Below are positions 1 through 64,000 of a stretch of DNA of 64,000 bases, in pieces. Within the stretch, counting starts at the first letter, position 1. Each line of letters starts with the position of its first letter. The position numbers and the translations under genes were made by a program. Below the pieces are notes generated by a model. The model was not told the DNA's origin, made no database searches, and was given only the letters and a program-made list of their open reading frames with translations. Origin of the DNA: a virus; the IMG/VR virus record IMGVR_UViG_3300043773_000356, positions 1 through 64,000 of that record; one strand, given 5' to 3'.

Positions 1-315
1 GTAAACCCCAGGATACGTAACAGTCATTCTAGACCCACTAACTAGATACACGCTGTCCACAATATCAGCAACATCAAACGTTATCGCATATGCTGCGGTT
101 GTACTAACAGCTACTTGATCAGAATCGCTTGACCACGCACCAAACGGGTTAGTTAAAAACCGCCCCCCATCAGGCCCAAACAATGAAAGTAAGTTGTTAT
201 TGAGCCTGTTAAAGTACAAGCGCAAGACGTTATTAAACTGCTCTTGATAGCGTGAGTCGTACTGCCCCGGTGCCAGCGGCAAGTTAGGTGCAGCAGGATG
301 TTGAATAAAACTCAC
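1..315 (-). CDS. Virion/tail-associated protein, partial (cut by window edge)
   Basis: An open minus-strand frame starts at GTG 315 and runs off the left edge with no stop. The GTG overlaps the stop of the upstream homing endonuclease (GTGA) and is preceded by a GGGGGAAAGA ribosome site. The protein begins VSFIQHPAAPNLPLAPGQ and continues with YDSRYQEQFNNVLRLYFNRLN, a helical opening I associate with small structural proteins of uncultured aquatic phages; a beta-rich part follows. The function is unknown. Its place at the end of the tail module supports a virion role. About 105 residues are visible. Confidence 0.7.
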   Translation of the reverse strand, partial: MSFIQHPAAPNLPLAPGQYDSRYQEQFNNVLRLYFNRLNNNLLSLFGPDGGRFLTNPFGAWSSDSDQVAVSTTAAYAITFDVADIVDSVYLVSGSRMTVTYPGVY

Positions 316-944
316 TCTTTCCCCCAATACAAACACTCAAGATTTTTACGATCCGCCGCAGCTTCTGCGACTGAATTACGAACAGGAGCGTAGTATCTTT
401 TTTTATTTGCAGTTATTGAAGCCATCCATTTATCAGCATATACGTTAATAACTCCAATTACACCAGCTTTATTAGTCTTTGGTATCCGAATATTACGCGC
501 TTGAATAGTTGGCAGTACCCAACGACAGTTATCTGGTTGGTAGTTACCATAAGGATTAATTCGATCTAAAGTTTGGGCACCTTCAGGTTCCCCCATATCT
601 GCGGCAAAATTAGAATATTTTAACCATCTAGAACACACAGTAATTCCTAGACCCCCCCATCGAGGGTAATCTTTATCCGTAGGTACAGTACAACGACGGA
701 TCATAGACCGCCAAGTGTTGTAGGAAGATTTACCATACCCCCCATGTTTAGTAATACGTTCTTTTAAATAGCATCCACAAGAGGTGGTGTTTTTAGTAAC
801 TAAACTGCCTGAAGGCACTAAAACTTCTTTACCACAAGAACAAACACATCGCCAAAGCACTTTTTTGTTGTGGTCTGTGCCTGCTCTAGACAGCACTTGT
901 AAACGCCCAAAAATTTGCCCTACGCGATTAACAAAACGCCCCAT
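312..944 (-). CDS. HNH homing endonuclease with zinc-finger-like N-terminus and AP2-like C-terminus
   Basis: This 210-aa protein is likely a free-standing homing endonuclease. The N-terminal third has a CVCSCGKE...TTSCGC cysteine set, typical of zinc-binding DNA recognition in these enzymes. The middle has an HNH-type core: WGGLGITVCSRW, then LDRINPYGNYQPDNCRW. The last 50 residues (GVIGVINVYADKWMASI..., ending NLECLYWG) resemble an AP2 DNA-binding repeat. The start is set at ATG 944 because GGAGG lies 5 nt upstream; an in-frame start 57 nt earlier has no such site. It sits between two tail genes and has no structural role, so it is probably a selfish insertion in the late operon. The exact catalytic residues were not aligned. 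Confidence 0.85.
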   Translation of the reverse strand: MGRFVNRVGQIFGRLQVLSRAGTDHNKKVLWRCVCSCGKEVLVPSGSLVTKNTTSCGCYLKERITKHGGYGKSSYNTWRSMIRRCTVPTDKDYPRWGGLGITVCSRWLKYSNFAADMGEPEGAQTLDRINPYGNYQPDNCRWVLPTIQARNIRIPKTNKAGVIGVINVYADKWMASITANKKRYYAPVRNSVAEAAADRKNLECLYWGKE

Positions 945-1001
945 AGCAACCTCCAAAATAATGAAGGTTTTATTGTACATGCTGTTTTGTTTATTGTACA
1001 T

Positions 1002-3104
1002 CTATCTACGTCCATCAGGACGAATGTCAATACGGGGTGCGCCAAGCTGCCAAGTTGTACCAAGCCCGTCCGATGAAATCTTCATAATCATTTGCCGCCC
1101 ACGGATGCGGGTGTAGACAATATTGGTGAACTGTTCAATCGTGATCGTGGATGTACGAGCAACTGCTTTAGCTGCTTCGGTGTTAAACCCAGACCCTGAT
1201 CCGTTCATGCCGTACATGGTCATCGTAACTTGTGGGGTACCTGCGGTTGATCCTTGGAATGTCAGATCCGGCACCATACGCCAGATAAACCCAAACTTCT
1301 CGCCATCGTCGATGTCAAATTCAGCCGACTCGATATAAGCCTCAATAGGCAACGTCGTACCGGTTTCGTTGTCATCAATTCCTTGCTCATGGTTGACAAG
1401 GTTGTAGCTGTACGTAGCCGCAACAGGGTAATCTCTTAACCCAGAATCAATCCAAGCCGTACGCGCTAATGAGCCGTAATACCAAATATCTTCGGCGTAG
1501 TTGTAAACAACATAAGAATCAACTGCCGTAGCGTCAGCCGAACAGTAAAACCACCAAACTTCATTAAAACCTTCGTTAGTTCCAGCAAAAATTTGTTGGT
1601 TTTGATTAAAGTTAATGTTACTAAATACATGCCGACGAAGATCACAACGAAGTGTTTGCACTCGACCGTCGTAGCGATAGAATTTATCTACGCCCATCCA
1701 AAACACAATACCAGAAGCAATTGCCGCAGCATTTTGCCCTGCAATTGATATATTGTCCCCAAGCAATTGGGAAGTCCAAACAAGGGGCGCACCAACATAC
1801 TGAAGCGAATAAAGCGAAGAATCAGTCCACACCACAACTTCTTGGCGAGCCTGTAAAGCAGTGACGATTTCCGAGCCGTGGGACAACCGTACAAACCCTG
1901 CTTGATTTAACGAAGACGGCACCCAATCAACAACCGATTCTTGGTTTGACCACCGAATAAGCATAGGGTCAAGCGTTGTGCCGCCGTACTCTGTTGTACC
2001 AAATACCAGCACAAATCTAGAAGTGTCCGATACAAGAATATAGTTTTGCAAAGTGGGAACATCAACAAGCTCAGAAATACTTTGAGTGCCCGACTGTGAC
2101 CCTGATGTATTTATTAACGCCCCAGCTACCGTAGCTGAAAGATTAGCCGTAGCACCATCGACATTACGTAAATAGTACGTCGTACCCGCAGTAAGCCCAG
2201 TAGGTAGTGCGCCCGTTGTGGCAAGTTTAATTGCCGTGCCTTCTGCCAAAATATTTGACAGCGTGATAACACAGGGTGTTGCAATGGTTAGGGTTACAGT
2301 ACCCCCTAGCGTATTGACATTAACGCCTCGTCCAACAGGATTAGTAGCAAGATTCCCTGCATCCCAGTAATACAGCCCACCACCACGAGGTCCAAAAATT
2401 AAATCCTCGCCCCAATTACTGGCAGACCATAAGCGCAAAGAGTCGGTTGCCCCGCTACCAAAACCCCAAGTTCCAAGCCCCCAACCTCCACCACCCCAAC
2501 CCGTTAGCGGTAATTGATACGCAGGGCCAGTGTTGACTTGATATGCCGCAACAACTGAAGCTCCACCACCGGGGGAAGCAGCTATAGCTGTAGCATTAGG
2601 CGTAACAGAAATAGTGATGGTGTAGGTGTTAGCGTCAACACGAGTAATTTGAAACTCTTGATTAAGCACCGACGCGGTAACGTTTGTACCAACTCCACCA
2701 ATATCCACAGCGCCACTAAATGTAACAAAATCGCCTGTTATGGCTCCGTGTGCTGTGTCAGTAACTGTTACCGTAGTAGATGCAGTAAGTGCAAACGGAT
2801 TGTTATTAATGGTTGAAGTTGCGCGAATTGGCGTGATGTCGTTGTAGTACCCCCCACGCTCCACATAATATTTGAGGTTGGTCCCAACCCCCATAAGGTT
2901 TTCAAACCCTAGCGTGACCCAGTTCCATAAAGAACGACATACGCCTTGGAAAGTATAGGGGGATATACGTGACCATCCGCCAATCTTTTCAGGGGTGCCT
3001 TGGCGAAACCGCACTTTGTCAGATACATACCAACCGTTCTCGTTGGTATACCGAGTGTTTTCTTTATTAACCCCCGGCTTTAATAATATCTTTTTGAGTG
3101 GCAT
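1002..3104 (-). CDS. Tail/head-completion protein, possibly like P22 gp10 stabilisation protein
   Basis: A 700-aa structural protein. The N-terminus (KPGVNKENTRYTNENGWY, then a VRFRQGTPEKIGGW segment) resembles the opening of podovirus tail-hub or stabilisation proteins that form beta-propellers. The body is rich in beta-prone Thr, Gly, Val and Ser, with repeated W-containing blades (GWGGGGWGLGTWGFGSGATD; IRWSNQESVVDWVPSS). An inserted stretch near residues 95-170 looks like an Ig-like or bacterial surface domain. It follows the endolysin by 3 nt. The gp10 comparison is by overall pattern only; a tail-tubular or generic tail protein remains possible. Confidence 0.6.
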   Translation of the reverse strand: MPLKKILLKPGVNKENTRYTNENGWYVSDKVRFRQGTPEKIGGWSRISPYTFQGVCRSLWNWVTLGFENLMGVGTNLKYYVERGGYYNDITPIRATSTINNNPFALTASTTVTVTDTAHGAITGDFVTFSGAVDIGGVGTNVTASVLNQEFQITRVDANTYTITISVTPNATAIAASPGGGASVVAAYQVNTGPAYQLPLTGWGGGGWGLGTWGFGSGATDSLRLWSASNWGEDLIFGPRGGGLYYWDAGNLATNPVGRGVNVNTLGGTVTLTIATPCVITLSNILAEGTAIKLATTGALPTGLTAGTTYYLRNVDGATANLSATVAGALINTSGSQSGTQSISELVDVPTLQNYILVSDTSRFVLVFGTTEYGGTTLDPMLIRWSNQESVVDWVPSSLNQAGFVRLSHGSEIVTALQARQEVVVWTDSSLYSLQYVGAPLVWTSQLLGDNISIAGQNAAAIASGIVFWMGVDKFYRYDGRVQTLRCDLRRHVFSNINFNQNQQIFAGTNEGFNEVWWFYCSADATAVDSYVVYNYAEDIWYYGSLARTAWIDSGLRDYPVAATYSYNLVNHEQGIDDNETGTTLPIEAYIESAEFDIDDGEKFGFIWRMVPDLTFQGSTAGTPQVTMTMYGMNGSGSGFNTEAAKAVARTSTITIEQFTNIVYTRIRGRQMIMKISSDGLGTTWQLGAPRIDIRPDGRR

Positions 3105-3107
3105 CGC

Positions 3108-3575
3108 TCACCTCATCAATGCAGCTTCAGCCGCACGTCGGCGTGTAAGGCCGGGGAGGACTCTACCGGCAGCTTTATTCCACAATAAGCACTGATCGGC
3201 TGCACCATCCCAGTCCCCCGCATCAATACGTTTCTTGAACGTGGAAACCCGATAGTTTCCTAAGCCACAATTGTAAGCCCAGCTTGTCACGGCGGCAATG
3301 CGTCTTGGTAAAGCAGTTTGAAGTTTGGGAGACATCTTAAAAAGCCCCCTGACAAAGTATTCAACGTGGTGGTCCAGCGCATCCTCGCACTGCTGCATTG
3401 TCCAGACGGTTCCTGGGTTGATGTCCGGCCCTGTGGCTCCCCAACCGATTGTCCAAGGGTGCCCACGGGTTCCGGGGTCGGGATAAGCCGTTACACGTCC
3501 GTCAGGCAAACGCTTTGCCAAGCCTTCAAAAGGCTTGATCAGTACATCCTTGCAAAGCTTCTTAGCCTCATTCAC
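3108..3575 (-). CDS. Endolysin, phage lysozyme of glycoside hydrolase family 24
   Basis: This enzyme cleaves the beta-1,4 bond between N-acetylmuramic acid and N-acetylglucosamine in peptidoglycan and releases progeny phage. The family triad is visible: Glu17 in IKPFEGL, Asp33 in TAYPDPGT and Thr42 in PWTIGWGATG. The Glu-Asp and Asp-Thr spacings are longer than the compact T4 type. The later part (ALPRRIAAVTSWAYNCGLGN, then STFKKRI) is the usual helical lobe. GTG 3575 is chosen because it overlaps the stop of the upstream membrane gene (GTGA) and gives 155 aa, normal for the family; a longer in-frame start at 3626 would lie inside that gene. No signal peptide is seen, so it probably depends on a holin. 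Confidence 0.88.
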   Translation of the reverse strand: MNEAKKLCKDVLIKPFEGLAKRLPDGRVTAYPDPGTRGHPWTIGWGATGPDINPGTVWTMQQCEDALDHHVEYFVRGLFKMSPKLQTALPRRIAAVTSWAYNCGLGNYRVSTFKKRIDAGDWDGAADQCLLWNKAAGRVLPGLTRRRAAEAALMR

Positions 3576-4057
3576 GATTTCTGATATTTCTCTACGCTGC
3601 GCCCAACGAACCAAAACGTGATACACATTGTAAATACACCAAAATCATCCTCATCCCAGCACTTGCTCACGACCTCGGTCCAATCTGCACCCGTTTTAAA
3701 CGCGATAACAAGCGCAGCCGCCTTGACTGCCGCATACATAAAGAACAAAGCCCAAGTAATCCCCGGACGAACCAACGCCGAGATAGCAGCCACAAACCAA
3801 CCCGCTGCCTTAGCCGTTTCAGCTTGCTCTTGAAACGCAGCTTTGATGGTATCCATCTGCTGGATAGAGTAGTCAACATACTTCTCCTCCATCTTGAACT
3901 CGCCCCGCATCTTCTCCAGATCGGTCTGTAGTTGGAACATGCTGAGTTCATGCTGGCGTTCGTTCTTTTTGTCCAAGAACTTCAGGACTTCAGGAGCAAG
4001 CCGAAAGATGCCACCAAAGATGGAGCCTAAAAGACCGCCGCTAAGTAGCTCAAACAT
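3572..4057 (-). CDS. Holin-like membrane protein (three-helix, GTA-holin type)
   Basis: A 161-aa protein directly upstream of the endolysin and overlapping it by 4 nt. It has a hydrophobic N-terminus (GGLLGSIFGGIF), a charged coiled-coil stretch (about residues 28-80), then hydrophobic segments in GWFVAAISALVRPGITWALF, MYAAVKAAALVIAF and near the C-terminus (FGVFTMCITFWFVG). This layout matches the holin of three transmembrane helices known from gene transfer agents and many phages. Holins permeabilise the inner membrane and time lysis. The neighbour context is strong; the holin assignment is not proven by any catalytic motif. Confidence 0.65.
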   Translation of the reverse strand: MFELLSGGLLGSIFGGIFRLAPEVLKFLDKKNERQHELSMFQLQTDLEKMRGEFKMEEKYVDYSIQQMDTIKAAFQEQAETAKAAGWFVAAISALVRPGITWALFFMYAAVKAAALVIAFKTGADWTEVVSKCWDEDDFGVFTMCITFWFVGRSVEKYQKS

Positions 4058-4059
4058 AA

Positions 4060-4476
4060 TTACCCCTTAGCAGTTACGATGTCGGCACCCTTCTTGACTG
4101 TTACCTTGCTGCCTTCAACATCAACCTGCATAGGTGGCTCGGCACGATCAAGCTTGTCCAACCGAGTGATGAGATCCTTGATGACTTCAAACTCAGGCTT
4201 CTCCTGCTTGGGCGCAGTACCTGCAATCCCATTCAGCATTTGAATAAGTGCAGTAAGTGAAGCACCAAGAAGACCCATAACAGCAGCAATTTTTTCGCCT
4301 TCAAGGAAAAGAGATGCACCGACACCCACGATCACGATCAGGAAGATATAAAGCAGCCCATCTTCGCCAATGGCTTTGCCTGCTACTTCTTTGGCCGAGT
4401 CTTGTGCTTTAAGCTCTTCAAGCCGAATCTTAGCCTGCGCTTTGAGTACGGCTAGCTCGTGGGTTTTGTCGTCCAT
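4060..4476 (-). CDS. Membrane protein of the lysis cassette, second holin/antiholin candidate
   Basis: A 138-aa protein with a charged helical N-terminus (about residues 1-40) and two consecutive hydrophobic helices (GLLYIFLIVIVGVGASLFL, then AAVMGLLGASLTALIQML). A charged C-terminal tail ends KVTVKKGADIVTAKG. It lies 2 nt upstream of the holin-like gene. A role as antiholin, second holin or an inner-membrane lysis helper is inferred from topology and position. No lipobox or spanin signature is seen. Confidence 0.6.
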   Translation of the reverse strand: MDDKTHELAVLKAQAKIRLEELKAQDSAKEVAGKAIGEDGLLYIFLIVIVGVGASLFLEGEKIAAVMGLLGASLTALIQMLNGIAGTAPKQEKPEFEVIKDLITRLDKLDRAEPPMQVDVEGSKVTVKKGADIVTAKG

Positions 4477-4638
4477 CTACTCTTCCGCTTTTACTTCAGG
4501 GGCTACTTGAAGTTGTGGCGCTACTTGCTCTTGAATGGCTTGTACGATCTGAAACACTTCACCATAAGGCCGTGTGCCTAGATACCCGATGATGTTGTTC
4601 ATCAGGGAAAGTTTTACGGTTACGTCCTGGTCGTTCAT
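4477..4638 (-). CDS. Small conserved phage protein of the lysis region (53 aa)
   Basis: ATG 4638 is preceded by an AGGA ribosome site, and the stop abuts the start of the membrane protein downstream. It encodes MNDQDVTVKLSLMNNIIGYL, then TRPYGEVFQIVQAIQEQV and an acidic tail. The mix of amphipathic helix and regular spacing supports a real gene. The function is unknown. Confidence 0.6.
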   Translation of the reverse strand: MNDQDVTVKLSLMNNIIGYLGTRPYGEVFQIVQAIQEQVAPQLQVAPEVKAEE

Positions 4639-4647
4639 GGTTTTCCT

Positions 4648-4905
4648 TTAGGCTTGATAAGCTTTACCCGCAGCAATAGCTGCGTTTGTTGCCGTGAGAT
4701 CACGATCATCGAACCATCCCTTTGCAATCATAAGCTCAAGATGCTCCACGTTGCGCTTGATGCAGTCTTGACGCTCTTGCGCTGGTTCGTTTTGCATCCG
4801 AGTACCGGCAACAATAGCGTTGATGAGATCCACCGAGTCACCCATTGCTGAGAAATGGCGGTCAAGTTCTGCTTGGCTGGGTACTTCTTGAATAACTTCA
4901 GACAT
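4648..4905 (-). CDS. Hypothetical small helical protein (85 aa)
   Basis: Encodes an 85-aa soluble, helical, slightly acidic protein. It contains AELDRHFSAMGDSVDLIN and KRNVEHLELMIAKGWFDD, and ends in an Ala-rich tail. It sits two bases downstream of the next gene in the operon. The function is not recognised. The tight spacing and ordinary codon use support coding. Confidence 0.6.
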   Translation of the reverse strand: MSEVIQEVPSQAELDRHFSAMGDSVDLINAIVAGTRMQNEPAQERQDCIKRNVEHLELMIAKGWFDDRDLTATNAAIAAGKAYQA

Positions 4906-4907
4906 GA

Positions 4908-5156
4908 TTAAGCTCCGATTTGATTTTGCTGCGCTGCTTCATAGGCTGCTACAACCTCTGGTGTCCACGCTGCTTGAGCAATCGCTACCACCTTCTCTGG
5001 CTGGCCTGTGAGGTCTTGCCCCGGCGTTAGGGATGAGCGGTGGTAGGTCTTAGTAAGTTCAACACCATCTTCAATGATCCTGGTGGCTTCTCGGTAAAGA
5101 ACAATGCCGTTCTCAACAACAGTAATTTGGTCTACTACAGTTTGTTTGGTAATCAT
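4908..5156 (-). CDS. Small conserved phage protein, copy 1 of a duplicated gene (82 aa)
   Basis: Nearly the same protein as the one at 5830-6066: both begin MITK(Q/E)TVVDQITVVENGIV and share LYREATRI, TYHRSSLTPGQDL and AAWTPEV. Each follows a fibre gene and a leader hairpin. The short beta-rich N-terminus could be an assembly or capping piece for the adjacent fibre, but no known chaperone motif is present, so the function is open. The start has AAGGAAC upstream. Confidence 0.65.
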   Translation of the reverse strand: MITKQTVVDQITVVENGIVLYREATRIIEDGVELTKTYHRSSLTPGQDLTGQPEKVVAIAQAAWTPEVVAAYEAAQQNQIGA

Positions 5157-5180
5157 TTAAGTTCCTTTCGTTGGTCCGAT

Positions 5181-5197
5181 CACACTAGTCCGGTGTG
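5181..5197 (-). promoter_or_regulatory. Intercistronic hairpin, copy 1
   Basis: CACAC and GTGTG pair around a 7-nt loop (TAGTCCG on the plus strand). It lies just after the stop of the fibre gene and about 25 nt before the start of the 82-aa gene. The equivalent hairpin at 6088-6108 has a different stem but nearly the same loop, so pairing seems to be what is kept. There is no U-run, so it is not a simple terminator. Confidence 0.45.
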
Positions 5198-5198
5198 C

Positions 5199-5819
5199 TT
5201 AAACGTAGTATGTTAATGATGCACTTATACCCTGTGACGATGCTATTGCGGTGCTAAAATAAAATGTTGTAGAGGAACTAGACGGACCTTGTACAAAACC
5301 CCCAGCAGTTGTAGTTCCGTTAACAGCAACCCCAGGAGGACCGCCTGACGCGGCAGAACCATCATAGCCGCTGGCAAAAGGCAGTCCGCTTACATTTGTA
5401 CTGTTTGCTATTGTTGCGTAGGTGGCAACACCGCCTGCTGTTGTTGAAAAAAACCAAACAGTAACTTGACTTCCAATTTTTCTATATCTACCAGAGTAAG
5501 CAGGGCTTCCAGTAGTAGTCATATTACTAACACTCGGTGTCCAAGTCCCCTCCTCATAATCATCCAGCGTATTAGCGTCTGAGGATGCAGATTGCGTGGC
5601 GGGGAAGGTGATGCCAACACCTGTAGCGGATGTAGAGCCACCTTGCAAAATTAGGGTGCCGGAGCTATTGGCCGTCAACACATCAGCACTTGTAGCCCCG
5701 GAGTTGCCTACAGCAAGACGCACCGTACCATCCGGGGAGGATGGTTGATACAAGGTGAAATTATTAGTCGCTGTGCCGGATTGCCCGACTTGGACGTTGT
5801 TTGCTTTTACTGTAGACAC
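5199..5819 (-). CDS. Tail fibre / adhesin protein, copy of duplicated cassette (206 aa)
   Basis: A 206-aa fibre-type protein, rich in Ser, Thr, Gly and Asn. The N-terminal part (MSTVKANNVQVGQSGTATNN) leads to a shared shaft segment (GITFPATQSASSDANTLDDY, then EEGTWTP) that also occurs in the 6112-6768 protein. A different C-terminal beta domain follows. The DNA of the shared segment is almost identical in the two genes (5536-5615 and 6461-6540) while the tips differ, as expected for receptor-binding tips swapped by recombination. Binding to the host surface is inferred. Confidence 0.7.
   Translation of the reverse strand: MSTVKANNVQVGQSGTATNNFTLYQPSSPDGTVRLAVGNSGATSADVLTANSSGTLILQGGSTSATGVGITFPATQSASSDANTLDDYEEGTWTPSVSNMTTTGSPAYSGRYRKIGSQVTVWFFSTTAGGVATYATIANSTNVSGLPFASGYDGSAASGGPPGVAVNGTTTAGGFVQGPSSSSTTFYFSTAIASSQGISASLTYYV
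5536..5615. repeat. 80-bp direct repeat, copy 1 (fibre shaft segment)
   Basis: By eye this is identical to 6461-6540 except for one base near the start (CCCCTCC versus CCCTTCC). It encodes the shared shaft segment of two fibre genes and could serve as a recombination site for exchanging tips. Confidence 0.85.
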
Positions 5820-5829
5820 AGTAGGCTCC

Positions 5830-6066
5830 TTATGTTGCTTGTGCTGCTTGGTAGGCTGCGATTACTTCAGGTGTCCATGCTGCTTGAGCGATTGATACAA
5901 CTTTGCTGGGCTGACCCGATAAATCCTGCCCCGGTGTTAAGGATGAACGATGGTATGTTTGTGTCAGTAGGTTGCCATCTTCCATAATGCGAGTGGCTTC
6001 ACGGTAAAGAACAATGCCGTTCTCAACGACAGTGATTTGGTCTACTACGGTTTCTTTGGTAATCAT
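5830..6066 (-). CDS. Small conserved phage protein, copy 2 of a duplicated gene (78 aa)
   Basis: A 78-aa paralogue of the 82-aa protein at 4908-5156, differing mostly around residue 30 (RIMEDGNLLTQTYHRSS against RIIEDGVELTKTYHRSS) and at the C-terminus. It follows the 6112-6768 fibre gene in the transcript, as copy 1 follows the 5199-5819 fibre, so the fibre and small gene duplicated as one unit. The function is unknown. Confidence 0.65.
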   Translation of the reverse strand: MITKETVVDQITVVENGIVLYREATRIMEDGNLLTQTYHRSSLTPGQDLSGQPSKVVSIAQAAWTPEVIAAYQAAQAT

Positions 6067-6087
6067 TTAAGTTCCTTTGTTGGTCCG

Positions 6088-6108
6088 TCTGCATCAGTCC
6101 AATGCAGA
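6088..6108 (-). promoter_or_regulatory. Intercistronic hairpin, copy 2
   Basis: TCTGCAT and ATGCAGA pair around the 7-nt loop CAGTCCA. Its position matches the hairpin at 5181-5197: after the fibre stop and before the small gene, with the same GGACCAAC leader and AAGGAAC ribosome site. The stem bases differ from copy 1 but pairing is preserved. Confidence 0.45.
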
Positions 6109-6111
6109 TAA

Positions 6112-6768
6112 TTAAACTTTATAAGTTACGCTAAATTGAATTCGTGCAGAATTTCCTAAAACAGCTTGATTGATGTTATTAGTTCCTGATAATGATGTTT
6201 GTGTATGAAAGACTAGATTAGTTGTTCCAGGTTCTACTGCGGTAGTCATTGAATACACAGATTGCGCCAAATTAGCAAAATAACCGGTACTTCCTGGCTG
6301 TACATAAGACCCGTTGCTAGTAAAAGGTAGTCCATATACTCGTGTTGTGGAACCAGTACCAATTAAATTTATTGTTATTTCACCCCACACAACTACAGTA
6401 TTACCTATTTTTGTGTATGAAGCAGTTTGTGTTGTGTATGTTGCAGTTCCACCAACATTTGGTGTCCAAGTCCCTTCCTCATAATCATCCAGCGTATTAG
6501 CGTCTGAGGATGCAGATTGCGTGGCGGGGAAGGTGATGCCGTTGGATACTTGTATAACCCCTCCAGAAGCATTGTTGGTGGTTGTACCAACTAGCAAGTT
6601 ACCACCGGAGGTGATACGCATCCGCTCGGAGCCACCCGTTGATAAAGCAACCGTATCAGCAGCAGGATAAAACAGGCCCGTGTTTGCGTCAGTGCCTTGG
6701 AACGCTGGTGTTGATGCTGAACCGTCAGGACCAGCTATGCCGGTCGTACCATTGATAGTTACGGGCAT
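6112..6768 (-). CDS. Tail fibre / adhesin protein (218 aa)
   Basis: A 218-aa fibre protein. The N-terminus MPVTINGTTGIAGPDGSAS and the GTDANTGLFYPAADTVALST and GGSERMRI motifs are typical of phage fibre shafts that fold as trimers. It shares the TFPATQSASSDANTLDDY segment with 5199-5819, then has its own C-terminal beta domain ending RIQFSVTYKV. It lies 2 nt after the S74-type fibre gene. It probably contributes to receptor binding, or decorates the main fibre. Confidence 0.7.
   Translation of the reverse strand: MPVTINGTTGIAGPDGSASTPAFQGTDANTGLFYPAADTVALSTGGSERMRITSGGNLLVGTTTNNASGGVIQVSNGITFPATQSASSDANTLDDYEEGTWTPNVGGTATYTTQTASYTKIGNTVVVWGEITINLIGTGSTTRVYGLPFTSNGSYVQPGSTGYFANLAQSVYSMTTAVEPGTTNLVFHTQTSLSGTNNINQAVLGNSARIQFSVTYKV
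6461..6540. repeat. 80-bp direct repeat, copy 2 (fibre shaft segment)
   Basis: Partner of 5536-5615, about 925 bp away in the same orientation, with one mismatch seen by eye. Recombination between the two would delete or duplicate the fibre plus small-gene cassette. Confidence 0.85.
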
Positions 6769-6770
6769 GA

Positions 6771-8027
6771 TTAGTTTCCTTTGAGGGTTGCGATTTCAGC
6801 CTCGGCTGCTTGGAGGCGAGTGTTGAGTTCTTTGATGGCGTTGACCATGTGCCAAAACACATTGTCGGAGTCTACCGATAACACACCGGTGGATTCTTCC
6901 TTGACGCAATCAGGGCAGACTTCTTGAAGTTCCTGAGCAATAACGCCGAGTTGGATACCGGTCTTTTGAATTGCGTCTTGCGGCTTGAGTTCAGCATCAA
7001 CTTCTTCCGGCAAACGGTACTCAAAGTTGCGAACACGAATCTGGCTAATCTTGTCTAAGCCTTCGTTGTTATCAACGATGTTCTTCTTCAGACGCCGGTC
7101 AGAAGTCGTAGACCAAGACGATGAGTTGTTACCTTGGTAGACACCACCACCGCCTGGGCTAATAAACCCGGTGGTTGATCCTTTTCCGGTAAGAGCGCTA
7201 CCGCCCGCTGAACCGATTACAAGTTCATTTGAGTTGGTTGCTGCACTACCCCTAGTGTTATAACCTAAGAAAACATTATCATCGCCTGTTGTTGTAAGTA
7301 ATCCCGCGCTTGCACCAATACAAATGTTTCTTGCGCCGGTTGTAATTGCAACGCCTGAATTATTCCCTACGCCTGTGTTTTCAGCGCCAGTAGCCGCGTA
7401 TATTGATTTATAACCAACGGCGGTGCTGTTATTAGATGTAGTGTTGCTATATCCCGCCTGATAACCAACAGCAGTGTTGTTGGAGGCGGTGGTGTTGGTT
7501 AAGAGAGCTTGGAAACCAATAGCAACATTATAATTTGCGGTTGTGCTATCCCTCAAAGCGTCTTTACCAACAACCGTGTTTTGCGCTCCAGTCGTTAAAG
7601 TAACCGAAGAGTTAGCCCCAACTGATACGTTGTCAGTTCCACTAGTATTTGCACCAAGTGCGTCACGTCCTACAGCCGTATTTCTTATGCCAGTCGTATT
7701 CGCATCTAACGCCTGATAACCAACAGCGGTGTTGTCTGAGCCAGTGCTATTGCTATAGAGGGCTGATGCCCCCACCGCAGTGTTGCTAACCCCCGTCGTA
7801 CTCGGCGCAGCGTTATATCCAAGCGCAGTCAGATAAGGCGAAGCACCACCCGTTGTCATCGACCCATACACCGGACCCAGTGTGGTAGGCGTGGCGGCAG
7901 AAGCTGTCGTTATGATGGTCCCTGCCGCAGCAGGTAAGGTCACGGTGTAAGTGCTATTCGTATTCGGTGCGGCTATAGTGACAATACCTGTCCCAGACGC
8001 ATCACCCGATAATTTCAGTTGTGACAT
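6771..8027 (-). CDS. Tail fibre with C-terminal S74 intramolecular chaperone
   Basis: A 418-aa fibre. Residues about 60-290 are repeats of the NTAVGxxAL type (SNTAVGASALYSNSTGSDN, then NTAVGYQALDANTTG), a head-domain pattern shared with trimeric autotransporters. The C-terminal ~110 residues are a Peptidase_S74 chaperone: TSDRRLKKNI carries the Ser of the self-cleavage site, followed by FEYR, IQLGVIAQELQEVCP and a trimerising coil (NAIKELNTRLQAAEAEIATL). In this family the chaperone guides trimer folding and is then cut off. This is probably the main receptor-binding fibre. Confidence 0.85.
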   Translation of the reverse strand: MSQLKLSGDASGTGIVTIAAPNTNSTYTVTLPAAAGTIITTASAATPTTLGPVYGSMTTGGASPYLTALGYNAAPSTTGVSNTAVGASALYSNSTGSDNTAVGYQALDANTTGIRNTAVGRDALGANTSGTDNVSVGANSSVTLTTGAQNTVVGKDALRDSTTANYNVAIGFQALLTNTTASNNTAVGYQAGYSNTTSNNSTAVGYKSIYAATGAENTGVGNNSGVAITTGARNICIGASAGLLTTTGDDNVFLGYNTRGSAATNSNELVIGSAGGSALTGKGSTTGFISPGGGGVYQGNNSSSWSTTSDRRLKKNIVDNNEGLDKISQIRVRNFEYRLPEEVDAELKPQDAIQKTGIQLGVIAQELQEVCPDCVKEESTGVLSVDSDNVFWHMVNAIKELNTRLQAAEAEIATLKGN

Positions 8028-8036
8028 GTTATTTCC

Positions 8037-9032
8037 TTAGACAATAGTCCATGTTGATCCAGACGGCACCGTGACCGTGATGCCAGAACCTACCGTAGTA
8101 GGGCCGGGAGACATAGCGTTGTAATTATTGGGGATCGTGTAATTCGTCGCTACCGTCGCAGCCCCAACAAATAAACTATTGATCGCTACCATCGCTTGAG
8201 CCTGCAACTCGCCGGTGCTTGGCTTGTATAGTAAGTTGGCATTGCCGGTATAAATCGTAGCCGCCGTACCTGACGTAGCTGCTAAAAAGGCGGGATATAC
8301 GTTGGAAGACGTTGACGTGTCATTACTAATCGTTACCGCTGCGGTTGAAAAGGACAACGTGCCTGAACCATTAGTAACAAGTGCCTGACCGTTCGTGCCG
8401 TCAGCCGAGGGGAGTGTCCAAGTGACGTTAGAGGCAACCGTGCCGGGGGATTTAAACGCAACGTAATTAGAAGAGTCTGTGTCGGCTAAACGTAAAGCAC
8501 CTGCTGCACCAATCTGAACATTCGTGCCATCCCACGTTAAGTTAGCGGACCCACCAAAAACGCCTGCGTTATTGAACTGAATCTGCGTGGTAGAACCACC
8601 CGCTGCACCGCCAACTTTCACATAATCTGTACCATTAAAAGCTACTAGTGCTTTTTCACCGGGAACCACGGTTACACCGGTTTGCCCAGACGCTTTAATT
8701 ATTAAATTATAAGTAGCGTCAGCATTAATAATGACGTAACGCCGATTAGAACTTGGGGCCGTAATGGTTGAGTTTGTTGCTAGGCTTGAAACTTTAATCG
8801 CACCATACTGTGCAGAGCTTGCAGCAATATTGGTTGCCGAAGAGTCACCTGTGGAATTTGATAACGATAACGCACCAGCCGTAAAGTCTGAACTTGTTAA
8901 CGAAGTCATTCCCGCAACAGCAATGTCAATATATTGCGTCAGACCGTTGTTGGTCGTATCGCCCCAAGTACCAGATTCCGTACCCGTGACCGGGAGGGGA
9001 AGATTTAAGAGGGTAGTGCGATTAACAGTCAT
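8037..9032 (-). CDS. Tail fibre protein (331 aa)
   Basis: The N-terminus MTVNRTTLLNLPLPVTGTES, then GTWGDTTNNGLTQYID, is a conserved opening of phage fibre and appendage proteins. The rest is Ser/Thr/Gly/Asn-rich and beta-prone, with FNNAGVFGGSANLTWDGTNV, a motif common in shaft regions, ending in a short tip (ITVTVPSGSTWTIV). It lies between the S74 fibre and the repeat protein at 9042-10241. It is likely a structural part of the same adsorption apparatus. Confidence 0.7.
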   Translation of the reverse strand: MTVNRTTLLNLPLPVTGTESGTWGDTTNNGLTQYIDIAVAGMTSLTSSDFTAGALSLSNSTGDSSATNIAASSAQYGAIKVSSLATNSTITAPSSNRRYVIINADATYNLIIKASGQTGVTVVPGEKALVAFNGTDYVKVGGAAGGSTTQIQFNNAGVFGGSANLTWDGTNVQIGAAGALRLADTDSSNYVAFKSPGTVASNVTWTLPSADGTNGQALVTNGSGTLSFSTAAVTISNDTSTSSNVYPAFLAATSGTAATIYTGNANLLYKPSTGELQAQAMVAINSLFVGAATVATNYTIPNNYNAMSPGPTTVGSGITVTVPSGSTWTIV

Positions 9033-9041
9033 AGCATCACC

Positions 9042-10241
9042 TTAAGTCGTAATGGGTGTCCAGTTAGCTGTTTGAGAGTCATTGATCTGCGTCCAACCAG
9101 CACTTTGTGAATCATTAATATTTTGCCAATTAGCGGTCTGTGAGTCATCAATGAGTTCCCACAAAAGCCCACCTAGGATTGCATCAAGCGCAGTAGCCGC
9201 TTCAGACACCGCTACATTATAATTACCATTTACCTCGGTAGTATCAGCTATCGAAGCAGTTTCCGCAACAACACCGCTCAAGTCTACAGTAACCGATACG
9301 GCATCTGCACCGAGAGAAGTTTCGTCAACCGAGGCAAAAAGCGTAATCCCACTCAGAATGCTATCTATGCCTGCGGCTGACTCTTGAATATCACTTGAAA
9401 CAACGTTATTAGCAACAATAGCGTCAACAGCAGAAGCTGTTTCACTTATATCAAAAGGTATAGCCCCGCCCCAAACGCCACTGCCCCAAGGACCAGACCC
9501 CCAAGCCGCACCACTTAAAAATTCCGTATCGGTTGTGTCTTGCGCCGTTGATGTTTCTGATATGACATTATCAAAAGAAACACTTACCGAAATAGCATCA
9601 ACGCCAAGAGCTGCCTCATCGACACTTGCCACAAGCGTATAAGTCGCCGTGATCTGATCTGCGCCTGTTGCCGCCTCAATAACCTGTGCAAGGAATGTCC
9701 CTGCTGATTCAACTGCATCTGCGCCGCTAGCCGATTCTGAGATCGTGCTTTGGTAGGCTAAGGATGCGTCAATAGAATCTGTTCCCGTCGCTGTTTCTGC
9801 AACATTCGGGTTGACTGTAAGACTTGCGTCAGTTGTATCTGCTCCCGCCGCTGTTTCTGCAATGTCCGTGCTTAAGGTTATGTTTGCAGAGGGTGCGTCA
9901 GTACCTGTGGCCGTTTCTTGAGTTTCGGCGTTTAATGTGGCATTTGACGTTATTTGATCCGCACCCGATGCCGTTTCCGCAGCAACAAGATTAAAAATAT
10001 ATTCAGACGTTACAGTCTCAGACGCCGTTGCTGTTTCTTCTGTGGTGGCGTTAAGTGTGGCAAGTGAGCTTATTACATCTGTACCCGTAGCCGTTTCAGC
10101 TACTACTGCTAGCGCAGTGAGGGTTGTATCTAGTAAATCGGTGCCGGTCGCTGTTTCATTGACCTGTCCGTCAAAACTAGGTGTTACTGCGCCTGCGGTA
10201 CTCGCATACGGGGTTTGTGCATAGGCGCTGAAACCGAACAC
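9042..10241 (-). CDS. Repeat-rich tail/appendage protein (399 aa, ETATGTD repeats)
   Basis: The protein is built of about a dozen imperfect repeats of roughly 27-30 residues, centred on ETA(T/S)G(T/A)D with beta-prone stretches between (ETATGTDLLDTTLTALAVVA; ETASGADQITSNATL). A WGSGPWGSGVWGGA insert lies in the middle and a W-repeat tail at the end (DSQTANWQNINDSQSAGW). The codons drift between repeats, so this is an old expansion. The start is GTG 10241, preceded by AAGG. A fibrous linker or shaft is inferred; no enzymatic motif is seen. Confidence 0.65.
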   Translation of the reverse strand: MFGFSAYAQTPYASTAGAVTPSFDGQVNETATGTDLLDTTLTALAVVAETATGTDVISSLATLNATTEETATASETVTSEYIFNLVAAETASGADQITSNATLNAETQETATGTDAPSANITLSTDIAETAAGADTTDASLTVNPNVAETATGTDSIDASLAYQSTISESASGADAVESAGTFLAQVIEAATGADQITATYTLVASVDEAALGVDAISVSVSFDNVISETSTAQDTTDTEFLSGAAWGSGPWGSGVWGGAIPFDISETASAVDAIVANNVVSSDIQESAAGIDSILSGITLFASVDETSLGADAVSVTVDLSGVVAETASIADTTEVNGNYNVAVSEAATALDAILGGLLWELIDDSQTANWQNINDSQSAGWTQINDSQTANWTPITT

Positions 10242-10250
10242 ATTTTTACC

Positions 10251-10397
10251 TTATAGCTGTGCAGTCGTGAGGTTGAAAAATTGATCTGACGTAAACGATT
10301 GTAGTGGTTGCTCTGCCTGTGTGTCAGTCGCTAACTCTACCCAACCTTCGTTCAAGAAATACGCCCACTGATAGCCCTCACGATTAGTCCAGTGCAT
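10251..10397 (-). CDS. Small hypothetical protein (48 aa)
   Basis: The frame starts at ATG 10397 with GGGTG just upstream and overlaps the end of the upstream gene by 14 nt. It encodes MHWTNREGYQWAYFLNEGWV, then an acidic, Gln-rich part ending TSDQFFNLTTAQL. It fills the only otherwise empty gap in this stretch of the operon. The function is unknown, and the call rests on spacing and composition. Confidence 0.45.
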   Translation of the reverse strand: MHWTNREGYQWAYFLNEGWVELATDTQAEQPLQSFTSDQFFNLTTAQL

Positions 10398-10755
10398 ACG
10401 ACACCCAATTAGTCATTGACTCATCCCATTGATACAGATTGCCGTCGGTAGGGTATGGCACTGGAGGCTCCCATAAACATGTTTGTTCGTTTAGGATCCA
10501 GCTAGGAAAAGGTTTTGGGGGAATAAAAGCATCACGCTGTGGATCGTATGTGTAGCCGATGCCTGCGTAGTTTTTTCTGAACGTGCCGTTGTAGCTCGTC
10601 TGCTTCCAAGCTAAATACCCGTTTGACCAGTTAATCAGAAAATCAACGCCTCGCTGCTCTTGCTCTACGCCGTTCTCATCAAGCAGCTCGTTGTTATGCA
10701 CAACGTGCACTTCAAGCACGACATTGTTTTGATCTAGTTTTGCAAAGTGAGCCAT
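10384..10755 (-). CDS. Conserved phage structural/fibre-associated protein (123 aa)
   Basis: The N-terminus MAHFAKLDQNNVVLEVHVVH belongs to a small family found in many aquatic phages near fibre genes; the family function is not established. It has Trp- and Tyr-rich stretches (GYLAWKQTSYNGTFRKNYAG; YPTDGNLYQWDESMTNW) that suggest carbohydrate or protein contacts. ATG 10755 is chosen because AGGGG lies 5 nt upstream; a longer frame has an improbable N-terminus. Confidence 0.65.
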   Translation of the reverse strand: MAHFAKLDQNNVVLEVHVVHNNELLDENGVEQEQRGVDFLINWSNGYLAWKQTSYNGTFRKNYAGIGYTYDPQRDAFIPPKPFPSWILNEQTCLWEPPVPYPTDGNLYQWDESMTNWVSYALD

Positions 10756-10763
10756 CTGCACCC

Positions 10764-11657
10764 CTAGAATGTGATGGAGCCGTTGCCGGTCCATTGATAA
10801 ATCCGATACCCGCCAGAGACCGTAATCGTTGGTGAGCCTGTGGTTGAGGTTGCTGCGGCATAGCTGTCTGCGTAACGGATGATGACTACACCGGAGCCGC
10901 CTGCGCCGCCGCTATACGACGGCGTTCCACCACTTCCTACTGCCCCCCCTCCACCTCCACCACCAGTGTTTGGCGATCCACCTGTTCCATCGCCTGATTT
11001 ACTGCCAGCACCACCCCCGCCAGCACCACCAGAACCTGCCGCTGTCTTAGTGCTAATAATCCCACCGCCACCGCCGCCGGCATAAGTTACCGATGAACCC
11101 GTTATAGAAGATGCTGAACCAGCGCCGCCATTACCAGCCGTCCCTCCGCTGCCATTACTTCCAACGGCACTTGCACCACCGCCACCGCCAGCTCCGTTAT
11201 CAGATGAAGCAGCATCACCCCCGTTATTTCCTTGAGATGGGCTAGTGCTTGGTGTATTCCCAGACCCAGGAGATCCTGGAGCCGATCCGCTGGAACCTTC
11301 ACCGCCCCCCGATCCACCATTGTTTCCTGTTTCCGATGCAGCAGATCCTGTGGCACCAGCACCACCTCCACCGCCACCAGTTGCTGTAATCGTAGAAAAA
11401 ACAGAGTCGGTTCCATTCCCGCCTTTAGCACCAAAACCAGCGCCAGAGGCAGCGCCAGCAGCACCTACTGTTACCGTAATTGCTACCCCAGCAGAAACAG
11501 CAAACCCACTTGCCGTTCTATATCCACCAGCACCACCGCCACCACCAGCCCTTCCACCGCCCCCGCCACCGCCAGCAACAACCAAGTATTCAACGGAGGG
11601 AGGCGGGCCAGCCGTACCCGAAATTGCAGCCATCATCGCCGTAAGTGCACCAGCCAT
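10764..11657 (-). CDS. Glycine-rich adhesin/fibre tip protein (297 aa)
   Basis: After a short leader, VEYLVVAGGGGGGG opens a region that is close to half glycine, ending SGVVIIRYADSY and a short beta tail (GYRIYQWTGNGSITF). Phage adhesins with polyglycine sandwich folds (the T4-like gp38 class and others) have this composition and evolve quickly at the loops. It probably contacts the host receptor. Runs of GGN codons also give long open frames on the opposite strand, which I read as artefacts. Confidence 0.7.
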   Translation of the reverse strand: MAGALTAMMAAISGTAGPPPSVEYLVVAGGGGGGGRAGGGGGAGGYRTASGFAVSAGVAITVTVGAAGAASGAGFGAKGGNGTDSVFSTITATGGGGGGAGATGSAASETGNNGGSGGGEGSSGSAPGSPGSGNTPSTSPSQGNNGGDAASSDNGAGGGGGASAVGSNGSGGTAGNGGAGSASSITGSSVTYAGGGGGGIISTKTAAGSGGAGGGGAGSKSGDGTGGSPNTGGGGGGGAVGSGGTPSYSGGAGGSGVVIIRYADSYAAATSTTGSPTITVSGGYRIYQWTGNGSITF

Positions 11658-11658
11658 A

Positions 11659-12582
11659 TCAGGTCACTCCTGGCCCAGTTACCCACCAAGTGTCGGTCGC
11701 AACCTTAAGCAGCGAGGCCATGCCCTTTGTTGCCACGGTGCGATTGCCCGTGGTTCCGTTAGCGAGCTGGAACGTCACGCCTGCGCCAGAGATTGTCAGG
11801 TTGCCGCTGTTGTTGTTGACAACTAGGATTGTGGTTCCCGTTGGGAAAGCCACAGATGAATTAGTCGGTACTGTCAGTGTTGCAGTCGAACCACCAGTGA
11901 AATAAACGTGATCGCCTGCATCACCTAAAACAAGCGTGTAAGTCGATCCTGATTGGCTATTCTGCGGTGCGTTGATGTAACCCACCGAGCTAATCGCCAT
12001 CGTGCTGTTTTTCAGCAGCTTGCCCGTCGTCCCGTCGTAAACCGCAAGGACGCTATCTGTTGAGCTAGCAGGGCCAACCACATCACCAGCACCCGCCAAA
12101 GCCATAAGGCTCCAGTAAGTTGTGTTCGTGGGTAGATTGCCCGTCGATGCCAGAATACAAATGTAGCTTGAGTTATTATAGCTGACTACATCATTAGCAA
12201 CGTACGCTGTTGCGCCGTTGTAAGCCCCGCGCCAGATAAATGATGTGCCGTTTGTACCGTTTGTACCGTTGGTTCCTGCAAGAGCTAAAAGTGACCAATA
12301 GGTTGTGTTGGTAGGCAGATTGCCGGTCGAGTTAAGTATGCAGATATAAGATGAATTGTTGTACGAAACAACGTCGTTTACTACATATGCAGTGCCAGCA
12401 CTGTAAGCGCCCTGCCATTTTGCACTTGCAGCATAAGTAAGACTGTTCCAAGCCGTGGAGCCATTACCAATCTTAAATCGCCCTGTGTCCGTTTCAGCAC
12501 CGATTTCCCCCACCATCAAAGTAGGGTTAGCAGATGTCCACTGAGCAGCAGTGCCATTACGGGTTTGAATTTGAACGGCCAT
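11659..12582 (-). CDS. Tail fibre with Mtd-like N-terminus and two carbohydrate-binding-type repeats
   Basis: The first ~45 residues (MAVQIQTRNGTAAQWTSANP, then MVGEIGAETDTGRFKIGNG) match the N-terminal domain of the Bordetella phage major tropism determinant and many other fibres. Two repeats of about 60 aa follow, each with W(Q/R)GAY...AYV(V/A)NDVVSYNNSS, then YICI...TNTTYWSL, which look like family V/XII carbohydrate-binding modules. A GTNGTNGTNGT linker joins them. The C-terminal part is beta-rich. Host-surface binding is likely. No reverse transcriptase or template repeat for diversification is in the window. Confidence 0.7.
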   Translation of the reverse strand: MAVQIQTRNGTAAQWTSANPTLMVGEIGAETDTGRFKIGNGSTAWNSLTYAASAKWQGAYSAGTAYVVNDVVSYNNSSYICILNSTGNLPTNTTYWSLLALAGTNGTNGTNGTSFIWRGAYNGATAYVANDVVSYNNSSYICILASTGNLPTNTTYWSLMALAGAGDVVGPASSTDSVLAVYDGTTGKLLKNSTMAISSVGYINAPQNSQSGSTYTLVLGDAGDHVYFTGGSTATLTVPTNSSVAFPTGTTILVVNNNSGNLTISGAGVTFQLANGTTGNRTVATKGMASLLKVATDTWWVTGPGVT

Positions 12583-12974
12583 TAGGGTGCTCCTCCGTTG
12601 ATAGCCTGTGCGCCGCCATAGTTAGTTGAGGGTATGCCGCCATCTAGATTAGGCGAATTAGCCAGCGTTGCTTCCGCAGGAAGTGTTACGAATACGTTTT
12701 GGGTTCCAGAGCTAAAATTTATTCTGCTTGTGTTTCCGGCAGAATTTGACAGGACTGTATCCCTTGACAGCGTTGTACCAGAAGATGTGTAAGTTCCAAT
12801 TCCAACTTCCCAGTTAGAACCAGACTGATCAGCTATCGTGTAATAAGTGCTATTACCATTACCAATGACTGCAAAGTCTTGGAACCCAGTTACCGCCGCG
12901 CCTAGGGTTATAGTTGTAGCCGACCCCGGCGCAGATACAGTAACTTGTACACGATCAGCAACTACAAAAGCCAT
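12582..12974 (-). CDS. Tail/fibre-associated protein (130 aa)
   Basis: A 130-aa beta-rich protein (MAFVVADRVQVTVSAPGSAT, then TITLGAAVTGFQDFAVIGNG) of a type common next to phage fibres, ending in a flexible Gly/Asn/Ala tail. It overlaps the upstream gene by one base (TAATG), so it is translationally coupled. A structural role is inferred from context. Confidence 0.6.
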   Translation of the reverse strand: MAFVVADRVQVTVSAPGSATTITLGAAVTGFQDFAVIGNGNSTYYTIADQSGSNWEVGIGTYTSSGTTLSRDTVLSNSAGNTSRINFSSGTQNVFVTLPAEATLANSPNLDGGIPSTNYGGAQAINGGAP

Positions 12975-13552
12975 TATGCAGACAAGCTGAACTGATACGT
13001 TACTTGAAGAACGTCACCACTAACAACCGAACGATCCCCACCTGTGAAGTCAGAAGCAGAAAACAACGTACCCGTTGTGCCACCTTTGGTGTTATCGCTT
13101 GTCAAGAACGCACCACCAATCGTAATTTGAGAAACAGAGTTGATGTTAAACGATGCTTTACTTGCTGTATTAGTAACAACCGAAGGATTAGCCGTTGTCG
13201 CCGCCGCAAATGTTGCAGCAGGGCGCGTTGCATTACTGTACGATGTGTCCTCAGTCCATCCGGCGTGAGAAGACATGGTATCGCCTGCGGCGGGTGTATT
13301 AGACGCTCCAGCCCCGTAAAGACCAATATACCAAGAAGTGATGCGCGATGTTGCCCCGTCAAGCGACGTGCCAGCCATGTACTGAAGGCCCACGTTGACC
13401 ACGAGGTTTTTAGATTCCGCTGTCCATTTGAGATTGCCGTCTTTGTCGTAGCACTCAAAGAAATACTTGCCCATCGCACGGGCTGCTTCTCCAGAACCTG
13501 GGCGAGCAATTAATCCGCTAGATACAGCATCATTTGTCTTTGCGTGTTCCAT
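12974..13552 (-). CDS. Tail-associated structural protein (192 aa)
   Basis: It contains MGKYFFECYDKDGNLKWTAE, then SKNLVVNVGLQYMAGTSLDG, and a middle part GAGASNTPAAGDTMSSHAGW followed by beta-rich sequence ending VLQVTYQFSLSA. Proteins with this arrangement are common among tail genes of uncultured phages. It overlaps neighbouring genes by one base on both sides. The exact role is unknown. Confidence 0.6.
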   Translation of the reverse strand: MEHAKTNDAVSSGLIARPGSGEAARAMGKYFFECYDKDGNLKWTAESKNLVVNVGLQYMAGTSLDGATSRITSWYIGLYGAGASNTPAAGDTMSSHAGWTEDTSYSNATRPAATFAAATTANPSVVTNTASKASFNINSVSQITIGGAFLTSDNTKGGTTGTLFSASDFTGGDRSVVSGDVLQVTYQFSLSA

Positions 13553-13986
13553 TATGAAATCCTCAATATAGAATCAGTTGCGCCCATTGGCGGAAAAGTA
13601 ATAACCAAATTTGAAGCTGTTTTAGTAATTGTGTTACCAAAACTTAAAACACAAACCGCACGATTGCCGTTTGTTGAATTGTAAATCAGCGCCCCTGCAC
13701 ATGAAAGGGTCACGTTGGTAAACGTTGCGTCATCAAACGACCAATATCCTGTAGTACCCGAAGAAAGAGGGGTAATGTTTGTAAGTGCAATTCCACCGGC
13801 GGTGTAATTGGTTCCACTCGACGATACTTCCCCAGAGGATGTGTATACAGTGGTGCTAGCACTGAGATCGGCAGTTGCGACGTACAAGGCGAGTTTAAAT
13901 ACATCCCCCGTTGTCCTTGTAAAATTGTGCAAGGCTTGAGCAACCTCAGCTTTGAAGCTTGTGCACATTGTTTGGTAAATTGCCAT
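13552..13986 (-). CDS. Tail-associated structural protein (144 aa)
   Basis: A 144-aa protein starting MAIYQTMCTSFKAEVAQALH. A helix is followed by VFKLALYVATADLSASTTVY and a beta domain with GYWSFDDATFTNVTLSCAGA and ALIYNS. This resembles a widespread phage family encoded next to tail fibres. A structural role is inferred; there is no enzymatic motif. It starts 1 nt after the connector gene ends. Confidence 0.6.
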   Translation of the reverse strand: MAIYQTMCTSFKAEVAQALHNFTRTTGDVFKLALYVATADLSASTTVYTSSGEVSSSGTNYTAGGIALTNITPLSSGTTGYWSFDDATFTNVTLSCAGALIYNSTNGNRAVCVLSFGNTITKTASNLVITFPPMGATDSILRIS

Positions 13987-13987
13987 A

Positions 13988-14695
13988 CTACTTCACCGGA
14001 TACCGTACTTGACCAGAACGATAAGCGTCCTGACGCTCCAGACCATCTGCCAAACGCTTTGCAAGTGCAAGAGCTTCTTTATATTGCGTGTCTATTCTGC
14101 CAAGCATGTCGGGTTCAGCTTTAATAAACGTATACCCTTCTTGCAGCGCTCCATAAAATAAAACTGAATCAAAATTGTCACCGAGCCAAGAAGTGCCAGC
14201 AGTCACAATTGATTCTGGGTAATAGTAATAGTGAAGCTCGACATTATAATTTGCATCAGGCGTTGGGCCTAACAAAAACGTCAGTTCATTAGTGATTGTG
14301 CCGCTGTTAACAGTAGGGCCAAAAATAGCGTAGTGGCGGGGGCGTCCTGTATTACCTGAACCAGTTGGTACAGGGTAAGCTTCACGAATAAAATTAACGT
14401 CTTTATTAAGCAAATAATGATACCGCCCATCAGCGTCAATAACTGCCATACTGTAGGGCGATAAAAAATCACTGGGGCACTCAAGGTATTTATTATTTGT
14501 CGTTGTCACACCCGTTACATTCTTGCGGATAGACGGAAACTGCATGGAGTTATAAATGCGCTGCTCAGCTTGTTGAACAAAAACAGCAAGCTGCTCGTCT
14601 GACGTAAACGTTGTAACCGAATCCGCAAACGTAATCGTTGGGAAGTCGTTCTCGACATATCCTCGGATCGCCTTTTTTAACTCCGTATAATTCAC
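13988..14695 (-). CDS. Head-tail adaptor / connector-type protein (235 aa)
   Basis: The N-terminus MNYTELKKAIRGYVENDFPT, then VQQAEQRIYNSMQFPSIRKN, is the helical opening of podovirus adaptor or tubular proteins. It is followed by YLECPSDFLSPYSMAVID, a strand-rich middle and a C-terminal helical part (ALQEGYTFIKAEPDMLGRID...). These proteins dock under the portal. GTG 14695 overlaps the stop of the upstream gene (GTGA). The family is judged by overall resemblance. Confidence 0.65.
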   Translation of the reverse strand: MNYTELKKAIRGYVENDFPTITFADSVTTFTSDEQLAVFVQQAEQRIYNSMQFPSIRKNVTGVTTTNNKYLECPSDFLSPYSMAVIDADGRYHYLLNKDVNFIREAYPVPTGSGNTGRPRHYAIFGPTVNSGTITNELTFLLGPTPDANYNVELHYYYYPESIVTAGTSWLGDNFDSVLFYGALQEGYTFIKAEPDMLGRIDTQYKEALALAKRLADGLERQDAYRSGQVRYPVK

Positions 14696-14835
14696 GCCAT
14701 CGGCCCCCTAGCCATTACGCCTTTGGTTGCACAACCTGTGCCACGAATCTTGATACCAGAAGTCTTAGGCTTTGCATCCGTAGACTTTGGAGTCGGTGCA
14801 GGTTTGGGTTGGTTGAAGGGTTTAACTTGTTTCAT
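14692..14835 (-). CDS. Small basic phage protein (47 aa)
   Basis: ATG 14835 overlaps the upstream stop and the gene overlaps the connector start. It encodes MKQVKPFNQPKPAPTPKSTD, then a basic tail with RGTGCATKGVMARGPMA. The C-terminal motif recurs in small late proteins of aquatic phages that travel with connector genes. It may be a minor virion component. The function is unknown. Confidence 0.6.
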   Translation of the reverse strand: MKQVKPFNQPKPAPTPKSTDAKPKTSGIKIRGTGCATKGVMARGPMA

Positions 14836-15026
14836 TATCGCCCCCGTACAGCATTCTTTTGGTTAGCAATCTTGGCAAGGTTACGCCCCATCTTCAGCAT
14901 GTTTGCGTTAGTTTTGCCACCCTTGGCAAGTTTGGTCAGAGGCTGACCTTTGTGCTTGGCTTTCTCGTGCTTGTGCACTGCACCAGCAATCATCTTTTTG
15001 TCCTGCGCTAAGTCTTTCTTATCCAT
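14835..15026 (-). CDS. Small lysine-rich protein (63 aa)
   Basis: A very basic protein (MDKKDLAQDKKMIAGAVHKH, then EKAKHKGQPLTKLAKGGKTN and a MGRNLAKIANQKNAVRGR tail) with AGGAGCAAACG before its ATG. It is one of several such basic small proteins at 14.7-18 kb. A nucleic-acid-binding or packaged role is possible from charge only. Confidence 0.6.
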   Translation of the reverse strand: MDKKDLAQDKKMIAGAVHKHEKAKHKGQPLTKLAKGGKTNANMLKMGRNLAKIANQKNAVRGR

Positions 15027-15035
15027 CGTTTGCTC

Positions 15036-15464
15036 CTACGATACGGTGACAGAATTAACCAAACCCTGCGCTACTAAATCGTTTGGGGTAAGCGCAGCAT
15101 CAAAAGATCTTGAACCACCTACAGGGTTAAAACCCCACTGAATAATTCGACTACCCATTGTAATCGTACCTAGCTCATCAATGCTAGAGTCATCATTCAC
15201 AGGTTCAACTCGCAGACCATTAAGTCCAGCTTGCCTATACGAATTAGAATCTACTCGTGGGTTTCGTATAGCTTGCGGGTCATACACAGGGTACATACCA
15301 AGTTGTAGCTGCGGCTGATCTGGTTCCCAACACTCAGGGCAAACAAGAATATTGACGTTCTTGGTTTTAATGACCAACGACTTTAACTGCTTCAGCTTAA
15401 ATCTAAAGTTACACCTATCGCACTGCGCGATAGCATATTTACCAGAGGCAAACTGATTGGGCAT
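15036..15464 (-). CDS. Zinc-ribbon structural protein (142 aa)
   Basis: The N-terminal 50 residues carry two Cys pairs, AIAQCDRCNFRFKLKQL and NILVCPECWEPDQPQ, consistent with a zinc ribbon. The C-terminal part has IQWGFNPVGGSRSFDAALTP, then NDLVAQGLVNSVTVS, a type found among tail genes of uncultured phages. It overlaps the upstream gene by one base. A virion or assembly role is inferred from context. Confidence 0.65.
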   Translation of the reverse strand: MPNQFASGKYAIAQCDRCNFRFKLKQLKSLVIKTKNVNILVCPECWEPDQPQLQLGMYPVYDPQAIRNPRVDSNSYRQAGLNGLRVEPVNDDSSIDELGTITMGSRIIQWGFNPVGGSRSFDAALTPNDLVAQGLVNSVTVS

Positions 15465-16228
15465 TAGAAGCTCCCAGTATTGCCTAAATACATCCGACGT
15501 GGCACAAAACGAACCGCAGCTTTTTCACGGTCTTCACCAGCGGCAAAATTCCACTGTTCTTCATAAGAAGCTTTTAATATCTGAAGCCTTTCTAACCCTT
15601 CAGGAATCTTCTGCGCGATGTAATACGCCAACCCTGCTGTAATACAGGGAAGAAACCTAAACGGCATATCAGGGGTTTGAATCCCGTCACCAGCATTCTG
15701 AATACGACGCATCCGCCAGTAGACTACTTGATAGTACGGCGAGGCTTCGGTACCTTGGTCAGGTACGGGCCAAACTGTGAATTGGGGGTAGGCGGTTGCA
15801 GATGGAGAATAACTGCTGGTGGCGGGGTACGTGGCTCCAGAGTTCCTGCTGATGTAAATCTGTATCGGTCGTGCTTGAGAAAGTTTGTTTGGGATTGTGG
15901 CGTAGGTGGAGACACTAATCCGGGTAAGTGTGAGGTCAGCTTGCGTAGAGGCATTCCCGGCTCCCGTTCTTATAACGTGCTCAAGCAAGTCAATGGTGTC
16001 GTTCGGTAAATCGTACGTCGCAGTGCCCTGTACCAAATTCTTCGTGCCCTGCTCAATCGTCCACATATTGATGCCACGATTCGCCCACTCAATCGTCAGT
16101 AGGTTCATCGAACGACGTGCAGTACGCAAGTCGTAACCAGAGCGCATCTCCCGACCAGCCCTTTCAAAAGCTTCTTCGGCTATGTCAGTAAATTCAAGAT
16201 TAAAGTCGGTTGAGCCGCTAGTGGTCAT
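15464..16228 (-). CDS. Head-tail connector / tail-completion protein (254 aa)
   Basis: A 254-aa protein beginning MTTSGSTDFNLEFTDIAEEA, then FERAGREMRSGYDLRTARRS, similar to podovirus connector proteins that close the portal channel. The middle has WTIEQGTKNLVQGTATYDLP and a C-terminal helical part (MPFRFLPCITAGLAYYIAQK). It and the 235-aa protein share the same general plan and may be the two ring components below the portal. It starts at ATG 16228, overlapping the upstream stop (ATGA). Confidence 0.65.
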   Translation of the reverse strand: MTTSGSTDFNLEFTDIAEEAFERAGREMRSGYDLRTARRSMNLLTIEWANRGINMWTIEQGTKNLVQGTATYDLPNDTIDLLEHVIRTGAGNASTQADLTLTRISVSTYATIPNKLSQARPIQIYISRNSGATYPATSSYSPSATAYPQFTVWPVPDQGTEASPYYQVVYWRMRRIQNAGDGIQTPDMPFRFLPCITAGLAYYIAQKIPEGLERLQILKASYEEQWNFAAGEDREKAAVRFVPRRMYLGNTGSF

Positions 16229-16458
16229 CTAAATCTCGCAGTCTTTGCGGCAATTTTTGCCGGTTGTTTGACAAACTGCTTTCCTGCGCTTTTTCCAGCT
16301 CGTTTTGCCTTTGTCGTTGCAGCGTATTCTGAAGGTGTAAGAGATTTAATTGCCGCCTCCGGGAGGTATCGTTCGCCAGTTTTGCTAGACGGTTTACCAC
16401 TTTTTGTCCGCCATTTCTGGTCCCCCCAAGCCTTCAAACTCTGCTGCGGCGCTTTCAA
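16225..16458 (-). CDS. Small basic protein, DUF5872-like (77 aa)
   Basis: The motif QKWRTKSGKPSSKTGERYLP, followed by TPSEYAATTKAKRAGKS and a Lys-rich end, matches what I recall of the DUF5872 family. Function is unknown for the family. The start appears to be TTG 16458, overlapping the previous stop (TTGA) with a GGGGG site about 9 nt upstream; no ATG fits. Confidence 0.6.
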   Translation of the reverse strand: MKAPQQSLKAWGDQKWRTKSGKPSSKTGERYLPEAAIKSLTPSEYAATTKAKRAGKSAGKQFVKQPAKIAAKTARFR

Positions 16459-16730
16459 TCTCGGTAGCCCCCACCTGCGGCTTTGTACTTCTTAGCTACA
16501 AGCTGTGCTTTTCTCGCGGACCATTGCCCTGCGCCTGTGCCATGAGTAGCTGCGGCTTTAACCTGAGCGACAATCTTCTTGCGAAGCCCCGGTTTGGTGT
16601 AATTACCTGCCGCATTCACCTTGCCACCTTCAGCGTACTGATCAAAATCAGTGTTATCCCGCCTAGCTTTACGCTTGGCAGTTGGCATTTTTGAGGGCGA
16701 AATCGCCCCCATCCCGCGAGAGGGCATCAT
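16455..16730 (-). CDS. Small basic protein with YAEGGKVNAAGNYTKPG motif (91 aa)
   Basis: A very basic protein whose core YAEGGKVNAAGNYTKPGLRK, then GTGAGQWSARKAQLVAKKYK and AAGGGYRD, is a conserved pattern seen in many phages of algae-associated and freshwater bacteria. Its role is not known. It could be a minor capsid or DNA-packaging-associated protein given its charge and its place between head and tail genes. Confidence 0.6.
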   Translation of the reverse strand: MMPSRGMGAISPSKMPTAKRKARRDNTDFDQYAEGGKVNAAGNYTKPGLRKKIVAQVKAAATHGTGAGQWSARKAQLVAKKYKAAGGGYRD

Positions 16731-16731
16731 C

Positions 16732-17019
16732 TCAGCAAGCCTTACCGCCGTAAGCCATCTTCTTCATCTTAGCCATACCACCTTTAGCCATCTTGATTTG
16801 TTTACCTTTGGTTTTACCCTTGGTAGCAACACCGTCACGGCTAGGAGCAGCAGTCTTAACAGCGCCCATTTTTGATGGGGCTACGCCACCACCCATATTC
16901 ATCTTTTTCATCGTAAATTCCTTTCCTACAGATTGAGGGACACCAACTTTCTTCGCAAACTTGGGGTTATGTGCTACGGCTTGCATGAACTTCTCTTGCT
17001 TTGCGCTAACTGCTGGCAT
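16732..17019 (-). CDS. Small basic protein, DUF3008-like N-terminus (95 aa)
   Basis: It begins MPAVSAKQEKFMQAVAHNPK, then FAKKVGVPQSVGKEF, close to the short family DUF3008. It ends in Lys/Gly/Met-rich repeats (KMAKGGMAKMKKMAYGGKAC). Many phage late regions carry such proteins. The function is unknown. It overlaps the upstream stop by one base. Confidence 0.55.
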   Translation of the reverse strand: MPAVSAKQEKFMQAVAHNPKFAKKVGVPQSVGKEFTMKKMNMGGGVAPSKMGAVKTAAPSRDGVATKGKTKGKQIKMAKGGMAKMKKMAYGGKAC

Positions 17020-17384
17020 TAGACCATCTTCCCACGGGTTTTACCGCGCATTGCAATACCATCAGCACGTTTAGAAGCTGAACCTACTTTGCCACCTTTT
17101 TTATAGGGCTCTTCGCTAGGGTCGGCAGCGTCAAACCGTTCTTTAAAGCGGCGCACTTTGTCTTCCCGTTCAGGCGTTGATTTTCTTTTAGTAATAATCT
17201 CGTCTTGTGCTTTATTTTGCTTTAAGTCTCTTGCTATGCCTACAGCCCTAGCAGTAGATCCTGCTATTCCAGGGATGCCAACACCGTGACCGTACTCTTC
17301 AGCTACACCAGCAGCGCGTTCTGCAAGAGAAGGCTTTTTACCTCGCACTTCTACGCGACCACCTTCATCGTATTTCTTTTTCAT
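17019..17384 (-). CDS. Hypothetical charged protein (121 aa)
   Basis: A hydrophilic protein with a basic N-terminus (MKKKYDEGGRVEVRGKKPSL), a short glycine-rich hydrophobic patch (EYGHGVGIPGIAGSTARAVG) and a charged C-terminus with ADGIAMRGKTRGK, the tail motif shared with its small neighbours (RDGVATKGKTKGK). The shared tail suggests these small genes are related or target the same partner. The function is unknown. Confidence 0.55.
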   Translation of the reverse strand: MKKKYDEGGRVEVRGKKPSLAERAAGVAEEYGHGVGIPGIAGSTARAVGIARDLKQNKAQDEIITKRKSTPEREDKVRRFKERFDAADPSEEPYKKGGKVGSASKRADGIAMRGKTRGKMV

Positions 17385-17389
17385 CTTGC

Positions 17390-17641
17390 TTATCCTTTTT
17401 TAGCAAGCGCATCAATCTTTGCTTCAAGCCGTTCAAAGCCTGTATCAAAGCGTTCCATAATCTTTTCAAGATCTGCACGAACCTCTGCACGAGTGATGTG
17501 ATCACGAGCGATTTCCTCCCTCGTTTTGTTGAGCAGAATCTGAATACGTTTCTGCTCGTCGGATGCGTTTTTAAGCATCAACATGACCAAGGCCACGAAA
17601 AATGATGTAACCAGATTCCAAACCAAGACGCCAGTATCCAT
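17390..17641 (-). CDS. Single-pass membrane protein with coiled coil (83 aa)
   Basis: An N-terminal transmembrane helix (VLVWNLVTSFFVALVMLMLK) is followed by a long amphipathic helix (ILLNKTREEIARDHITRAEV, then RADLEKIMERFDTGFERLEA). This form is frequent in phage genomes and is sometimes called holin-like, but the lysis genes lie 13 kb away, so that reading is doubtful. It might anchor or assist virion assembly. Confidence 0.6.
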   Translation of the reverse strand: MDTGVLVWNLVTSFFVALVMLMLKNASDEQKRIQILLNKTREEIARDHITRAEVRADLEKIMERFDTGFERLEAKIDALAKKG

Positions 17642-17896
17642 TTAACATTTCCAAGCGCGTAGACTTTTATTGATACGACTGTTTGGGTCATTAGCAGTCT
17701 TGGCACTCGTAAGCTTCTTCTTCATGCCTTCCATCCTGGCACAGAATGACTTTTTACGAGGCCCGCCCTCTGGCTGAGGTGCTTTGAGTCCAGGCTTTCC
17801 CGGATTGGCAGCGTTGTACGATGCTCGACCCTTGGCGTTCAAACCACCTTTTGGGTTTTTACCTTCCTTGCGCTGCCAAGCTGGGGTTTTTGCCAT
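17642..17896 (-). CDS. Small basic protein, DUF6321-like (84 aa)
   Basis: The sequence MAKTPAWQRKEGKNPKGGLN, then AKGRASYNA...KSFCARMEGMKKKLTS, and the end NDPNSRINKSLRAWKC, match what I recall as DUF6321, a family of unknown function common in phages from water metagenomes. Two Cys residues are conserved in the pattern (FCARM and the C-terminal Cys). Virion presence is plausible but not shown. Confidence 0.6.
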   Translation of the reverse strand: MAKTPAWQRKEGKNPKGGLNAKGRASYNAANPGKPGLKAPQPEGGPRKKSFCARMEGMKKKLTSAKTANDPNSRINKSLRAWKC

Positions 17897-17900
17897 GACA

Positions 17901-18476
17901 TCACCCGCAGATTAGTGTAACCGCAGTGACATTCGTAACCGCCACGGTTGCAAGATCATTCGTTTTGTACGTTGTACGGATACCTTCTGCTGCCATATAC
18001 AAGCTATTAACCTGCGTAGCTGAAGCTGGGGTATCAATCTCAAGCAGCAACGTTGAATCACTTGCACGAGTAACAATCACCGTACCCGCAGAAGCACTTG
18101 CCAAGTAATATAAACCTTTGATCCGGGTCATTGGTAGAGCTAGATTGCCACCATACCCAACCGTGATTGCCGCTGCGGTCGCTGCACTTACTGTGATACT
18201 TGAAACGGAAGCGAAGTAGTTAGTGCTGTAAACCGTATTGTTGTTTGGCCCAGCAACTACCTCAGTAACAACCACACCACCTACGGTTGTGCCTGTGATG
18301 GTAAAGTTTTTACCCGTTTCGTTACCCGTGCCGGTAATGGATACTTTGTAACCGTACCCATTAATTCCCGGCGTTGTAGCAGCAAGCGTAAGTGCACCAG
18401 CACCACTCGGTGTAACCGAAGTCACATAAAAGTTGGCACTCGACTTTATCTTGACCGACCATACATCATATTGCAT
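17901..18476 (-). CDS. Beta-rich structural protein (191 aa)
   Basis: A protein of alternating beta strands rich in Ala, Thr, Val and Gly (GALTLAATTPGINGYGYKVS; VIVTRASDSTLLLEI). It has a compact strand-turn pattern of decoration or tail-knob type. It lies downstream of a second beta protein and the capsid terminator. Its small size and neighbours suggest a virion surface or head-fibre role; no recognised family. Confidence 0.6.
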   Translation of the reverse strand: MQYDVWSVKIKSSANFYVTSVTPSGAGALTLAATTPGINGYGYKVSITGTGNETGKNFTITGTTVGGVVVTEVVAGPNNNTVYSTNYFASVSSITVSAATAAAITVGYGGNLALPMTRIKGLYYLASASAGTVIVTRASDSTLLLEIDTPASATQVNSLYMAAEGIRTTYKTNDLATVAVTNVTAVTLICG

Positions 18477-18489
18477 GGTGCACCTCTAA

Positions 18490-19029
18490 TTAAGACGTTG
18501 CAAACGGTGTAGCTACTGTACCTGAACCGTTTACTGTTCCAGTAACCATATACTTCAATGCGGCAACTGCAACAATCTGCACCCAAGTGCCTGCAACACC
18601 ACCTGTGGTTGTGCCATTAAAGTTAATGAAATCGTCGTTTGCGCCAGCAGTAAACCCAACAGCCGCACCCGAAGTATCGGTGTCAATTGACAATACTGAA
18701 CCGACAAAACGGTCTGTGCCATCAGTAGCAATCTTTAGCGATGACGTGGAGATGGTGGTTGGAACCCAAATGGTGTAAACCACACCTTCATTGTTCAAAG
18801 TGTTAGGGTCATTACCGGGGCCAGACGAAGAAGCGTTTGCCGAAGTATTGATGGTAGGTAGTGTTAACTGCACATTAGCAGCAAGAGAACCACCAACAGA
18901 AATAATCCTGCCGCCGTGATCTACGGGGGTAAGCGTGGTGCTAGAAGTAATTTCTACGATGGTAGACGGACCCTGCTGGTAGATACCGCCAAGAGAGCGG
19001 ATCGGTCCTTGGAACGTGGTGCGAGCCAT
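18490..19029 (-). CDS. Head fibre / decoration-type structural protein (179 aa)
   Basis: The N-terminus MARTTFQGPIRSLGGIYQQG, then PSTIVEITSSTTLTP, leads to a beta-sandwich-like body with VSIDTDTSG-type strand turns (SVLSIDTDTSGAAVGFTAGA) and WVQIVAVAALKYMVTGTVNG near the end. Proteins of this kind sit next to capsid genes in uncultured phages and are probably decorations. It begins about 140 nt after the capsid gene, beyond its terminator. Confidence 0.6.
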   Translation of the reverse strand: MARTTFQGPIRSLGGIYQQGPSTIVEITSSTTLTPVDHGGRIISVGGSLAANVQLTLPTINTSANASSSGPGNDPNTLNNEGVVYTIWVPTTISTSSLKIATDGTDRFVGSVLSIDTDTSGAAVGFTAGANDDFINFNGTTTGGVAGTWVQIVAVAALKYMVTGTVNGSGTVATPFATS

Positions 19030-19050
19030 ATTGTCCTCACATGCGATGTC

Positions 19051-19095
19051 GGTGTATTAGTCTGCATGTCGTCAGCCGGGACTGTCTAATACACC
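19051..19095 (-). promoter_or_regulatory. Long inverted repeat upstream of the decoration-type gene
   Basis: GGTGTATTAG (19051-19060) and CTAATACACC (19086-19095) are perfect 10-bp arms around a 25-nt loop. A smaller hairpin (CCGGG/CCCGG, 19094-19108) follows. It lies between the capsid terminator and the next gene on the minus strand, where a regulatory hairpin or an RNA processing site would be expected. Its role is not known. Confidence 0.55.
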
Positions 19096-19127
19096 GGGCT
19101 AACCCCGGAATACACCTAGTATAAATA

Positions 19128-19155
19128 AAAAAGGGGGTTTTGCAACCCCCTTTTT
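19128..19155 (-). terminator. Strong intrinsic terminator after the major capsid gene
   Basis: A 12-bp stem (AAAAAGGGGGTT with AACCCCCTTTTT) closes on a TTGC loop. Reading on the minus strand, it ends in a run of six U. It sits 12 nt after the capsid stop, so it would cap high-level capsid transcripts and let partial read-through feed the tail genes. The symmetry would allow it to work on both strands. Confidence 0.85.
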
Positions 19156-19166
19156 CCTGCGCCTTC

Positions 19167-20075
19167 TTAAGCTCCAGGCGAACCAAAGATACCTAAAGGA
19201 TCGCTGACTCCAAACGAGTAACGTTCCCTTGCTTTGTAGCGAACGTTTCCGGTATCGAAATCGCCATCCATTGAGTTCTGCATCGGTGTGCGAACAAAAT
19301 GCTTCAGGCCGTTAGGCACATCAGTAGTCAGGAACCATGCGTTGGTATCGGTCAAATAGTGGTTGACCGTATAACCTTCGGGGATGGAACCCATCATCTT
19401 CAGTGCGTTAACGTCGTTGTCAGCAGTCGCCACACGAAGCTCGGTTTGTAGCAAACGAGTTGCCGTAAACATGAGGTTCGGAGGAACAACCAACTTGCGG
19501 GGCTTTGCAGCGATCAGCAACCCACGTTCATCAGTCCACGCAGCGATTTGAATCACGGCGTTTTCCAACGAAGTTTCGTTTAAGTCTGCATTAGTAGCAG
19601 GGCGGTTGCTGTTAACACCACCAGAAACCAGCGGATGCGAAGTTGAGAACAAAGGCTGACCGTCACCATAGGTAACGCTTGAACTAAAGCCGTTGTTCAG
19701 AACTGCTGCTGCCTTCACCTCTTTGGTGTAGTACATCGCACGAGCAAGTGCCTTGGTGTAACGAGCAGACAAGCTGTCGTACAGGTTATCCTCAATCGCT
19801 TCTTCAGTGATCGAGAACCCAAGTGCAATGGTTTCGTGCGTATAGCGAGCAGTCCAAGCCTCCTGCGCGTTGTCATAACTTATTGCAGAACCCTCGTTCT
19901 TCACAGGGGCTGCGCTAAATCCTGACAGCTTGGTTTCTTCCTCGAAAGAACGCTCGGAAGTCTCTGTTTCGTAGATTTCCTTGTGCTCTTCGCCATACTT
20001 CGCATACTCCAGGCCAAACAGGGCGTTAAGGCCGGGGAGCAGCTCTTTCAATAGTTGTGCGCGTGAAATAGCCAT
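19167..20075 (-). CDS. Major capsid protein, Mu gpT-like family
   Basis: A 302-aa HK97-fold-type capsid protein. The N-terminus MAISRAQLLKELLPGLNALF, then GLEYAKYGEEH, and the segment EEETKLSGFSAAPVKNEGSA fit the Mu gpT-like major head subunit family. It includes ITEEAIEDNLYDSLSARYTK, the YGDGQPLFSTSHPLVSGG motif and a C-terminal GDFDTGNVRYKARERYSFGV segment. It forms the head lattice with the scaffold protein encoded upstream. It is the last gene before a strong terminator, typical for the most abundant virion protein. Confidence 0.85.
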   Translation of the reverse strand: MAISRAQLLKELLPGLNALFGLEYAKYGEEHKEIYETETSERSFEEETKLSGFSAAPVKNEGSAISYDNAQEAWTARYTHETIALGFSITEEAIEDNLYDSLSARYTKALARAMYYTKEVKAAAVLNNGFSSSVTYGDGQPLFSTSHPLVSGGVNSNRPATNADLNETSLENAVIQIAAWTDERGLLIAAKPRKLVVPPNLMFTATRLLQTELRVATADNDVNALKMMGSIPEGYTVNHYLTDTNAWFLTTDVPNGLKHFVRTPMQNSMDGDFDTGNVRYKARERYSFGVSDPLGIFGSPGA

Positions 20076-20088
20076 TTAATTTCCCCTA

Positions 20089-20748
20089 TTACAGTCCGGT
20101 TGGGTTGTAGTAGGCATGACCACCATCCACGACAGATCCTGTTACGTTCGGTGCATTGAACTTAACAATAGCTTCTGGGTAATAAGTCGTACCACTATAA
20201 TCAAACGCCGTATCCGGCACCAAGTCAACAATTCGCAAAGGCAAAGTTGCCGTTACAGCAGCGGAACTCAACAAAATAGCCTGTTGTGAATCGCCAGATG
20301 TGGTATTAAGTGTGTTAGCCACCAAAGCCACATTATTGTTGATATTGGTGTAGGTTAGGCCCGTGGTCGTTGAAACAACCGTTGTACCTGTCACTACAGC
20401 AACTTGGAACAACTGATCAGGATCTTCGCAGACATAAGCATAGATAAAGGTGTTTGCCTTTACCGAAGTGCCACTAGTCCACGATTGTGACCAAGTCGGT
20501 TGACCTGTAACAGAAGAAACAAACTGACAGCCCAAGAACACACCAGCAAAGCCAGTAGCGGGGCCAGTCGTTGTTTCCGTGGTTACTGCAATGGTGCCGT
20601 CGTTAACAAACTTGACAGGGTCACCGAAACCAATGCTAGAAGCACCGGATGCGATACGACGCTGACGAGTTGCCCCGGCGAACACCTGACCACCGATCAA
20701 ATTGATCGGCTTTAGCCCGTAGGGGGCTGAAACAGTCGGGTAAGCCAT
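20089..20748 (-). CDS. Head protein next to the capsid gene (219 aa)
   Basis: A 219-aa beta-rich protein starting MAYPTVSAPYGLKPINLIGG, then QVFAGATRQRRIASG, a pattern found in phages directly upstream of gpT-type capsids. It has many Val and Thr strands with a TSGDSQQAILLSS segment and ends VVDGGHAYYNPTGL. A decoration or minor head role is likely from position and composition; the family name is unknown to me. Confidence 0.6.
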   Translation of the reverse strand: MAYPTVSAPYGLKPINLIGGQVFAGATRQRRIASGASSIGFGDPVKFVNDGTIAVTTETTTGPATGFAGVFLGCQFVSSVTGQPTWSQSWTSGTSVKANTFIYAYVCEDPDQLFQVAVVTGTTVVSTTTGLTYTNINNNVALVANTLNTTSGDSQQAILLSSAAVTATLPLRIVDLVPDTAFDYSGTTYYPEAIVKFNAPNVTGSVVDGGHAYYNPTGL

Positions 20749-20761
20749 TTTGGATTAACTC

Positions 20762-21238
20762 CTACGATTGTTGATTACCGCGCCCAAATGAAACCGTGGT
20801 TTTGCGCTCTGAAAACAGAGGCATCCTTGGATCATTTTCACGCATGAAGTGATTGTCAACAGATCTGATTTGCGCTTCAGCTTGCTTTTGATAGAAGTCG
20901 TTACGCTGATTAACCATTTCTGTTGGCGTTTTGCACAGTAACAATCCACCCACCACAACATTATCTTTAAAACGAGCATTGTCATTATCAAGATACATCG
21001 AGATTTCGGGATGGTCTTCTGCGCGAACAGGCTCCCAACCTTCGCGGATTTTGGATGACACATTGCGTGGGTCAGCTTGACCCAGCGTACTGACACGAAT
21101 CCAACGGTACGTATACCCTGCTTCAGGAGCAGGATCGGGCAGCAGCGTGGGCGGTGCCCAGCTACGAGGACGTTCATCGTTGGCGCGAGTTTGTTGCTCA
21201 CGTCCTGTGCGAGTTTCAGCTAATTTATTCTCAGCCAT
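20762..21238 (-). CDS. Conserved head-region protein (158 aa)
   Basis: It encodes MAENKLAETRTGREQQTRAN, then DERPRSWAPPTLLPDPAPEA, a mixed region with YRWIRVSTLGQADPRNVSSK, and a helical end. It lies between the scaffold and the head protein, as in related phages. ATG 21238 is chosen (GGAAGGA upstream); the gene overlaps the scaffold stop by 8 nt. The function is unknown; it may assist procapsid assembly. Confidence 0.6.
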   Translation of the reverse strand: MAENKLAETRTGREQQTRANDERPRSWAPPTLLPDPAPEAGYTYRWIRVSTLGQADPRNVSSKIREGWEPVRAEDHPEISMYLDNDNARFKDNVVVGGLLLCKTPTEMVNQRNDFYQKQAEAQIRSVDNHFMRENDPRMPLFSERKTTVSFGRGNQQS

Positions 21239-22175
21239 TTTGTGCCATTCCTTCCGCCACTTTTCGGGCATAAGCATCTAGAGGGATACGTAACTTCTTA
21301 GCAAGCGCCACCTGCGTTTGTGTCAGCGTGATTTTCTTCGGGGCAACGCTGCGACTTGCCGGGGCTACAACATTACTGCTCGTCCGTTTCGGTTTCTCCT
21401 CTGTCTTCTCTTGCTCATCAGAAAAGCTTTCGGGGAACTTGCTACGTACAGTCTTATTAATCTGCTCGTAATAATGCTCCGAGCTAGGATCAACGCCTTC
21501 TTCGACTAATTGTTCATGCAGCGCCAGAGTGAAGGCAGTCATAAGTCGGTTTGGCCCAAACCACCGATTTTGCTTTCGCCACGCAAGTGCTTTGGGGTCC
21601 GGCTCATTATCTGGAGCGGATTGTGGTTGCATATTTACAGGAATTTCACGTTCCTGTAAAGGAGGTGCCCTAAAGTTTTCAACTTTATCAAGCCTAAGCT
21701 TGGCTTGTGTCATTTCTTCTTGAGCTGCAACAATCTGATCAGCGTCACCTGCGTCATATGCGGCTTTATATTTAGCTCGTGCTTGAGCTAACGCATATTC
21801 AGCATTTTGTTTTGCTGTACCTACAAGAAGTGTCGTGTTGTCACCAAGATTTTTCTTGAGGTTTTTATTCTCTTCAATAATCTGTTGAGCAAACTTCAAC
21901 GCCTCTTCACGTTCACGTAAAGCTGCTTCTTTAGCTCGACGCTCGTCGTGGTATCCATGCGACAACTTTTTAATTCGCTTCTGAACACCCTCGTCGTATT
22001 TAGAAAGCTCGTCATCAGTTACTTCATTGACAGGCTCATCAAGCGGTTTACGTCCTTTATCAGGATCAGGCGTGTCGTCAACAACTTCAATGTCAAACTC
22101 AACGTCGCCTTTAGCTTCTTTTTCAGGCTCACGTTCGTCTGGGAATTTATATTCCACCTTTTCAAAATCTGCCAT
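21231..22175 (-). CDS. Scaffolding protein (314 aa)
   Basis: A highly charged, helical protein with a long coiled-coil-like middle (RRAKEAALREREEALKFAQQ, IIEENKNLKKNLGDN) and a basic C-terminus (SVAPKKITLTQTQVALAKKL, then RIPLDAYARKVAEGMAQNG). Acidic N-terminal residues and a C-terminal capsid-binding helix are usual for scaffolds, which direct procapsid assembly and are then lost. The position between portal and capsid is the standard one. Confidence 0.8.
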   Translation of the reverse strand: MADFEKVEYKFPDEREPEKEAKGDVEFDIEVVDDTPDPDKGRKPLDEPVNEVTDDELSKYDEGVQKRIKKLSHGYHDERRAKEAALREREEALKFAQQIIEENKNLKKNLGDNTTLLVGTAKQNAEYALAQARAKYKAAYDAGDADQIVAAQEEMTQAKLRLDKVENFRAPPLQEREIPVNMQPQSAPDNEPDPKALAWRKQNRWFGPNRLMTAFTLALHEQLVEEGVDPSSEHYYEQINKTVRSKFPESFSDEQEKTEEKPKRTSSNVVAPASRSVAPKKITLTQTQVALAKKLRIPLDAYARKVAEGMAQNG

Positions 22176-22183
22176 ATATCACC

Positions 22184-22561
22184 TCACGCACGTTGAATGC
22201 CACGGGGGTCTTCCACCACAGCTTCGACGGAATCATCGTTAATAATCCGAAACTCGCGGTCGTGAATCTTGATGCGAGTGCCGGTGTTGGCACGGGTAAT
22301 AATAAAATCCCCTGGTTTGCACCACGGCCCCGTGGGGAATCGGTTCTGATCGGCGTACGCCATATCACCAAGTGCTACAACGAAGAGCACGTTACTTAGT
22401 AACTCTTCAAACTTAACGGTAGCGTCTGCCTTAATAATCCCACTATCAAACTTATTTTCGATGTTAGGTAAGGTGCAAAGAATCTTATACCCTTTAACAA
22501 TCGGCAATTGCTTGGCTTTTAGCTGAACGTCTTCAATCACAGCTTGAGCTGCATCAGTCAT
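22184..22561 (-). CDS. GroES-like co-chaperonin (125 aa)
   Basis: The protein resembles the Cpn10 fold: KGYKILCTLPNIENKFDSGI, then VLFVVALGDMAYADQ and GPWCKPGDFIITRANTGTRI, then a strand-turn ending DDSVEAVVEDP. In GroES the strand V-A-x-G-x...GD is followed by a loop and the KxGD motif; both are recognisable here (ALGDMAYA and CKPGDFII). A phage protein of this kind may act with host GroEL to fold the capsid protein, as T4 gp31 does. The start at ATG 22561 has GAGG about 9 nt upstream. The distance to the MCP gene fits this role. Confidence 0.8.
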   Translation of the reverse strand: MTDAAQAVIEDVQLKAKQLPIVKGYKILCTLPNIENKFDSGIIKADATVKFEELLSNVLFVVALGDMAYADQNRFPTGPWCKPGDFIITRANTGTRIKIHDREFRIINDDSVEAVVEDPRGIQRA

Positions 22562-22757
22562 TTTCAAATTCCTCATAACGTTGCACAAGGTCTTGTACTT
22601 CCATCCTTGCACGGCGTAGACCTTGGATTACGCCGCACAAATTCTTATATTCAGCAAAGTCTTTACAACTTCCTTCAGCCATCGCATCACTTACTTCCCG
22701 CTCTCGTTCTTTGAGTTTGTTAAATAAGTGATCCAGCATTTGCCGCTCATGAGTCAT
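22554..22757 (-). CDS. Small coiled-coil protein between portal and GroES-like genes (67 aa)
   Basis: It encodes MTHERQMLDHLFNKLKERER, then EVSDAMAEGSCKDFAEYKNL and a helical end QDLVQRYEEFEND. It overlaps the portal stop (ATGA) and the next gene by 8 nt. Short helical proteins at this place are frequent in related phages; a connector or assembly role is inferred only from order. Confidence 0.6.
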   Translation of the reverse strand: MTHERQMLDHLFNKLKEREREVSDAMAEGSCKDFAEYKNLCGVIQGLRRARMEVQDLVQRYEEFEND

Positions 22758-25141
22758 TCAGTGTTCCTTTTTGTCATCACAGATTTAAGTAAATCAGCCT
22801 GAATTTTTTTATCGGCCTGTCGGTTCTGGTTCATTAACCGCACGTTTTCCTTCTGCGCGTCAATCTGGATGCGCTTATCCTCGTTTTGCAATCGGGCAGT
22901 AGCGAGTGCGGTATCAGCTTGGTCTTTCTGGGCTTTGCGCTGCTGTTCCATCATCTTGATCTGAAGCTCTTGCTGCTGCATCTGAACTAGCGGGTCTTGC
23001 GCCATCTGTTGTGCTTGCTGTTGTGCAGCTTGAGCTTGATGGATCTGTAGAACTTGCTGGGCTGCTTCTGCTACATACTTAGCCATAGCCAGCTCTTCGG
23101 CTTCTGGGATTTCTTGCTCCGGCCCAGGCAACGGTGCACCAACACGCTGTTCGATTTCTTGACGGTATCTAAACCCTAAGTGCTCGGCAACGTGAGCCAT
23201 CATTGCAGCTTGCATGGTCTGTGCCATTGGATTCTGGCCTATGGTTTGCATGATGCTTGGGTCTTGCAAGAAGGTCATATGTGCTGTGATATGCGCTTGA
23301 TGATCCTGATATATAAACGCTTTGACTGGCACACCTTTGAGCACATTCATGTTCTCGGTTATGGGATCTTTGGGCTTCTGATCATCTGGCAGCGGTACAA
23401 GTTTGTCTGCGTTAGGAATACCCAGCACATCCAACATCTGCCTGTGAAGGCGGGGCATGTCGTATAACTGAGGAGCACCTTGGGCTAGTTGTAAAGCGGC
23501 TTGATACTGCACAACCCGCTGAGCCATTGTCGAGGCGTTGGGATCAGACACAGGAATAACTTCTACAATATCGTAGTCCTCAGCCTTAACCTGCGGTGTG
23601 CCATCTTGCGGCACATAGCTGTAATCAGGTGAGGTGTACTCCCTGATAATTTCTTTTAAGAGTTTGAACTCTTCTTTCATCGCCGCATGGATGCGAGCCT
23701 GCACAGCACCCATCGTTTTTAACTGCCGCTCAAGCAGAGCCAGCGTCGTACCTACCGGAGCCTGACTCGACATATCGCTGATCTTCATATCAGCCATACC
23801 ACTGAGCCTTCGCGCTTCTTCGGTGATCTGGTTTAGTAGGGCGAGGAGAACCTGACTTGGTTCTTTATAAGGCAACGGCAGAATGTTGTCTCTGATCGCA
23901 CCCCCCGGCACGTCCACATCTCGCCATTCACCCGGAGCGATAGGCGTGTCATCGCCTTTGATCCGCAGCCCACGAGCCTTTAACCCACCGGGAAGATTAG
24001 ATAGCGACCCTGCGTCCACCAACTGACGGATCAGCATGGTGCCTGCCGTGGCGTAGCCACCGATAATGTGAATTAACCCGAAGCCATAAGCCCCGAACCC
24101 AGGGATGTACATATAGTGCACAAAGTGCTGACGCGCACGTTTTTGAGGGTCGTCTTCTTTATAGTTACGTCGTATAGCTAAAACTTTGTTGGTGTTTTTA
24201 TCGATAGTGATGACGTAGGGCAGTGGCAGTTCTTCCTCATACCCCGGCAAGTCATACTCGATATGCACCTCACATATCTGATACCGCTCATCTTTAGTCG
24301 GCTCTTGACCTTCCTTTTGCGCCTTGGCTTTCTCAATATCGGTCTGACTGGCGTAAGGCTCACCAAGATCAACATCCCGATAAAACCCACTTACCTGTAA
24401 CTTCTTAACGTCATTCTTAGTCTTACGCATGATGTGCGTAAGGCGGTCTGTACGTCTAATGTTTGTTACACCGTAGGGAAGAATGACATCCTCGGCAGGG
24501 ATATAAAACGAAACTTGGCGCTCTAACGATGGGTCGTAGTAGACCTTTTTAAATGACGAACCTGCAAGCGCCACACCCCATAATGCACGTTCGTGCTCTG
24601 ACCGATACTCAGGCATCTTGTCAGTTAGCTGGTAATTCATATCAGCCTTAACACGCTTACCTGCTTCTTCAATATCAGGCGTAAACTGACCAATAATCTG
24701 TGTCTTTACGGGACCAGCAGCCGGGAATGTCTCCATGATGGACTCGCTTTGGAAGCGAATCGCTGCTTCAGTTAACAGCGTAGAGAACACCCCACACGCA
24801 CCATCCCAAGGCTCAGTTACCTCGTCATAACGTAGGCCCAGCACATCCAAGCCCTTAACGTAGGTGTCGGCCCAATCCTTACGCGAAGTAATGTCCGCTT
24901 CAACCATCTCCATCACATCGCTAGCAACTTTCTGTAAGTCACCTTCTTTCATGAACTCGGCTAGATTAGAGTCAAATTCTTCTTCCTCGTCTTCATCCCC
25001 CGGCTCAATCTCAAGCTCAACACCACCCATACCAATCGTTACGGATTCAGGGTCTTCGATCTCAATCTCAATAGGAGCTTCTTCAAGCGCCAAGGCTTCA
25101 AGTCCTTCGGGCATCTCGTACAGTGCTTTATCAATAGCCAT
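22754..25141 (-). CDS. Portal protein, P22-like type (795 aa)
   Basis: It forms the dodecameric DNA channel at one capsid vertex. The long acidic N-terminus (EDPESVTIGMGG...DEDEEEEFDSN) is followed by a conserved portal core (DWADTYVKGLDVLGLRYDEV, EPWDGACGVFSTLLTEAAIR), the wing-type segment PYGVTNIRRTDRLTHIMRKT and a C-terminal helical barrel rich in Gln and Ala (HQAQAAQQQAQQMAQDPLVQ). Size and order next to the terminase fit podovirus portals with a long barrel. Start at the second ATG (25141) gives better spacing to AGGGG. Confidence 0.88.
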   Translation of the reverse strand: MAIDKALYEMPEGLEALALEEAPIEIEIEDPESVTIGMGGVELEIEPGDEDEEEEFDSNLAEFMKEGDLQKVASDVMEMVEADITSRKDWADTYVKGLDVLGLRYDEVTEPWDGACGVFSTLLTEAAIRFQSESIMETFPAAGPVKTQIIGQFTPDIEEAGKRVKADMNYQLTDKMPEYRSEHERALWGVALAGSSFKKVYYDPSLERQVSFYIPAEDVILPYGVTNIRRTDRLTHIMRKTKNDVKKLQVSGFYRDVDLGEPYASQTDIEKAKAQKEGQEPTKDERYQICEVHIEYDLPGYEEELPLPYVITIDKNTNKVLAIRRNYKEDDPQKRARQHFVHYMYIPGFGAYGFGLIHIIGGYATAGTMLIRQLVDAGSLSNLPGGLKARGLRIKGDDTPIAPGEWRDVDVPGGAIRDNILPLPYKEPSQVLLALLNQITEEARRLSGMADMKISDMSSQAPVGTTLALLERQLKTMGAVQARIHAAMKEEFKLLKEIIREYTSPDYSYVPQDGTPQVKAEDYDIVEVIPVSDPNASTMAQRVVQYQAALQLAQGAPQLYDMPRLHRQMLDVLGIPNADKLVPLPDDQKPKDPITENMNVLKGVPVKAFIYQDHQAHITAHMTFLQDPSIMQTIGQNPMAQTMQAAMMAHVAEHLGFRYRQEIEQRVGAPLPGPEQEIPEAEELAMAKYVAEAAQQVLQIHQAQAAQQQAQQMAQDPLVQMQQQELQIKMMEQQRKAQKDQADTALATARLQNEDKRIQIDAQKENVRLMNQNRQADKKIQADLLKSVMTKRNTE

Positions 25142-25158
25142 CATTAACCCCTAACAAA

Positions 25159-26724
25159 TTACCCTAAATAATATCCACGCTTGTGCCCACGCGCCCCACG
25201 GAAATAACGAATGTCATCAGGCTCATCAGTGGGAAGGCGCAAAAACCCTCCCTCCCGAAACCGCATCAGCGCCATTGTGGTCGTGTCCACCAAGTCATCA
25301 TGACTCATGAACGGGAATCCAGCAACTTCCTCCACCACCTCTTCAGCCCAGCGTGTCTCGGGCACCCACACCAAACCCTGCCTGATGATGTCAGCTACCG
25401 AGTTAAGTCGGGCCAATTTATCACCTGTACCTCGGTGTGGGGTGTACTCATTAACTGAAATACCCATGCGCCGGAACTCTTGGTAGAGCGCCGTACCAGA
25501 AACTTTCTTCTCAACAATGAACGCATCGGGTTCCCACTCCCGCCACTGCTCCATCGCCAGATCCTTAAGATCAGGAAATTCGACCCTTTTCTTGATCGCG
25601 TTGAGTAAGATGATGTGGTAACCCTTCTCCTCTTCATTATTCCAAACCCCCCACACAGTTATAGCGGTGAAGTCCGCACGGTTATGTGTTTCTGCTGCGG
25701 CATCTAATGTAAGGATGATGTAATCACAAACAGGTGGATCTTCTTTTTTCCAAACTTTCCACCACTCACGCTTCACTACCGACGCTTCTTCAGCCGTGGG
25801 GTTCTGCTGGTACTGTGCATTCCACTGGAATAACGGCATCGACGCTTTTGTGCGATGCAAGGCAGTAAGGTCAAAGAATTCGGGCCAAAGGGGTTTTTCT
25901 ATTAATTTGTTTGGATCTGAGGGACTTGGCGTTTCTAATATGGCAGGGAACTCAACAACCCTAAACTGATCTGCCAATTCAGAGTTCGCCATATCCTTAG
26001 TTACCCGACCTGTCAGGTCGTCCATATGCCAGCGGGTCTGCACAATAGCCACCCGACCTCCCGGCATCAAGCGGGTTCTGGCACCAAACGTATACCACTC
26101 ATAGGCTTTCTCGAAAACATCGAAATTGCCATTAATAATGTCTTGCTCGTTATGGGGGTCATCAATTAAGAGCAGGTCAGCGCCACGGCCAGCAAGAGCA
26201 GAGCCAACACCACAGGCAAAATACTCACCGCCAGCATTAGTATTCCATCGGCCCGCAGATTTAGAATCAGCCGCAAGATCAACCGTCGGAAAAATCTCCT
26301 TGTACGCATCACTTGCGATCAGGTTCCTGACCTTCCTCCCAAAATCAACGGCGAGATCTGTGGTGTGCGACACCATCAGGATTTTCTTACTGGGAAATTT
26401 TCCCAGAAACCATGCAGGGAAGTAAATAGAAACAAGCTGACTTTTGCCATGCCGAGGCGGGATATTCACGCACACCCGATCCTCTAAACCAAGCGCGGTT
26501 TTCATTAGCAAGTCAGCCAAAAGCCGATGGTGTTTCCCAACCTTGTAATCCGGCTGCATGTGTTTACAGAATTCAATTAAATCGTTGCGGCATTTCGCCG
26601 CTTGCTTGCGTTTTGCCAACTCATCAGCAACTGCTTCGATTTCTGCCTGTTCTTCGGGGGTGAAGTTGTGCAGATTCTGCAAGAGAACAAGAATTTCCGC
26701 TTCAGTAAGCGTTGTCAGGCCCAT
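25159..26724 (-). CDS. terL: Terminase large subunit (packaging ATPase and nuclease)
   Basis: The 521-aa packaging motor. Walker A is NIPPRHGKSQL (about residue 89) and Walker B is ADLLLIDDPHNEQ (about 180). The C-terminal RNase H-type nuclease domain has Asp in ILTLDAAAETHN (about 338), the IVEKKVSGTALYQEF segment and a late Asp pair in PFMSHDDLVDTTTMAL. An adenine-binding segment precedes the ATPase (KHHRLLADLL). It is immediately downstream of the small subunit and 15 nt upstream of the portal. Confidence 0.92.
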   Translation of the reverse strand: MGLTTLTEAEILVLLQNLHNFTPEEQAEIEAVADELAKRKQAAKCRNDLIEFCKHMQPDYKVGKHHRLLADLLMKTALGLEDRVCVNIPPRHGKSQLVSIYFPAWFLGKFPSKKILMVSHTTDLAVDFGRKVRNLIASDAYKEIFPTVDLAADSKSAGRWNTNAGGEYFACGVGSALAGRGADLLLIDDPHNEQDIINGNFDVFEKAYEWYTFGARTRLMPGGRVAIVQTRWHMDDLTGRVTKDMANSELADQFRVVEFPAILETPSPSDPNKLIEKPLWPEFFDLTALHRTKASMPLFQWNAQYQQNPTAEEASVVKREWWKVWKKEDPPVCDYIILTLDAAAETHNRADFTAITVWGVWNNEEEKGYHIILLNAIKKRVEFPDLKDLAMEQWREWEPDAFIVEKKVSGTALYQEFRRMGISVNEYTPHRGTGDKLARLNSVADIIRQGLVWVPETRWAEEVVEEVAGFPFMSHDDLVDTTTMALMRFREGGFLRLPTDEPDDIRYFRGARGHKRGYYLG

Positions 26725-26726
26725 GA

Positions 26727-27374
26727 TTACCCTTGCTCACCCACTTCTACCGCATCTTCCTCGTCTTTTACCCCTAAAACTTCTTTTACGTCGATCACAT
26801 CCCCACCTAAATCGACTTTACTGTCGTTATCAAGCAGTTTCTGGAGCTTTTCACGCAACTTAGACTCTAAATCAGAGGTCGAACGGTGATTAATCGTCAC
26901 TTCTGAGCGTTCTGTAAACAAACCAACGTCGGAAATCTTACCTAATAACTCTAATGCGCGAATCCGAACCTTGGCATCAGGGTGGACGCTCTCTTTGATA
27001 AGCCTGTTGGTCACTAAACGACGCAGTTCTAAGGCATTTGCCACTACCTGCTGACCCCAAACATCCAAAATACCCCGCAGCTCCAGCAATTCTTCGGGTT
27101 TATCAGGCAGTTGAGGCTGCACTTTGGCATCAGGTAACGTCTGAGCCAGCGCATTGAGGGTTGCAGAGGCGGCAGATTTTGCCGCTTTCTTCGTTTCCGG
27201 GTCTGTTTTTATGGGTAGCCCATGCTGGGCCAGCATATCTGCGGTATTACACGCAGCCTTTGCACGTTCCACGATGTCTTTGAACTGCACATCATCGTTC
27301 AGTTCAATAAACGGCACCCCAAGATCAGGGTGGCAAATAATATTAGGTGGTGTTTCTTGTGTTTGTAGGTTCAT
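26727..27374 (-). CDS. Terminase small subunit candidate (215 aa)
   Basis: The position, 2 nt upstream of terL and first in the late operon, fits the DNA-recognition subunit. It has a Pro-rich N-terminus, a middle helix-rich part (VERAKAACNTADMLAQHGLP; PEELLELRGILDVWGQQVVA) and a second helical part (VHPDAKVRIRALELLGKISD), then an acidic tail. No clear HTH could be marked. Start ATG 27374 is chosen over a GTG at 27395; neither has a strong ribosome site. The transcript probably starts just upstream (27415-27442 promoter). Confidence 0.7.
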   Translation of the reverse strand: MNLQTQETPPNIICHPDLGVPFIELNDDVQFKDIVERAKAACNTADMLAQHGLPIKTDPETKKAAKSAASATLNALAQTLPDAKVQPQLPDKPEELLELRGILDVWGQQVVANALELRRLVTNRLIKESVHPDAKVRIRALELLGKISDVGLFTERSEVTINHRSTSDLESKLREKLQKLLDNDSKVDLGGDVIDVKEVLGVKDEEDAVEVGEQG

Positions 27375-27414
27375 CGTTGTCGGGAAATAGGGCACCGAAA
27401 CAGATTTTATGCAC

Positions 27415-27442
27415 TTTATACAGTAATTATTTATTTTTGCAA
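27415..27442 (-). promoter_or_regulatory. Putative sigma-70-type promoter for the late (terminase) operon
   Basis: Reading on the minus strand, TTGCAA (27442-27437) and TATAAA (27420-27415) are 16 nt apart and lie about 40 nt before the terminase small-subunit start. They match the -35 and -10 hexamers in four and five of six positions. A+T-rich spacing supports it. Late genes may instead need a phage activator. Confidence 0.45.
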
Positions 27443-27667
27443 GGAGGTTGGGACTCCTGACGGGGGGTGTTTCCTATAAGAGGGGGTGGGGGTCGGATTG
27501 GCGGGATTTGAAAAGTGAGGTAGTTATTCGTCTGGAATAGCAACACCTAGCCGCGCGATGGAACCAAGCTGGCCTTGGGGGGGTGCGGGTACGGTGGGGT
27601 CGCGGTCCTGACGTTTGCGCGGGTGCTGCTGGTCGATGCTTGCGTGATGCTGCTGGCCGGGTTTGAT
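27443..27667. other. Divergent control region with G-rich cluster, no gene seen
   Basis: This lies between the divergent late and early operons. The plus strand has an unusually G-rich cluster at 27462-27504: a run of six G, two of five G, then GG and GGG groups, separated by 4-14 nt. An AGGAG...CTCCT inverted pair lies just before it. It could be a packaging recognition site (pac or cos) next to the terminase, or a G-quadruplex-forming regulator. A 64-codon minus frame here is not convincing. Confidence 0.4.
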
Positions 27668-27682
27668 GTTATACGATATAAC
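27668..27682. promoter_or_regulatory. Operator-like palindrome, imperfect copy
   Basis: GTTATACGATATAAC is the recurring 15-bp palindrome with one arm base changed (the perfect form is GTTATACCGTATAAC). It lies about 115 nt before the first early gene. Confidence 0.55.
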
Positions 27683-27747
27683 GCGTGCCTGATAAAATAA
27701 TCTAGTTAAATGTGGCAAAGTCTAGTAAATAGGCGTTCAATACGACT

Positions 27748-27779
27748 TATCGGATGTCGAGCAATCGCTCTGCCCGATA
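27748..27779 (+). promoter_or_regulatory. Leader hairpin before the first early gene
   Basis: TATCGG (27748-27753) pairs with CCGATA (27774-27779), and inside it GAGC pairs with GCTC around AATC. The structure ends 6 nt before the GGAG ribosome site, so it would protect the 5' end or modulate translation. Confidence 0.5.
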
Positions 27780-27797
27780 CTTTGTGGAGTGACTATC

Positions 27798-28373
27798 ATG
27801 TCCAAGTCTACTGTTGTTTCTTTTTCCGCTAACACCAAAGCTCAATTTGCTAAGACGGTCCCACTAGCATTTTCCGCCTTAGATTTACTCGATAAGGCGA
27901 AAGCCAAGGTTGAGTCGGTTAGTTGGGTTGCTGTGGCTGATTCTCTCAGGGCTGACGGGTTCCACGCCGAGTCGTTCAAGCCTACTGGCGACAAAACCGA
28001 AAACCCTGCAAGGTCCGGGGTTCGCATTTTGATCGAAGGTAACTATCCAAAGGCTTCGCAGGAATTGATTGCGAAGGATACAAAAACCCTTAGCCAAAGC
28101 CAGAAGGATAAGCGCAGAGCCCTTACTCAACGCTGGACCGCATTACTCGCCAAGATTACCGATGCAATGGCAAAAGCCGAGGGGAAAGAAGACGCTGCCA
28201 AAGAAGACGCAAAGTCTGACGATGAAAAGGCTTTGGACATGATCAAAGCTTTGTTATCGCACCTTCAGGCTGAAGGTAAGACATGGAAGGTTGTTCGCCG
28301 GGATGACGCAGTGCGAAGCCTGAAGATTGCTCAGGCAGCAATCGAGGGCGTGAAGCTTGCAACTAGCAAGTAA
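27798..28373 (+). CDS. First early gene, hypothetical protein (191 aa)
   Basis: A Lys/Ala-rich helical protein (MSKSTVVSFSANTKAQFAKT, SKPTGD-type Lys/Glu helices, KEDAAKEDAKSDDEKALDMI) with no recognised domain. ATG 27798 follows GGAG by 8 nt. It is the first plus-strand gene, single, with its own leader hairpin and terminator, which suggests strong early expression. It could be a host-takeover or DNA-binding protein from its charge and position, but the function is unknown. Confidence 0.75.
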   Translation: MSKSTVVSFSANTKAQFAKTVPLAFSALDLLDKAKAKVESVSWVAVADSLRADGFHAESFKPTGDKTENPARSGVRILIEGNYPKASQELIAKDTKTLSQSQKDKRRALTQRWTALLAKITDAMAKAEGKEDAAKEDAKSDDEKALDMIKALLSHLQAEGKTWKVVRRDDAVRSLKIAQAAIEGVKLATSK

Positions 28374-28380
28374 TTAACCT

Positions 28381-28408
28381 GAAGGCTGTTATACGTATAA
28401 CAGCCTTC
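28381..28408 (+). terminator. Perfect 28-bp palindrome with operator core, likely terminator
   Basis: The 14-bp arm GAAGGCTGTTATAC is repeated perfectly in inverted order, seven bases after the stop of the first early gene, and is followed by GCCTTTTC. Its centre, GTTATACGTATAAC, is the recurring operator with the middle base removed. It may be a terminator and also a binding site for the same regulator. Confidence 0.65.
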
Positions 28409-28428
28409 GCCTTTTCTAGGGGATTGGA

Positions 28429-28515
28429 ATGGATAGGATGGATTGTTTTGTTATGGGTTACATGGTTGCCATGTTAATCGTCGTAATCATGCTTGCATGT
28501 TATGGGGTAATTTGA
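28429..28515 (+). CDS. Single-helix membrane microprotein (28 aa)
   Basis: A short frame from ATG 28429 with a GGGGATTGGA site upstream, ending one base before the next start. It encodes MDRMDCFVMGYMVAMLIVVI, then MLACYGVI, a single transmembrane helix. Close spacing to the following gene and the hydrophobic pattern make it credible, but it is too short for certainty. Confidence 0.45.
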   Translation: MDRMDCFVMGYMVAMLIVVIMLACYGVI

Positions 28516-28516
28516 A

Positions 28517-28744
28517 ATGGACATCGAAACAATTAGCAAGGTTTGGCCGAGCATCAAAGCTCGGATTGTGCACAATCAATATGGTTCGCTGATTGTGTTA
28601 ACCGGAAAAAATTCTAAGGTAGTTGCTAATCATCTAGCACGCGAAAATTACCTGAACGGGTTTACTAACACCCGTTGGCGTGATGTACGTTATGGGCTCG
28701 GTTATGCTGTGCCCCTATACAATAACCCGTTAGATAGCATCTAA
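28517..28744 (+). CDS. Small hypothetical protein (75 aa)
   Basis: The 75-aa protein (MDIETISKVWPSIKARIVHN, QYGSLIVLTGKNSKVVANHL) has a mixed alpha/beta pattern ending RWRDVRYGLGYAVPLYNNPL. No family is recognised. It is followed directly by two strong terminators, so it ends an early transcription unit. Confidence 0.65.
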   Translation: MDIETISKVWPSIKARIVHNQYGSLIVLTGKNSKVVANHLARENYLNGFTNTRWRDVRYGLGYAVPLYNNPLDSI

Positions 28745-28750
28745 CCAAGG

Positions 28751-28772
28751 CCCGCCTCGGCGGGTTTTTTTT
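28751..28772 (+). terminator. Intrinsic terminator
   Basis: CCCGC and GCGGG pair around CTCG (28751-28764), followed by eight T (28765-28772). It lies 6 nt after the 75-aa gene. Confidence 0.88.
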
Positions 28773-28790
28773 CGTCCTAATTTTTTGAGT

Positions 28791-28820
28791 GGCAAGCTGC
28801 TAGCAGCTTGCCATTTTTTT
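28791..28820 (+). terminator. Second intrinsic terminator
   Basis: A 22-bp perfect palindrome with arms GGCAAGCTGCT and AGCAGCTTGCC (28791-28812) ends in a run of seven T (28814-28820). It backs up the terminator 20 nt upstream. Confidence 0.8.
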
Positions 28821-28858
28821 CGCCCATTGTCAACTGTTATATGTTCTAGAACTTATAT

Positions 28859-28873
28859 GTTATACCGTATAAC
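28859..28873. promoter_or_regulatory. Operator palindrome GTTATACCGTATAAC
   Basis: Perfect 7-bp arms around one C, in the noncoding region after the double terminator. A 13-base segment with ACCAGTGACAGGG follows, and is repeated after the next copy. Confidence 0.7.
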
Positions 28874-28965
28874 AAACCCCCTGATACCAGTGACAGGGGG
28901 CGGCGGCGAGCATCCCAGCAGCGGCGACGGCAGTGAATCCCCAAAACATAGCCACGCAATAAGAT

Positions 28966-28980
28966 GTTATACCGTATAAC
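28966..28980. promoter_or_regulatory. Operator palindrome GTTATACCGTATAAC
   Basis: Perfect copy 107 bp from the previous one, followed by ATTTTGGGGTGAAACCAGTG. The same ACCAGTGAC segment follows the copies at 28859 and 36088. Confidence 0.7.
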
Positions 28981-29476
28981 ATTTTGGGGTGAAACCAGTG
29001 ACAGGGAGCAGCGGGGAGTATCGGCATGGGACCAAGCGAATGAGTCAAATGAAGTTTTGGTTCACATACTATCAATACCTAGTACGCTTCACCACTAGCT
29101 ACCATAATTAGCCACAATCTGTAGCCTTCAGATTCTATTAAATTTTATGTATATATATATATATATATATTGAGTAATAAGTATGAGTTTTTAGAGGGTC
29201 TAAAAACATTTTTTCCCCGAGGTTCCCCCGAGAGGTGCCTTGACCCCCCAAAAACCGAAAAAATCCTGAGATACCTCAAAACCCGTACACATTGGTAATT
29301 CCCATACTTCAAGGACTTACGTCCATCGACCCCATGCACTATCACAACTCTACACCCCTACACACTCTTAACCACTTTCTACACCCCATTTTCCCCTCCA
29401 TACCCACTGCAACTTCTACCACCCGATACCATCCCTTAACACCTTTTTGCATACTTTATGCAACGCTTCCAACCCC

Positions 29477-29505
29477 TTGACAAATGTTATAAATTGTGGT
29501 AAAAT
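29477..29505 (+). promoter_or_regulatory. Sigma-70 promoter P1 of the early/middle genes
   Basis: TTGACA (29477-29482), 17 nt, then TAAAAT (29500-29505): a perfect -35 and a good -10. It resembles P2 at 30300 (shared TTGACAAATGT and GTGGTAAA), and each is followed by an operator about 55-60 nt downstream. Confidence 0.82.
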
Positions 29506-29565
29506 GGGGGTGTTGTACAAGCAGTTGAGAAGCAGTAGTTGACGAGTAGTTGAGTGCCATAAATG

Positions 29566-29580
29566 GTTATACCGTATAAC
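29566..29580. promoter_or_regulatory. Operator palindrome GTTATACCGTATAAC
   Basis: Perfect copy about 60 nt downstream of the P1 -10 hexamer, inside the leader. A bound regulator here could block elongation. Confidence 0.75.
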
Positions 29581-29627
29581 AAGCCGTTCCTTTAATTTTT
29601 CTCACCGTCTTTTCCGTTTTTGATTTT

Positions 29628-29642
29628 GTTATACCGTATAAC
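29628..29642. promoter_or_regulatory. Operator palindrome GTTATACCGTATAAC
   Basis: Perfect copy 62 bp from the previous one and about 40 nt before the zinc-ribbon gene start. Confidence 0.75.
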
Positions 29643-29681
29643 AACTCTTTTTATTTAATCTTTCTGGGGGTCTACACCATC

Positions 29682-29903
29682 ATGCCTATTTTTATCCACT
29701 GCCGCGATTGCGGCGACAAACTCCGCAAAAAGAAGGACCGTGAGCACGGCACCTGTTGGGACTGCCGAGAGGTAGCGGCGATTAATGTGAGGAAGTCATG
29801 GTGTGTTGTGCAGGAATACGGCAAGGGTCCATATCAACTAGTCACCGCTGCCGCTGCACCCACCACCCTGAAACAAACCAACCAAAAAAGCGTACGCACA
29901 TGA
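29682..29903 (+). CDS. Small zinc-ribbon protein (73 aa)
   Basis: Two CxxC pairs, HCRDCGDK and GTCWDCREV, mark a zinc ribbon in the N-terminal 40 residues; the rest is basic with a Thr/Lys tail. It is the first gene after promoter P1 and overlaps the next by 4 nt (ATGA). Such small proteins often bind nucleic acids or transcription factors; the role is unknown. Confidence 0.7.
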   Translation: MPIFIHCRDCGDKLRKKKDREHGTCWDCREVAAINVRKSWCVVQEYGKGPYQLVTAAAAPTTLKQTNQKSVRT

Positions 29904-30118
29904 AAACCAAATACAAAGCATCAGCAAAGCTAATAACCCAAGACGGCAAAACAATTGTCCTGCGGTTTCACAGTCTCACCTTCGCACAAGCGAAGGCATT
30001 CCAAAAAACGTTCGATCAGTTCGACCACATACGCAGCGATGCAGATTTAGTTTTTCATGGTTGGTCAGAGGTCAAGCTGAAAGATGTTATTGATGCAGAG
30101 AAGGAGGGGTTGGTATGA
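29900..30118 (+). CDS. Hypothetical protein (72 aa)
   Basis: ATG 29900 overlaps the preceding stop and the gene ends by overlapping the next start. It encodes MKTKYKASAKLITQDGKTIV, then LRFHSLTFAQAKAFQKTFDQ and an acidic helix KLKDVIDAEKEGLV. It has mixed strand and helix, no known family. The tight coupling to both neighbours supports coding. Confidence 0.65.
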   Translation: MKTKYKASAKLITQDGKTIVLRFHSLTFAQAKAFQKTFDQFDHIRSDADLVFHGWSEVKLKDVIDAEKEGLV

Positions 30119-30303
30119 AGCAGATTGAAACGTGGGCACAGGTAAGCACCCGCAAGGTAGAGCCTAGATACGTATCACCAGACGAGCACCGTAGGCTTGA
30201 GCGCGTCGCTGTTGGGAGAATATGCAGGTGTAATGATTGCATTTGCTGTGCAGAGTTTAGAGCAGATAAACAAATGCAAACTAGTAAACTATCAACCTAT
30301 TGA
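30115..30303 (+). CDS. Small Cys-rich protein (62 aa)
   Basis: It begins MKQIETWAQVSTRKVEPRYV and has a compact Cys cluster (CRCNDCICC) that might bind zinc, then ends in a polar tail. The end of its frame overlaps promoter P2. No family is recognised; it ends the three-gene unit driven by P1. Confidence 0.6.
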   Translation: MKQIETWAQVSTRKVEPRYVSPDEHRRLERVAVGRICRCNDCICCAEFRADKQMQTSKLSTY

Positions 30304-30328
30304 CAAATGTGGTAAATAGTGGTAAATA
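30300..30328 (+). promoter_or_regulatory. Sigma-70 promoter P2 with tandem decamers
   Basis: TTGACA (30300-30305), 17 nt, then TAAATA (30323-30328). The spacer and -10 lie in three direct copies of GTGGTAAATA/C (30309-30338), so a second -10 is possible 10 nt on. It drives the DUF3150-like and downstream genes, with an operator about 56 nt downstream. Confidence 0.7.
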
Positions 30329-30383
30329 GTGGTAAACTATAGCTTGTTGTACAGTTTTGAAGTAGCAGGTTATCCGGTAAGTT

Positions 30384-30398
30384 GTTATACCGTATAAC
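30384..30398. promoter_or_regulatory. Operator palindrome GTTATACCGTATAAC
   Basis: Perfect copy in the leader of promoter P2, 61 nt before the start of the gene at 30460. Confidence 0.75.
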
Positions 30399-30459
30399 AT
30401 TTTCGTAGGTGGTTTCGTTTTTACTTTTGATTTTTATTTTTACTCTTGGAGATTTCACA

Positions 30460-31449
30460 ATGGACTCAACACAAACAATCATCGGCACCCAACCATTCAC
30501 ATCTTCCCTTCCACCCTTCGACCCACCACTCACACCACCACTTACACCTCAACCCCTAACTGCGCCGACTGCTATATCCGTGCCGGATCTTGGGTTGTCT
30601 TGTGTGTACGTGTCATTCAGTGCAGGTTATCCCCCGTTCCGCAAGCTCGACAAGGACGTGAGCGAGGAGGTGGACGCAGCCAAGAACACACGCACTCGTG
30701 CGGGTAACTACCATAAGAAACTTTTGGGTGACTGCCCGACGTTTGATCGCATCGTCAAGTTCGTGGCTAACACACGTAACCGCATCCATTACAAACTCAC
30801 AAAGCCGTGGGGTGATGGCGACTCGGGGCGTGGGTTGCGTGTGACAACCACGGAGATCTTCTTGAATGAGTATGTGCCGAAGATGAGCGCAGCGGAGAGC
30901 GAGTATTGGCAGTTGGTTCAAGAGTTCCTCGACGAGTACGACACGTTCGTGAGTGCAGCTGCGTTTCAGCTGCAAGACTTGTTTAACCGTGACGACTACC
31001 CACCCAAGGATAAGGTCGCTAAGAAGTTTCATTGGTCATATGCACCGTGCCCTGTGCCTAACGAGGACGACTTCCGTATTCAGGCAGGGCGGGATGCGGT
31101 TGCGCTGATTAAGTCTCAATACCAAACACATTATGAGGAGTGCATCAAGAACATTCAGAGTGACAACTGGAAGCAGTTGCATGAGGTGCTCACGAACATG
31201 AGCGAGCGACTCGCGGTCAATGGGGAGACTAAAACAATCTTCAGGGATACGCTGATCAGTAACGCCGTGGCAGCTTGCAACATGCTGAAAGGTTTCAACG
31301 TGAACAATGACCCTGCACTTGAGGTAGCACGACTCAAGCTTGAGGAAACACTTTATGGTGTGTCAGCGGACGCACTGCGTGAGGACTTGGGCTTGCGTCA
31401 CGATGTGAAAAGCAAGGTCGATTCAATCCTGAAAGATATGGATTGGTAA
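30460..31449 (+). CDS. DUF3150-like protein paired with a MoxR ATPase (329 aa)
   Basis: After a Pro/Thr-rich N-terminus, the body is helical (RKLDKDVSEEVDAAKNTRTR, FLDEYDTFVSAAAFQLQDLF, IKNIQSDNWKQLHEVLTNMS) with a conserved FHWSYAPCPVPNEDDFRI segment. I recall proteins of this sort next to MoxR ATPases in phages as DUF3150. ATG 30460 follows TCTTGGAGA by 7 nt; a longer frame from 30409 has no ribosome site. With the next two genes it forms a likely complex; its own role is not known. Confidence 0.65.
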   Translation: MDSTQTIIGTQPFTSSLPPFDPPLTPPLTPQPLTAPTAISVPDLGLSCVYVSFSAGYPPFRKLDKDVSEEVDAAKNTRTRAGNYHKKLLGDCPTFDRIVKFVANTRNRIHYKLTKPWGDGDSGRGLRVTTTEIFLNEYVPKMSAAESEYWQLVQEFLDEYDTFVSAAAFQLQDLFNRDDYPPKDKVAKKFHWSYAPCPVPNEDDFRIQAGRDAVALIKSQYQTHYEECIKNIQSDNWKQLHEVLTNMSERLAVNGETKTIFRDTLISNAVAACNMLKGFNVNNDPALEVARLKLEETLYGVSADALREDLGLRHDVKSKVDSILKDMDW

Positions 31450-31526
31450 TTTGGGCAGGATGGGCAGGTTTTTTGAAAACTTTTGCGGTAGGGGTGGCAA
31501 GTTGAAAACGATATTTCTGAAAACTT

Positions 31527-31541
31527 GTTATACCGTATAAC
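31527..31541. promoter_or_regulatory. Operator palindrome GTTATACCGTATAAC
   Basis: Perfect copy 45 nt before the MoxR gene start, between two genes of the same module. Confidence 0.75.
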
Positions 31542-31586
31542 AAACACCCCGACTTTCTTTATTTCTATTTTTACTTGGAGAATCTC

Positions 31587-32696
31587 ATGACGACTACAGC
31601 AACATCCACAGCATCACAGCTTTACACACTCACCCTGCGTGAGGCGACCGAGATGGTTGGTTTCAAGGGTCACGATGTGACCTGTCTTGTGCGGGGTCCG
31701 ATGGGTACGGGCAAGTCATCGATACTGAAAACCCTAGCCAAGCAGTATCCTGACTATGTGCCGTGTTATTTCGACGGCACCACAAAAGATCTTGGTGACA
31801 TGATGTATCCGAAGATCGCTAACTTCGATCAGACGGGTAAAGACTATGCGACCTTCGTGCCCAACGAGGAGTTCGGGTTACACCTTGGCAAGCCTGTGAT
31901 TCTGATGATCGACGAGATCGGTAAGATGTTTGCACCTGTGCGTAATGCTTGTATGCGTCTGATGTACGAACGTGTTATGGCATCAACCCCTGTCCCCGGC
32001 ATTATCTTCGCAACCACAAACAACTCATCAGAAAATCTTGGTGACGTGATCCTGCCTCACCAGAATGATCGCATGACCGAGCTTGTTATTTCAGGACCGA
32101 CTAACGAGGAGTGGGTGGAGGACTTCGCAATCCCTAACGGGTTAGAGGCAGTGCTGATTAAGTGGGCTATTGATAACCCACAGTTATTCCACAACCCTGA
32201 GATGTACAAGGACTACAAGGACAACGAGTACATCCCTCACCCAACGTCACCCCATAAACACTTCTGCACACCGAGGTCGATGCACCGTGCGAATCATTGG
32301 CTCACAATCAGAGACAAGATTTCATCTAAACAACTTATGGCTGCGTTGATCGGTACGCTTGGTCCCAAGGGTGCTGCCGACTTGCATACGCATATCGCCA
32401 TATCAGATCAGATGCCGACGCAAGCGAGTATTAAAGTGGACCCGAGAAACGCAGTTATCCCACGCAGTGCAGCAGCGTGTCAGATGGTGGTGTACCGTGC
32501 GCTGACAAGCATGAAGCTCGACATGATCGACCCGTGGATGGACTACATGCTGAGACTTGAGCCCGAGCATCAGTCAGTGTTTGCTAATCAGGCGAGGCGT
32601 AACACGTACCCGCACCGCCAGATGGTGATGACTAATCCAAAGTTTGTTAAGTGGAGCGTGGCTAACAACTTCGCATTCACGGCAGACAAGAACTGA
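31587..32696 (+). CDS. MoxR-type AAA+ ATPase (369 aa)
   Basis: An AAA+ ATPase of the MoxR/CbbQ group. Walker A is GPMGTGKSSIL (about residues 37-47) and Walker B is VILMIDEIGKMF (about 103-114), followed by the sensor-1-like IIFATTNNSSEN. MoxR proteins work as chaperone-like machines with VWA-domain partners, as encoded two genes away. The ATPase is followed by a sizeable C-terminal part with PHPTSPHKHFCTPRSMHRAN. ATG 31587 is used, with GGAG 8 nt upstream; a TTG 12 nt earlier is an alternative. Confidence 0.85.
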   Translation: MTTTATSTASQLYTLTLREATEMVGFKGHDVTCLVRGPMGTGKSSILKTLAKQYPDYVPCYFDGTTKDLGDMMYPKIANFDQTGKDYATFVPNEEFGLHLGKPVILMIDEIGKMFAPVRNACMRLMYERVMASTPVPGIIFATTNNSSENLGDVILPHQNDRMTELVISGPTNEEWVEDFAIPNGLEAVLIKWAIDNPQLFHNPEMYKDYKDNEYIPHPTSPHKHFCTPRSMHRANHWLTIRDKISSKQLMAALIGTLGPKGAADLHTHIAISDQMPTQASIKVDPRNAVIPRSAAACQMVVYRALTSMKLDMIDPWMDYMLRLEPEHQSVFANQARRNTYPHRQMVMTNPKFVKWSVANNFAFTADKN

Positions 32697-32765
32697 CCGG
32701 ACCTAACCCTCATCACATGTAAGAGCAGAACTACTAGCATGGCAGATGTGAGCGTATTTTTGCGT

Positions 32766-32799
32766 GGCACCCTTGATGAGGGGCGTAGGGTAGGGTGCC
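32766..32799 (+). other. Structured intergenic element (hairpin)
   Basis: GGCACCCT (32766-32773) and AGGGTGCC (32792-32799) form an 8-bp stem, and TGC/GCA just outside it could add three pairs. It lies in the 200-nt gap between the ATPase and the metallopeptidase-VWA gene. There is no U-run, so it is more likely a processing or regulatory structure than a terminator. Confidence 0.4.
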
Positions 32800-32863
32800 G
32801 CACTCCTGACATGAGGTGGGCATGTAATCTGCCTTTCCCACCACACAACCCTGGCATTGAAAA

Positions 32864-32878
32864 GTTATACCGTATAAC
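32864..32878. promoter_or_regulatory. Operator palindrome GTTATACCGTATAAC
   Basis: Perfect copy 20 nt before the start of the VWA gene, so close that a bound protein could also interfere with translation initiation of nascent mRNA. Confidence 0.75.
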
Positions 32879-32898
32879 AAATTACTTGGAGAAATAAG

Positions 32899-34134
32899 AT
32901 GGAACTAGCCATTGGTAAACAACTTACCGCAGAACAGCGTCTCATTAAAGCAGTCGGTAACATCATGGCCCACGACGATTGGATTGCAATCAGCTCAGTG
33001 CTGATGGTCGGCAGTCGCAAGGTGGACGAGACAACGAAGACAGCCTCCACCGACGGACGCAATGAGAAGTATGGGCGTGAGTTCGTGGACAGCTTGAGTG
33101 ATCCCGAGTTGCGCTTCCTCATTCTGCACGAGGCATACCATAAGATGTATATGCACCTCACGACGTGGAAGCACCTGCATGACGTGAACCACAAGATCGC
33201 TAACCATGCGACAGACTACGTGATCAACATTCAGTTGGTGGACGCTGACCCTAACGGGTTGTTTATCAGGATGCCCAAGTGTGGCCTGATCGACCCACGA
33301 TTCAGAAACATGTCAGCAGGTGAAGTGTTCAAGATCCTCATGAACGAGCGCAATGACGACGATGACGATGACGACGATGGGGGTGGTGACGGTGAGGGTA
33401 GTCCGAGTGAGGGAGCGGGGCAGGGTGGCAACGAGAGCGATGGGTTCGATGAGCATGACTGGGATAACGCTGCCGACATGCCCGAGGAGGAGCAAGCAGA
33501 TCTTAAGCGTGAGATCGAGACAGCGGTACGTCAGGGTTTGTTATCAGCATCACGGCGTGGGTCGGGTGGGCTACGTGCACTGCGTGAGTTGGTCGAGCCG
33601 AAGATTGATTGGCGTGCTGTGCTGAGAGACTTTGTGAAATCGTTGATGGCAGGTAAAGAGTTTAGTACGTGGGCTAAACCGAATCGCAGATACCTATCGC
33701 AAGGCATCTACATGCCGTCAGGTGTGACCGAGAAGGTGGGTGATCTGGTGATCGGCATCGACACGTCGGGCAGTATCTCGGATGAGTATATCCGTGTGTT
33801 TCTCTCGGAGGTTGCAGGGATATGTTCGATGGTTACACCTGCTAAGGTTCACCTGATGTATTGGGATACTAAAGTAGCAGCCCATGAGATTTACTCAGGC
33901 GATAGAGTTAAAGATCTAGCGCGTAGTACGAAACCGGCGGGCGGTGGCGGCACAGCACCTGCATGTGTGGCTAGGTTATTGGATGAGAAGAAGATCAAAG
34001 CCGAGGCGGTGATTATGTTTACGGACGGTGAGGTGTTCGGTGATTGGGGCAAGTGGTCCGTGCCTACGCTGTGGTGCATCACGTCGAAGAACATCACGTC
34101 TCCCGTGGGTAAATCTGTGTACGTGCAGATTTGA
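32899..34134 (+). CDS. Metallopeptidase-like plus VWA protein, DUF2201 type (411 aa)
   Basis: The N-terminal domain has the zinc motif HExxH as LHEAYHKMYMH (about residues 75-85). Residues about 150-180 are a very acidic Asp/Gly-rich linker (DDDDDDDDGGGDGEG). The C-terminal VWA domain has the MIDAS motif IGIDTSGSISDEYIR (about 284) and VIMFTDGEVFGDWG. This is the plan of DUF2201 proteins, partners of MoxR ATPases. It sits downstream of such an ATPase here and probably binds it through the VWA domain. The substrate is unknown; peptidase activity has not been shown for the family. ATG 32899 has the ACTTGGAGA leader. Confidence 0.8.
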   Translation: MELAIGKQLTAEQRLIKAVGNIMAHDDWIAISSVLMVGSRKVDETTKTASTDGRNEKYGREFVDSLSDPELRFLILHEAYHKMYMHLTTWKHLHDVNHKIANHATDYVINIQLVDADPNGLFIRMPKCGLIDPRFRNMSAGEVFKILMNERNDDDDDDDDGGGDGEGSPSEGAGQGGNESDGFDEHDWDNAADMPEEEQADLKREIETAVRQGLLSASRRGSGGLRALRELVEPKIDWRAVLRDFVKSLMAGKEFSTWAKPNRRYLSQGIYMPSGVTEKVGDLVIGIDTSGSISDEYIRVFLSEVAGICSMVTPAKVHLMYWDTKVAAHEIYSGDRVKDLARSTKPAGGGGTAPACVARLLDEKKIKAEAVIMFTDGEVFGDWGKWSVPTLWCITSKNITSPVGKSVYVQI

Positions 34135-34142
34135 GTTTGAAT

Positions 34143-34157
34143 GTTATACCGTATAAC
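34143..34157. promoter_or_regulatory. Operator palindrome GTTATACCGTATAAC
   Basis: Perfect copy 9 nt after the VWA gene and 26 nt before the next start. Confidence 0.75.
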
Positions 34158-34183
34158 AAATTATATTTTACTTGGAGAGAATC

Positions 34184-35164
34184 ATGTCTGGTGCAGTCAT
34201 TACTTTAAACCCTGACAAAAACCCATTACTAAAATCTATCAGCACTTGCAACGCACATGTCTCTGTGCAAGATGAGTTAGCTGTGCTACACGATAACAAG
34301 TGGAACGGTGCGCTGAGTAACAGAGTCATCGACGGATTTATTTTTGGTTATGAGATTTCCAAACTCATCAACTTCATCAAGTCTTACTACCCGAGCATCA
34401 AAGCTATGAATGCAGGTGATAAGAGGTGGCTCGATGAGGGTGGTTGGATGTACCACGGTGCCTATCTTTATTATGATGACTGCCCGATCACGGTCGGCAG
34501 GATTGCGTATTCACCGGGGGAGGGTAAAGCCTTCCATTTCCGTTCGGCTCGGGTTACCAACGAGCGATATATAAAATCTAAATGGCGATCCGACTCACGG
34601 TATTACCAGATCGACAGCGATGACCCGTTCAAGTTGGCTAAACGTGTCAGTGCTTACTGTGTGCGCTTTACATTGGACGTGGTGGCGTTTAAGTATTATG
34701 AGGTAATCAGAAACTGTTCAAGGGATGCGATATATACGGCAGCTCGGGGGGCAGAGCAGTTGGTTAGTCCGTTACGTGACGCTGACGTGTTACAGCGTGA
34801 GATCGAGAACCTTGTCAGTCAGGGGGTGAAGTTCGTGACACCTGAGTTTAATAAGTTTGTCGAAGAGTTTCAGGAAGCCAAGCAAGCGAAGATCCACGAG
34901 GCGCACCGATCAGTGCCTGTCTATCTGGTACGTGTTACGACGTGGGGTGGTGTGCAACATGCAGAGTTGTTGAGTGTCCAAAATGTTCGTGAGCATGAAC
35001 GTCCTGTGCCTGTAGCGACTGACCCGTTGGTTCGTCTACCCATGACAGACATACCAGAAGATATTGTAGGTAAGTTGTCTGTACTGATGGTCCTCGGTGT
35101 CGGAGAACACTTGAACACGGTAGGTATGCGGATCAGCGAAAACTATTTCTGGATCGAGCGATGA
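34184..35164 (+). CDS. Hypothetical protein, C-terminus duplicated in next gene (326 aa)
   Basis: A 326-aa protein of unknown family, with polar mixed structure (MSGAVITLNPDKNPLLKSIS, FIFGYEISKLINFIKSYYPS) and a C-terminal 80-residue part (VRVTTWGGVQHAELLSVQNV, ... IPEDIVGKLSVLMVLGVGEH, GMRISENYFWIER). That part resembles nearly all of the 120-aa protein that follows (KIAVLMVLDP...VGRRISQYTYWIDL). So the two genes share a domain and probably a function. The start at ATG 34184 has GGAGA 10 nt upstream. Confidence 0.65.
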   Translation: MSGAVITLNPDKNPLLKSISTCNAHVSVQDELAVLHDNKWNGALSNRVIDGFIFGYEISKLINFIKSYYPSIKAMNAGDKRWLDEGGWMYHGAYLYYDDCPITVGRIAYSPGEGKAFHFRSARVTNERYIKSKWRSDSRYYQIDSDDPFKLAKRVSAYCVRFTLDVVAFKYYEVIRNCSRDAIYTAARGAEQLVSPLRDADVLQREIENLVSQGVKFVTPEFNKFVEEFQEAKQAKIHEAHRSVPVYLVRVTTWGGVQHAELLSVQNVREHERPVPVATDPLVRLPMTDIPEDIVGKLSVLMVLGVGEHLNTVGMRISENYFWIER

Positions 35165-35523
35165 GCACCTATGCCCCTGCAATACTTCGTTTCATGTTGT
35201 TTGACGATGGGCGTGTGGAGGATTGTTTCTTATTGGCAGATGTGGAGGAAAAACCAACGCCTACCCACCGCCGGTCGCAAAAGTATCTGGAACATGTTAC
35301 CCATGTGAGTCAGTTCCCCGCAGGAGTGTTGGAGAAGATTGCTGTGTTGATGGTGCTCGACCCTAACGACCGTGGTTTGCGAGGCGGTGAAAGCAACCGC
35401 ATCGAAGGGGTCGGGCGGCGGATTAGTCAGTACACCTATTGGATTGATTTAGGAGAAGAAGATGGCATCTACGCCGGAAGCGAAAGTGAAGAAGAAAGTA
35501 CGCGAGATCCTGAAAGCGGTTAA
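35161..35523 (+). CDS. Single-domain paralogue of the previous protein (120 aa)
   Basis: Starts inside the stop of the preceding gene (ATGA). The whole protein matches the C-terminal domain of its neighbour (LEKIAVLMVLD, then VGRRISQYTYWI at the end) and ends in an acidic tail. Its last 62 nt overlap the VRR-NUC gene in another frame. It probably arose by duplication; the function is unknown. Confidence 0.65.
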   Translation: MSTYAPAILRFMLFDDGRVEDCFLLADVEEKPTPTHRRSQKYLEHVTHVSQFPAGVLEKIAVLMVLDPNDRGLRGGESNRIEGVGRRISQYTYWIDLGEEDGIYAGSESEEESTRDPESG

Positions 35524-35755
35524 TGCGTATTACGTTATGCCTGTCACAGGGGGCTACGGGAATTCGGGTGTACCGGATTTTATTGTGTGCATCCGAGGCA
35601 GGTTTGTCGGTATCGAATGCAAGGCCGGGAAGGGTGTGCCTACTGCCTTGCAGTTAAAAAATATAGATCAGATCCACGACGCAGGTGGTGTTGCGTTTGT
35701 AGTAAACGAAACCAATGTAGACCAATTAGCAGCCGTATTGGAGAGTATGAAATGA
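35462..35755 (+). CDS. VRR-NUC nuclease domain protein (97 aa)
   Basis: The PD-(D/E)XK signature is clear: VTGGYGNSGVPDFIVCIRGR (Asp), FVGIECKAGKG (ExK) and a helix (PTALQLKNIDQIHDAGGVAF). Its length, 97 aa, equals a lone VRR-NUC domain as found in phage replication modules. This family cuts branched or damaged DNA; the exact substrate is unknown. GGAG precedes its ATG by 6 nt. Confidence 0.85.
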   Translation: MASTPEAKVKKKVREILKAVNAYYVMPVTGGYGNSGVPDFIVCIRGRFVGIECKAGKGVPTALQLKNIDQIHDAGGVAFVVNETNVDQLAAVLESMK

Positions 35756-36231
35756 GTTTATCTGAACCATATGGGCAGTATCGCCCACCGCTTGGTGTCG
35801 AGACTGCGATGAGCCAAGCACTAGTAAAAGCTTTACAGGAAGTACAACCCGAGGAGAATCACATGGAACCAAAGAAGCGTAGTAAACGTAGAGTCATCAC
35901 CAAGGCAGAACTTAAGCGTATCGTCGCTATGCGTGAGGCAGGTGTGCCCGTGCATAAGATCGCCCAAGAGACAGGACGTGCAGTGTCCTCGGTGTGGCGC
36001 GTGCTGAGTATCGAGAAGGCGAAGAAAGAAACTCCATCGTTCCTAAAGACTGCACCCGCCCACACTGAAGTTGTCACACCACAAAATGTTATACCGTATA
36101 ACATTCCGTCCATCCCGTCTTCTGTACTGAAACCAGTGACCCAAGAAAAAGAGGCGGGGTGGCTGCAACGCATGGCAATTTCTTTTTGCCGGTTCCTTGG
36201 CGTGACGGACAACATGTATGGAAAACACTAA
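35752..36231 (+). CDS. Helix-turn-helix regulator candidate (159 aa)
   Basis: ATG 35752 overlaps the VRR-NUC stop (ATGA). The middle holds a resolvase-type HTH: ITKAELKRIVAMREAGVPVH, then KIAQETGRAVSSVWRVLSIE (about residues 45-85). The rest has low complexity and ends MAISFCRFLGVTDNMYGKH. One perfect copy of the operator palindrome lies inside its coding sequence (36088), so it may be the protein that binds it, or be regulated by it. Which is the regulator is inference. Confidence 0.65.
   Translation: MSLSEPYGQYRPPLGVETAMSQALVKALQEVQPEENHMEPKKRSKRRVITKAELKRIVAMREAGVPVHKIAQETGRAVSSVWRVLSIEKAKKETPSFLKTAPAHTEVVTPQNVIPYNIPSIPSSVLKPVTQEKEAGWLQRMAISFCRFLGVTDNMYGKH
36088..36102. promoter_or_regulatory. 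Operator palindrome inside the HTH gene
   Basis: A perfect GTTATACCGTATAAC inside a reading frame (codes for NVIPYNI). It is followed by AAACCAGTGACCC, a segment shared with the copies at 28859 and 28966. Confidence 0.7.
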
Positions 36232-36565
36232 CCCTACCACCCCCGTCATTCAGCTTACCGATCACGAGGTCAAGGCGTTGAAGTACATAGAACAACGCAA
36301 GACTCCGGCGTCGATCAAAGAAGTGGCGCTCCAAGTTATGTTATCCAGACAGGCTGCACATCGGGTACTCACGCAGCTTGTACGGAAGAGACAGATAAGA
36401 AGTTACTTGGAGTTTATTGCAGCAAAGAAACCGGAGCGACGTTACGTGTCGCTCCATTCGGAGATAGCAGCGACGCTACCCCCACCCAAGATCAGACGTA
36501 AACTAAAAGTAAATAATTTTTACAACGATCCCTTTAATCTGTTAGGAGCAAGAGATGCAAATTAA
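36218..36565 (+). CDS. Winged-helix/HTH DNA-binding protein (115 aa)
   Basis: It starts within the end of the preceding gene. LTDHEVKALKYIEQRKTPAS, then IKEVALQVMLSRQAAHRVLT, is a winged-helix recognition pattern (about residues 10-60), followed by a basic wing (KKPERRYVSL) and a polar tail. It may be a transcription regulator of the small-gene cluster or of the neighbouring array locus. No other domain is seen. Confidence 0.65.
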   Translation: MENTNPTTPVIQLTDHEVKALKYIEQRKTPASIKEVALQVMLSRQAAHRVLTQLVRKRQIRSYLEFIAAKKPERRYVSLHSEIAATLPPPKIRRKLKVNNFYNDPFNLLGARDAN

Positions 36566-36731
36566 GACTACATCGGAAAGCACGAACGTACTAAAAACTT
36601 TTATGCGGCAGTGGAAGTTACTGAAACAACCTTATCCTTGGAAAGACCCCAAGGTAGTTGCCGAACGTCGGAGAATAGCTGCCCTTGATCGGGCAAGGAT
36701 TGACCTGCGACTAAGCGGTGAGGTTGAATAG
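36555..36731 (+). CDS. Small basic protein upstream of the Nop-domain gene (58 aa)
   Basis: It starts inside the previous gene and encodes MQIKTTSESTNVLKTFMRQW, then KLLKQPYPWKDPKVVAERRR and IAALDRARIDLRLSGEVE. GTTAGGAGCAAGAG precedes its ATG. It lies 49 nt upstream of the Nop-domain gene, so a role in that system is possible; the function is unknown. Confidence 0.55.
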   Translation: MQIKTTSESTNVLKTFMRQWKLLKQPYPWKDPKVVAERRRIAALDRARIDLRLSGEVE

Positions 36732-36780
36732 CAGGGTGTTGAGCAGTGATAACGATATATAAATTTACTTGGAGAAAATG

Positions 36781-37719
36781 ATGGAAATGGAAAGTATTCA
36801 GCGGTTGACTAAAGATCTTAAGACCGCAGCAGTGAAGTTGACCGACCATGAGGCTCGGTTTCTGGTGGACTATTACTACATAGCGCAGGAGGACCGTAAG
36901 CGGTCCAACAATCAAGTCTTATCGCTTGAGAAAAACCAAGAACCTAACGCCGTGGTGAGTTGGCTTGCTAACCAAGCCGAAACCCTCGAAGGGCAGGTGA
37001 AGCGGGCGTTAGACGCTTACACCGACGGACATGTTATGGGTGCATGGATGCGACAAATCGTAGGTATCGGCCCGGTTATCAGTGCGGGGTTGCTTGCACA
37101 TATCGACATTACCAAGGCACCGACTGTCGGTCATATCTGGAGATACGCAGGGCTTGATCCCACGAGTAAGTGGGCGGGGAAGAAAGGTGCTGAGGACTTT
37201 GTGGCCGAGCACGGCATCAACTTTGAATTAGCAGCGCGGATGATCGGTATGAGCGAGGAAACATTGAGACGCATGGCGCTCAACGATAAAGGCAAAGTTA
37301 CAGAAACAAGTTTTACCAACGCGCTCAAACGTCGTCCGTGGAATTCAAGTTTAAAGACACTGTGCTGGAAGGTCGGGCAATCATTCATGAAGTTTTCAGG
37401 ACGTGATGATTGCTACTACGGCAAGATCTATAAAGAACGTAAGGCGTACGAGGTTGCCCGCAATGAGCGGGGTGATAACAAGGCATTGGCTGAAGAGTTG
37501 ATAGGTAAATTTAAAAAGAGCACGGAGGCGTATGGGTATTTGAAGAGCGGTGTGCTGCCCCCTGCACAGATTGACGCACGGGCTAGACGTTATGCAGTGA
37601 AGCTTTTCTTATCCCATCTGCATGGTGCGTGGTATGAGGCACACTATGGCACGAAACCCCCACTGCCTTACCCGATTGCACATATGGGTCACGCGCATTT
37701 TATCCCTGCACCTGTTTAA
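36781..37719 (+). CDS. Nop/IS110-like protein, candidate TasA of a TIGR-Tas system (312 aa)
   Basis: The core GIGPVISAGLLAHIDITKAP (residues 95-114), then VGHIWRYAGLDPTSKW (116-131), has the helix-hairpin-helix pattern of the C-terminal domain of IS110 transposases and of Nop-type snoRNP proteins (the GPVIGARLI pattern). The helical RNA-binding part follows with WNSSLKTLCWKVGQSFMKFS (187-206). The N-terminal DEDD/RuvC domain of IS110 is absent, and the IS110 catalytic Ser position is apparently Ala (KWAGKK). This is the composition of Tas proteins that hold a guide RNA, without a nuclease domain. The guide-type array begins 11 nt after its stop. The start is ATG 36781, six bases after GGAG. 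An inactive transposase fragment is the main alternative. Confidence 0.8.
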   Translation: MEMESIQRLTKDLKTAAVKLTDHEARFLVDYYYIAQEDRKRSNNQVLSLEKNQEPNAVVSWLANQAETLEGQVKRALDAYTDGHVMGAWMRQIVGIGPVISAGLLAHIDITKAPTVGHIWRYAGLDPTSKWAGKKGAEDFVAEHGINFELAARMIGMSEETLRRMALNDKGKVTETSFTNALKRRPWNSSLKTLCWKVGQSFMKFSGRDDCYYGKIYKERKAYEVARNERGDNKALAEELIGKFKKSTEAYGYLKSGVLPPAQIDARARRYAVKLFLSHLHGAWYEAHYGTKPPLPYPIAHMGHAHFIPAPV

Positions 37720-37730
37720 CCACTCACGAT

Positions 37731-38605
37731 AAGAGCACCAAAGGAGTGAAGTGAGTCAGTATCCGCGAGAGAACCACGCAGATTGAACGAGTCAATGTTG
37801 CCGAGAGAACCAAGGCAAGTGAACGAGTCAGATGCCGCAAGAGAACCAAACTGCTGAAACGAGTCAGGTCGAATGAGAGAACCAATTGATCCGAACGAGT
37901 CATTGAACTTGAGAGCACCAAACGAGATAAACGAGTCAGGACTTATGAGAGAACCAGGGGCTTGAAACGAGTCTATCGAGGCAAGAGAACCAGGGAGGTC
38001 AAACGAGTCAATCCGGAGAAGAGAACCAAGTTTTAAGAACGAGTCAATGACCAAGAAGAGAACCAAGGAATTAGAACGAGTCAGTGAGTACGAGAGAACC
38101 ATTGAAAGTGAACGAGTCATGAGCAGCAAGAGAACCTTAAACGTAGAACGAGTCACGGCTTCGGAGAGAACCAGAGGAAGTAAACGAGTCACGACAGTTA
38201 ATAGAAACAAGCGCGTCAAACGAGTCATTGTGAACAAGAGAACCAAGATAGGAAAACGAGTCATCAGTTAGGAGAGAACCACTTCGAAAGAACGAGTCAA
38301 AGCTTCCGAGAGAACCGATATATAAGAACGAGTCAGGCCAACCAAGAGAACCACATTACGCGAACGAGTCAAAGAGGTAGAGAGAACCACGAACGAAGAA
38401 CGAGTCACTACCTTGAAGAGCACCAACCCATAACAACGAATCAAATATCGGAGTAGAACCAACTGGCAAGAATGAGTCCTTTGACCAGAGAGAGCCATAA
38501 CTCATGAACGAATCAGGAAAATTGAGAGAGCCGTGTGTGCTGAATGAGTCAAAATGAGCAAGAGAACCATTAGAGCTAAACGAGTCAGATCACGCAAGAG
38601 AACCA
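37731..38605 (+). repeat. TIGR-type guide RNA array: 24 full 36-bp units plus a partial unit
   Basis: Each unit is motif A (RAGAGAACCA, 10 nt), 8 variable nt, motif B (RAACGAGTCA, 10 nt), 8 variable nt; the period is 36 throughout except one 37-nt unit (38019-38055). I read 25 A motifs and 24 B motifs. All variable octamers differ from one another. End units are less regular (unit 1 has AGCACCA and AGTGAGTCA; units 20-23 have AACGAATCA, AATGAGTCC, AGAGAGCCA), and unit 14 has AATAGAAACA. Stop codons interrupt every plausible frame, and neighbouring ORFs within it are by-products of the period. The likely product is a transcript cut into 36-nt dual-spacer RNAs; this is inferred from the family, not seen. 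Confidence 0.85.
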
Positions 38606-38639
38606 CGTTACCAAAACGTTTTATAACAAGGAGTAAGAA

Positions 38640-38819
38640 ATGACTAGAGAAGAATTACGTGATGAGTTTGCTAAAGCTGCCATCACAGGAATACTCGCGG
38701 GAAAGTGGGGGCAGATGCCACAGTACAAACCAGAAGAAGCGTTTGCAGATTTTGCATACCGCGTAGCAGATGAAATGATTAAACGGAGAAGTAAACATGT
38801 CGATGATGAATCTAAATAA
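38640..38819 (+). CDS. Small hypothetical protein after the array (59 aa)
   Basis: ATG 38640 has AAGGAG seven nt upstream, 21 nt after the array's final partial unit. It encodes MTREELRDEFAKAAITGILA, then GKWGQMPQYKPEEAFADFAY, RVADEMIKRR and an acidic end. Such helical small proteins are common in phage early clusters and have no known role. It overlaps the next gene. Confidence 0.65.
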   Translation: MTREELRDEFAKAAITGILAGKWGQMPQYKPEEAFADFAYRVADEMIKRRSKHVDDESK

Positions 38820-39036
38820 ACCCGCAGAAACGGAAACACAACCTATATTTGTTTTACACAACTTCCCTTACTACCCGCATTACAGCGACAAACATAAATG
38901 GGTTGGACCGGGACATTGGAAAAAGCGGGTGGAGTACACCACAACCGAGTTGGCTGCATTAGGTGCACGTCTTACGACGATGCAGTTATGGAAACGATCA
39001 TGGACGAATGAGGTGAAGGGATGGAAGATTTTATAG
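38797..39036 (+). CDS. Hypothetical protein (79 aa)
   Basis: It starts inside the previous gene with CGGAG upstream. The aromatic, His-rich segment HNFPYYPHYSDKHKWVGPGH, then WKKRVEYTTTELAALGARLT, is distinctive but I do not recognise a family. The end overlaps the next small gene. It is likely a real gene because of spacing and composition. Confidence 0.6.
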   Translation: MSMMNLNKPAETETQPIFVLHNFPYYPHYSDKHKWVGPGHWKKRVEYTTTELAALGARLTTMQLWKRSWTNEVKGWKIL

Positions 39037-39164
39037 TTTGGATGGGTGGGTTCCTTGTTGGTTTCTTAGTCGGTGTCATCAGAGGGCGGCGCAGCATTGT
39101 GCGCGAGGCACAAGAATTGGTTGCTGAAGCTATTATGGAAATTAGAAAGGGGCACAAGGTATGA
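39021..39164 (+). CDS. Membrane-anchored microprotein (47 aa)
   Basis: It encodes MEDFIVWMGGFLVGFLVGVI, a transmembrane helix, then RGRRSIVREAQELVAEAIME and a basic end. It overlaps the upstream gene and the next start (ATGA). The function is unknown; short single-pass proteins in phages often act on host membranes. Confidence 0.6.
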   Translation: MEDFIVWMGGFLVGFLVGVIRGRRSIVREAQELVAEAIMEIRKGHKV

Positions 39165-39382
39165 ACGATCCCGTAAACCATCCTAAGCATTACACCGAGC
39201 ACCCTAGCGGTGTGGAGTGCATCGAGATTACCGAGCACATGAATTTTTGTGTGGGTAACGCTATAAAATATTTGTGGCGAGCTGGCCTGAAAGGTGAGCA
39301 GGTTGAGGACTTGCGTAAAGCACGTTGGTATATCGACCGCGAGATTGCACGAATACTAAACAACGCAGGGGAAAAAGAATGA
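39161..39382 (+). CDS. DUF3310 family protein (73 aa)
   Basis: MNDPVNHPKHYTEHPSGVEC, then IEITEHMNFCVGNAIKYLWR and AGLKGEQVEDLRKARWYIDR, is the DUF3310 signature (HPxHY, GNAIKYLWRAG, DLxKAxWYxDR). Some relatives are annotated as nucleotide-kinase-like without proof. The gene is coupled to both neighbours by ATGA overlaps. Confidence 0.85.
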   Translation: MNDPVNHPKHYTEHPSGVECIEITEHMNFCVGNAIKYLWRAGLKGEQVEDLRKARWYIDREIARILNNAGEKE

Positions 39383-39564
39383 GCCCTGATTATAAGTTCG
39401 CCATGCTTGCCGCATGGCTTGAGGGTTACGCCGAAGGCTTGCCTGATTACTGTACTGCTGAGAAGTTCAAGATAAAGGAGGCAGCAGAACTGCTGATGGA
39501 AGTGTACGAGCAGCGTATGAAGGAGAAAGAAACATGGAAACAACATGCGGGGGATCGAGCATGA
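39379..39564 (+). CDS. Hypothetical helical protein (61 aa)
   Basis: ATG 39379 overlaps the DUF3310 stop. It encodes MSPDYKFAMLAAWLEGYAEG, then LPDYCTAEKFKIKEAAELLM and a charged helix. No family is recognised. The continuous coupling in this stretch supports it. Confidence 0.6.
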   Translation: MSPDYKFAMLAAWLEGYAEGLPDYCTAEKFKIKEAAELLMEVYEQRMKEKETWKQHAGDRA

Positions 39565-39773
39565 GTGAAAACAAAACAGCAAAGACACCAACAGATGGTG
39601 GGGCAGCGTTTCCCGTCGCACATTCGTACCTAATCCAATCAGGCATGTCCCTGCGTGATTACTTTGCAGGGAAGGCGATGCAAGCACTGGCGCAGCCTGG
39701 GAATTATTTTGATGCAACCGCGAAGCAGGCTTACATGATTGCAGACGCGATGCTGAAAGCGAGGGATCGATGA
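39561..39773 (+). CDS. Small phage protein with SLRDYFAGKAMQ motif (70 aa)
   Basis: The sequence DGGAAFPVAHSYLIQSGMSL, then RDYFAGKAMQALAQPGNYFD, is a short phage family seen in many genomes; the function is unknown. ATG 39561 overlaps the upstream stop; a longer frame from 39534 is less likely. Confidence 0.65.
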   Translation: MSENKTAKTPTDGGAAFPVAHSYLIQSGMSLRDYFAGKAMQALAQPGNYFDATAKQAYMIADAMLKARDR

Positions 39774-40042
39774 GCAGAAAAGCTATGCAGGTGGCGCTTG
39801 AGGCGTTGGAGAGTGATCCAATAAGTCATGCTGGGCTTGTGACCGTATTATCGTCCGGTAAAGGTACGGGTTGCGGGTACACAAACATTAATGAAAACTG
39901 GACACATCTTTACAACGCACCACAAAAGCGTGAATGGGTTGGGCTGACGGATGAGGACATGGAAGCACTTTTCTTGAATGAGGACGGTGTGAGGTTTGCC
40001 CGATACATCGAAGCCAAGCTGCGGGAGAAGAATCATGGATAG
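39770..40042 (+). CDS. Hypothetical protein, copy 1 of gene X (90 aa)
   Basis: It begins MSRKAMQVALEALESDPISH and ends with NAPQKREWVGLTDEDMEALF...KNHG. The same opening (MSRKAMQVALEALE) and the segment APQKREWVGLTDE recur in the 126-aa protein at 40259-40639, so the two are paralogues. It overlaps neighbours by 4-8 nt. The function is unknown. Confidence 0.65.
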   Translation: MSRKAMQVALEALESDPISHAGLVTVLSSGKGTGCGYTNINENWTHLYNAPQKREWVGLTDEDMEALFLNEDGVRFARYIEAKLREKNHG

Positions 40043-40262
40043 AGAAGACATCATCCGCATGGCGCGAGAGGCTGGGCTTGGTGACACCGGTGTGCGAGGA
40101 GCCTTCATTTTCTTTCAACCTGGAACAAATGGGCTTGAACGCTTCGCTACCCTTGTCGCCGCTGCCGAGCGTGAGGCGTGTGCTTCCATTTGTTTTCAAG
40201 AGGGGCCGTCAATAGACGGGGAGCTGATCGCGGAAGCCATACGAGCAAGGGGAAACACATGA
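40035..40262 (+). CDS. Hypothetical protein, copy 1 of gene Y (75 aa)
   Basis: MDREDIIRMAREAGLGDTGV opens it and ERFATLVAAAEREACASICF, then EAIRARGNT, closes it. The end pattern (VAAEREECAKVCD...AIRARGDR) recurs in the protein at 40629-40877. A helical protein of a kind common in phage early clusters; the function is unknown. Confidence 0.65.
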   Translation: MDREDIIRMAREAGLGDTGVRGAFIFFQPGTNGLERFATLVAAAEREACASICFQEGPSIDGELIAEAIRARGNT

Positions 40263-40639
40263 GCAGAAAAGCTATGCAGGTGGCGCTAGAAGCGCTGGAG
40301 TTGTACCAAAGCAAAAGCAGCGTTCAAATGTTTGACGATGCCGTTAAAGCCCTGCGCCAAGCACTGGAGACAGAGCAAGAACCGGTGTGTTGGACTGTTG
40401 CCGATGGATGGGTTTATGCCAACGACACGAGCCAAATTGGTACTTCAAAGGAAGTTAATTGGCAGACCCTCTACACCGCCCCACAAAAGCGTGAATGGGT
40501 TGGGCTGACGGATGAGGAGATTGATGACTTGAGTTATCTATTCCAGAAAATCGACGAAAGTAATGAAACGTGGTTTGATCGTTTGGGTTTTGCCCGTGCC
40601 GTTGAGCAAGCCTTGAAGGAGAAGAATCATGGACATTGA
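40259..40639 (+). CDS. Hypothetical protein, copy 2 of gene X (126 aa)
   Basis: A paralogue of the 90-aa protein with a longer middle (ALRQALETEQEPVCWTVADG) inserted between the shared opening and the APQKREWVGLTDE segment. The start is ATG 40259, overlapping the previous stop. It probably arose from a tandem duplication of genes X and Y. Confidence 0.65.
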   Translation: MSRKAMQVALEALELYQSKSSVQMFDDAVKALRQALETEQEPVCWTVADGWVYANDTSQIGTSKEVNWQTLYTAPQKREWVGLTDEEIDDLSYLFQKIDESNETWFDRLGFARAVEQALKEKNHGH

Positions 40640-40877
40640 GCAGATTAGAGTACGGATTATGTCCGAAGCCTACGACCTTGCGGACCGAGGCGATCACGAG
40701 GGGTACAACGCCATCAAGGTGATGTGCGGTGATGTGTTGGAATCAATAGCTGCTGTCGTCGCTGCTGAGCGTGAAGAGTGTGCGAAGGTGTGTGATGTGC
40801 TTGCTGTACATCCTGAATATGCGTCAGACATTACAAAGGTGGCCGCGCAAGCAATCCGAGCAAGGGGAGACAGATGA
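40629..40877 (+). CDS. Hypothetical protein, copy 2 of gene Y (82 aa)
   Basis: A paralogue of the 75-aa protein at 40035-40262, sharing the VAAEREECAKVCDVL and AIRARG segments. It overlaps the previous stop by 11 nt. The pair X-Y order is kept, so the copies arose together. Confidence 0.65.
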   Translation: MDIEQIRVRIMSEAYDLADRGDHEGYNAIKVMCGDVLESIAAVVAAEREECAKVCDVLAVHPEYASDITKVAAQAIRARGDR

Positions 40878-41143
40878 AATTCAGAAAAAAGCCCGTGGTC
40901 ATCGAGGCCACACAATGGTTCAAACACGGCGACCATCCGATGGTGAAAAAACGCATGATTGGGGACGGCATCAGCGACAAGTGGATTGAATCCGACACGG
41001 GCTGGATTGACACACTTGAAGGCGGTCACATCGTCACCCCCGGCGATTGGATCATCACAGGCGTGAAGGGCGAACACTACCCGTGCAAGCCCGACATCTT
41101 TGACATGACCTATGAAAGGGTGGAAGCAAGGGGGGAGAAATGA
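40874..41143 (+). CDS. Conserved phage protein (89 aa)
   Basis: It begins MKFRKKPVVIEATQWFKHGD and contains GGHIVTPGDWIITGVKGEHY, then PCKPDIFDMTYERVEA, a pattern present in many phage genomes, with a compact beta-barrel-like layout. The function is unknown. It overlaps its neighbours by four bases each side. Confidence 0.7.
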   Translation: MKFRKKPVVIEATQWFKHGDHPMVKKRMIGDGISDKWIESDTGWIDTLEGGHIVTPGDWIITGVKGEHYPCKPDIFDMTYERVEARGEK

Positions 41144-41409
41144 GTGGCGATCACAACATGCACCAGAAAAATAAAGGCAGTAAGAAAGGACTGTTCGATG
41201 ACGTACCCCTTGTTAACCCCGAACGAGACAAAGCGTGGGGGGCATTCATCAAGCGTAAAGATGTTAAAGCAATGATGAAACACAAAGAAGATTTCAAGTT
41301 TCCGCTCGATGGGTCATATGACCTGTGGTGTATCGCTTGGGAGAAGGCTTGGCATGAAGGTTTTGTTGAAGGTTGGAAAGCAGCAGGAGGAAAAACCCGT
41401 GAACCCTGA
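41140..41409 (+). CDS. Hypothetical charged protein (89 aa)
   Basis: A charged protein (MSGDHNMHQKNKGSKKGLFD, then DVPLVNPERDKAWGAFIKRK and DVKAMMKHKED) with a C-terminal W-rich helix (YDLWCIAWEKAWHEGFVEGW). No family is recognised. It starts at an ATGA overlap. Confidence 0.6.
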   Translation: MSGDHNMHQKNKGSKKGLFDDVPLVNPERDKAWGAFIKRKDVKAMMKHKEDFKFPLDGSYDLWCIAWEKAWHEGFVEGWKAAGGKTREP

Positions 41410-41596
41410 TACAAAAGTTCTTATCAAAGACACGGGGGAGGTGGGATACTTTATTAAGGAAGATGGTGACTTTTACTACCTGCGGATACCCCAGACAGAT
41501 TGGCCGTTCCCTGTATACGCATACGTTAATAAAAAACGAGTTAAACGGTTGAAGGTCAATAAAGAACCAACCAATATAGAGGAAGCACCTTTTTAG
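41399..41596 (+). CDS. Small beta-rich protein (65 aa)
   Basis: GTG 41399 is preceded by GGAGG at 8 nt spacing. The protein (MNPDTKVLIKDTGEVGYFIK, then EDGDFYYLRIPQTDWPFPVY) looks like a small SH3-like barrel, with a basic C-terminus. No family is recognised. Confidence 0.55.
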   Translation: MNPDTKVLIKDTGEVGYFIKEDGDFYYLRIPQTDWPFPVYAYVNKKRVKRLKVNKEPTNIEEAPF

Positions 41597-41607
41597 GAGA
41601 AGATGAA

Positions 41608-41946
41608 ATGAGTGACCACGAAGGTTTAGCTATTGGGCATTCAATGGCAGAAGTAGCCGCAGACAATGCAGGGGAAGCATGGAGGGCTGAAGCTTATGCA
41701 GCGTTCAGAAAACATGCCATACATAACCTAATCTTTACTACCGAAGATGTCCGTAGGGCTAACGAAGACATGCCCCGCCCACCAGACACACGGGCTTGGG
41801 GGGCTATTGCACGTCGCGCTATTAGAGACAACATCATAGAATTTTTTACTTTAATGCACTCAACAAACAGATCAACACACGGGCGATTAATTACAAAATG
41901 GCGCTCAACTATATACAGGGGCAAGGATGAATCTAATAACAATTGA
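41608..41946 (+). CDS. Hypothetical protein upstream of DNA polymerase (112 aa)
   Basis: A helical protein (MSDHEGLAIGHSMAEVAADN, then AGEAWRAEAYAAFRKHAIHN, and RAWGAIARRAIRDN-like C-terminal helices). AGGAG precedes the ATG by 8 nt and its end overlaps the polymerase start by 20 nt. The function is unknown; translational coupling to the polymerase is likely. Confidence 0.65.
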   Translation: MSDHEGLAIGHSMAEVAADNAGEAWRAEAYAAFRKHAIHNLIFTTEDVRRANEDMPRPPDTRAWGAIARRAIRDNIIEFFTLMHSTNRSTHGRLITKWRSTIYRGKDESNNN

Positions 41947-43756
41947 TTTTGAAACTTATTACAGTCGCGAATACTCACTATCCAAAATGACGACGGAGGA
42001 GTACATACGCAGTCCGTTCTTTGAAGTCATCGGTGTAGCGGTTAAGGTAAACGACAACCAGACGGAGTGGGCAAGTGGGACACACGAACAGCTCAAGGCT
42101 TGGCTTCATACATTCAACTGGCAGGACAGTCTTGGGCTTGCTCACAATGCTATGTTTGACGGTGCCATTCTTAATTGGGTGTTTGATCTGCGTCCTAAGT
42201 TGTGGCTTGACACTTTATCTATGGCGAGGGCTCTGCACGGTGTCGAGGTGGGTGGCTCGCTGAAAGCTTTAGCCGAACGTCATAACGCCGGAGTCAAAGG
42301 CGATGAGGTCATCAACGCGATAGGTTTAAGAAGGATAGACTTTTCAGAAAGTCAGCTCGCTGCCTACGGGGACTACTGTATCAACGATGTTGATATTACC
42401 CATACATTATTTAACCGGATGTGGGTGGGCAGAAGTTTTCCGAAGAAAGAAATCCAGCTTATTGATCTGACCCTGCGTATGTTCACCGAGCCTACGCTAC
42501 GCTTGGATAAAGATCTTTTACAGCAGCATCTTGATGACGTTCGCCTGCGAAAGGAAAAATTGTTAACGGATGCGAACATCAACAAAGAAGATCTGATGAG
42601 CAACCCGAAGTTTGCAGAGGTGTTGCGGTCATTCGGTGTCGAGCCCCCGATGAAAGAGAGCCCTGCCACGGGGCAACCCACGTTTGCATTTGCGAAGAAC
42701 GACGAAGATTTCAAGGCATTGATGGAACACCCTGACGAGCGAGTGCAAGCAGCGGTGGCTGCGAGAATCGGGGCGAAGTCTACCTTGGAGGAGACGCGGA
42801 CGGAGCGGTTTATCGGGATCGCTGAGCGTGGACTGATGCCAGTTCCCCTGAAATATTATGCTGCCCACACGGGTCGGTGGGGCGGGTCGGACAACCTGAA
42901 CCTGCAAAATTTACCGAGTCGAGGCGCAGACGCAGGGAAGCTTAAGAAAGCAATCCTCGCACCGGAAGGGTTCAAGATTATCGATGCCGATTCTTCACAG
43001 ATTGAGGCAAGGGTGCTTGCATGGTTGGCTGAGCAGAACGATCTGGTGGAAGCTTTTGCCAAGAAGGAAGATGTTTATAAGAAGATGGCAAGTGCGATCT
43101 ACGGGGTGCCTGAAGATCAAGTCACCAAAGAGCAGCGGTTTGTCGGCAAGACTACAATTCTCGGTGCCGGATACGGCATGGGTGCTATCAAGTTTCAGGC
43201 GCAGCTAAAGACGATGGGTGCTGAGGTGGAGCTTGATGAATGTCGTCGGATCATTCAGGTGTATCGGGACACCAACCCACAAATTGTTTATCTGTGGCAG
43301 CAAGCGCAGGTCATGCTCGCAAGTATGGTTAACAATGAAGTCGCACCGCTTGGACGTAAAGGTGTGTTAACGGTGGTGCCTAGACATAAGGCGATTAAAC
43401 TGCCTAGTGGGTTGATGATGCGCTATGACGAGTTATCGTACAGTGAGACTGACAAGGGGTTGCAGTTCGCATATAAAACCCGCAAAGGCATCGTGAAGAT
43501 TTACGGTGGTAAAGTAATCGAGAACGTCTGCCAAGCTATCGCTCGGTGCATCATTGGTGAACAGATGCTGCGGATCTCCCGCAAGTACCGAGTGGTGATG
43601 ACGGTGCATGATGCGATTGCATGTGTGGTGCCTGAAGCTGAGGTCGCAGAGGGCGTGGCGTTTGTTGAAGAGTGTATGCGGTGGACCCCTGAATGGGCTA
43701 ACGGTTTACCGATTAATTGTGAATCAGGATATGGGGATAGTTATGGTGATTGCTGA
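41927..43756 (+). CDS. polA: DNA polymerase, family A with 3'-5' exonuclease
   Basis: A 609-aa replicative polymerase. The exonuclease domain starts at MNLITIDFETYYSREYSL (DxE at residues 7-9). The polymerase motifs are A (IDADSSQIEARVLAWL, about 352), B (RFVGKTTILGAGYGMGAI, about 404-421) and C (MTVHDAIACVVPE, about 559). In motif B the residue aligned to E. coli Phe762 is Leu. In motif C the usual HDE is HDA. There is no 5'-3' exonuclease domain, as is normal for phages. It is the core of the replisome with the helicase and primase downstream. Start at ATG 41927. Confidence 0.93.
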   Translation: MNLITIDFETYYSREYSLSKMTTEEYIRSPFFEVIGVAVKVNDNQTEWASGTHEQLKAWLHTFNWQDSLGLAHNAMFDGAILNWVFDLRPKLWLDTLSMARALHGVEVGGSLKALAERHNAGVKGDEVINAIGLRRIDFSESQLAAYGDYCINDVDITHTLFNRMWVGRSFPKKEIQLIDLTLRMFTEPTLRLDKDLLQQHLDDVRLRKEKLLTDANINKEDLMSNPKFAEVLRSFGVEPPMKESPATGQPTFAFAKNDEDFKALMEHPDERVQAAVAARIGAKSTLEETRTERFIGIAERGLMPVPLKYYAAHTGRWGGSDNLNLQNLPSRGADAGKLKKAILAPEGFKIIDADSSQIEARVLAWLAEQNDLVEAFAKKEDVYKKMASAIYGVPEDQVTKEQRFVGKTTILGAGYGMGAIKFQAQLKTMGAEVELDECRRIIQVYRDTNPQIVYLWQQAQVMLASMVNNEVAPLGRKGVLTVVPRHKAIKLPSGLMMRYDELSYSETDKGLQFAYKTRKGIVKIYGGKVIENVCQAIARCIIGEQMLRISRKYRVVMTVHDAIACVVPEAEVAEGVAFVEECMRWTPEWANGLPINCESGYGDSYGDC

Positions 43757-44048
43757 TTTGAATGATCATGTTGTACCGATGATAGAAGCTGAGAAAGAAC
43801 TGAAGTTGGTGAAAGCCGAACTACTTGAAAACAATTATATAAAAGCGTATGGTCATATCCTCACAGCCTTGGTAGCCCTGCGTCATGCAAGAGATCTTAT
43901 CGCAACAAAATCAAAAGATTCCTCCGTGGAGTTTCAGCAGCATCAAACTGTACGATCAGTGCCCGAGGAAATACTTTCATCTGAGGGTAGCCAAGGACAT
44001 AACGGAGCCCTCAACGGAAGCTCTGCTTTACGGGTCAAGGTTTCATGA
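43743..44048 (+). CDS. Hypothetical protein overlapping the nuclease gene (101 aa)
   Basis: ATG 43743 starts inside the polymerase end. It encodes MVIADLNDHVVPMIEAEKEL, then KLVKAELLENNYIKAYGHIL, and a second helix ALVALRHARDL. The last 55 residues overlap the start of the Cas4-like gene in another frame. The N-terminal helices look real; the overlapping C-terminal part may be by-product sequence. Confidence 0.5.
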   Translation: MVIADLNDHVVPMIEAEKELKLVKAELLENNYIKAYGHILTALVALRHARDLIATKSKDSSVEFQQHQTVRSVPEEILSSEGSQGHNGALNGSSALRVKVS

Positions 44049-44583
44049 AGCGGCAGAGTTATACATCCGTGACGGCACACCCATGCCGGAATACTTCATG
44101 TTTGCCAAAGATGCGTTAGATCGACTCAATGCCATCAAAGGTGAAAAGCTTTGCGAATATAAGATGGGTATCACGGCGGACCTGGAACCCTGTTCGTTTA
44201 CCGATAAAAATGTTTGGTGGCGTGGGGTTGTGGATCTGGCGATCCTGGATCGAGAAAACGGGAAGGCGTATGTCGTTGACTACAAGACCGGGAAGTCTGC
44301 ACGGTATGCTGACAAGGATCAGTTAGAACTTATGGCGCTTGCAATCTTTAAGCACTTCCCCGAGATCACTAAGATCAATGCAGGGTTGCTGTTTGTGGTG
44401 TGTAACGCGCTTGTGAAAGAAAAATATAGCGTGGATCAGCAGGACACGGCATGGGAAAAATGGATGGGTGAGTACGACAAGCTGACCCAAAGTTACGCAG
44501 ATAATGTGTGGAACCCGAAGCCAAGCGGACTGTGCAGGAACCACTGTGCTGTGCTAAGTTGCCCCCACAACGGACGGAACTGA
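43885..44583 (+). CDS. PD-(D/E)XK nuclease, Cas4/RecB-like (232 aa)
   Basis: The signature of Cas4-like phage nucleases: SFSSIKLYDQCPRKYFHLRV with a Cys, GSRFHEAAELYI, then WRGVVDLAILD (Asp) and AYVVDYKTGKS (D and ExK-type K), and Cys pattern CRNHCAVLSC near the end, which with the first Cys would hold a 4Fe-4S cluster. Such enzymes process DNA ends in replication and recombination. ATG 43885 keeps the N-terminal motif; its frame overlaps the previous gene by 164 nt. Confidence 0.85.
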   Translation: MQEILSQQNQKIPPWSFSSIKLYDQCPRKYFHLRVAKDITEPSTEALLYGSRFHEAAELYIRDGTPMPEYFMFAKDALDRLNAIKGEKLCEYKMGITADLEPCSFTDKNVWWRGVVDLAILDRENGKAYVVDYKTGKSARYADKDQLELMALAIFKHFPEITKINAGLLFVVCNALVKEKYSVDQQDTAWEKWMGEYDKLTQSYADNVWNPKPSGLCRNHCAVLSCPHNGRN

Positions 44584-44585
44584 CC

Positions 44586-44894
44586 ATGCCATACGTTAAC
44601 AAATCACGACCTTATAAGAAAGAATACCAACAGCAGGTTGCCCGTGGCGAACTTGATGAGCGCATGGAACGGCAACGTGCACGTCGCGCCGTGGATAAGA
44701 CCGGAGCTGACAACAACAAGAACGGCAAAGCCGACCGCCGTGAAGGTAAAGACATCGCGCACAAGGTTGCGTTGAGTAAAGGTGGCAGTAACAAAGACGG
44801 CTACAGTATCGCGCCGCCGTCCAAGAACCGATCATTCCGTAGGGATGCCAAGAGCAGACTTGTATCAGAAACAAGCAAACGCGAACGTAAGTAA
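44586..44894 (+). CDS. Small basic protein, HNH-like (102 aa)
   Basis: A basic protein whose middle, RREGKDIAHKVALSKGGSNK, then SIAPPSKNRSFRRDAKSR, resembles the second half of an HNH nuclease (H...LSKGG...N). A full metal-binding set is not seen, so it could be a degenerate or minimal HNH, or a DNA-binding protein. It follows the Cas4-like gene by 2 nt. Confidence 0.5.
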   Translation: MPYVNKSRPYKKEYQQQVARGELDERMERQRARRAVDKTGADNNKNGKADRREGKDIAHKVALSKGGSNKDGYSIAPPSKNRSFRRDAKSRLVSETSKRERK

Positions 44895-44981
44895 AGTAGT
44901 AAGCAGTAACAAGTTCTAGCTGTACATAACAAAGAGCATTGTGGACACCCACTTTGCTCGATAGTTTATTTGGAGAAACGA

Positions 44982-46538
44982 ATGCAGATCATCGAGAACA
45001 AAGCTTTACTGCTGAGCTTAAGCAAGCCGCAGCGGGTGTTGCAGGTCATACCAAAATCTAAGCTGTTAGATGATAACCGTGTCCTAGTGCGGTGGGGGTA
45101 CGAGGAAGCCAAGGTACTGAAGAACCTGCGCATCCGAAACGTGCCATCACCCATTCTGCGGGACTACGGCTGGCCCGGACGCTACCGACCCTTCGCACAC
45201 CAGAAGACCACGGCATCATTCCTCACCCTCAATCAGAAGGCTTTCTGCTTTAACGAGCAGGGTACAGGCAAAACAGGCTCGGTCATCTGGGCAGCAGACT
45301 ACTTGATGAAGCTTGGTGTGATTAGCCGAGTACTTGTTATCTGCCCACTATCCATTATGGATTCGGCGTGGCGAGGTGACTTGTTTAAGTTTGCTATGCA
45401 CCGCAGCGTTGACATCGCTTACGGGTCATCGGATAAGCGCAGAAAAATTATTCAGAGTGATTCCGGATTTATCATCATCAATTACGACGGCGTGGAGATC
45501 GTGGCCGACGCGATTGCACAGGGTGGCTTTGACCTGATTGTGGTGGACGAGGCTAACGCTTACAAGAATGCACAGACCAAACGGTGGAAGGTGCTCAACA
45601 AACTTGTTACCGCGAAGACGTGGCTTTGGATGCTGACAGGCACACCCGCAGCACAGTCTCCTACCGATGCTTATGGGATCGCCAAGCTAGTCAACCCGGA
45701 GGGTGTACCTAAGTTTTTCACGAGCTTTAAAGATCGTGTGATGTACAAAGTTACCCAATTTAAATGGGTACCCAAACCTACGGCAACTGACATTGTTTTT
45801 AACGCGTTACAACCTGCAATACGTTATACGAAAGAGGAATGCCTAGATCTACCCGACATGATTTATACCGAGCGGGATGTAGAGCTTACCCCACAGCAGC
45901 GCAAGTATTACGACCTTATGCGTAAACAGTTCGTTGTTCAGGCGGCAGGGGAAGAGGTTACCGCAGTCAATGCAGCTATCAGCATCAACAAGCTGCTACA
46001 GATCTCATGTGGTGCGGTGTACTCAGACAGCGGGGAAGTCATTTCATTCGACATCAAGAACCGTTACAAAGTTCTAACCGAGACCATTGACCAGACTAAC
46101 AATAAGATTCTAGTGTTCGTACCCTTCAAACACACCATACGAATTTTAAAAGATGCACTGATAAACGACGGACACAGTGTTGAAGTGATTGACGGTGACG
46201 TGCCCGCGCAGAAACGAGCCGATATTTTTCGTAAGTTTCAGACTGAGGATACACCCCGTATCCTGTTGATCCAACCGCAAGCCGCAGCGCATGGTGTAAC
46301 GTTGACAGCCGCTGATACGATTGTGTGGTGGGGGCCGACCCCATCGTTGGAGATCTATGCACAGGCTAATGCACGAGCACACCGTGCAGGGCAGAAGCAT
46401 CCGGTAACCGTTGTCAGGTTGCAGGGGAGCCGTGCAGAGAAACATCTGTATGACATGTTAGATAAAAGAATTGACAGTCACGAACAATTAGTTGATCTTT
46501 ACAAAAATCTACTTGACATAGATAAAAAAGCGCAGTAA
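44982..46538 (+). CDS. SNF2/DEAD-type helicase (518 aa)
   Basis: A superfamily 2 helicase. Walker A is NEQGTGKTGSVIW (about residue 89), motif II is VVDEANAYKN (DEAN, about 188), and motif VI is AQANARAHRAGQK (about 461). It also has SEIYAQANARA-type conserved helicase C-terminal residues (LLIQPQAAAHGVTLTAADTI, VWWGPTPSLE). SNF2-like phage helicases act in replication or remodel protein-DNA complexes. ATG 44982 has the TTGGAGA leader. Confidence 0.88.
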   Translation: MQIIENKALLLSLSKPQRVLQVIPKSKLLDDNRVLVRWGYEEAKVLKNLRIRNVPSPILRDYGWPGRYRPFAHQKTTASFLTLNQKAFCFNEQGTGKTGSVIWAADYLMKLGVISRVLVICPLSIMDSAWRGDLFKFAMHRSVDIAYGSSDKRRKIIQSDSGFIIINYDGVEIVADAIAQGGFDLIVVDEANAYKNAQTKRWKVLNKLVTAKTWLWMLTGTPAAQSPTDAYGIAKLVNPEGVPKFFTSFKDRVMYKVTQFKWVPKPTATDIVFNALQPAIRYTKEECLDLPDMIYTERDVELTPQQRKYYDLMRKQFVVQAAGEEVTAVNAAISINKLLQISCGAVYSDSGEVISFDIKNRYKVLTETIDQTNNKILVFVPFKHTIRILKDALINDGHSVEVIDGDVPAQKRADIFRKFQTEDTPRILLIQPQAAAHGVTLTAADTIVWWGPTPSLEIYAQANARAHRAGQKHPVTVVRLQGSRAEKHLYDMLDKRIDSHEQLVDLYKNLLDIDKKAQ

Positions 46539-46541
46539 AGT
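46513..46541 (+). promoter_or_regulatory. Sigma-70 promoter at the end of the helicase gene
   Basis: TTGACA (46513-46518), exactly 17 nt, then TAAAGT (46536-46541). It lies within the last codons of the helicase and would drive the coiled-coil, HTH and SSB-like genes. The -35 hexamer is perfect and the -10 matches four of six bases. Confidence 0.7.
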
Positions 46542-46581
46542 ACGCGCATAACTAGATTCTGTACTACTTGGAGAAATGAAA

Positions 46582-46986
46582 ATGAGTAATGATGAGACTA
46601 CTGTCCCCATCGATAAGCTAGTTCGCACCTACCGGCGTATCTACGAGAAGCGTCAAGAGCTTCGTACCACATTTGAGGAAGAGGAAGGCAAGCTGAATTC
46701 CAAACTTGGCATGGTTAAATCGGCGCTGCTTCAGCACCTCAAAACAATTGGCGCAGACAGTGTGCGTACCCCCGAGGGTTTGATCTACCGCACATTGAAA
46801 TCCACGTACTGGACAAACGATTGGGAGTCCATGAACGAGTTTATCCTTGAGCACCAAGCGCCGTGGCTGCTCGAAAAGCGCATCCACCAAGGGAACCTAA
46901 AAAAATTCTTGGAGGAAAACCCCGAAGTTCTGCCCCCCGGCTTGAACGTTGATAGTGAATACTCAGTCACCGTGAGGAAAAAATGA
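46582..46986 (+). CDS. Conserved phage protein with N-terminal coiled coil (134 aa)
   Basis: A coiled-coil-like region (VRTYRRIYEKRQELRTTFEE, then EEGKLNSKLGMVKSALLQHL) is followed by a compact domain with TPEGLIYRTLKSTYWTNDWE and a basic end. I do not recognise the family with certainty; it lies in the replication module, between helicase and SSB-like genes. ATG 46582 is used because ACTTGGAGA is 9 nt upstream. Confidence 0.65.
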   Translation: MSNDETTVPIDKLVRTYRRIYEKRQELRTTFEEEEGKLNSKLGMVKSALLQHLKTIGADSVRTPEGLIYRTLKSTYWTNDWESMNEFILEHQAPWLLEKRIHQGNLKKFLEENPEVLPPGLNVDSEYSVTVRKK

Positions 46987-47222
46987 CCGAAACAGCTTTA
47001 GAACCCTATGTTTCATTGGAAGATGTGGCAAAGTATTTTGCTGTGTCAGCATCCACAGTTCGCATTTGGACGAGAAAAAACAAAGTGCCACACATTCGTG
47101 CAGGAGGTGTATTTCGTTATAAGTTATCTGAAGTAGAGAAGTCGTTACGTGAGGCTGACAAGAAGCCTGAAGTAGATCCCCGTCAGATGTCGTTTAATTT
47201 CGACCCTGATTCTGATGTTTAA
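46983..47222 (+). CDS. Excisionase/MerR-type HTH protein (79 aa)
   Basis: The core YVSLEDVAKYFAVSASTVRI, then WTRKNKVPHIRAGGVFRYKL, is a helix-turn-helix of the HTH_17 type (about residues 8-45) as in excisionases and small regulators. The tail is acidic with DPRQMSFNFDPDSDV. No integrase is present in the window, so regulation or replication initiation is as likely as excision. Confidence 0.8.
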   Translation: MTETALEPYVSLEDVAKYFAVSASTVRIWTRKNKVPHIRAGGVFRYKLSEVEKSLREADKKPEVDPRQMSFNFDPDSDV

Positions 47223-47236
47223 CCTTGGAGAAACAG

Positions 47237-48091
47237 ATGAGTGAAGTAGCATTGTTCAAAGGCGGTTTGCCTTCTTATTTAAAGAACGTTCAAGACGATA
47301 CAACAAAAGCCCTTGCCGGGAGCGATGGGGGTGGTGCAAAGCGCATCTCCATCAAAGGCAGCGTGTTCCGTATGATGTCAGGTGGTAAAGAGGTTGCGGT
47401 TAACGAAGACCGCGCCATGAATATCATCATCATTAAAGCTGCGCCGAACGTCGCACGTACCTACTATGGTGGCGTGTACGTTGAAGGTGAGATCACCGCA
47501 CCTAAATGCTGGTCATCGAATGGCTTGAAACCTGATGCAGATGCCAACGAGCGCCAATCTGAGAGCTGTGCAAATTGCCCGCAGAATGCTAAAGGTTCTG
47601 GGCAGGGCGAAAGCCGTGCTTGCCGTTACTCGCAAAACTTGGCGGTTCTGTTGGAGAACGATACGCAGGGTGACATCTTCAGGCTTACGCTTCCTGCCAC
47701 ATCAATCTTTGGTGAAGGCGAAACCAACAAGATGCCATTGCAGCGTTACGCAAAACATCTTCAGGCGCACGGCGTCCCCGTCAGTGGTGTTGTTACTGAA
47801 ATGCGTTTTGATACGGCAAGCCCCACGCCCAAGCTGATCTTCAAACCTGTGCGCCACGTATCAGAGCAAGAGTTCGACGTTATTAATGAGCGCAAAGACT
47901 CACCGGAAGCTGAAGCCGCTATCAAGCTTTCGTTGGGCAAAGCAGATACAGCGAAGAAACCCGCGCTGATTGCTGCACCTGTAGTAGCTGCTCCCGCAGT
48001 TGAACCCGAGGAGCCAAAGAAAGTAACTAAGAAACCTGCTGAAAATGCAACGGACTTGGCAGCTTTGGTAAACGAGTTTGACGACGAGTAA
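47237..48091 (+). CDS. Single-stranded DNA-binding-like protein (284 aa)
   Basis: A mid-size protein with a conserved middle (VYVEGEITAPKCWSSNGLKP, CANCPQNAKGSGQGESRACR) carrying clustered Cys that may bind zinc, then PATSIFGEGETNKMPLQRYA and a low-complexity Ala/Pro/Lys part. It ends in an acidic tail (NATDLAALVNEFDDE), as in SSB proteins, where such tails recruit partner enzymes. Between helicase and primase, a ssDNA-coating role is the best guess. ATG 47237 follows CCTTGGAGA. Confidence 0.6.
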   Translation: MSEVALFKGGLPSYLKNVQDDTTKALAGSDGGGAKRISIKGSVFRMMSGGKEVAVNEDRAMNIIIIKAAPNVARTYYGGVYVEGEITAPKCWSSNGLKPDADANERQSESCANCPQNAKGSGQGESRACRYSQNLAVLLENDTQGDIFRLTLPATSIFGEGETNKMPLQRYAKHLQAHGVPVSGVVTEMRFDTASPTPKLIFKPVRHVSEQEFDVINERKDSPEAEAAIKLSLGKADTAKKPALIAAPVVAAPAVEPEEPKKVTKKPAENATDLAALVNEFDDE

Positions 48092-48113
48092 TTTGTAGTC
48101 TACGGGCGACTAG

Positions 48114-48169
48114 ATCGACGGATCGAAAAGGCTCCGCGCCGCAGGGAGTCCTGTCGCCCTATCTTTTTT
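48114..48169 (+). terminator. Structured terminator-like element
   Basis: GGGCGAC (48114-48120) pairs with GTCGCCC (48153-48159), enclosing a second hairpin (AGG-CTCC with GGAG-CCT); TATC and six T follow (48164-48169). It would end most SSB transcripts and leave some read-through to the primase gene 18 nt on. A regulatory fold is also possible. Confidence 0.6.
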
Positions 48170-48186
48170 CTGCGGGGGAAGCGGCT

Positions 48187-51042
48187 ATGGACACAAAAAC
48201 ATTCTTGGAAACAGTCCTTGCACGGAGGGGTTTCTTTTGCAGCTTCTCAGCAAAAGGGATAAAGGCAAGGGATGGTAAAAAACAAACTTTCTTGGATACT
48301 GTTGATGAGCTTATAACTTATACAGCCAAACTCAGTGATGATGGATGGGATACTTACTTTGCATTAGGCCGGTTCCCCGACAAAGGCTCGCGTGAAGCAG
48401 ATGCCCACCCTTGGATGCGTAGTCTGTTTATGGATGTTGACTGCGGACCCACTAAGCCATACCCTGACCAACAGCAAGGTGCAGTAGCCCTAAGAAAATT
48501 TATAACAGATGCAGGTCTGCCTAAACCTATCCTAGTGAGTTCGGGCCGGGGCATCCATGCGTATTGGCCTTTTGCTGAGGAAGTTGAGCGGGATACTTGG
48601 CAACCTGTAGCCAATAAACTTCTTAGTCTAACCAGACTTCACGGGTTTAGCGTTGACCCATCGATCACTGCCAATGCAGCGTCGGTGTTACGAGTTCCCG
48701 GCACCAACCATTACAAAGATGACCCACCGAAAACGGTAAAGATTTTTTATATTCCTGATTACGTCACTGCCGGTAACCTGCCTCAGTTTGATGAGTTACG
48801 AGAGATGATCGGGGAAGAGCAGGTGCGCCCAAAGATGACGCGCACTGCGGTGATGGACCCTGTTACTCAAGCCTTGATCGGTAACTACAGAAACAGCTTC
48901 AAAATAATTTTACAGAAGTCGGCACAAGGTAAAGGTTGTGCTCAGCTTGCTCACATCATTGAACATCAAGAGACAATGAGTGAACCCAAATGGCGAGCCG
49001 CGTTATCAATTGCAGTACATACCATAGAAGCTGAGAAAGCAATTCATATGGTGTCACGTCGGCACCCTGAATATGACCCTATAGAAACTGAAGACAAGGC
49101 ATACCGTATCAAGGGACCGTTTTTGTGTGAGACCTTCGAGAAAGAGAACCCCGGATTCTGCGAAGGGTGCATACACAAAGGTAAGATCAAGTCCCCCATC
49201 AGCATCGGGCGTATTGTGCAAGAAGCTACTGCCGAAGATAACGTTATCACTGTCCCGCCATCCACTGCATCGGTCTCGGTGTTGCCAACTACGTATCACA
49301 TACCCCCATACCCTAAGCCTTACTTTAGGGGGAGAAGCGGTGGGGTGTTTAAGCGAGTAATAAAAGATGGGGAGACACTTGAAGTCCCTGTCTATCATAA
49401 CGATATATATGTCATACGCAGATTGCATGACAAGGATTCAGGAGACACATTGATTGTGCGTCTGCATTTACCCCAAGATGGGGTTCGTGATTTTGCAATA
49501 CCTACATCAAACGTTACTTCACGCGAGGAGCTACGCAAGACACTCGCGGCACGGGGCGTGTTGGTGCCAAAGATTAATGACCTTATGGATTACTTTATCA
49601 AGTGGTCCGATACGTTACAACTTTCAGAAAAGGCAGATAACGTGCGAAAACAATTTGGTTGGGTTGATGACAAGCGCATGGATGCGTTTGTGGTTGGTAC
49701 AAAAGTTATTTACGGTGATCGTGTGGAGTACAACCCACCGTCAACCAAGACAAACAAGATCATTGACGAGTTTAGAGAAGAAGGTACGCTTGATGGTTGG
49801 ATTGAAACCATGAAGTTTTACGAACAACCCAAGATGCAAATGCACCAATTCGTAATCGGTCTTGGCTTTGGTGGGTTTCTCTTCCCCTTCGTTAAACCTC
49901 TGTACGGTGCGGTGTTTCACATTTATAGCGAAGAGTCGGGGCTAGGTAAGACGACTAGTGCAATCGGCATGGCAAGTATCTGGGGCAACCCGGAAGAAAT
50001 TGTGCTCAAAGAAAACGACACAATGGCAAGCCGTTACCTACGCATGGAAGTGCACAAAAACATCCCCATCGTGTTTGATGAAATTACAGACGCAAAACCG
50101 GAAGAGCTAGGGGCAATGGCTTACTCGGTCCCGATGGGTAAGCAGCGTAACCGCATGGGACCACAAGGTAATGTTGAGCGGGAGCGTGGTGATACATGGG
50201 GGTTGCCTGTCATTACAACAGGTAACGTCAGTTGGCATGAGCGGTTGAGTATTGCGAAGGCACGACCCTCGGCAGAAGCACTGCGTGTGCTTGAAGTGCA
50301 AGCTGAAAGAGTTTTTGCAGAGAATGATGAAGCTAGCAAAGAGCTGACGGATAAACTGTCTCGCGATCAGGTGAAAAACTTTGGTGTGGTTGCTGTACCG
50401 CTTGTGCAATACGCCATCAATAATATGGCTGCGCTACGTGAGTTGTTTACCCAAATTCAATTGCAGTTAGATAAGAGCGCGAAGCTTGCACAACCAGAGC
50501 GGTACTACTCAGTCTTGGGTGCCTTTGGAATCTTAGGTCTCATCATAGGACGAAAGTTGGGGTTCATTAATTACAACGTAGAAGAAGTTTTTGAGTGGAT
50601 CGTTGATAAAGTAAAAAATGCCAAGGGTTCTGTGCTGCGATATAAGACTGACCCTGAAGCTGTTATCAATGACTACCTTGCTGCCAACTGGAACAACATC
50701 CTGCGTATCAAGAGCACTGAAGATGCGCGTAACCTTCCTGACTCTTTAGAGCATCTAGTCATACCAGACAGCACCCCCCGCATTTCGTTAATTGCACGGT
50801 ATGAGTACGACAAGAAAGAGCTGTTCTTGATGATCGAGCCGTTTAAAGATTGGTGCGTCAAACGGCAAATAAACTTTGAAAACCTAATTAACAACTTGCG
50901 CCGAGGCAAGTCGAAGGCACAGTACGTATCAAAGCGCATGGGTAAAGGCACTCGCATGAACCTGCCATCGATCAGGGTACTATACTTAGACGCGTCGGGG
51001 TGGATACATGAAGAAACCGAAACCCCTACAGCCGTATCATAG
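48187..51042 (+). CDS. Primase-helicase (AEP-type primase with DUF927-like ATPase, 951 aa)
   Basis: The N-terminal ~200 residues look like an archaeo-eukaryotic-type primase (FMDVDCGPTKPYPDQQQG with the Asp pair about 81, then LVSSGRGIHAYWPF with the His about 124). The C-terminal helicase/ATPase has Walker A SEESGLGKTTSAI (about 580) and Walker B IPIVFDEITDAKPEE (about 625), and looks like DUF927-type proteins. The middle has a Cys-rich patch (LCETFEKENPGFCEGC) that may be a zinc finger. It likely primes and unwinds at the fork. GAAGCGG precedes ATG 48187. Confidence 0.82.
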   Translation: MDTKTFLETVLARRGFFCSFSAKGIKARDGKKQTFLDTVDELITYTAKLSDDGWDTYFALGRFPDKGSREADAHPWMRSLFMDVDCGPTKPYPDQQQGAVALRKFITDAGLPKPILVSSGRGIHAYWPFAEEVERDTWQPVANKLLSLTRLHGFSVDPSITANAASVLRVPGTNHYKDDPPKTVKIFYIPDYVTAGNLPQFDELREMIGEEQVRPKMTRTAVMDPVTQALIGNYRNSFKIILQKSAQGKGCAQLAHIIEHQETMSEPKWRAALSIAVHTIEAEKAIHMVSRRHPEYDPIETEDKAYRIKGPFLCETFEKENPGFCEGCIHKGKIKSPISIGRIVQEATAEDNVITVPPSTASVSVLPTTYHIPPYPKPYFRGRSGGVFKRVIKDGETLEVPVYHNDIYVIRRLHDKDSGDTLIVRLHLPQDGVRDFAIPTSNVTSREELRKTLAARGVLVPKINDLMDYFIKWSDTLQLSEKADNVRKQFGWVDDKRMDAFVVGTKVIYGDRVEYNPPSTKTNKIIDEFREEGTLDGWIETMKFYEQPKMQMHQFVIGLGFGGFLFPFVKPLYGAVFHIYSEESGLGKTTSAIGMASIWGNPEEIVLKENDTMASRYLRMEVHKNIPIVFDEITDAKPEELGAMAYSVPMGKQRNRMGPQGNVERERGDTWGLPVITTGNVSWHERLSIAKARPSAEALRVLEVQAERVFAENDEASKELTDKLSRDQVKNFGVVAVPLVQYAINNMAALRELFTQIQLQLDKSAKLAQPERYYSVLGAFGILGLIIGRKLGFINYNVEEVFEWIVDKVKNAKGSVLRYKTDPEAVINDYLAANWNNILRIKSTEDARNLPDSLEHLVIPDSTPRISLIARYEYDKKELFLMIEPFKDWCVKRQINFENLINNLRRGKSKAQYVSKRMGKGTRMNLPSIRVLYLDASGWIHEETETPTAVS

Positions 51043-51262
51043 GACAGCCTATTACCTGAACACAATTGATCCAGACGGGTTAATTATCTTTCTGGATCTG
51101 GACAACTTTGAAGTCGGCATGTCGATGTTCATTCCGGCACTGAACTTAGCCGAGGCAAAAAGACAGGTAAAGATGTTGGCGAAAGACAAGGATTGGAAGG
51201 TAGTCTTTGCCGACCGGATTGAGGGGAGTAGATTGGGGATACGCTTTTGGAGATTGCTGTGA
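51008..51262 (+). CDS. Small hypothetical protein, last early gene (84 aa)
   Basis: It overlaps the primase end by 35 nt. It encodes MKKPKPLQPYHRTAYYLNTI, then LIIFLDLDNFEVGMSMFIPA and a basic helical end, no known family. It is the last gene before the converging terminator. Confidence 0.6.
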   Translation: MKKPKPLQPYHRTAYYLNTIDPDGLIIFLDLDNFEVGMSMFIPALNLAEAKRQVKMLAKDKDWKVVFADRIEGSRLGIRFWRLL

Positions 51263-51311
51263 TACTATCCGCTGCGAGATGTCTCCTATCTCATTCTTCT
51301 CCAAGAATTTA

Positions 51312-51337
51312 CCCCCGGCTGGTCCGGGGGATTTTTT
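51312..51337. terminator. Bidirectional terminator between converging operons
   Basis: CCCCCGG (51312-51318) and CCGGGGG (51324-51330) pair around CTGGT, then T6 (51332-51337) on the plus strand. It ends the early operon and abuts the stop of the leftward 2317-aa gene. Confidence 0.85.
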
Positions 51338-54300
51338 CAGTCCTCTAGCTCCGCAGCATCTTTACGAAGCTCATCCTCAAGGGCACGACTGAACAGCACT
51401 CCGTGATACATACGCTCCGTTGACTTGGCGTGTTGCGCCAGCGAGCGTTGGATAGTTTTGTCCAAACCATCCGGGAAAAGTCCCTTATGCTTATCACCTA
51501 ATTTCTTTAGCTCTTCCTTGGCTTCTTGCATACCGTCGGCATCACCGACACGCGAAGCCACATAGTATTTCCGCAGGTTGTTTGTTTTCTCTTCATTGAC
51601 CCGACGGTCAATACCTTTCTCTCGTGCGTTTATTTCTAGTTGCTTGGTGAGATCGGCTGGTGCAAACCCGAAGAATTGTCCGAGGACATTCCCTGCACTG
51701 ACATCATCAACGATAGGATCACCCCGCACAGTTTTGGCAGTGCCTTCACTGAGGAATCGGGTGGCTTTCATCATATTGCCGAGCGACGTGGGTAGCATAG
51801 CTTCCACACCACGATACATCTCGCCCTCTTTCATCAGGTTGTAGCCACGCTCTAACTTACTTACGGAACCTACGACCGGACCGCCTAACATCTCAGCAGC
51901 GCGAACAAGTAACGTCTTATCCTGTTCGTTGAGTACATCCCGCACAATTAAATCATTGAAGCCCATCCGTGCAGCGACATCGACGTTGAAGATATAGTTA
52001 AACGCACCTTTGTATGCAAGCTCGCCCATGTACTTGCGGGTCTGAATCTCAAGCGTGTCTTCCTTGTCGTCATCATCTGCAAGGGTAGCGGCATACACCA
52101 TCGCAGCAAGACCAAAGAACGGTAGTCCCTGTACACCAGCAAAAAGTGCTGCCATACCATACAGACCAGCGATCTGCATCTTTGCCTGATCTCGTACGTT
52201 CTTGTCTTGATGTCTTAATAATTCGTTCGCAGTTTTGAACAGCATGTAGTACATCGACACGCCGTAACGCTTAAACATAAACACGACACGACCGATATTG
52301 CCTTGCGCGATACGAGGGGCAGCACCTGCGGAAGTACCACCGTTGGTAAGCTTGGTGGTATAGATTGCATAATTAGCAGCCTCTTCTTCTGCGGCTTTAC
52401 CTGTACGTCCTTCTTTCTTTAGACGTGCAAGCTCCAACTCGTAGGCGGCTATCATCGAAACCTGACGGTTCATCCGTTCGCCGTGGTGAAACATCGCACC
52501 TGTTACGGCGTTGACTTTGCCTGATACCGACGTGCCTTCGTTGGCCTCCAACGTATCGTAAAGCTGTGAACTGTTAAGCATCCCACGATCAGACGCCATC
52601 TCTGCAAGTGTCTTCAAATGCTTAAATTCTGCGGGGGTGTTGGGGTCATCAAAATTCAGGTTGCCCAAGTTAGGCATAGCCTTCATTTTGTACTTGGCTT
52701 TAACAGGTTTACCGTTCTCGTCAATGTAATCAACTTCACGCTCGGTGTTAAAACCTGTTTTAGCGTAAGTAGTGTAGGCACGCTGGATAGCTTGCCGTGC
52801 CTGATCGTATCCATATTTACCACCAAGAATAGGCAGTACAACCAACGGCACCTGGGATAAGTTAATGATGGCTGACGAGAGGTTTAACCCCAAGGTCATG
52901 TTAAAGCCGAAACTTGTAAGCAGCCTAGACCAATCCGAAACTTGCGGGTCGGTAATCACTTTGACACGCTTGCCAAGTTCTTCAAGGTACTCCTGCGCTA
53001 GTGCAGTCTTCTCAGGATCTTCTGCTTTCCCACGCTCGGACTTAACCGACTCAGCCATCTTCGCCAAAAGATCTTGCATCTTGGCACCGTAGCGCATGTT
53101 GGCAATCTGACGAGCAAGACTAAACGACTTCGTGCGTAACGCACCAATCGCATCTTCATCAAACCCAAGCCGATCTTCACGCGCTTGGAACGACTGAGCA
53201 AACGCAGTCTCAGGCAGTGAGTTTAAGAACAACCGCACGATTTCTTCTTCAGCATCCTTATAACGTTTGAGACTTTCGGCATCGCCTTTCGTGGGGCGGT
53301 TGATCTCAAGCGTTTTGATCACACCGTTAATAAACGATGTGCTTGGTGCACGGGAGAAAACTTTAAACTGATCCAGATTTGAGAACTCCTCAAATTCCTT
53401 GAACCCTTTCTTACCTAACGCTTCTATAGCTTTGTTGCGCTCAAAGCGATTCTCATAGGCAGACACATAGTGCTCGCCTTTGGCATCAGCGTATGACAAC
53501 CAGTAAGCACCTTTACGAGTGAGTGGGAAGTAAGGATCGATGCCACCCCGTGCTGTGATCTTCGCCCAGATGTCTTTCTTAATAGAGTCGGCACGAGCTT
53601 TATCGGGGATCAGCGTGTTGATGCGGTCCTCAATACTGTCGAGCAATTCTTTATACAACCGACCGTAGGTATCCCGCATCTGCATGTAAAGCTGCTTACC
53701 TTCAGGGTCAAGTTTGTTAAACGCTTTATTGAGTGTGTCCCAAGCTTTGAGGGCTTCTGCATCACCTTTATAAGTGTCCCTCGCTTTAGTCGGATCGACT
53801 CGTGCGAGTGTGCTGCCGTAGATGACTTTGTTAAACAGCTTGGTCATCACCTCACCGTTTTTCTTAGACCACTTCTCGGCTGCGGCAATCAGAGGCTCAG
53901 TGTTTTTGAGCATCTTAAATTCATAACCACTGCGCTGATCTAATAACAAGTCAAGCTTCTTCACACCGGGAAGGTACTTCTCGGCAACCTCAACAAACGC
54001 TTCAAGCGGAAGCGAAGACAGGATGGTGGAGCGAGCAAACTTAGGCAGAGTGCCTGATAAAAACTCATTAACGGCGATAGCGATTTTAGACAGCGTAGTG
54101 TTTGGCCCCCTAGCTACAGCCTTCTCGGTCAAGCTGTCCAGATACTTTATAAAGAAGTTGGGGTTCGTAGTAGCTTGCATCATCAACCGCGCACCGTCCC
54201 GACTTGCAGGAGCAGGGGAGATGATCTGCGAAATCAGCTCATCGGCAACATCCATCGCAGACTTAACTTCAAACGGTCGGGCTTCCATGCCCATCAAGCG

Positions 54301-57300
54301 GCGAACAAAGTTTGTAATAGTATTTACAAACCGACTCCACGCAGACACGGGTCTGCCATCTTTGACGTTAATACGAATAGCGGCAAGTTGTGCTTGGAAG
54401 TCCGGGTTGGAGAAAGCTTCGGCAACAAACTCATCCAATGACTGCGTACCGTAAGCATCACCAAGCTGATCCTTTACTGCGTCAAACAATGACTGAAGTT
54501 GTTTGGTAACAGGGTGTGACTTGTTAGCCAGTATGTGTGATGTGGCAGCGTGAACTGCTTCGTGCAGGGCAACGTGGTTGTTAAGCCCGATCTCGCTATC
54601 CAAATAAATCGTATCAGTTTTAGGATCGTAATAACCAGCAGCGGGCCGTCCGTTTTCTTTCAACCCATCAACAACTTTTACCTTAGTCTTCAGGTTACCA
54701 GCAAGCAGTGCGTTGGCAATCTTGCCAATCATCTCACCCTGTACAGCCATAAGGCGTAGCGCAGTCGGCAGATCACCGGAACGAAGCGCACCTTCCATCG
54801 CAGGGTGCAGTGGCTTGGTGAGTGGGGAGACTGCATCAGAGTTAAGGAAGTAATTGGCGCTGTCAGAATCAGTGGGAGTAGCAACAAACCCACCCGAAAC
54901 ACCTAATGGCTTAAGCCCACTAACTTTAACTTTAGAAAGACTTTCAATACGATTCTTAGCCCGTTCCATTTGAGCCAATACATCGTCAATCTCGGCATTA
55001 GTTACGTCAGCTTTACCCTTAGCTTTTGATTGTGCAACACGCTCTGCATCCAACGCATCTGATAATAACTTTACAAACTTATCGGAAGTAGCCGCAGCGC
55101 GTCTTGTCGAAAGCATTTGGTCGGCAAGCTTACGTCTAACTGTATCGCTTAAATTATTTCTAACCCACTGCACAGCCAACTTAGCGTTCTCCGCGTTCAT
55201 GCCTTTGAGGAACTCACTTTCAATCGGGTGCGTGTCTTCTACAGATCTAGCTCGTGGGGTGTTATTGGCAATATCCCACGCCATCATGTACAAACCATCA
55301 ACAAGCCGTTTCATCTTGTTGAAGTAGATTCGCGCAGCCGTGCCTGTTTCGGTTGTGGCATTCCGGCGTATTAACCTAACTCGCTCCTGATCATTTTCAG
55401 TGCCAACTTCTTTAGGCTCATACGCTAAGAAACCATCTTCAATGGTTTTAAGAAATACACCAAGCTCTTTCTCTGCTTCAGTGCGTTTCTGCCCACGCTC
55501 AGTTTTTACCTTGCTGAGTTGACCTTGTAGGGTGCGATCTTCGGTGGGTTCTCCAGTGGCTGGCTCTGCCACTTTTTTTCTTTCAGTAGTCTTTGCTGCT
55601 CCCTCTTCTTTTGCTTGCTGGGTTTCGGTGGGCGTAACGGCACTGGGGGTTTCCTTTTTGGGTTTGGTTTTTTCCTCGGGTTGTTTCTCTTCAGTTTTTT
55701 CTGGTGCTTTTTGTTCTTCCTTCACTGCACCCTGTGCTGGCTTCTCTCCTCGTACAGGTTGGTCAGTAGCTGGCTCAGCGCGTTCCACTCTAGCGTCGAC
55801 AGATGGCTCAGCTCTTCCGGTGGGTACTCCTCTGTCGGGTCGGCCAGAAACTGGAACGCTCTCTCCACTTGTTGTAACGGTAGGTTCAGTAACATCTTGT
55901 GCCCCTTTCGTTGTTACTTTTGCTGCTTTTGAGGGTTTGCCAGTGGGAGTAAACATCTCCATCTGGCGTTTATCTTTTGTAGTAACAGGTTCTTCAGTTA
56001 CAGTTTCTGACGGCTGTGCCTGCGAGCCTGGGGGCACCATTTCTAAATCAGGAATTGTTAACTGCCCCGTACGATCCCTAGCACGGCTTGGCTCAACAGC
56101 AAGCTCAACATCTCGTCTACCTTCAGGTTCTTTAGGTATACCCTCAAGCTCAACGTCACGCTTCTCGCCTTCTGCGGCTCTGCGCTTAAGCTCCTGTTTA
56201 TAGGATCGCAAGAAAAACTGCTCAGCAGGAGTGACAGATTCACCTGCTTGCATACGGGCTTCAATATCATCAGCACGTTGCTTGGCAAGTTGCGTAGTGA
56301 AGAACTCTTGCTGGAGGGGTGTAAGTTCACCTTCGGTGATCGGTGCCTGTTCACGCTGTCCGGTCCGTTCGGCTCGCTTCGGCTCCACAGGGGGTGTGCC
56401 CATCTCAATAGGCAGGTACAACGATTGTTGATCTGTGAGCGGCAAGCTCGACAACATAGCGTCTGCGGCTTTGGCTTTATCTTGTGCAGCTTGTGAACGA
56501 CTTGGGTTTTCCGCACGTTCCCGCAAGAAAGCCCGAAACTCAGACATGGTGTCGGGGTCGGCAAGATCTCTACCTACAAACTGCTTATACGGTGCCGAGC
56601 CTCTACCCACACCAGCTTCGGCTAAGAATGATTGGGTAATTGGGATCGAAGTAATTTCTGGGATGGGAGTTGCCTCTGTCCGACCTCCGGGGGTTTCCGG
56701 GAAAAGCTCACGTTGACCTAACCGCTGCGGTGCATACTTTTCTTGGAACTGTCGCTCTTCATCTGCGGCTGCGGTTTGTTTTTTGCTTAGTTCATAAAGC
56801 GCAACATCCCGTGGGGTAAACAGCACCGTACCATCTTCTGTAATGATAGGGCTAAACTGTTTGAATTCGGGTTTAGGAAGTTGTAGTGGTGCTGCGGGTG
56901 TGGGCGGTTCTTCTTGTTCAACACGACCTTCAAATCTAGGAACGGGCAACGCCTCACCTAGTGCACGGGGTTCTTCTTTACGCCTACCGTACTTTTCTTC
57001 AAGTTCTTGCTCTTCTAATCGTTTCCGATAATCGTCAACTTCCTGTTGGGTAAATGCAAGTGTGCCGTCAGGGAAAACAACGGGTTGGAATTCACCTTGT
57101 GCGTACGACTTCTTTACACTAGCGTCATACCCCAACATCAAAATCTGTTCACGCTCTTCAGGGGTCTTAGCTGCCTCAAGACGACGTGCAATCTCTGCAT
57201 CAATCTGTGCCTGATCAGCGCGTTTACCCCGAGCGGCTTCAACTGCTGCACCGGGAGCGCCAAACACACCACCTGCAATGCCACCTTTCAGGCCCGACGT

Positions 57301-58290
57301 GATCATCCGATCAACGTTCTCAGGATCAAAGAATTCTTTCTTACTACCCGCAATCTGCTCGGCTAAGATCGATATGCTTTCTTGTGCGGATTCAGTCAGA
57401 CCTTCCTTAGCTGCAAGGCTAGGAATAGAAACAGCAAGACGGGATGCCATACTCTTAGCAGCGGGGAGCGTTGACTGTTCTAACATTTCCTTAGTCAGTA
57501 ACGCCTTACCTGTTGACCCAAGCTGCTTGGCAATCTGTTCTGGCAAAAACGAATCCAGCGCAGCAAACGGCACACCCAAGGTAAGTGCAAGAACCGGTTC
57601 AAGCTTGCCTGTCTCTTCTTCAACACTCTGGAAGATCTCACCCGATGCCAACCCATACGCCCCGCCGCGCACACCTGTTTTAAATCCTGTCTCAGCACCC
57701 TCACGAGCTGCCGTAGGTGCGAGGCGACGTGTGGCAGTTTCTGCTAACGCTCTAACATCTTGCGGACCAGCAGCCATCGCAGCTTCACGAGAAGCCAAAC
57801 GCTTGGCAATTTGTTCCCCCGCTTCAGCCGCACCACGCTGTGCGATACGCCTACCGACTACCGACCCAACACCACCGGGAACAAGCAAAGAAGCAAGATC
57901 AACAGCACCTTCACCCAGTGTTTCAGCAACAAATCCTGGAACATCGCCTACCCCACGAATATCTTTATAGGATCGAAACGCTGTGGGGGATTCACGCTCA
58001 GCCGCTTCCCGCTTGGCTTTGGCTTCAGCCATCTGCTCACGGGCGTAGTCTTCAAACCCAAACGCACTACCGAAAAGCGCAGGTGCAACATCGGTAACAA
58101 GACTGCCCAACCCAGAAAGCGTTCGCTTAGCACCCCCGGTAATTTTTTGAGTAGTGCTTAAGTCACGAGGGTCAAATTCAATCTGAGGTGCTTGAGCTTC
58201 AGCATACTCAACCCTACGCCTAATTTCCGCTTCCGGCATGTTGTCGGGAAAGCGGATCGGACCATAACCACGAACTTGTACGACAGGCAT
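51337..58290 (-). CDS. Giant internal virion/ejection protein (2317 aa) with HExxH motif
   Basis: The N-terminus VRGYGPIRFPDNMPEAEIRR is a conserved opening of virion proteins. Around residue 1240, NNHVALHEAVHAATSHILAN carries HExxH, a metallopeptidase-like motif, with acidic residues downstream (SLDEFVAEAFSN). The middle (about 560-1000) is charged and Pro/Glu/Lys-rich. The C-terminal 400 residues (GRVVFMFKRYGVSMYYMLFK, GLYGMAALFAGVQGLPFFGL) contain hydrophobic helices and resemble large polyvalent protein-associated domains. It is likely ejected into the host with the DNA or forms the inner core, as the large podovirus internal proteins do. Confidence 0.7.
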   Translation of the reverse strand: MPVVQVRGYGPIRFPDNMPEAEIRRRVEYAEAQAPQIEFDPRDLSTTQKITGGAKRTLSGLGSLVTDVAPALFGSAFGFEDYAREQMAEAKAKREAAERESPTAFRSYKDIRGVGDVPGFVAETLGEGAVDLASLLVPGGVGSVVGRRIAQRGAAEAGEQIAKRLASREAAMAAGPQDVRALAETATRRLAPTAAREGAETGFKTGVRGGAYGLASGEIFQSVEEETGKLEPVLALTLGVPFAALDSFLPEQIAKQLGSTGKALLTKEMLEQSTLPAAKSMASRLAVSIPSLAAKEGLTESAQESISILAEQIAGSKKEFFDPENVDRMITSGLKGGIAGGVFGAPGAAVEAARGKRADQAQIDAEIARRLEAAKTPEEREQILMLGYDASVKKSYAQGEFQPVVFPDGTLAFTQQEVDDYRKRLEEQELEEKYGRRKEEPRALGEALPVPRFEGRVEQEEPPTPAAPLQLPKPEFKQFSPIITEDGTVLFTPRDVALYELSKKQTAAADEERQFQEKYAPQRLGQRELFPETPGGRTEATPIPEITSIPITQSFLAEAGVGRGSAPYKQFVGRDLADPDTMSEFRAFLRERAENPSRSQAAQDKAKAADAMLSSLPLTDQQSLYLPIEMGTPPVEPKRAERTGQREQAPITEGELTPLQQEFFTTQLAKQRADDIEARMQAGESVTPAEQFFLRSYKQELKRRAAEGEKRDVELEGIPKEPEGRRDVELAVEPSRARDRTGQLTIPDLEMVPPGSQAQPSETVTEEPVTTKDKRQMEMFTPTGKPSKAAKVTTKGAQDVTEPTVTTSGESVPVSGRPDRGVPTGRAEPSVDARVERAEPATDQPVRGEKPAQGAVKEEQKAPEKTEEKQPEEKTKPKKETPSAVTPTETQQAKEEGAAKTTERKKVAEPATGEPTEDRTLQGQLSKVKTERGQKRTEAEKELGVFLKTIEDGFLAYEPKEVGTENDQERVRLIRRNATTETGTAARIYFNKMKRLVDGLYMMAWDIANNTPRARSVEDTHPIESEFLKGMNAENAKLAVQWVRNNLSDTVRRKLADQMLSTRRAAATSDKFVKLLSDALDAERVAQSKAKGKADVTNAEIDDVLAQMERAKNRIESLSKVKVSGLKPLGVSGGFVATPTDSDSANYFLNSDAVSPLTKPLHPAMEGALRSGDLPTALRLMAVQGEMIGKIANALLAGNLKTKVKVVDGLKENGRPAAGYYDPKTDTIYLDSEIGLNNHVALHEAVHAATSHILANKSHPVTKQLQSLFDAVKDQLGDAYGTQSLDEFVAEAFSNPDFQAQLAAIRINVKDGRPVSAWSRFVNTITNFVRRLMGMEARPFEVKSAMDVADELISQIISPAPASRDGARLMMQATTNPNFFIKYLDSLTEKAVARGPNTTLSKIAIAVNEFLSGTLPKFARSTILSSLPLEAFVEVAEKYLPGVKKLDLLLDQRSGYEFKMLKNTEPLIAAAEKWSKKNGEVMTKLFNKVIYGSTLARVDPTKARDTYKGDAEALKAWDTLNKAFNKLDPEGKQLYMQMRDTYGRLYKELLDSIEDRINTLIPDKARADSIKKDIWAKITARGGIDPYFPLTRKGAYWLSYADAKGEHYVSAYENRFERNKAIEALGKKGFKEFEEFSNLDQFKVFSRAPSTSFINGVIKTLEINRPTKGDAESLKRYKDAEEEIVRLFLNSLPETAFAQSFQAREDRLGFDEDAIGALRTKSFSLARQIANMRYGAKMQDLLAKMAESVKSERGKAEDPEKTALAQEYLEELGKRVKVITDPQVSDWSRLLTSFGFNMTLGLNLSSAIINLSQVPLVVLPILGGKYGYDQARQAIQRAYTTYAKTGFNTEREVDYIDENGKPVKAKYKMKAMPNLGNLNFDDPNTPAEFKHLKTLAEMASDRGMLNSSQLYDTLEANEGTSVSGKVNAVTGAMFHHGERMNRQVSMIAAYELELARLKKEGRTGKAAEEEAANYAIYTTKLTNGGTSAGAAPRIAQGNIGRVVFMFKRYGVSMYYMLFKTANELLRHQDKNVRDQAKMQIAGLYGMAALFAGVQGLPFFGLAAMVYAATLADDDDKEDTLEIQTRKYMGELAYKGAFNYIFNVDVAARMGFNDLIVRDVLNEQDKTLLVRAAEMLGGPVVGSVSKLERGYNLMKEGEMYRGVEAMLPTSLGNMMKATRFLSEGTAKTVRGDPIVDDVSAGNVLGQFFGFAPADLTKQLEINAREKGIDRRVNEEKTNNLRKYYVASRVGDADGMQEAKEELKKLGDKHKGLFPDGLDKTIQRSLAQHAKSTERMYHGVLFSRALEDELRKDAAELED

Positions 58291-58299
58291 TTCGTACCT

Positions 58300-60210
58300 C
58301 TATCTAGAAGGCGGGGCGGGAAGTACACCATAGTTTAGTGGTTTATTTAGACGGCCTCGCAATTCTGCGTCCATTGCTTGTTCAACAACTGCCAAAGCTG
58401 CACCATGACCTCGTTGATTTTTAGCTTCTTTTTCCCCGAGTCTTAGTATTTTGGCAGCTTCAGGATTAATTGCTTCTACCGCAGCAATCACCGCTGGGCT
58501 ATAGGGATTTGAATATTTAGCAGCAACAGTGTCATAAATTTTAGCTTGGACCGCAGAAGGGAATGCTTCAGTATCTTTTGGTGGTTTGATTAACGCAAAA
58601 GCTTCACGAGGAGATACCCCCATCAACGTAGCTAATTCTTGTACGCTTTTCATTAGCTCAGAGGGTTTGTTTGCTTGCAGTGCTGCTTGGGCATCAGCCC
58701 TGTATTTCTCTATATCAAACTGATTTCTAGCTCTCACCGCTTCAAGTTCAGCTTGATTTCGCGCTCTGTTTTCCTCGCCCAGTAAATCAGTAGCTGCTTT
58801 TGCTCTACCTTTTTGTTCTTCCGTCGCTTGCTGTAACAGGGAAGCGATACCAGTAGATTGCGCTTCCAAACCCTTAGCCATAAGAGTAGCCCGATCTTTG
58901 GCACGGACATCAGCTTCTTTGCGAACCTTATCAGCCTCAGCCATCTGCCCCCGTTCTTCAAGCAGATCAGCCTTGGCGTTGAGTTCTCGGATCTCAGCTC
59001 GTTTAACGTTAGCTTCACGCATACGCTTTCTGTGCTCAGCATCAGTTTCGGCAGCGCCCGCACCGAGTGCTCCAAATAACCCACCCAGACGTACACCTTT
59101 TAGATCAACAGGTAAACGTTTTAACCCCGCACTAAGTCGCTCTTGGAATGTAGGTTCTTCACCCTGCATGGCGGCTATCATTTCTTCTTGCCGTGTACCA
59201 CGATCTTTTGTATACCTGCCATACTGCTCGGCCATTTCAGCTTTCCGGGCATCCATTAGCTCTTTAGCTTGTTTTTCAGAAAGAATCCCTTCTTTATAAG
59301 CATTAGCTATCTCTTGCATTTTTGCGTCGTACTTACCGGCGTACAGAGATTGCTCAGGGGAACGTGCAATATAAGGACTCAAGCGTTCCATATCGCTTTC
59401 TAAGCTAGAACGTACACCTAACGAAGCTACTCCGGGCAATGCAGGGGAACTAGGTGTTTTTCCGCCAGAAGGTTTTTTATCGTCTTTCTTCCCCCTATCA
59501 GACTCAACTCTGGTTGGAAGTTCTGTCACATCATCGCGTGTATCTACGGTACTAGACCTAGCTCCAGCCCCTTCCGCACGCCGTAAAAACTCCCCAAGCG
59601 AAATAGGTTCGCCTGTTATGGGGTCTATCTTTTTACCGCCACGGGAAAACGGTTTGGCGATTAACTCACTAAGAGAAGAAGCAGGTTCATCTGTAACTTC
59701 TGCTAATTCATCCCAAGATTTCCCACCTAGCTTTACAGCACTAGAACTAAGTCCGTTATAACCTTTGACCCCACCCCCACCGCTAAACACAATACCACCA
59801 TCCATTGCAGTAAAAACATCTTGTGGAAGTGGTAGCGTACTCACCCCCATTGTGTCTCGCATCTGAGCATTTCTAGCTTGCTGCGCCATCTGATCTATAA
59901 GCGCAGCTTTAACCCCAAGCTGCTGCTCTTTTTGCTGCAAAGTTTGCAGGGCTTGTTGGATCTGCATATCTTTCTGTTGAAAGATCGTTGAGTCGCTTAC
60001 TTTGTTATTCATAGCTTGTTGGCGTTGATTAGCCGCACCCATAGCTCCGCGAGCATTTAAAGCTTCTGCGGCTGCACCCATTGGTCCCGGTGTGACTTGA
60101 CCTGTAGGTTGTGGGGGACGACCCGCTGCGTAATTTTGTAGTTGGGATGTAGGCACTTTTTGAAGTGCCGCTTGAACTTGCGGTCCGTCGGGTGGAAATG
60201 GAATTGGCAT
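58300..60210 (-). CDS. Large coiled-coil virion protein (636 aa)
   Basis: A long, charged, helical protein rich in Ala, Glu, Lys and Gln, with extended coiled-coil stretches (ANVKRAEIRELNAKADLLEE; VRARNQFDIEKYRADAQAAL). It begins MPIPFPPDGPQVQAALQKVP and ends with a short Pro-rich tail (NKPLNYGVLPAPPSR). It is 9 nt upstream of the giant protein and 14 nt after its neighbour. A core or ejection protein role is inferred from context; no enzymatic motif is seen. Confidence 0.6.
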   Translation of the reverse strand: MPIPFPPDGPQVQAALQKVPTSQLQNYAAGRPPQPTGQVTPGPMGAAAEALNARGAMGAANQRQQAMNNKVSDSTIFQQKDMQIQQALQTLQQKEQQLGVKAALIDQMAQQARNAQMRDTMGVSTLPLPQDVFTAMDGGIVFSGGGGVKGYNGLSSSAVKLGGKSWDELAEVTDEPASSLSELIAKPFSRGGKKIDPITGEPISLGEFLRRAEGAGARSSTVDTRDDVTELPTRVESDRGKKDDKKPSGGKTPSSPALPGVASLGVRSSLESDMERLSPYIARSPEQSLYAGKYDAKMQEIANAYKEGILSEKQAKELMDARKAEMAEQYGRYTKDRGTRQEEMIAAMQGEEPTFQERLSAGLKRLPVDLKGVRLGGLFGALGAGAAETDAEHRKRMREANVKRAEIRELNAKADLLEERGQMAEADKVRKEADVRAKDRATLMAKGLEAQSTGIASLLQQATEEQKGRAKAATDLLGEENRARNQAELEAVRARNQFDIEKYRADAQAALQANKPSELMKSVQELATLMGVSPREAFALIKPPKDTEAFPSAVQAKIYDTVAAKYSNPYSPAVIAAVEAINPEAAKILRLGEKEAKNQRGHGAALAVVEQAMDAELRGRLNKPLNYGVLPAPPSR

Positions 60211-60224
60211 TTTTTACCCCCTAG

Positions 60225-62642
60225 CTACGGTTTAGTAGATGTTTTGGTTGTACCACCTACCCCCATTACATTACTAAGGCCGAGCATAGAAATGATAGCT
60301 TCAGTTACAGGGCTAACCCCGGTATCCCCAGCTTTAATTGGCAGGCCAGAAAGAAGTTGACTCTGATACATAAGTTCACGGTAAGGATCAAGGTAAGTAT
60401 CTCGCCCTTGTTGATACTCAAATGTACGTTGTGCTTCAGCAGCACGTTGCGCTGAATCAAGTTCTCTAAGTGCCTGTTCCGCAGCAAACTGATCGCCTCT
60501 AGCTTGAGCTTCTTCTGCACGTTGTTGAAGTTCACGAGCGCGTTGGTCATATTCCGCAGTAGTTTTACCAACATCAAGTCCGTATTGAGCGCCAAACTGT
60601 TTGGATTTCTCAGTCAATCCTTGAGCTTCCAGACCTAATTTTGCAGCAATTTCAGCAGAAGAAAGCGCTTGTTGCCCGCCAACTTGTCTAGCTTTTTCGG
60701 ATTCAATACCTGCGGTAAGCTTTCTTTTCTGCTCCTCTTCAAAAGCTTTTTGGGCGTTTTCAAACGCGCTTGCTTGCCCTTTACTGTAAATATCGCCCAC
60801 TTGCGTAGCCTGATTACGCAAACGTTCAGCTTCCATAAGTCCAAAACGAGCGCCACCAAACGCACCACCCTGCGTAGCTTTTGCAGCGTTAGCTAGCCCA
60901 GCAATTTCAGATTGACGTTTAGCCTCGCGGACTGCGGGGTCAACTACCCCAGACATATAAGGATTCATGTACTGCTGCTGCGCGGTAGCGTCAAAAGTTC
61001 CAGTACCGGCAGTAATAGGTGATGCCGTGTAAATGTTGCTAGGTGTGCTAAACCCAGACGAAAACTGAGTAGATTGATAATTTTCAGCAGGTGCAGTAAA
61101 TGTAGAAGGAACAGTCTGGGCGGTATAAGTATTTCCAACCGCACCACCATCTACATACCTTTCAGGCATGAGTGACATCAACCCACCACGCGCAGCTTTT
61201 TTGTCTGAAGCAAACGAATAATTAAAAGGTGTAAAGGATTTAAGGGTGTCTTGGTTATCTCCAAGTCTTTTACCCCGCGTATAAGCTAAATCACTTAAAG
61301 CCCCTGCGGTTTCTTGCCCATAAGTATCCCCAAACTTCATAGGTCTGTAATTAGGATCTTCGCGTAGGGCATTAAGCGCCGACATGTTTTGCATCATCTG
61401 CTGTACATACGGACCATAAAACTCACGTAGCCCCGACTCACCTTGCACAGGCACACTTTTACCTGTGATGTCAGGCTCATCAACAAATGTACGGGTTATT
61501 GTTTTAGTTCCCCCAGTATCAATTAGGTTCCCAGTATTAGTTAAACCCCCAGTATCTACAACCCCTGCTTTATTCCCAGTATCTACGACCCCTGCATTAC
61601 CTCCACCGGTAATATTTTCAATTGCATCTTCGTAGCTTAATTCTAGGTTAGTGTCTTTTCCTGTCAGATAATCAATAAGATCTTGATTTAATCCAATAGA
61701 TTTACCATAGGCAGCTAACTCCGCAGCTTTTGAGCTTTCATCACCAGAGGCTACAAATCTTTGATCAGCAGTATTTAAAGCGAGCTGTCGTGCCAACGGG
61801 TCAGAAAATAAAAGCTGTTCCGTAGCAGATACGTTTCTATCACCAAGTTTATTAAGTAGCGCAGTTGTAGCTGCATCTAAACCTATATCTTTACGTAGCT
61901 CTTGCAAGTTATACGGAGAAAAAGCGGGAGCTTTTGCGTCATCCCCGCCAAGCGCATACTGAATAGCTTCAGGCGACAACCCTAAATTTCTACCGTAAGT
62001 TTCAAGTTGCTCTTTTGTAGCAGACCCTTTACCTAACTGCCCTCTTGCAGCAGTACGTAAATCATTTAGAAGCTTTGTATATTCAGCTTGCGCTCCTTGC
62101 TTATATTTCCCAATGCCAAGCTGTTCAGCCATATCAATTGTTTTTTGCTGTTCTGCGGCTGCGCGTACGTCCGCAGCTTTAAAATCCGGGTCAGTAGCAA
62201 ATATAGAAAGAGGAGATCGTTCTTTATAAGGAGCAGTCCAATCGTATGCGGAACCAAGCTCGCCTTTAGCAATAGCATTAAAATCAATCCCTTGATCTGA
62301 TTTAGTGCCAGCGTAAAGCTGTCCGGGTTTATAGTTAACACCAGCGGCTTCAAGTTTTTGACCTAGCGAACCGATATTGCTCAGATCAATACCAAACTCA
62401 CTAGCATTCTTGTAAAGGTCTTGAGCTGTAAAAACACTGCTACGTAATGGTCGGCCTTGCGCGTCATAATACGTTAGGTTTTTAACTTTATTGTTTTCAT
62501 CAAGCTCCACCCCTACACCAGCGCCGCTGGATGGGTCACGATAAACAAGATCGCCTAAACGATCATACCAATCATCGTCTGAAATTCTTCTAGCAGTGGG
62601 TATTGAGGCTCTAAGTGCTTTAGTGTAATCAGAATCAGCCAT
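60225..62642 (-). CDS. Virion/tail protein with long helical C-terminus (805 aa)
   Basis: An 805-aa protein whose second half holds QQYMNPYMSGVVDPAVREAK, then GGAFGGARFGLMEAERLRNQ, a motif set I associate with aquatic phage tail or ejection proteins, followed by coiled-coil helices (AQRTFEYQQGRDTYLDPYRE). The first half has Gly- and Thr-rich segments (GGGNAGVVDTGNKAGVVDTG). The role is probably structural, forming the ejected channel or inner core with its neighbours. Confidence 0.65.
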   Translation of the reverse strand: MADSDYTKALRASIPTARRISDDDWYDRLGDLVYRDPSSGAGVGVELDENNKVKNLTYYDAQGRPLRSSVFTAQDLYKNASEFGIDLSNIGSLGQKLEAAGVNYKPGQLYAGTKSDQGIDFNAIAKGELGSAYDWTAPYKERSPLSIFATDPDFKAADVRAAAEQQKTIDMAEQLGIGKYKQGAQAEYTKLLNDLRTAARGQLGKGSATKEQLETYGRNLGLSPEAIQYALGGDDAKAPAFSPYNLQELRKDIGLDAATTALLNKLGDRNVSATEQLLFSDPLARQLALNTADQRFVASGDESSKAAELAAYGKSIGLNQDLIDYLTGKDTNLELSYEDAIENITGGGNAGVVDTGNKAGVVDTGGLTNTGNLIDTGGTKTITRTFVDEPDITGKSVPVQGESGLREFYGPYVQQMMQNMSALNALREDPNYRPMKFGDTYGQETAGALSDLAYTRGKRLGDNQDTLKSFTPFNYSFASDKKAARGGLMSLMPERYVDGGAVGNTYTAQTVPSTFTAPAENYQSTQFSSGFSTPSNIYTASPITAGTGTFDATAQQQYMNPYMSGVVDPAVREAKRQSEIAGLANAAKATQGGAFGGARFGLMEAERLRNQATQVGDIYSKGQASAFENAQKAFEEEQKRKLTAGIESEKARQVGGQQALSSAEIAAKLGLEAQGLTEKSKQFGAQYGLDVGKTTAEYDQRARELQQRAEEAQARGDQFAAEQALRELDSAQRAAEAQRTFEYQQGRDTYLDPYRELMYQSQLLSGLPIKAGDTGVSPVTEAIISMLGLSNVMGVGGTTKTSTKP

Positions 62643-62644
62643 AA

Positions 62645-63562
62645 TTACCTCGGCATAAATTTGTCAGGGTTAATCTGTTTACCCTGTTTGGGGTTGCCCG
62701 TTCGTGCAGCGCGGATACGATCCATCATTTCGTAAAGGCGTTTCGCACCAGCGTTAGAGTTACCATTACCAAGATGACTAACAACATCAGCGGGAATAAC
62801 AAACTCGCCATCACTGAGCGCAGCAGGTCGCTTACCGTCAATGTTTGCCGAGACTTTATCAGCCATTCCGTCTGAGTGTCCATCGAGGTATCGTGGCGGT
62901 AGTGCACGTCCCCCCCGCGCCATATCCAGTGACCCAATGCCACCTCCTGTTGCTGCACGACGATAAGTTACCCCATCCGTTTTTCCACTACGATGTGCGG
63001 TTACAGTAGGAGAACTTTTAGGCGACCACCCCTTAGCTGCTTCTCTAGCTCTTTGGGCATCATCATATGCCATTTTTGCTATTGCGAGCATGGCTGCATA
63101 TTTGGCTGCATCGCTAGCGGTAATGTCTGTTCCTAGTATCCCTTTTTTATCGGTAGTTTTAGTAGCGTCACTGCCAATTTTATTAAGGTCTTTTGTTGTG
63201 TACCCTGCCGTAGTAATATCACCTTCCCCAACGGGTATTTTATTTGCCGCTGCTGAAGCAGTATCCGACAAAGTTGTATCAGACCCTAATAAGTTTTTTA
63301 ACAAACTCCCAGTTTCTGCATCCCCCGTTTCCGATACAAACGCATCAACAATAGAGTTAAGTTCCGCAGGGGTATATAGATTTTTAAATTCTAGTAGCGT
63401 AGAAGCAGAGACTTGAACATCGTCCGGGTCACCTACAAGACTACGTGACGCTACTTGAAAAGGATTTTCAATTGCTGGGTTGTTAAAATTAACAAAAACA
63501 TCATCGGGCATTTCTACAGCCCCCGGTCCGGCATCAAGCGACCCGAAATCTTCAATACTCAT
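62645..63562 (-). CDS. Virion protein with DGEFVIPADVVSHLGNG motif (305 aa)
   Basis: The C-terminal 80 residues (RGGRALPPRYLDGHSDGMAD, then ALSDGEFVIPADVVSHLGNG and NAGAKRLYEMMDRIRAARTG) form a conserved motif seen in phage internal or tail proteins. The N-terminal part is variable, with an acidic start. The second ATG (63562) lies 6 nt after GGAGG and is taken as the start. It overlaps the preceding gene. Confidence 0.65.
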   Translation of the reverse strand: MSIEDFGSLDAGPGAVEMPDDVFVNFNNPAIENPFQVASRSLVGDPDDVQVSASTLLEFKNLYTPAELNSIVDAFVSETGDAETGSLLKNLLGSDTTLSDTASAAANKIPVGEGDITTAGYTTKDLNKIGSDATKTTDKKGILGTDITASDAAKYAAMLAIAKMAYDDAQRAREAAKGWSPKSSPTVTAHRSGKTDGVTYRRAATGGGIGSLDMARGGRALPPRYLDGHSDGMADKVSANIDGKRPAALSDGEFVIPADVVSHLGNGNSNAGAKRLYEMMDRIRAARTGNPKQGKQINPDKFMPR

Positions 63563-64000
63563 CATGGTCCTCCCGGCTTACGCCGCGCTGCAATTAGCGG
63601 GGCAGCAAAATTTAAAAACTTCATCATAGCGGCTTGCTGTTTAGGCTCGATTCCCGCAGCTTGCCCAGCTTGATTTAACCCATAGTTAATTGCAGCACCT
63701 TTTACTGCTTGTCCAACATCAAAAGGTCGACCCGTAGCAGCAGAAGTAAGTGCAGAAGTTGCTAACGATTTAGCAGGTGTATATAGCGAACCAAGCCCTT
63801 TATCCAGTCCTGACATTGCGCCAAGCTCACCAACCCCTGCGCCTATACCGCCAGAGATTGCGCCAGACTTAAAGCCTTTAGAGAAATCGCCGCCCATTGC
63901 CTTTGATAAGCCGCCCTGTAAAACCCCAGACGCTAGAGCATTAGCACCAATATTTGCAGCTACCTGCGGTATGCCAAGAGAAGCTATGCCACTTGCCACT
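63562..64000 (-). CDS. Gly/Ala-rich virion protein, partial (cut by window edge)
   Basis: The visible 145 residues are very rich in Gly, Ala and Ser (GFKSGAISGGIGAGVGELGA; GAAINYGLNQAGQAAGI), with glycine-zipper spacing that could insert into a membrane. The frame is open to the window edge, so the true start lies beyond it. It is the first of this group of virion genes, and membrane penetration during ejection is a possible role. Confidence 0.6.
   Translation of the reverse strand, partial: VASGIASLGIPQVAANIGANALASGVLQGGLSKAMGGDFSKGFKSGAISGGIGAGVGELGAMSGLDKGLGSLYTPAKSLATSALTSAATGRPFDVGQAVKGAAINYGLNQAGQAAGIEPKQQAAMMKFLNFAAPLIAARRKPGGP

What the first reader, a model, noticed from the sequence alone, without database searches (positions are those of the whole stretch)
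36781..38605. TIGR-Tas-like locus: Nop/IS110-like protein with a dual-spacer guide array
What is seen: a 312-aa protein with a GIGPVISAGLLAHID core lies 11 nt upstream of an array of 24 full 36-bp units plus a partial one. Each unit alternates two different conserved 10-mers with two unique 8-nt segments. What is known: TIGR-Tas systems (described in 2025 from bacteria and phages) use about 36-nt RNAs with two short spacers and a Nop-domain protein related to IS110 and box C/D snoRNPs. Inference: this phage carries such a system without a nuclease domain (TasA-type), so it may bind or silence DNA rather than cut it.
Basis: partly seen in the sequence, partly recalled or inferred. Interest (0 to 1): 0.97.

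Follow-up and report, generated by a model that had tools for sequence, protein, structure and literature searches.

The report
Phage TasA-type TIGR-Tas guide array
A phage carries a nuclease-free TasA gene followed by an array of 25 two-part guide RNAs, a genuine member of the TIGR-Tas family described in 2025; comparison with related phages shows the guides are rewritten quickly, but what they target is still unknown.

Summary
The window is a tailed phage (IMG/VR record of 65,066 bp). The 312-aa protein scores 200 bits against NCBIfam's TIGR_Tas model (cutoff 100). Its AlphaFold model (pLDDT 86) matches only solved TasH and TasR structures at E<1e-3, and it has no nuclease domain, so it is TasA-type. 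The array holds 25 guides: edge repeat rAACGAGTCA, 8-nt spacer A, loop repeat rAGAGAACCA, 8-nt spacer B. Relatives (249 confirmed in IMG/VR, 9 in cellular genome assemblies) nearly all carry such arrays, and across loci the repeats covary as the published box C/D and edge pairs predict.

This is a new member of a known kind. What is added: arrays next to almost identical tasA genes differ strongly (window versus L003: gene 96.8% identical, 9 of 25 guides shared). Shared guides stay in order (872 concordant, 51 discordant pairs), spacers A and B mostly travel together (338 versus 45), and turnover shows no CRISPR-like polarity.

Targets were not found, in the phage itself or its relatives. A T4-like gp46 lead and a codon-phase test did not hold up. 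Most likely action: RNA-guided DNA binding without cutting, aimed at other mobile elements (inferred, not shown).

The parts
36781..37719 (+). tasA: 312-aa Nop-domain TIGR-associated protein without nuclease domain (an in-frame ATG also lies at 36778; RBS-like GGAGA just upstream)
   Evidence: NCBIfam NF052498 200 bits, cutoff 100; Foldseek PDB hits only TasH/TasR at E<1e-3; phrog_4285 1.4e-43; Pfam Transposase_20 6.9e-6
37174..37332 (+). about 48-aa insert within tasA (roughly residues 132-184), absent from the 264-aa relatives; weak helix-turn-helix similarity
   Evidence: alignment A1; weak HTH_17 0.035 and Phage_CP76 0.068 within residues 137-166; no Pfam hit for residues 137-183 alone; modelled mainly as helices, residues 133-183
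37720..38618 (+). dual-repeat TIGR array: 25 guides, unit = edge rAACGAGTCA (10) + spacer A (8) + loop rAGAGAACCA (10) + spacer B (8)
37720..37722 (+). 5'-truncated edge (CCA) directly after the tasA stop codon
   Evidence: sequence
37731..37740 (+). first loop repeat (AAGAGCACCA)
37749..37758 (+). first full edge repeat (degenerate, AAGTGAGTCA)
   Evidence: rows
38037..38073 (+). the only unit of 37 nt (spacer A of 9 nt, ATGACCAAG)
38596..38605 (+). last (25th) loop repeat; spacer B CGTTACCA at 38606-38613
38614..38618 (+). 3'-truncated edge (AAACG) closing the array, followed by TTTTAT; no hairpin terminator found
38640..38819 (+). next gene (59 aa), start codon about 20 nt after the array with its own AAGGAG; array probably co-transcribed between tasA and this gene
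   Evidence: sequence; no Pfam hit; no + strand terminator-like site between 36500 and 38900

Best explanation
This is a TasA-type TIGR-Tas system of a tailed phage. tasA and the array are probably transcribed together. The long RNA is probably cut within edge repeats into 36-nt tigRNAs, and a TasA dimer holds one tigRNA, with the edge repeat on one protomer and the loop repeat on the other. Spacers A and B then pair with opposite strands of an adjacent 16-bp site (spacerA followed by the reverse complement of spacerB). Having no nuclease, TasA binds, opens and bends the DNA without cutting, most likely blocking replication or transcription of other mobile elements that enter the same host. 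The phages keep a changing repertoire of guides (8 to 26 parsed per array) that turns over inside the array much faster than the tasA gene. Shown here: family membership, array anatomy, covariation, absence of a nuclease, turnover. Inferred by homology: processing, dimer, dual-strand pairing. Inferred with little evidence: the identity of the targets and the competitive role.
For: NCBIfam equivalog model above cutoff. PDB fold matches to TasH/TasR only; profile search TasR 3e-19, TasH 1e-13, IS621 2e-4. No RuvC, HNH or other nuclease domain in Pfam or in the essentially all-helical model. Array anatomy 10+8+10+8 = 36 with truncated edges at both ends. In loci with different repeat consensus, positions 3-8 are complementary in edge and loop (A-T, G-C, T-A) and 4-7 in the edge (C-G, T-A) with A.A in most loops, which matches the published box C/D pair and the extra edge pair (PMC12045711). 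Terminal motifs change together in edge and loop, e.g. both end in CG in L031/L033 and both are GC..CC in L040. Relatives with arrays. Turnover.
Against: No RNA or binding data. No natural target found: own genome and relatives show no excess of A+rc(B) sites, and a partial test on one carrier genome gave no exact hit. The discovery paper saw no phage or conjugation interference with TasR in E. coli, only plasmid loss. No terminator hairpin after the array, unlike typical TIGR arrays.
Confidence: 0.7

Rival explanations
1. It is an IS110-family transposase, or its remnant, beside an unrelated repeat array.
For: Pfam Transposase_20 (IS116/IS110/IS902) 6.9e-6; PHROG annotation 'transposase'; IS110 is a real distant relative.
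Against: NCBIfam IS110 model 23.6 bits against a cutoff of 140, while TIGR_Tas is 200 against 100. IS110 structures match only at E 0.6 or worse. No N-terminal DEDD domain: the protein starts directly with long helices. The array is linked to the gene in nearly all relatives.
Confidence: 0.02
2. The tigRNAs regulate the phage's own genes rather than competitors.
For: The array sits in a same-strand gene block next to HTH genes; a non-cutting TasA could act as a repressor.
Against: No exact A+rc(B) site (gap 0-4) in the own locus for any parsed array, and one-mismatch own hits (8) do not exceed the control geometries (6-14).
Confidence: 0.1
3. The guides target the host chromosome (host takeover or counter-defence).
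For: Relatives occur in bacterial genome assemblies; TasA could silence host genes.
Against: No match for one widely shared guide in 369 genomes of the class of the Propionivibrio carrier; no exact match of 11 Halomonas spacer pairs in 360 kb, about 9% of that genome. The true host of this phage is unknown, so the test is weak.
Confidence: 0.2
4. The array is a protein-coding or decaying repeat and not a guide array.
For: 36 is a multiple of 3, and a 182-aa open frame runs across the array on the minus strand.
Against: Unique spacers in register with two repeats that covary as RNA pairs across loci; whole guides are exchanged between related arrays.
Confidence: 0.02

Closest known systems
TIGR-TasA (e.g. 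Flavonifractor plautii FpTasA; Faure et al. 2025, PMC12045711)
   Same: Nop domain alone, dual-repeat array next to the gene, 36-nt unit, edge/loop repeats with box C/D-like ends, truncated edges at the array ends
   Different: 8+8-nt spacers instead of 9+9; about 48-aa HTH-like insert in the Nop domain; 25 guides (most published arrays hold 5 to 15); no hairpin terminator; no ParB partner seen
TIGR-TasH (Salicola phage CGphi29; PDB 9w02, 9vzx, 9w04, 21kl)
   Same: best fold match; also 16 nt of spacer per guide according to the paper
   Different: TasH carries an N-terminal HNH nuclease, absent here
TIGR-TasR (PDB 9mty)
   Same: best sequence-profile match, 3e-19; same edge/loop pairing rules
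   Different: TasR carries a RuvC nuclease and 9-nt spacers
IS110-family bridge-RNA recombinases (IS621, ISCro4)
   Same: homologous Nop-like RNA-binding domain
   Different: recombinase with DEDD domain and a single bridge RNA; below the family cutoff here
CRISPR-Cas arrays
   Same: repeat/spacer array whose content differs between close relatives
   Different: two alternating short repeats, no adaptation genes, turnover without polarity

Membership tests
TIGR-Tas | Tas protein with Nop-type RNA-binding domain of the Tas clade | tested here: met
   NCBIfam NF052498 200 bits, cutoff 100; Foldseek TasH/TasR E 4.5e-5 to 5.3e-4
TIGR-Tas | adjacent array of two alternating 8-12-nt repeats separated by short spacers, about 36-nt unit | tested here: met
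   10+8+10+8 nt, 25 guides
[quoted passage not shown]
   CCA at 37720-37722; AAACG at 38614-38618
TIGR-Tas | box C/D-like ends shared by edge and loop; box pair in both, extra pair in edge, with covariation across loci | tested here: met
   positions 3-8 and 4-7 across locus types
TIGR-Tas | predicted rho-independent terminator after the array (typical) | tested here: not met
   none found on + strand downstream of the array; described as typical, not defining; the Microcystis phage relative has one
TIGR-Tas | array processed into 36-nt tigRNAs bound by Tas | not testable with these tools
   needs small-RNA sequencing
TIGR-Tas | tandem-spacer DNA targeting, spacers pairing with opposite strands | tested here: inconclusive
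   no targets found; codon-phase hint at gap 0 not robust
TasA subtype | no nuclease domain | tested here: met
   no nuclease family in Pfam; essentially all-helical 312-aa model
IS110 transposase | full-length IS110 family model above cutoff, N-terminal DEDD catalytic domain | tested here: not met
   23.6 bits against a cutoff of 140, match confined to residues 39-135

The most novel reading that the evidence does not exclude
TIGR arrays of phages are actively rewritten: guides enter and leave at internal positions as paired A+B units by a so far undescribed, Cas1-independent route, giving related phages population-specific guide repertoires against co-circulating mobile elements, an adaptive-like weapon without a nuclease.
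Probability: 0.3. Interest if true: 0.8.

Novelty: new member of a known kind. Interest (0 to 1): 0.45.

Why it matters
The family is known, so the find itself is no surprise. Its value lies in the comparison: about two dozen arrays of one tasA lineage, with different guides, show that TIGR arrays change fast, in whole A+B units, in order and without polarity. The discovery paper names the origin of spacers and the role of TasA as open questions. The sets listed here, plus an unannotated TIGR-TasA locus in a named Microcystis phage record (Mvi-JY20, PP438412), make those questions testable.

Tried and rejected
Rfam scan: nothing. Self/kin targets: 239 guide pairs against 0.98 Mb and about 3,770 spacers, both pairings, against 1.87 Mb, four geometries, gaps 0-4: A+rc(B) is no better than controls. 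IMG/VR scans of four widely shared guides gave gap 1 more often than gap 0, while a mismatched-pair control was even; the excess fits codon-like composition of these guides and was not backed by the wider test. T4-like gp46 lead (gene named from the Walker A motif by eye): four related contigs share one 17-bp site, but no other guide of the family hits those contigs exactly, so rejected. Codon-phase test: A+rc(B) at gap 0 mod 3 z 2.35 and 2.57 in two sets with a codon model, but with a Markov model -0.41 for the window family and 3.43 for the others, and a wrong-pairing control reached 2.26: inconclusive. Three-base periodicity of spacer variants: none. Host scan of 369 genomes with one guide: zero. 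No TasA relative in the plasmid collection. Self-target check in Mvi-JY20: none, only 4 of its 9 units tested.

Full report
Observation. ORF 36781-37719 encodes 312 aa. The array starts at its stop codon and runs to 38618: 25 loop repeats (rAGAGAACCA), 24 full edge repeats (rAACGAGTCA), 8-nt spacers throughout except one of 9 nt. The first edge is cut at its 5' side (CCA) and the last at its 3' side (AAACG), which identifies AACGAGTCA as the edge. The next gene begins about 20 nt later with its own ribosome site, and no + strand terminator-like site lies between.

The genome. The window is part of an IMG/VR virus record of 65,066 bp with terminase (phrog_38), portal (phrog_1216), major head protein (phrog_371), family A-like DNA polymerase (phrog_17), helicase and primase-helicase genes. 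The nearest terminases in named phages are only 42-47% identical (Pelagibacter, cyanobacterial and unclassified phages). The host is unknown.

The protein. Pfam finds only the IS110 C-terminal domain above its cutoff (6.9e-6). NCBIfam assigns TIGR_Tas (200 bits, cutoff 100); IS110 stays far below its cutoff (23.6 of 140). The profile of 20 relatives finds TasR (9mty, 3e-19), TasH (21kl, 1e-13), then IS621 (2e-4) in the PDB. The AlphaFold model (pLDDT 86) matches eight PDB chains at E<1e-3, all TasH or TasR; IS110 recombinases follow at E 0.6 or worse. There is no RuvC, HNH or DEDD part, hence TasA-type. Relative to 264-aa relatives it has an insert at about residues 132-184 with weak HTH similarity, shared with L003 and L004. 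L071-L073 also match over 936 nt, i.e. 312 codons, which suggests they share it.

Relatives. One protein query gave 40 IMG/VR loci. The alignment gave 249 confirmed relatives there (80 kept) and 9 in genome assemblies, among them Candidatus Propionivibrio aalborgensis with exactly the same two repeats. In 95 loci (window included) an automatic parser found array-like repeats; a few of these parses are out of phase or spurious. A distant relative sits in Microcystis phage Mvi-JY20 (PP438412, 'hypothetical protein' XAI95461.1), followed by a 9-guide array and a hairpin terminator.

Repeat covariation. In edge repeats of different loci, positions 3-8 read A-T, G-C or T-A and positions 4-7 C-G or T-A, complementary in nearly every clean, in-phase consensus. 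The loop keeps 3-8 (G-C, or T-A in L097/L105) but has A.A at 4-7 in most loci; an exception is the GAGTGAACCA/GAGAGTTCCA group, where both repeats pair. Faure et al. report just this for TasR: a box C/D pair in both repeats and an extra edge pair supported by covariation (PMC12045711).

Array turnover. Arrays of related phages share guides far beyond chance. In 23 arrays, 338 matches of whole A+B pairs (up to 2 mismatches) stand against 45 cases where one spacer is identical and the other differs at 4 or more positions (about 2 expected by chance). Shared guides keep their order (872 concordant, 51 discordant). Sharing is 37% in the first two positions, 29% inside and 26% in the last two, so there is no CRISPR-like growing end. 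Local duplications occur (L003, L004, L009, L010). Many pairs come from a few related phages, so counts are not independent events. Examples: window and L003, tasA 96.8% identical, 9 of 25 guides shared; L006 and L009, 95.6%, 15 of 26; window and L004, 86.8%, 4 of 25. Spacers and loop repeats of shared guides differ at similar low rates (0.041 and 0.039 per site; matches were chosen for low spacer difference, so this is not a rate comparison). I read this as loss, gain and recombination of whole units inside the array. The discovery paper's text does not treat this as far as a term search shows, and I found no other paper in the library that does.

Targets. From the published 8-nt 3' overhang I derived the target as spacerA followed directly by rc(spacerB). 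No excess of such sites over three control geometries was found in the own locus or in 1-2 Mb of relatives. Scans of IMG/VR with four widely shared guides and one control pair, a sample of one carrier genome and 369 genomes gave no convincing target. A codon-phase test was suggestive in one data set and failed in another. The question stays open.

Mechanism. By homology (TasR, TasH, FpTasA in PMC12045711) the array should yield 36-nt tigRNAs, one per TasA dimer, pairing with both strands of a 16-bp site. Without a nuclease the effect should be binding, opening and bending. Blocking other mobile elements is my preferred role because the phage and its kin are not targeted and the repertoire changes fast; this step is inference.

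Verdict. It is a new member of a known kind; the turnover data are the part a specialist may not have seen.

Noticed in passing
L039:8846-10780: A TasA relative carries an intein-like insertion (Pfam Intein_splicing 1.8e-4, below its curated cutoff) just before its YGIGPV core, plus a second insert further on.
   Followed up: partly
L289 (PP438412 Microcystis phage Mvi-JY20) 21367-22424: Unannotated TasA (XAI95461.1) with a 9-guide TIGR array of 9-nt spacers and a strong rho-independent terminator, in a phage record with a named Microcystis host.
   Followed up: partly
L062:9759-9966: Candidatus Propionivibrio aalborgensis contig carries a TasA with exactly the window's repeats (GAACGAGTCA/GAGAGAACCA), 6 guides parsed, hinting at a betaproteobacterial host range.
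   Followed up: partly
L033 and L034, tasA: A different insert with a CxxC motif (WCAVCHG, WCSVCHG) after LLAHI in these two TasA proteins.
   Followed up: no
L053 (G021) 6445-9108: DNA polymerase related to the window's is split by about 770 bp between two matching parts that share one long open frame, perhaps an intein or inserted domain.
   Followed up: no
window 39770-40800: Short repeated stretches among small genes downstream of the array (e.g. 39770-39811 resembles 40259-40300; 39908-39957 resembles 40469-40518) that recur in relatives, suggesting duplicated small genes.
   Followed up: no
L070: A TasA relative in a Woesearchaeota assembly has an array with a 34-nt period instead of 36.
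   Followed up: no
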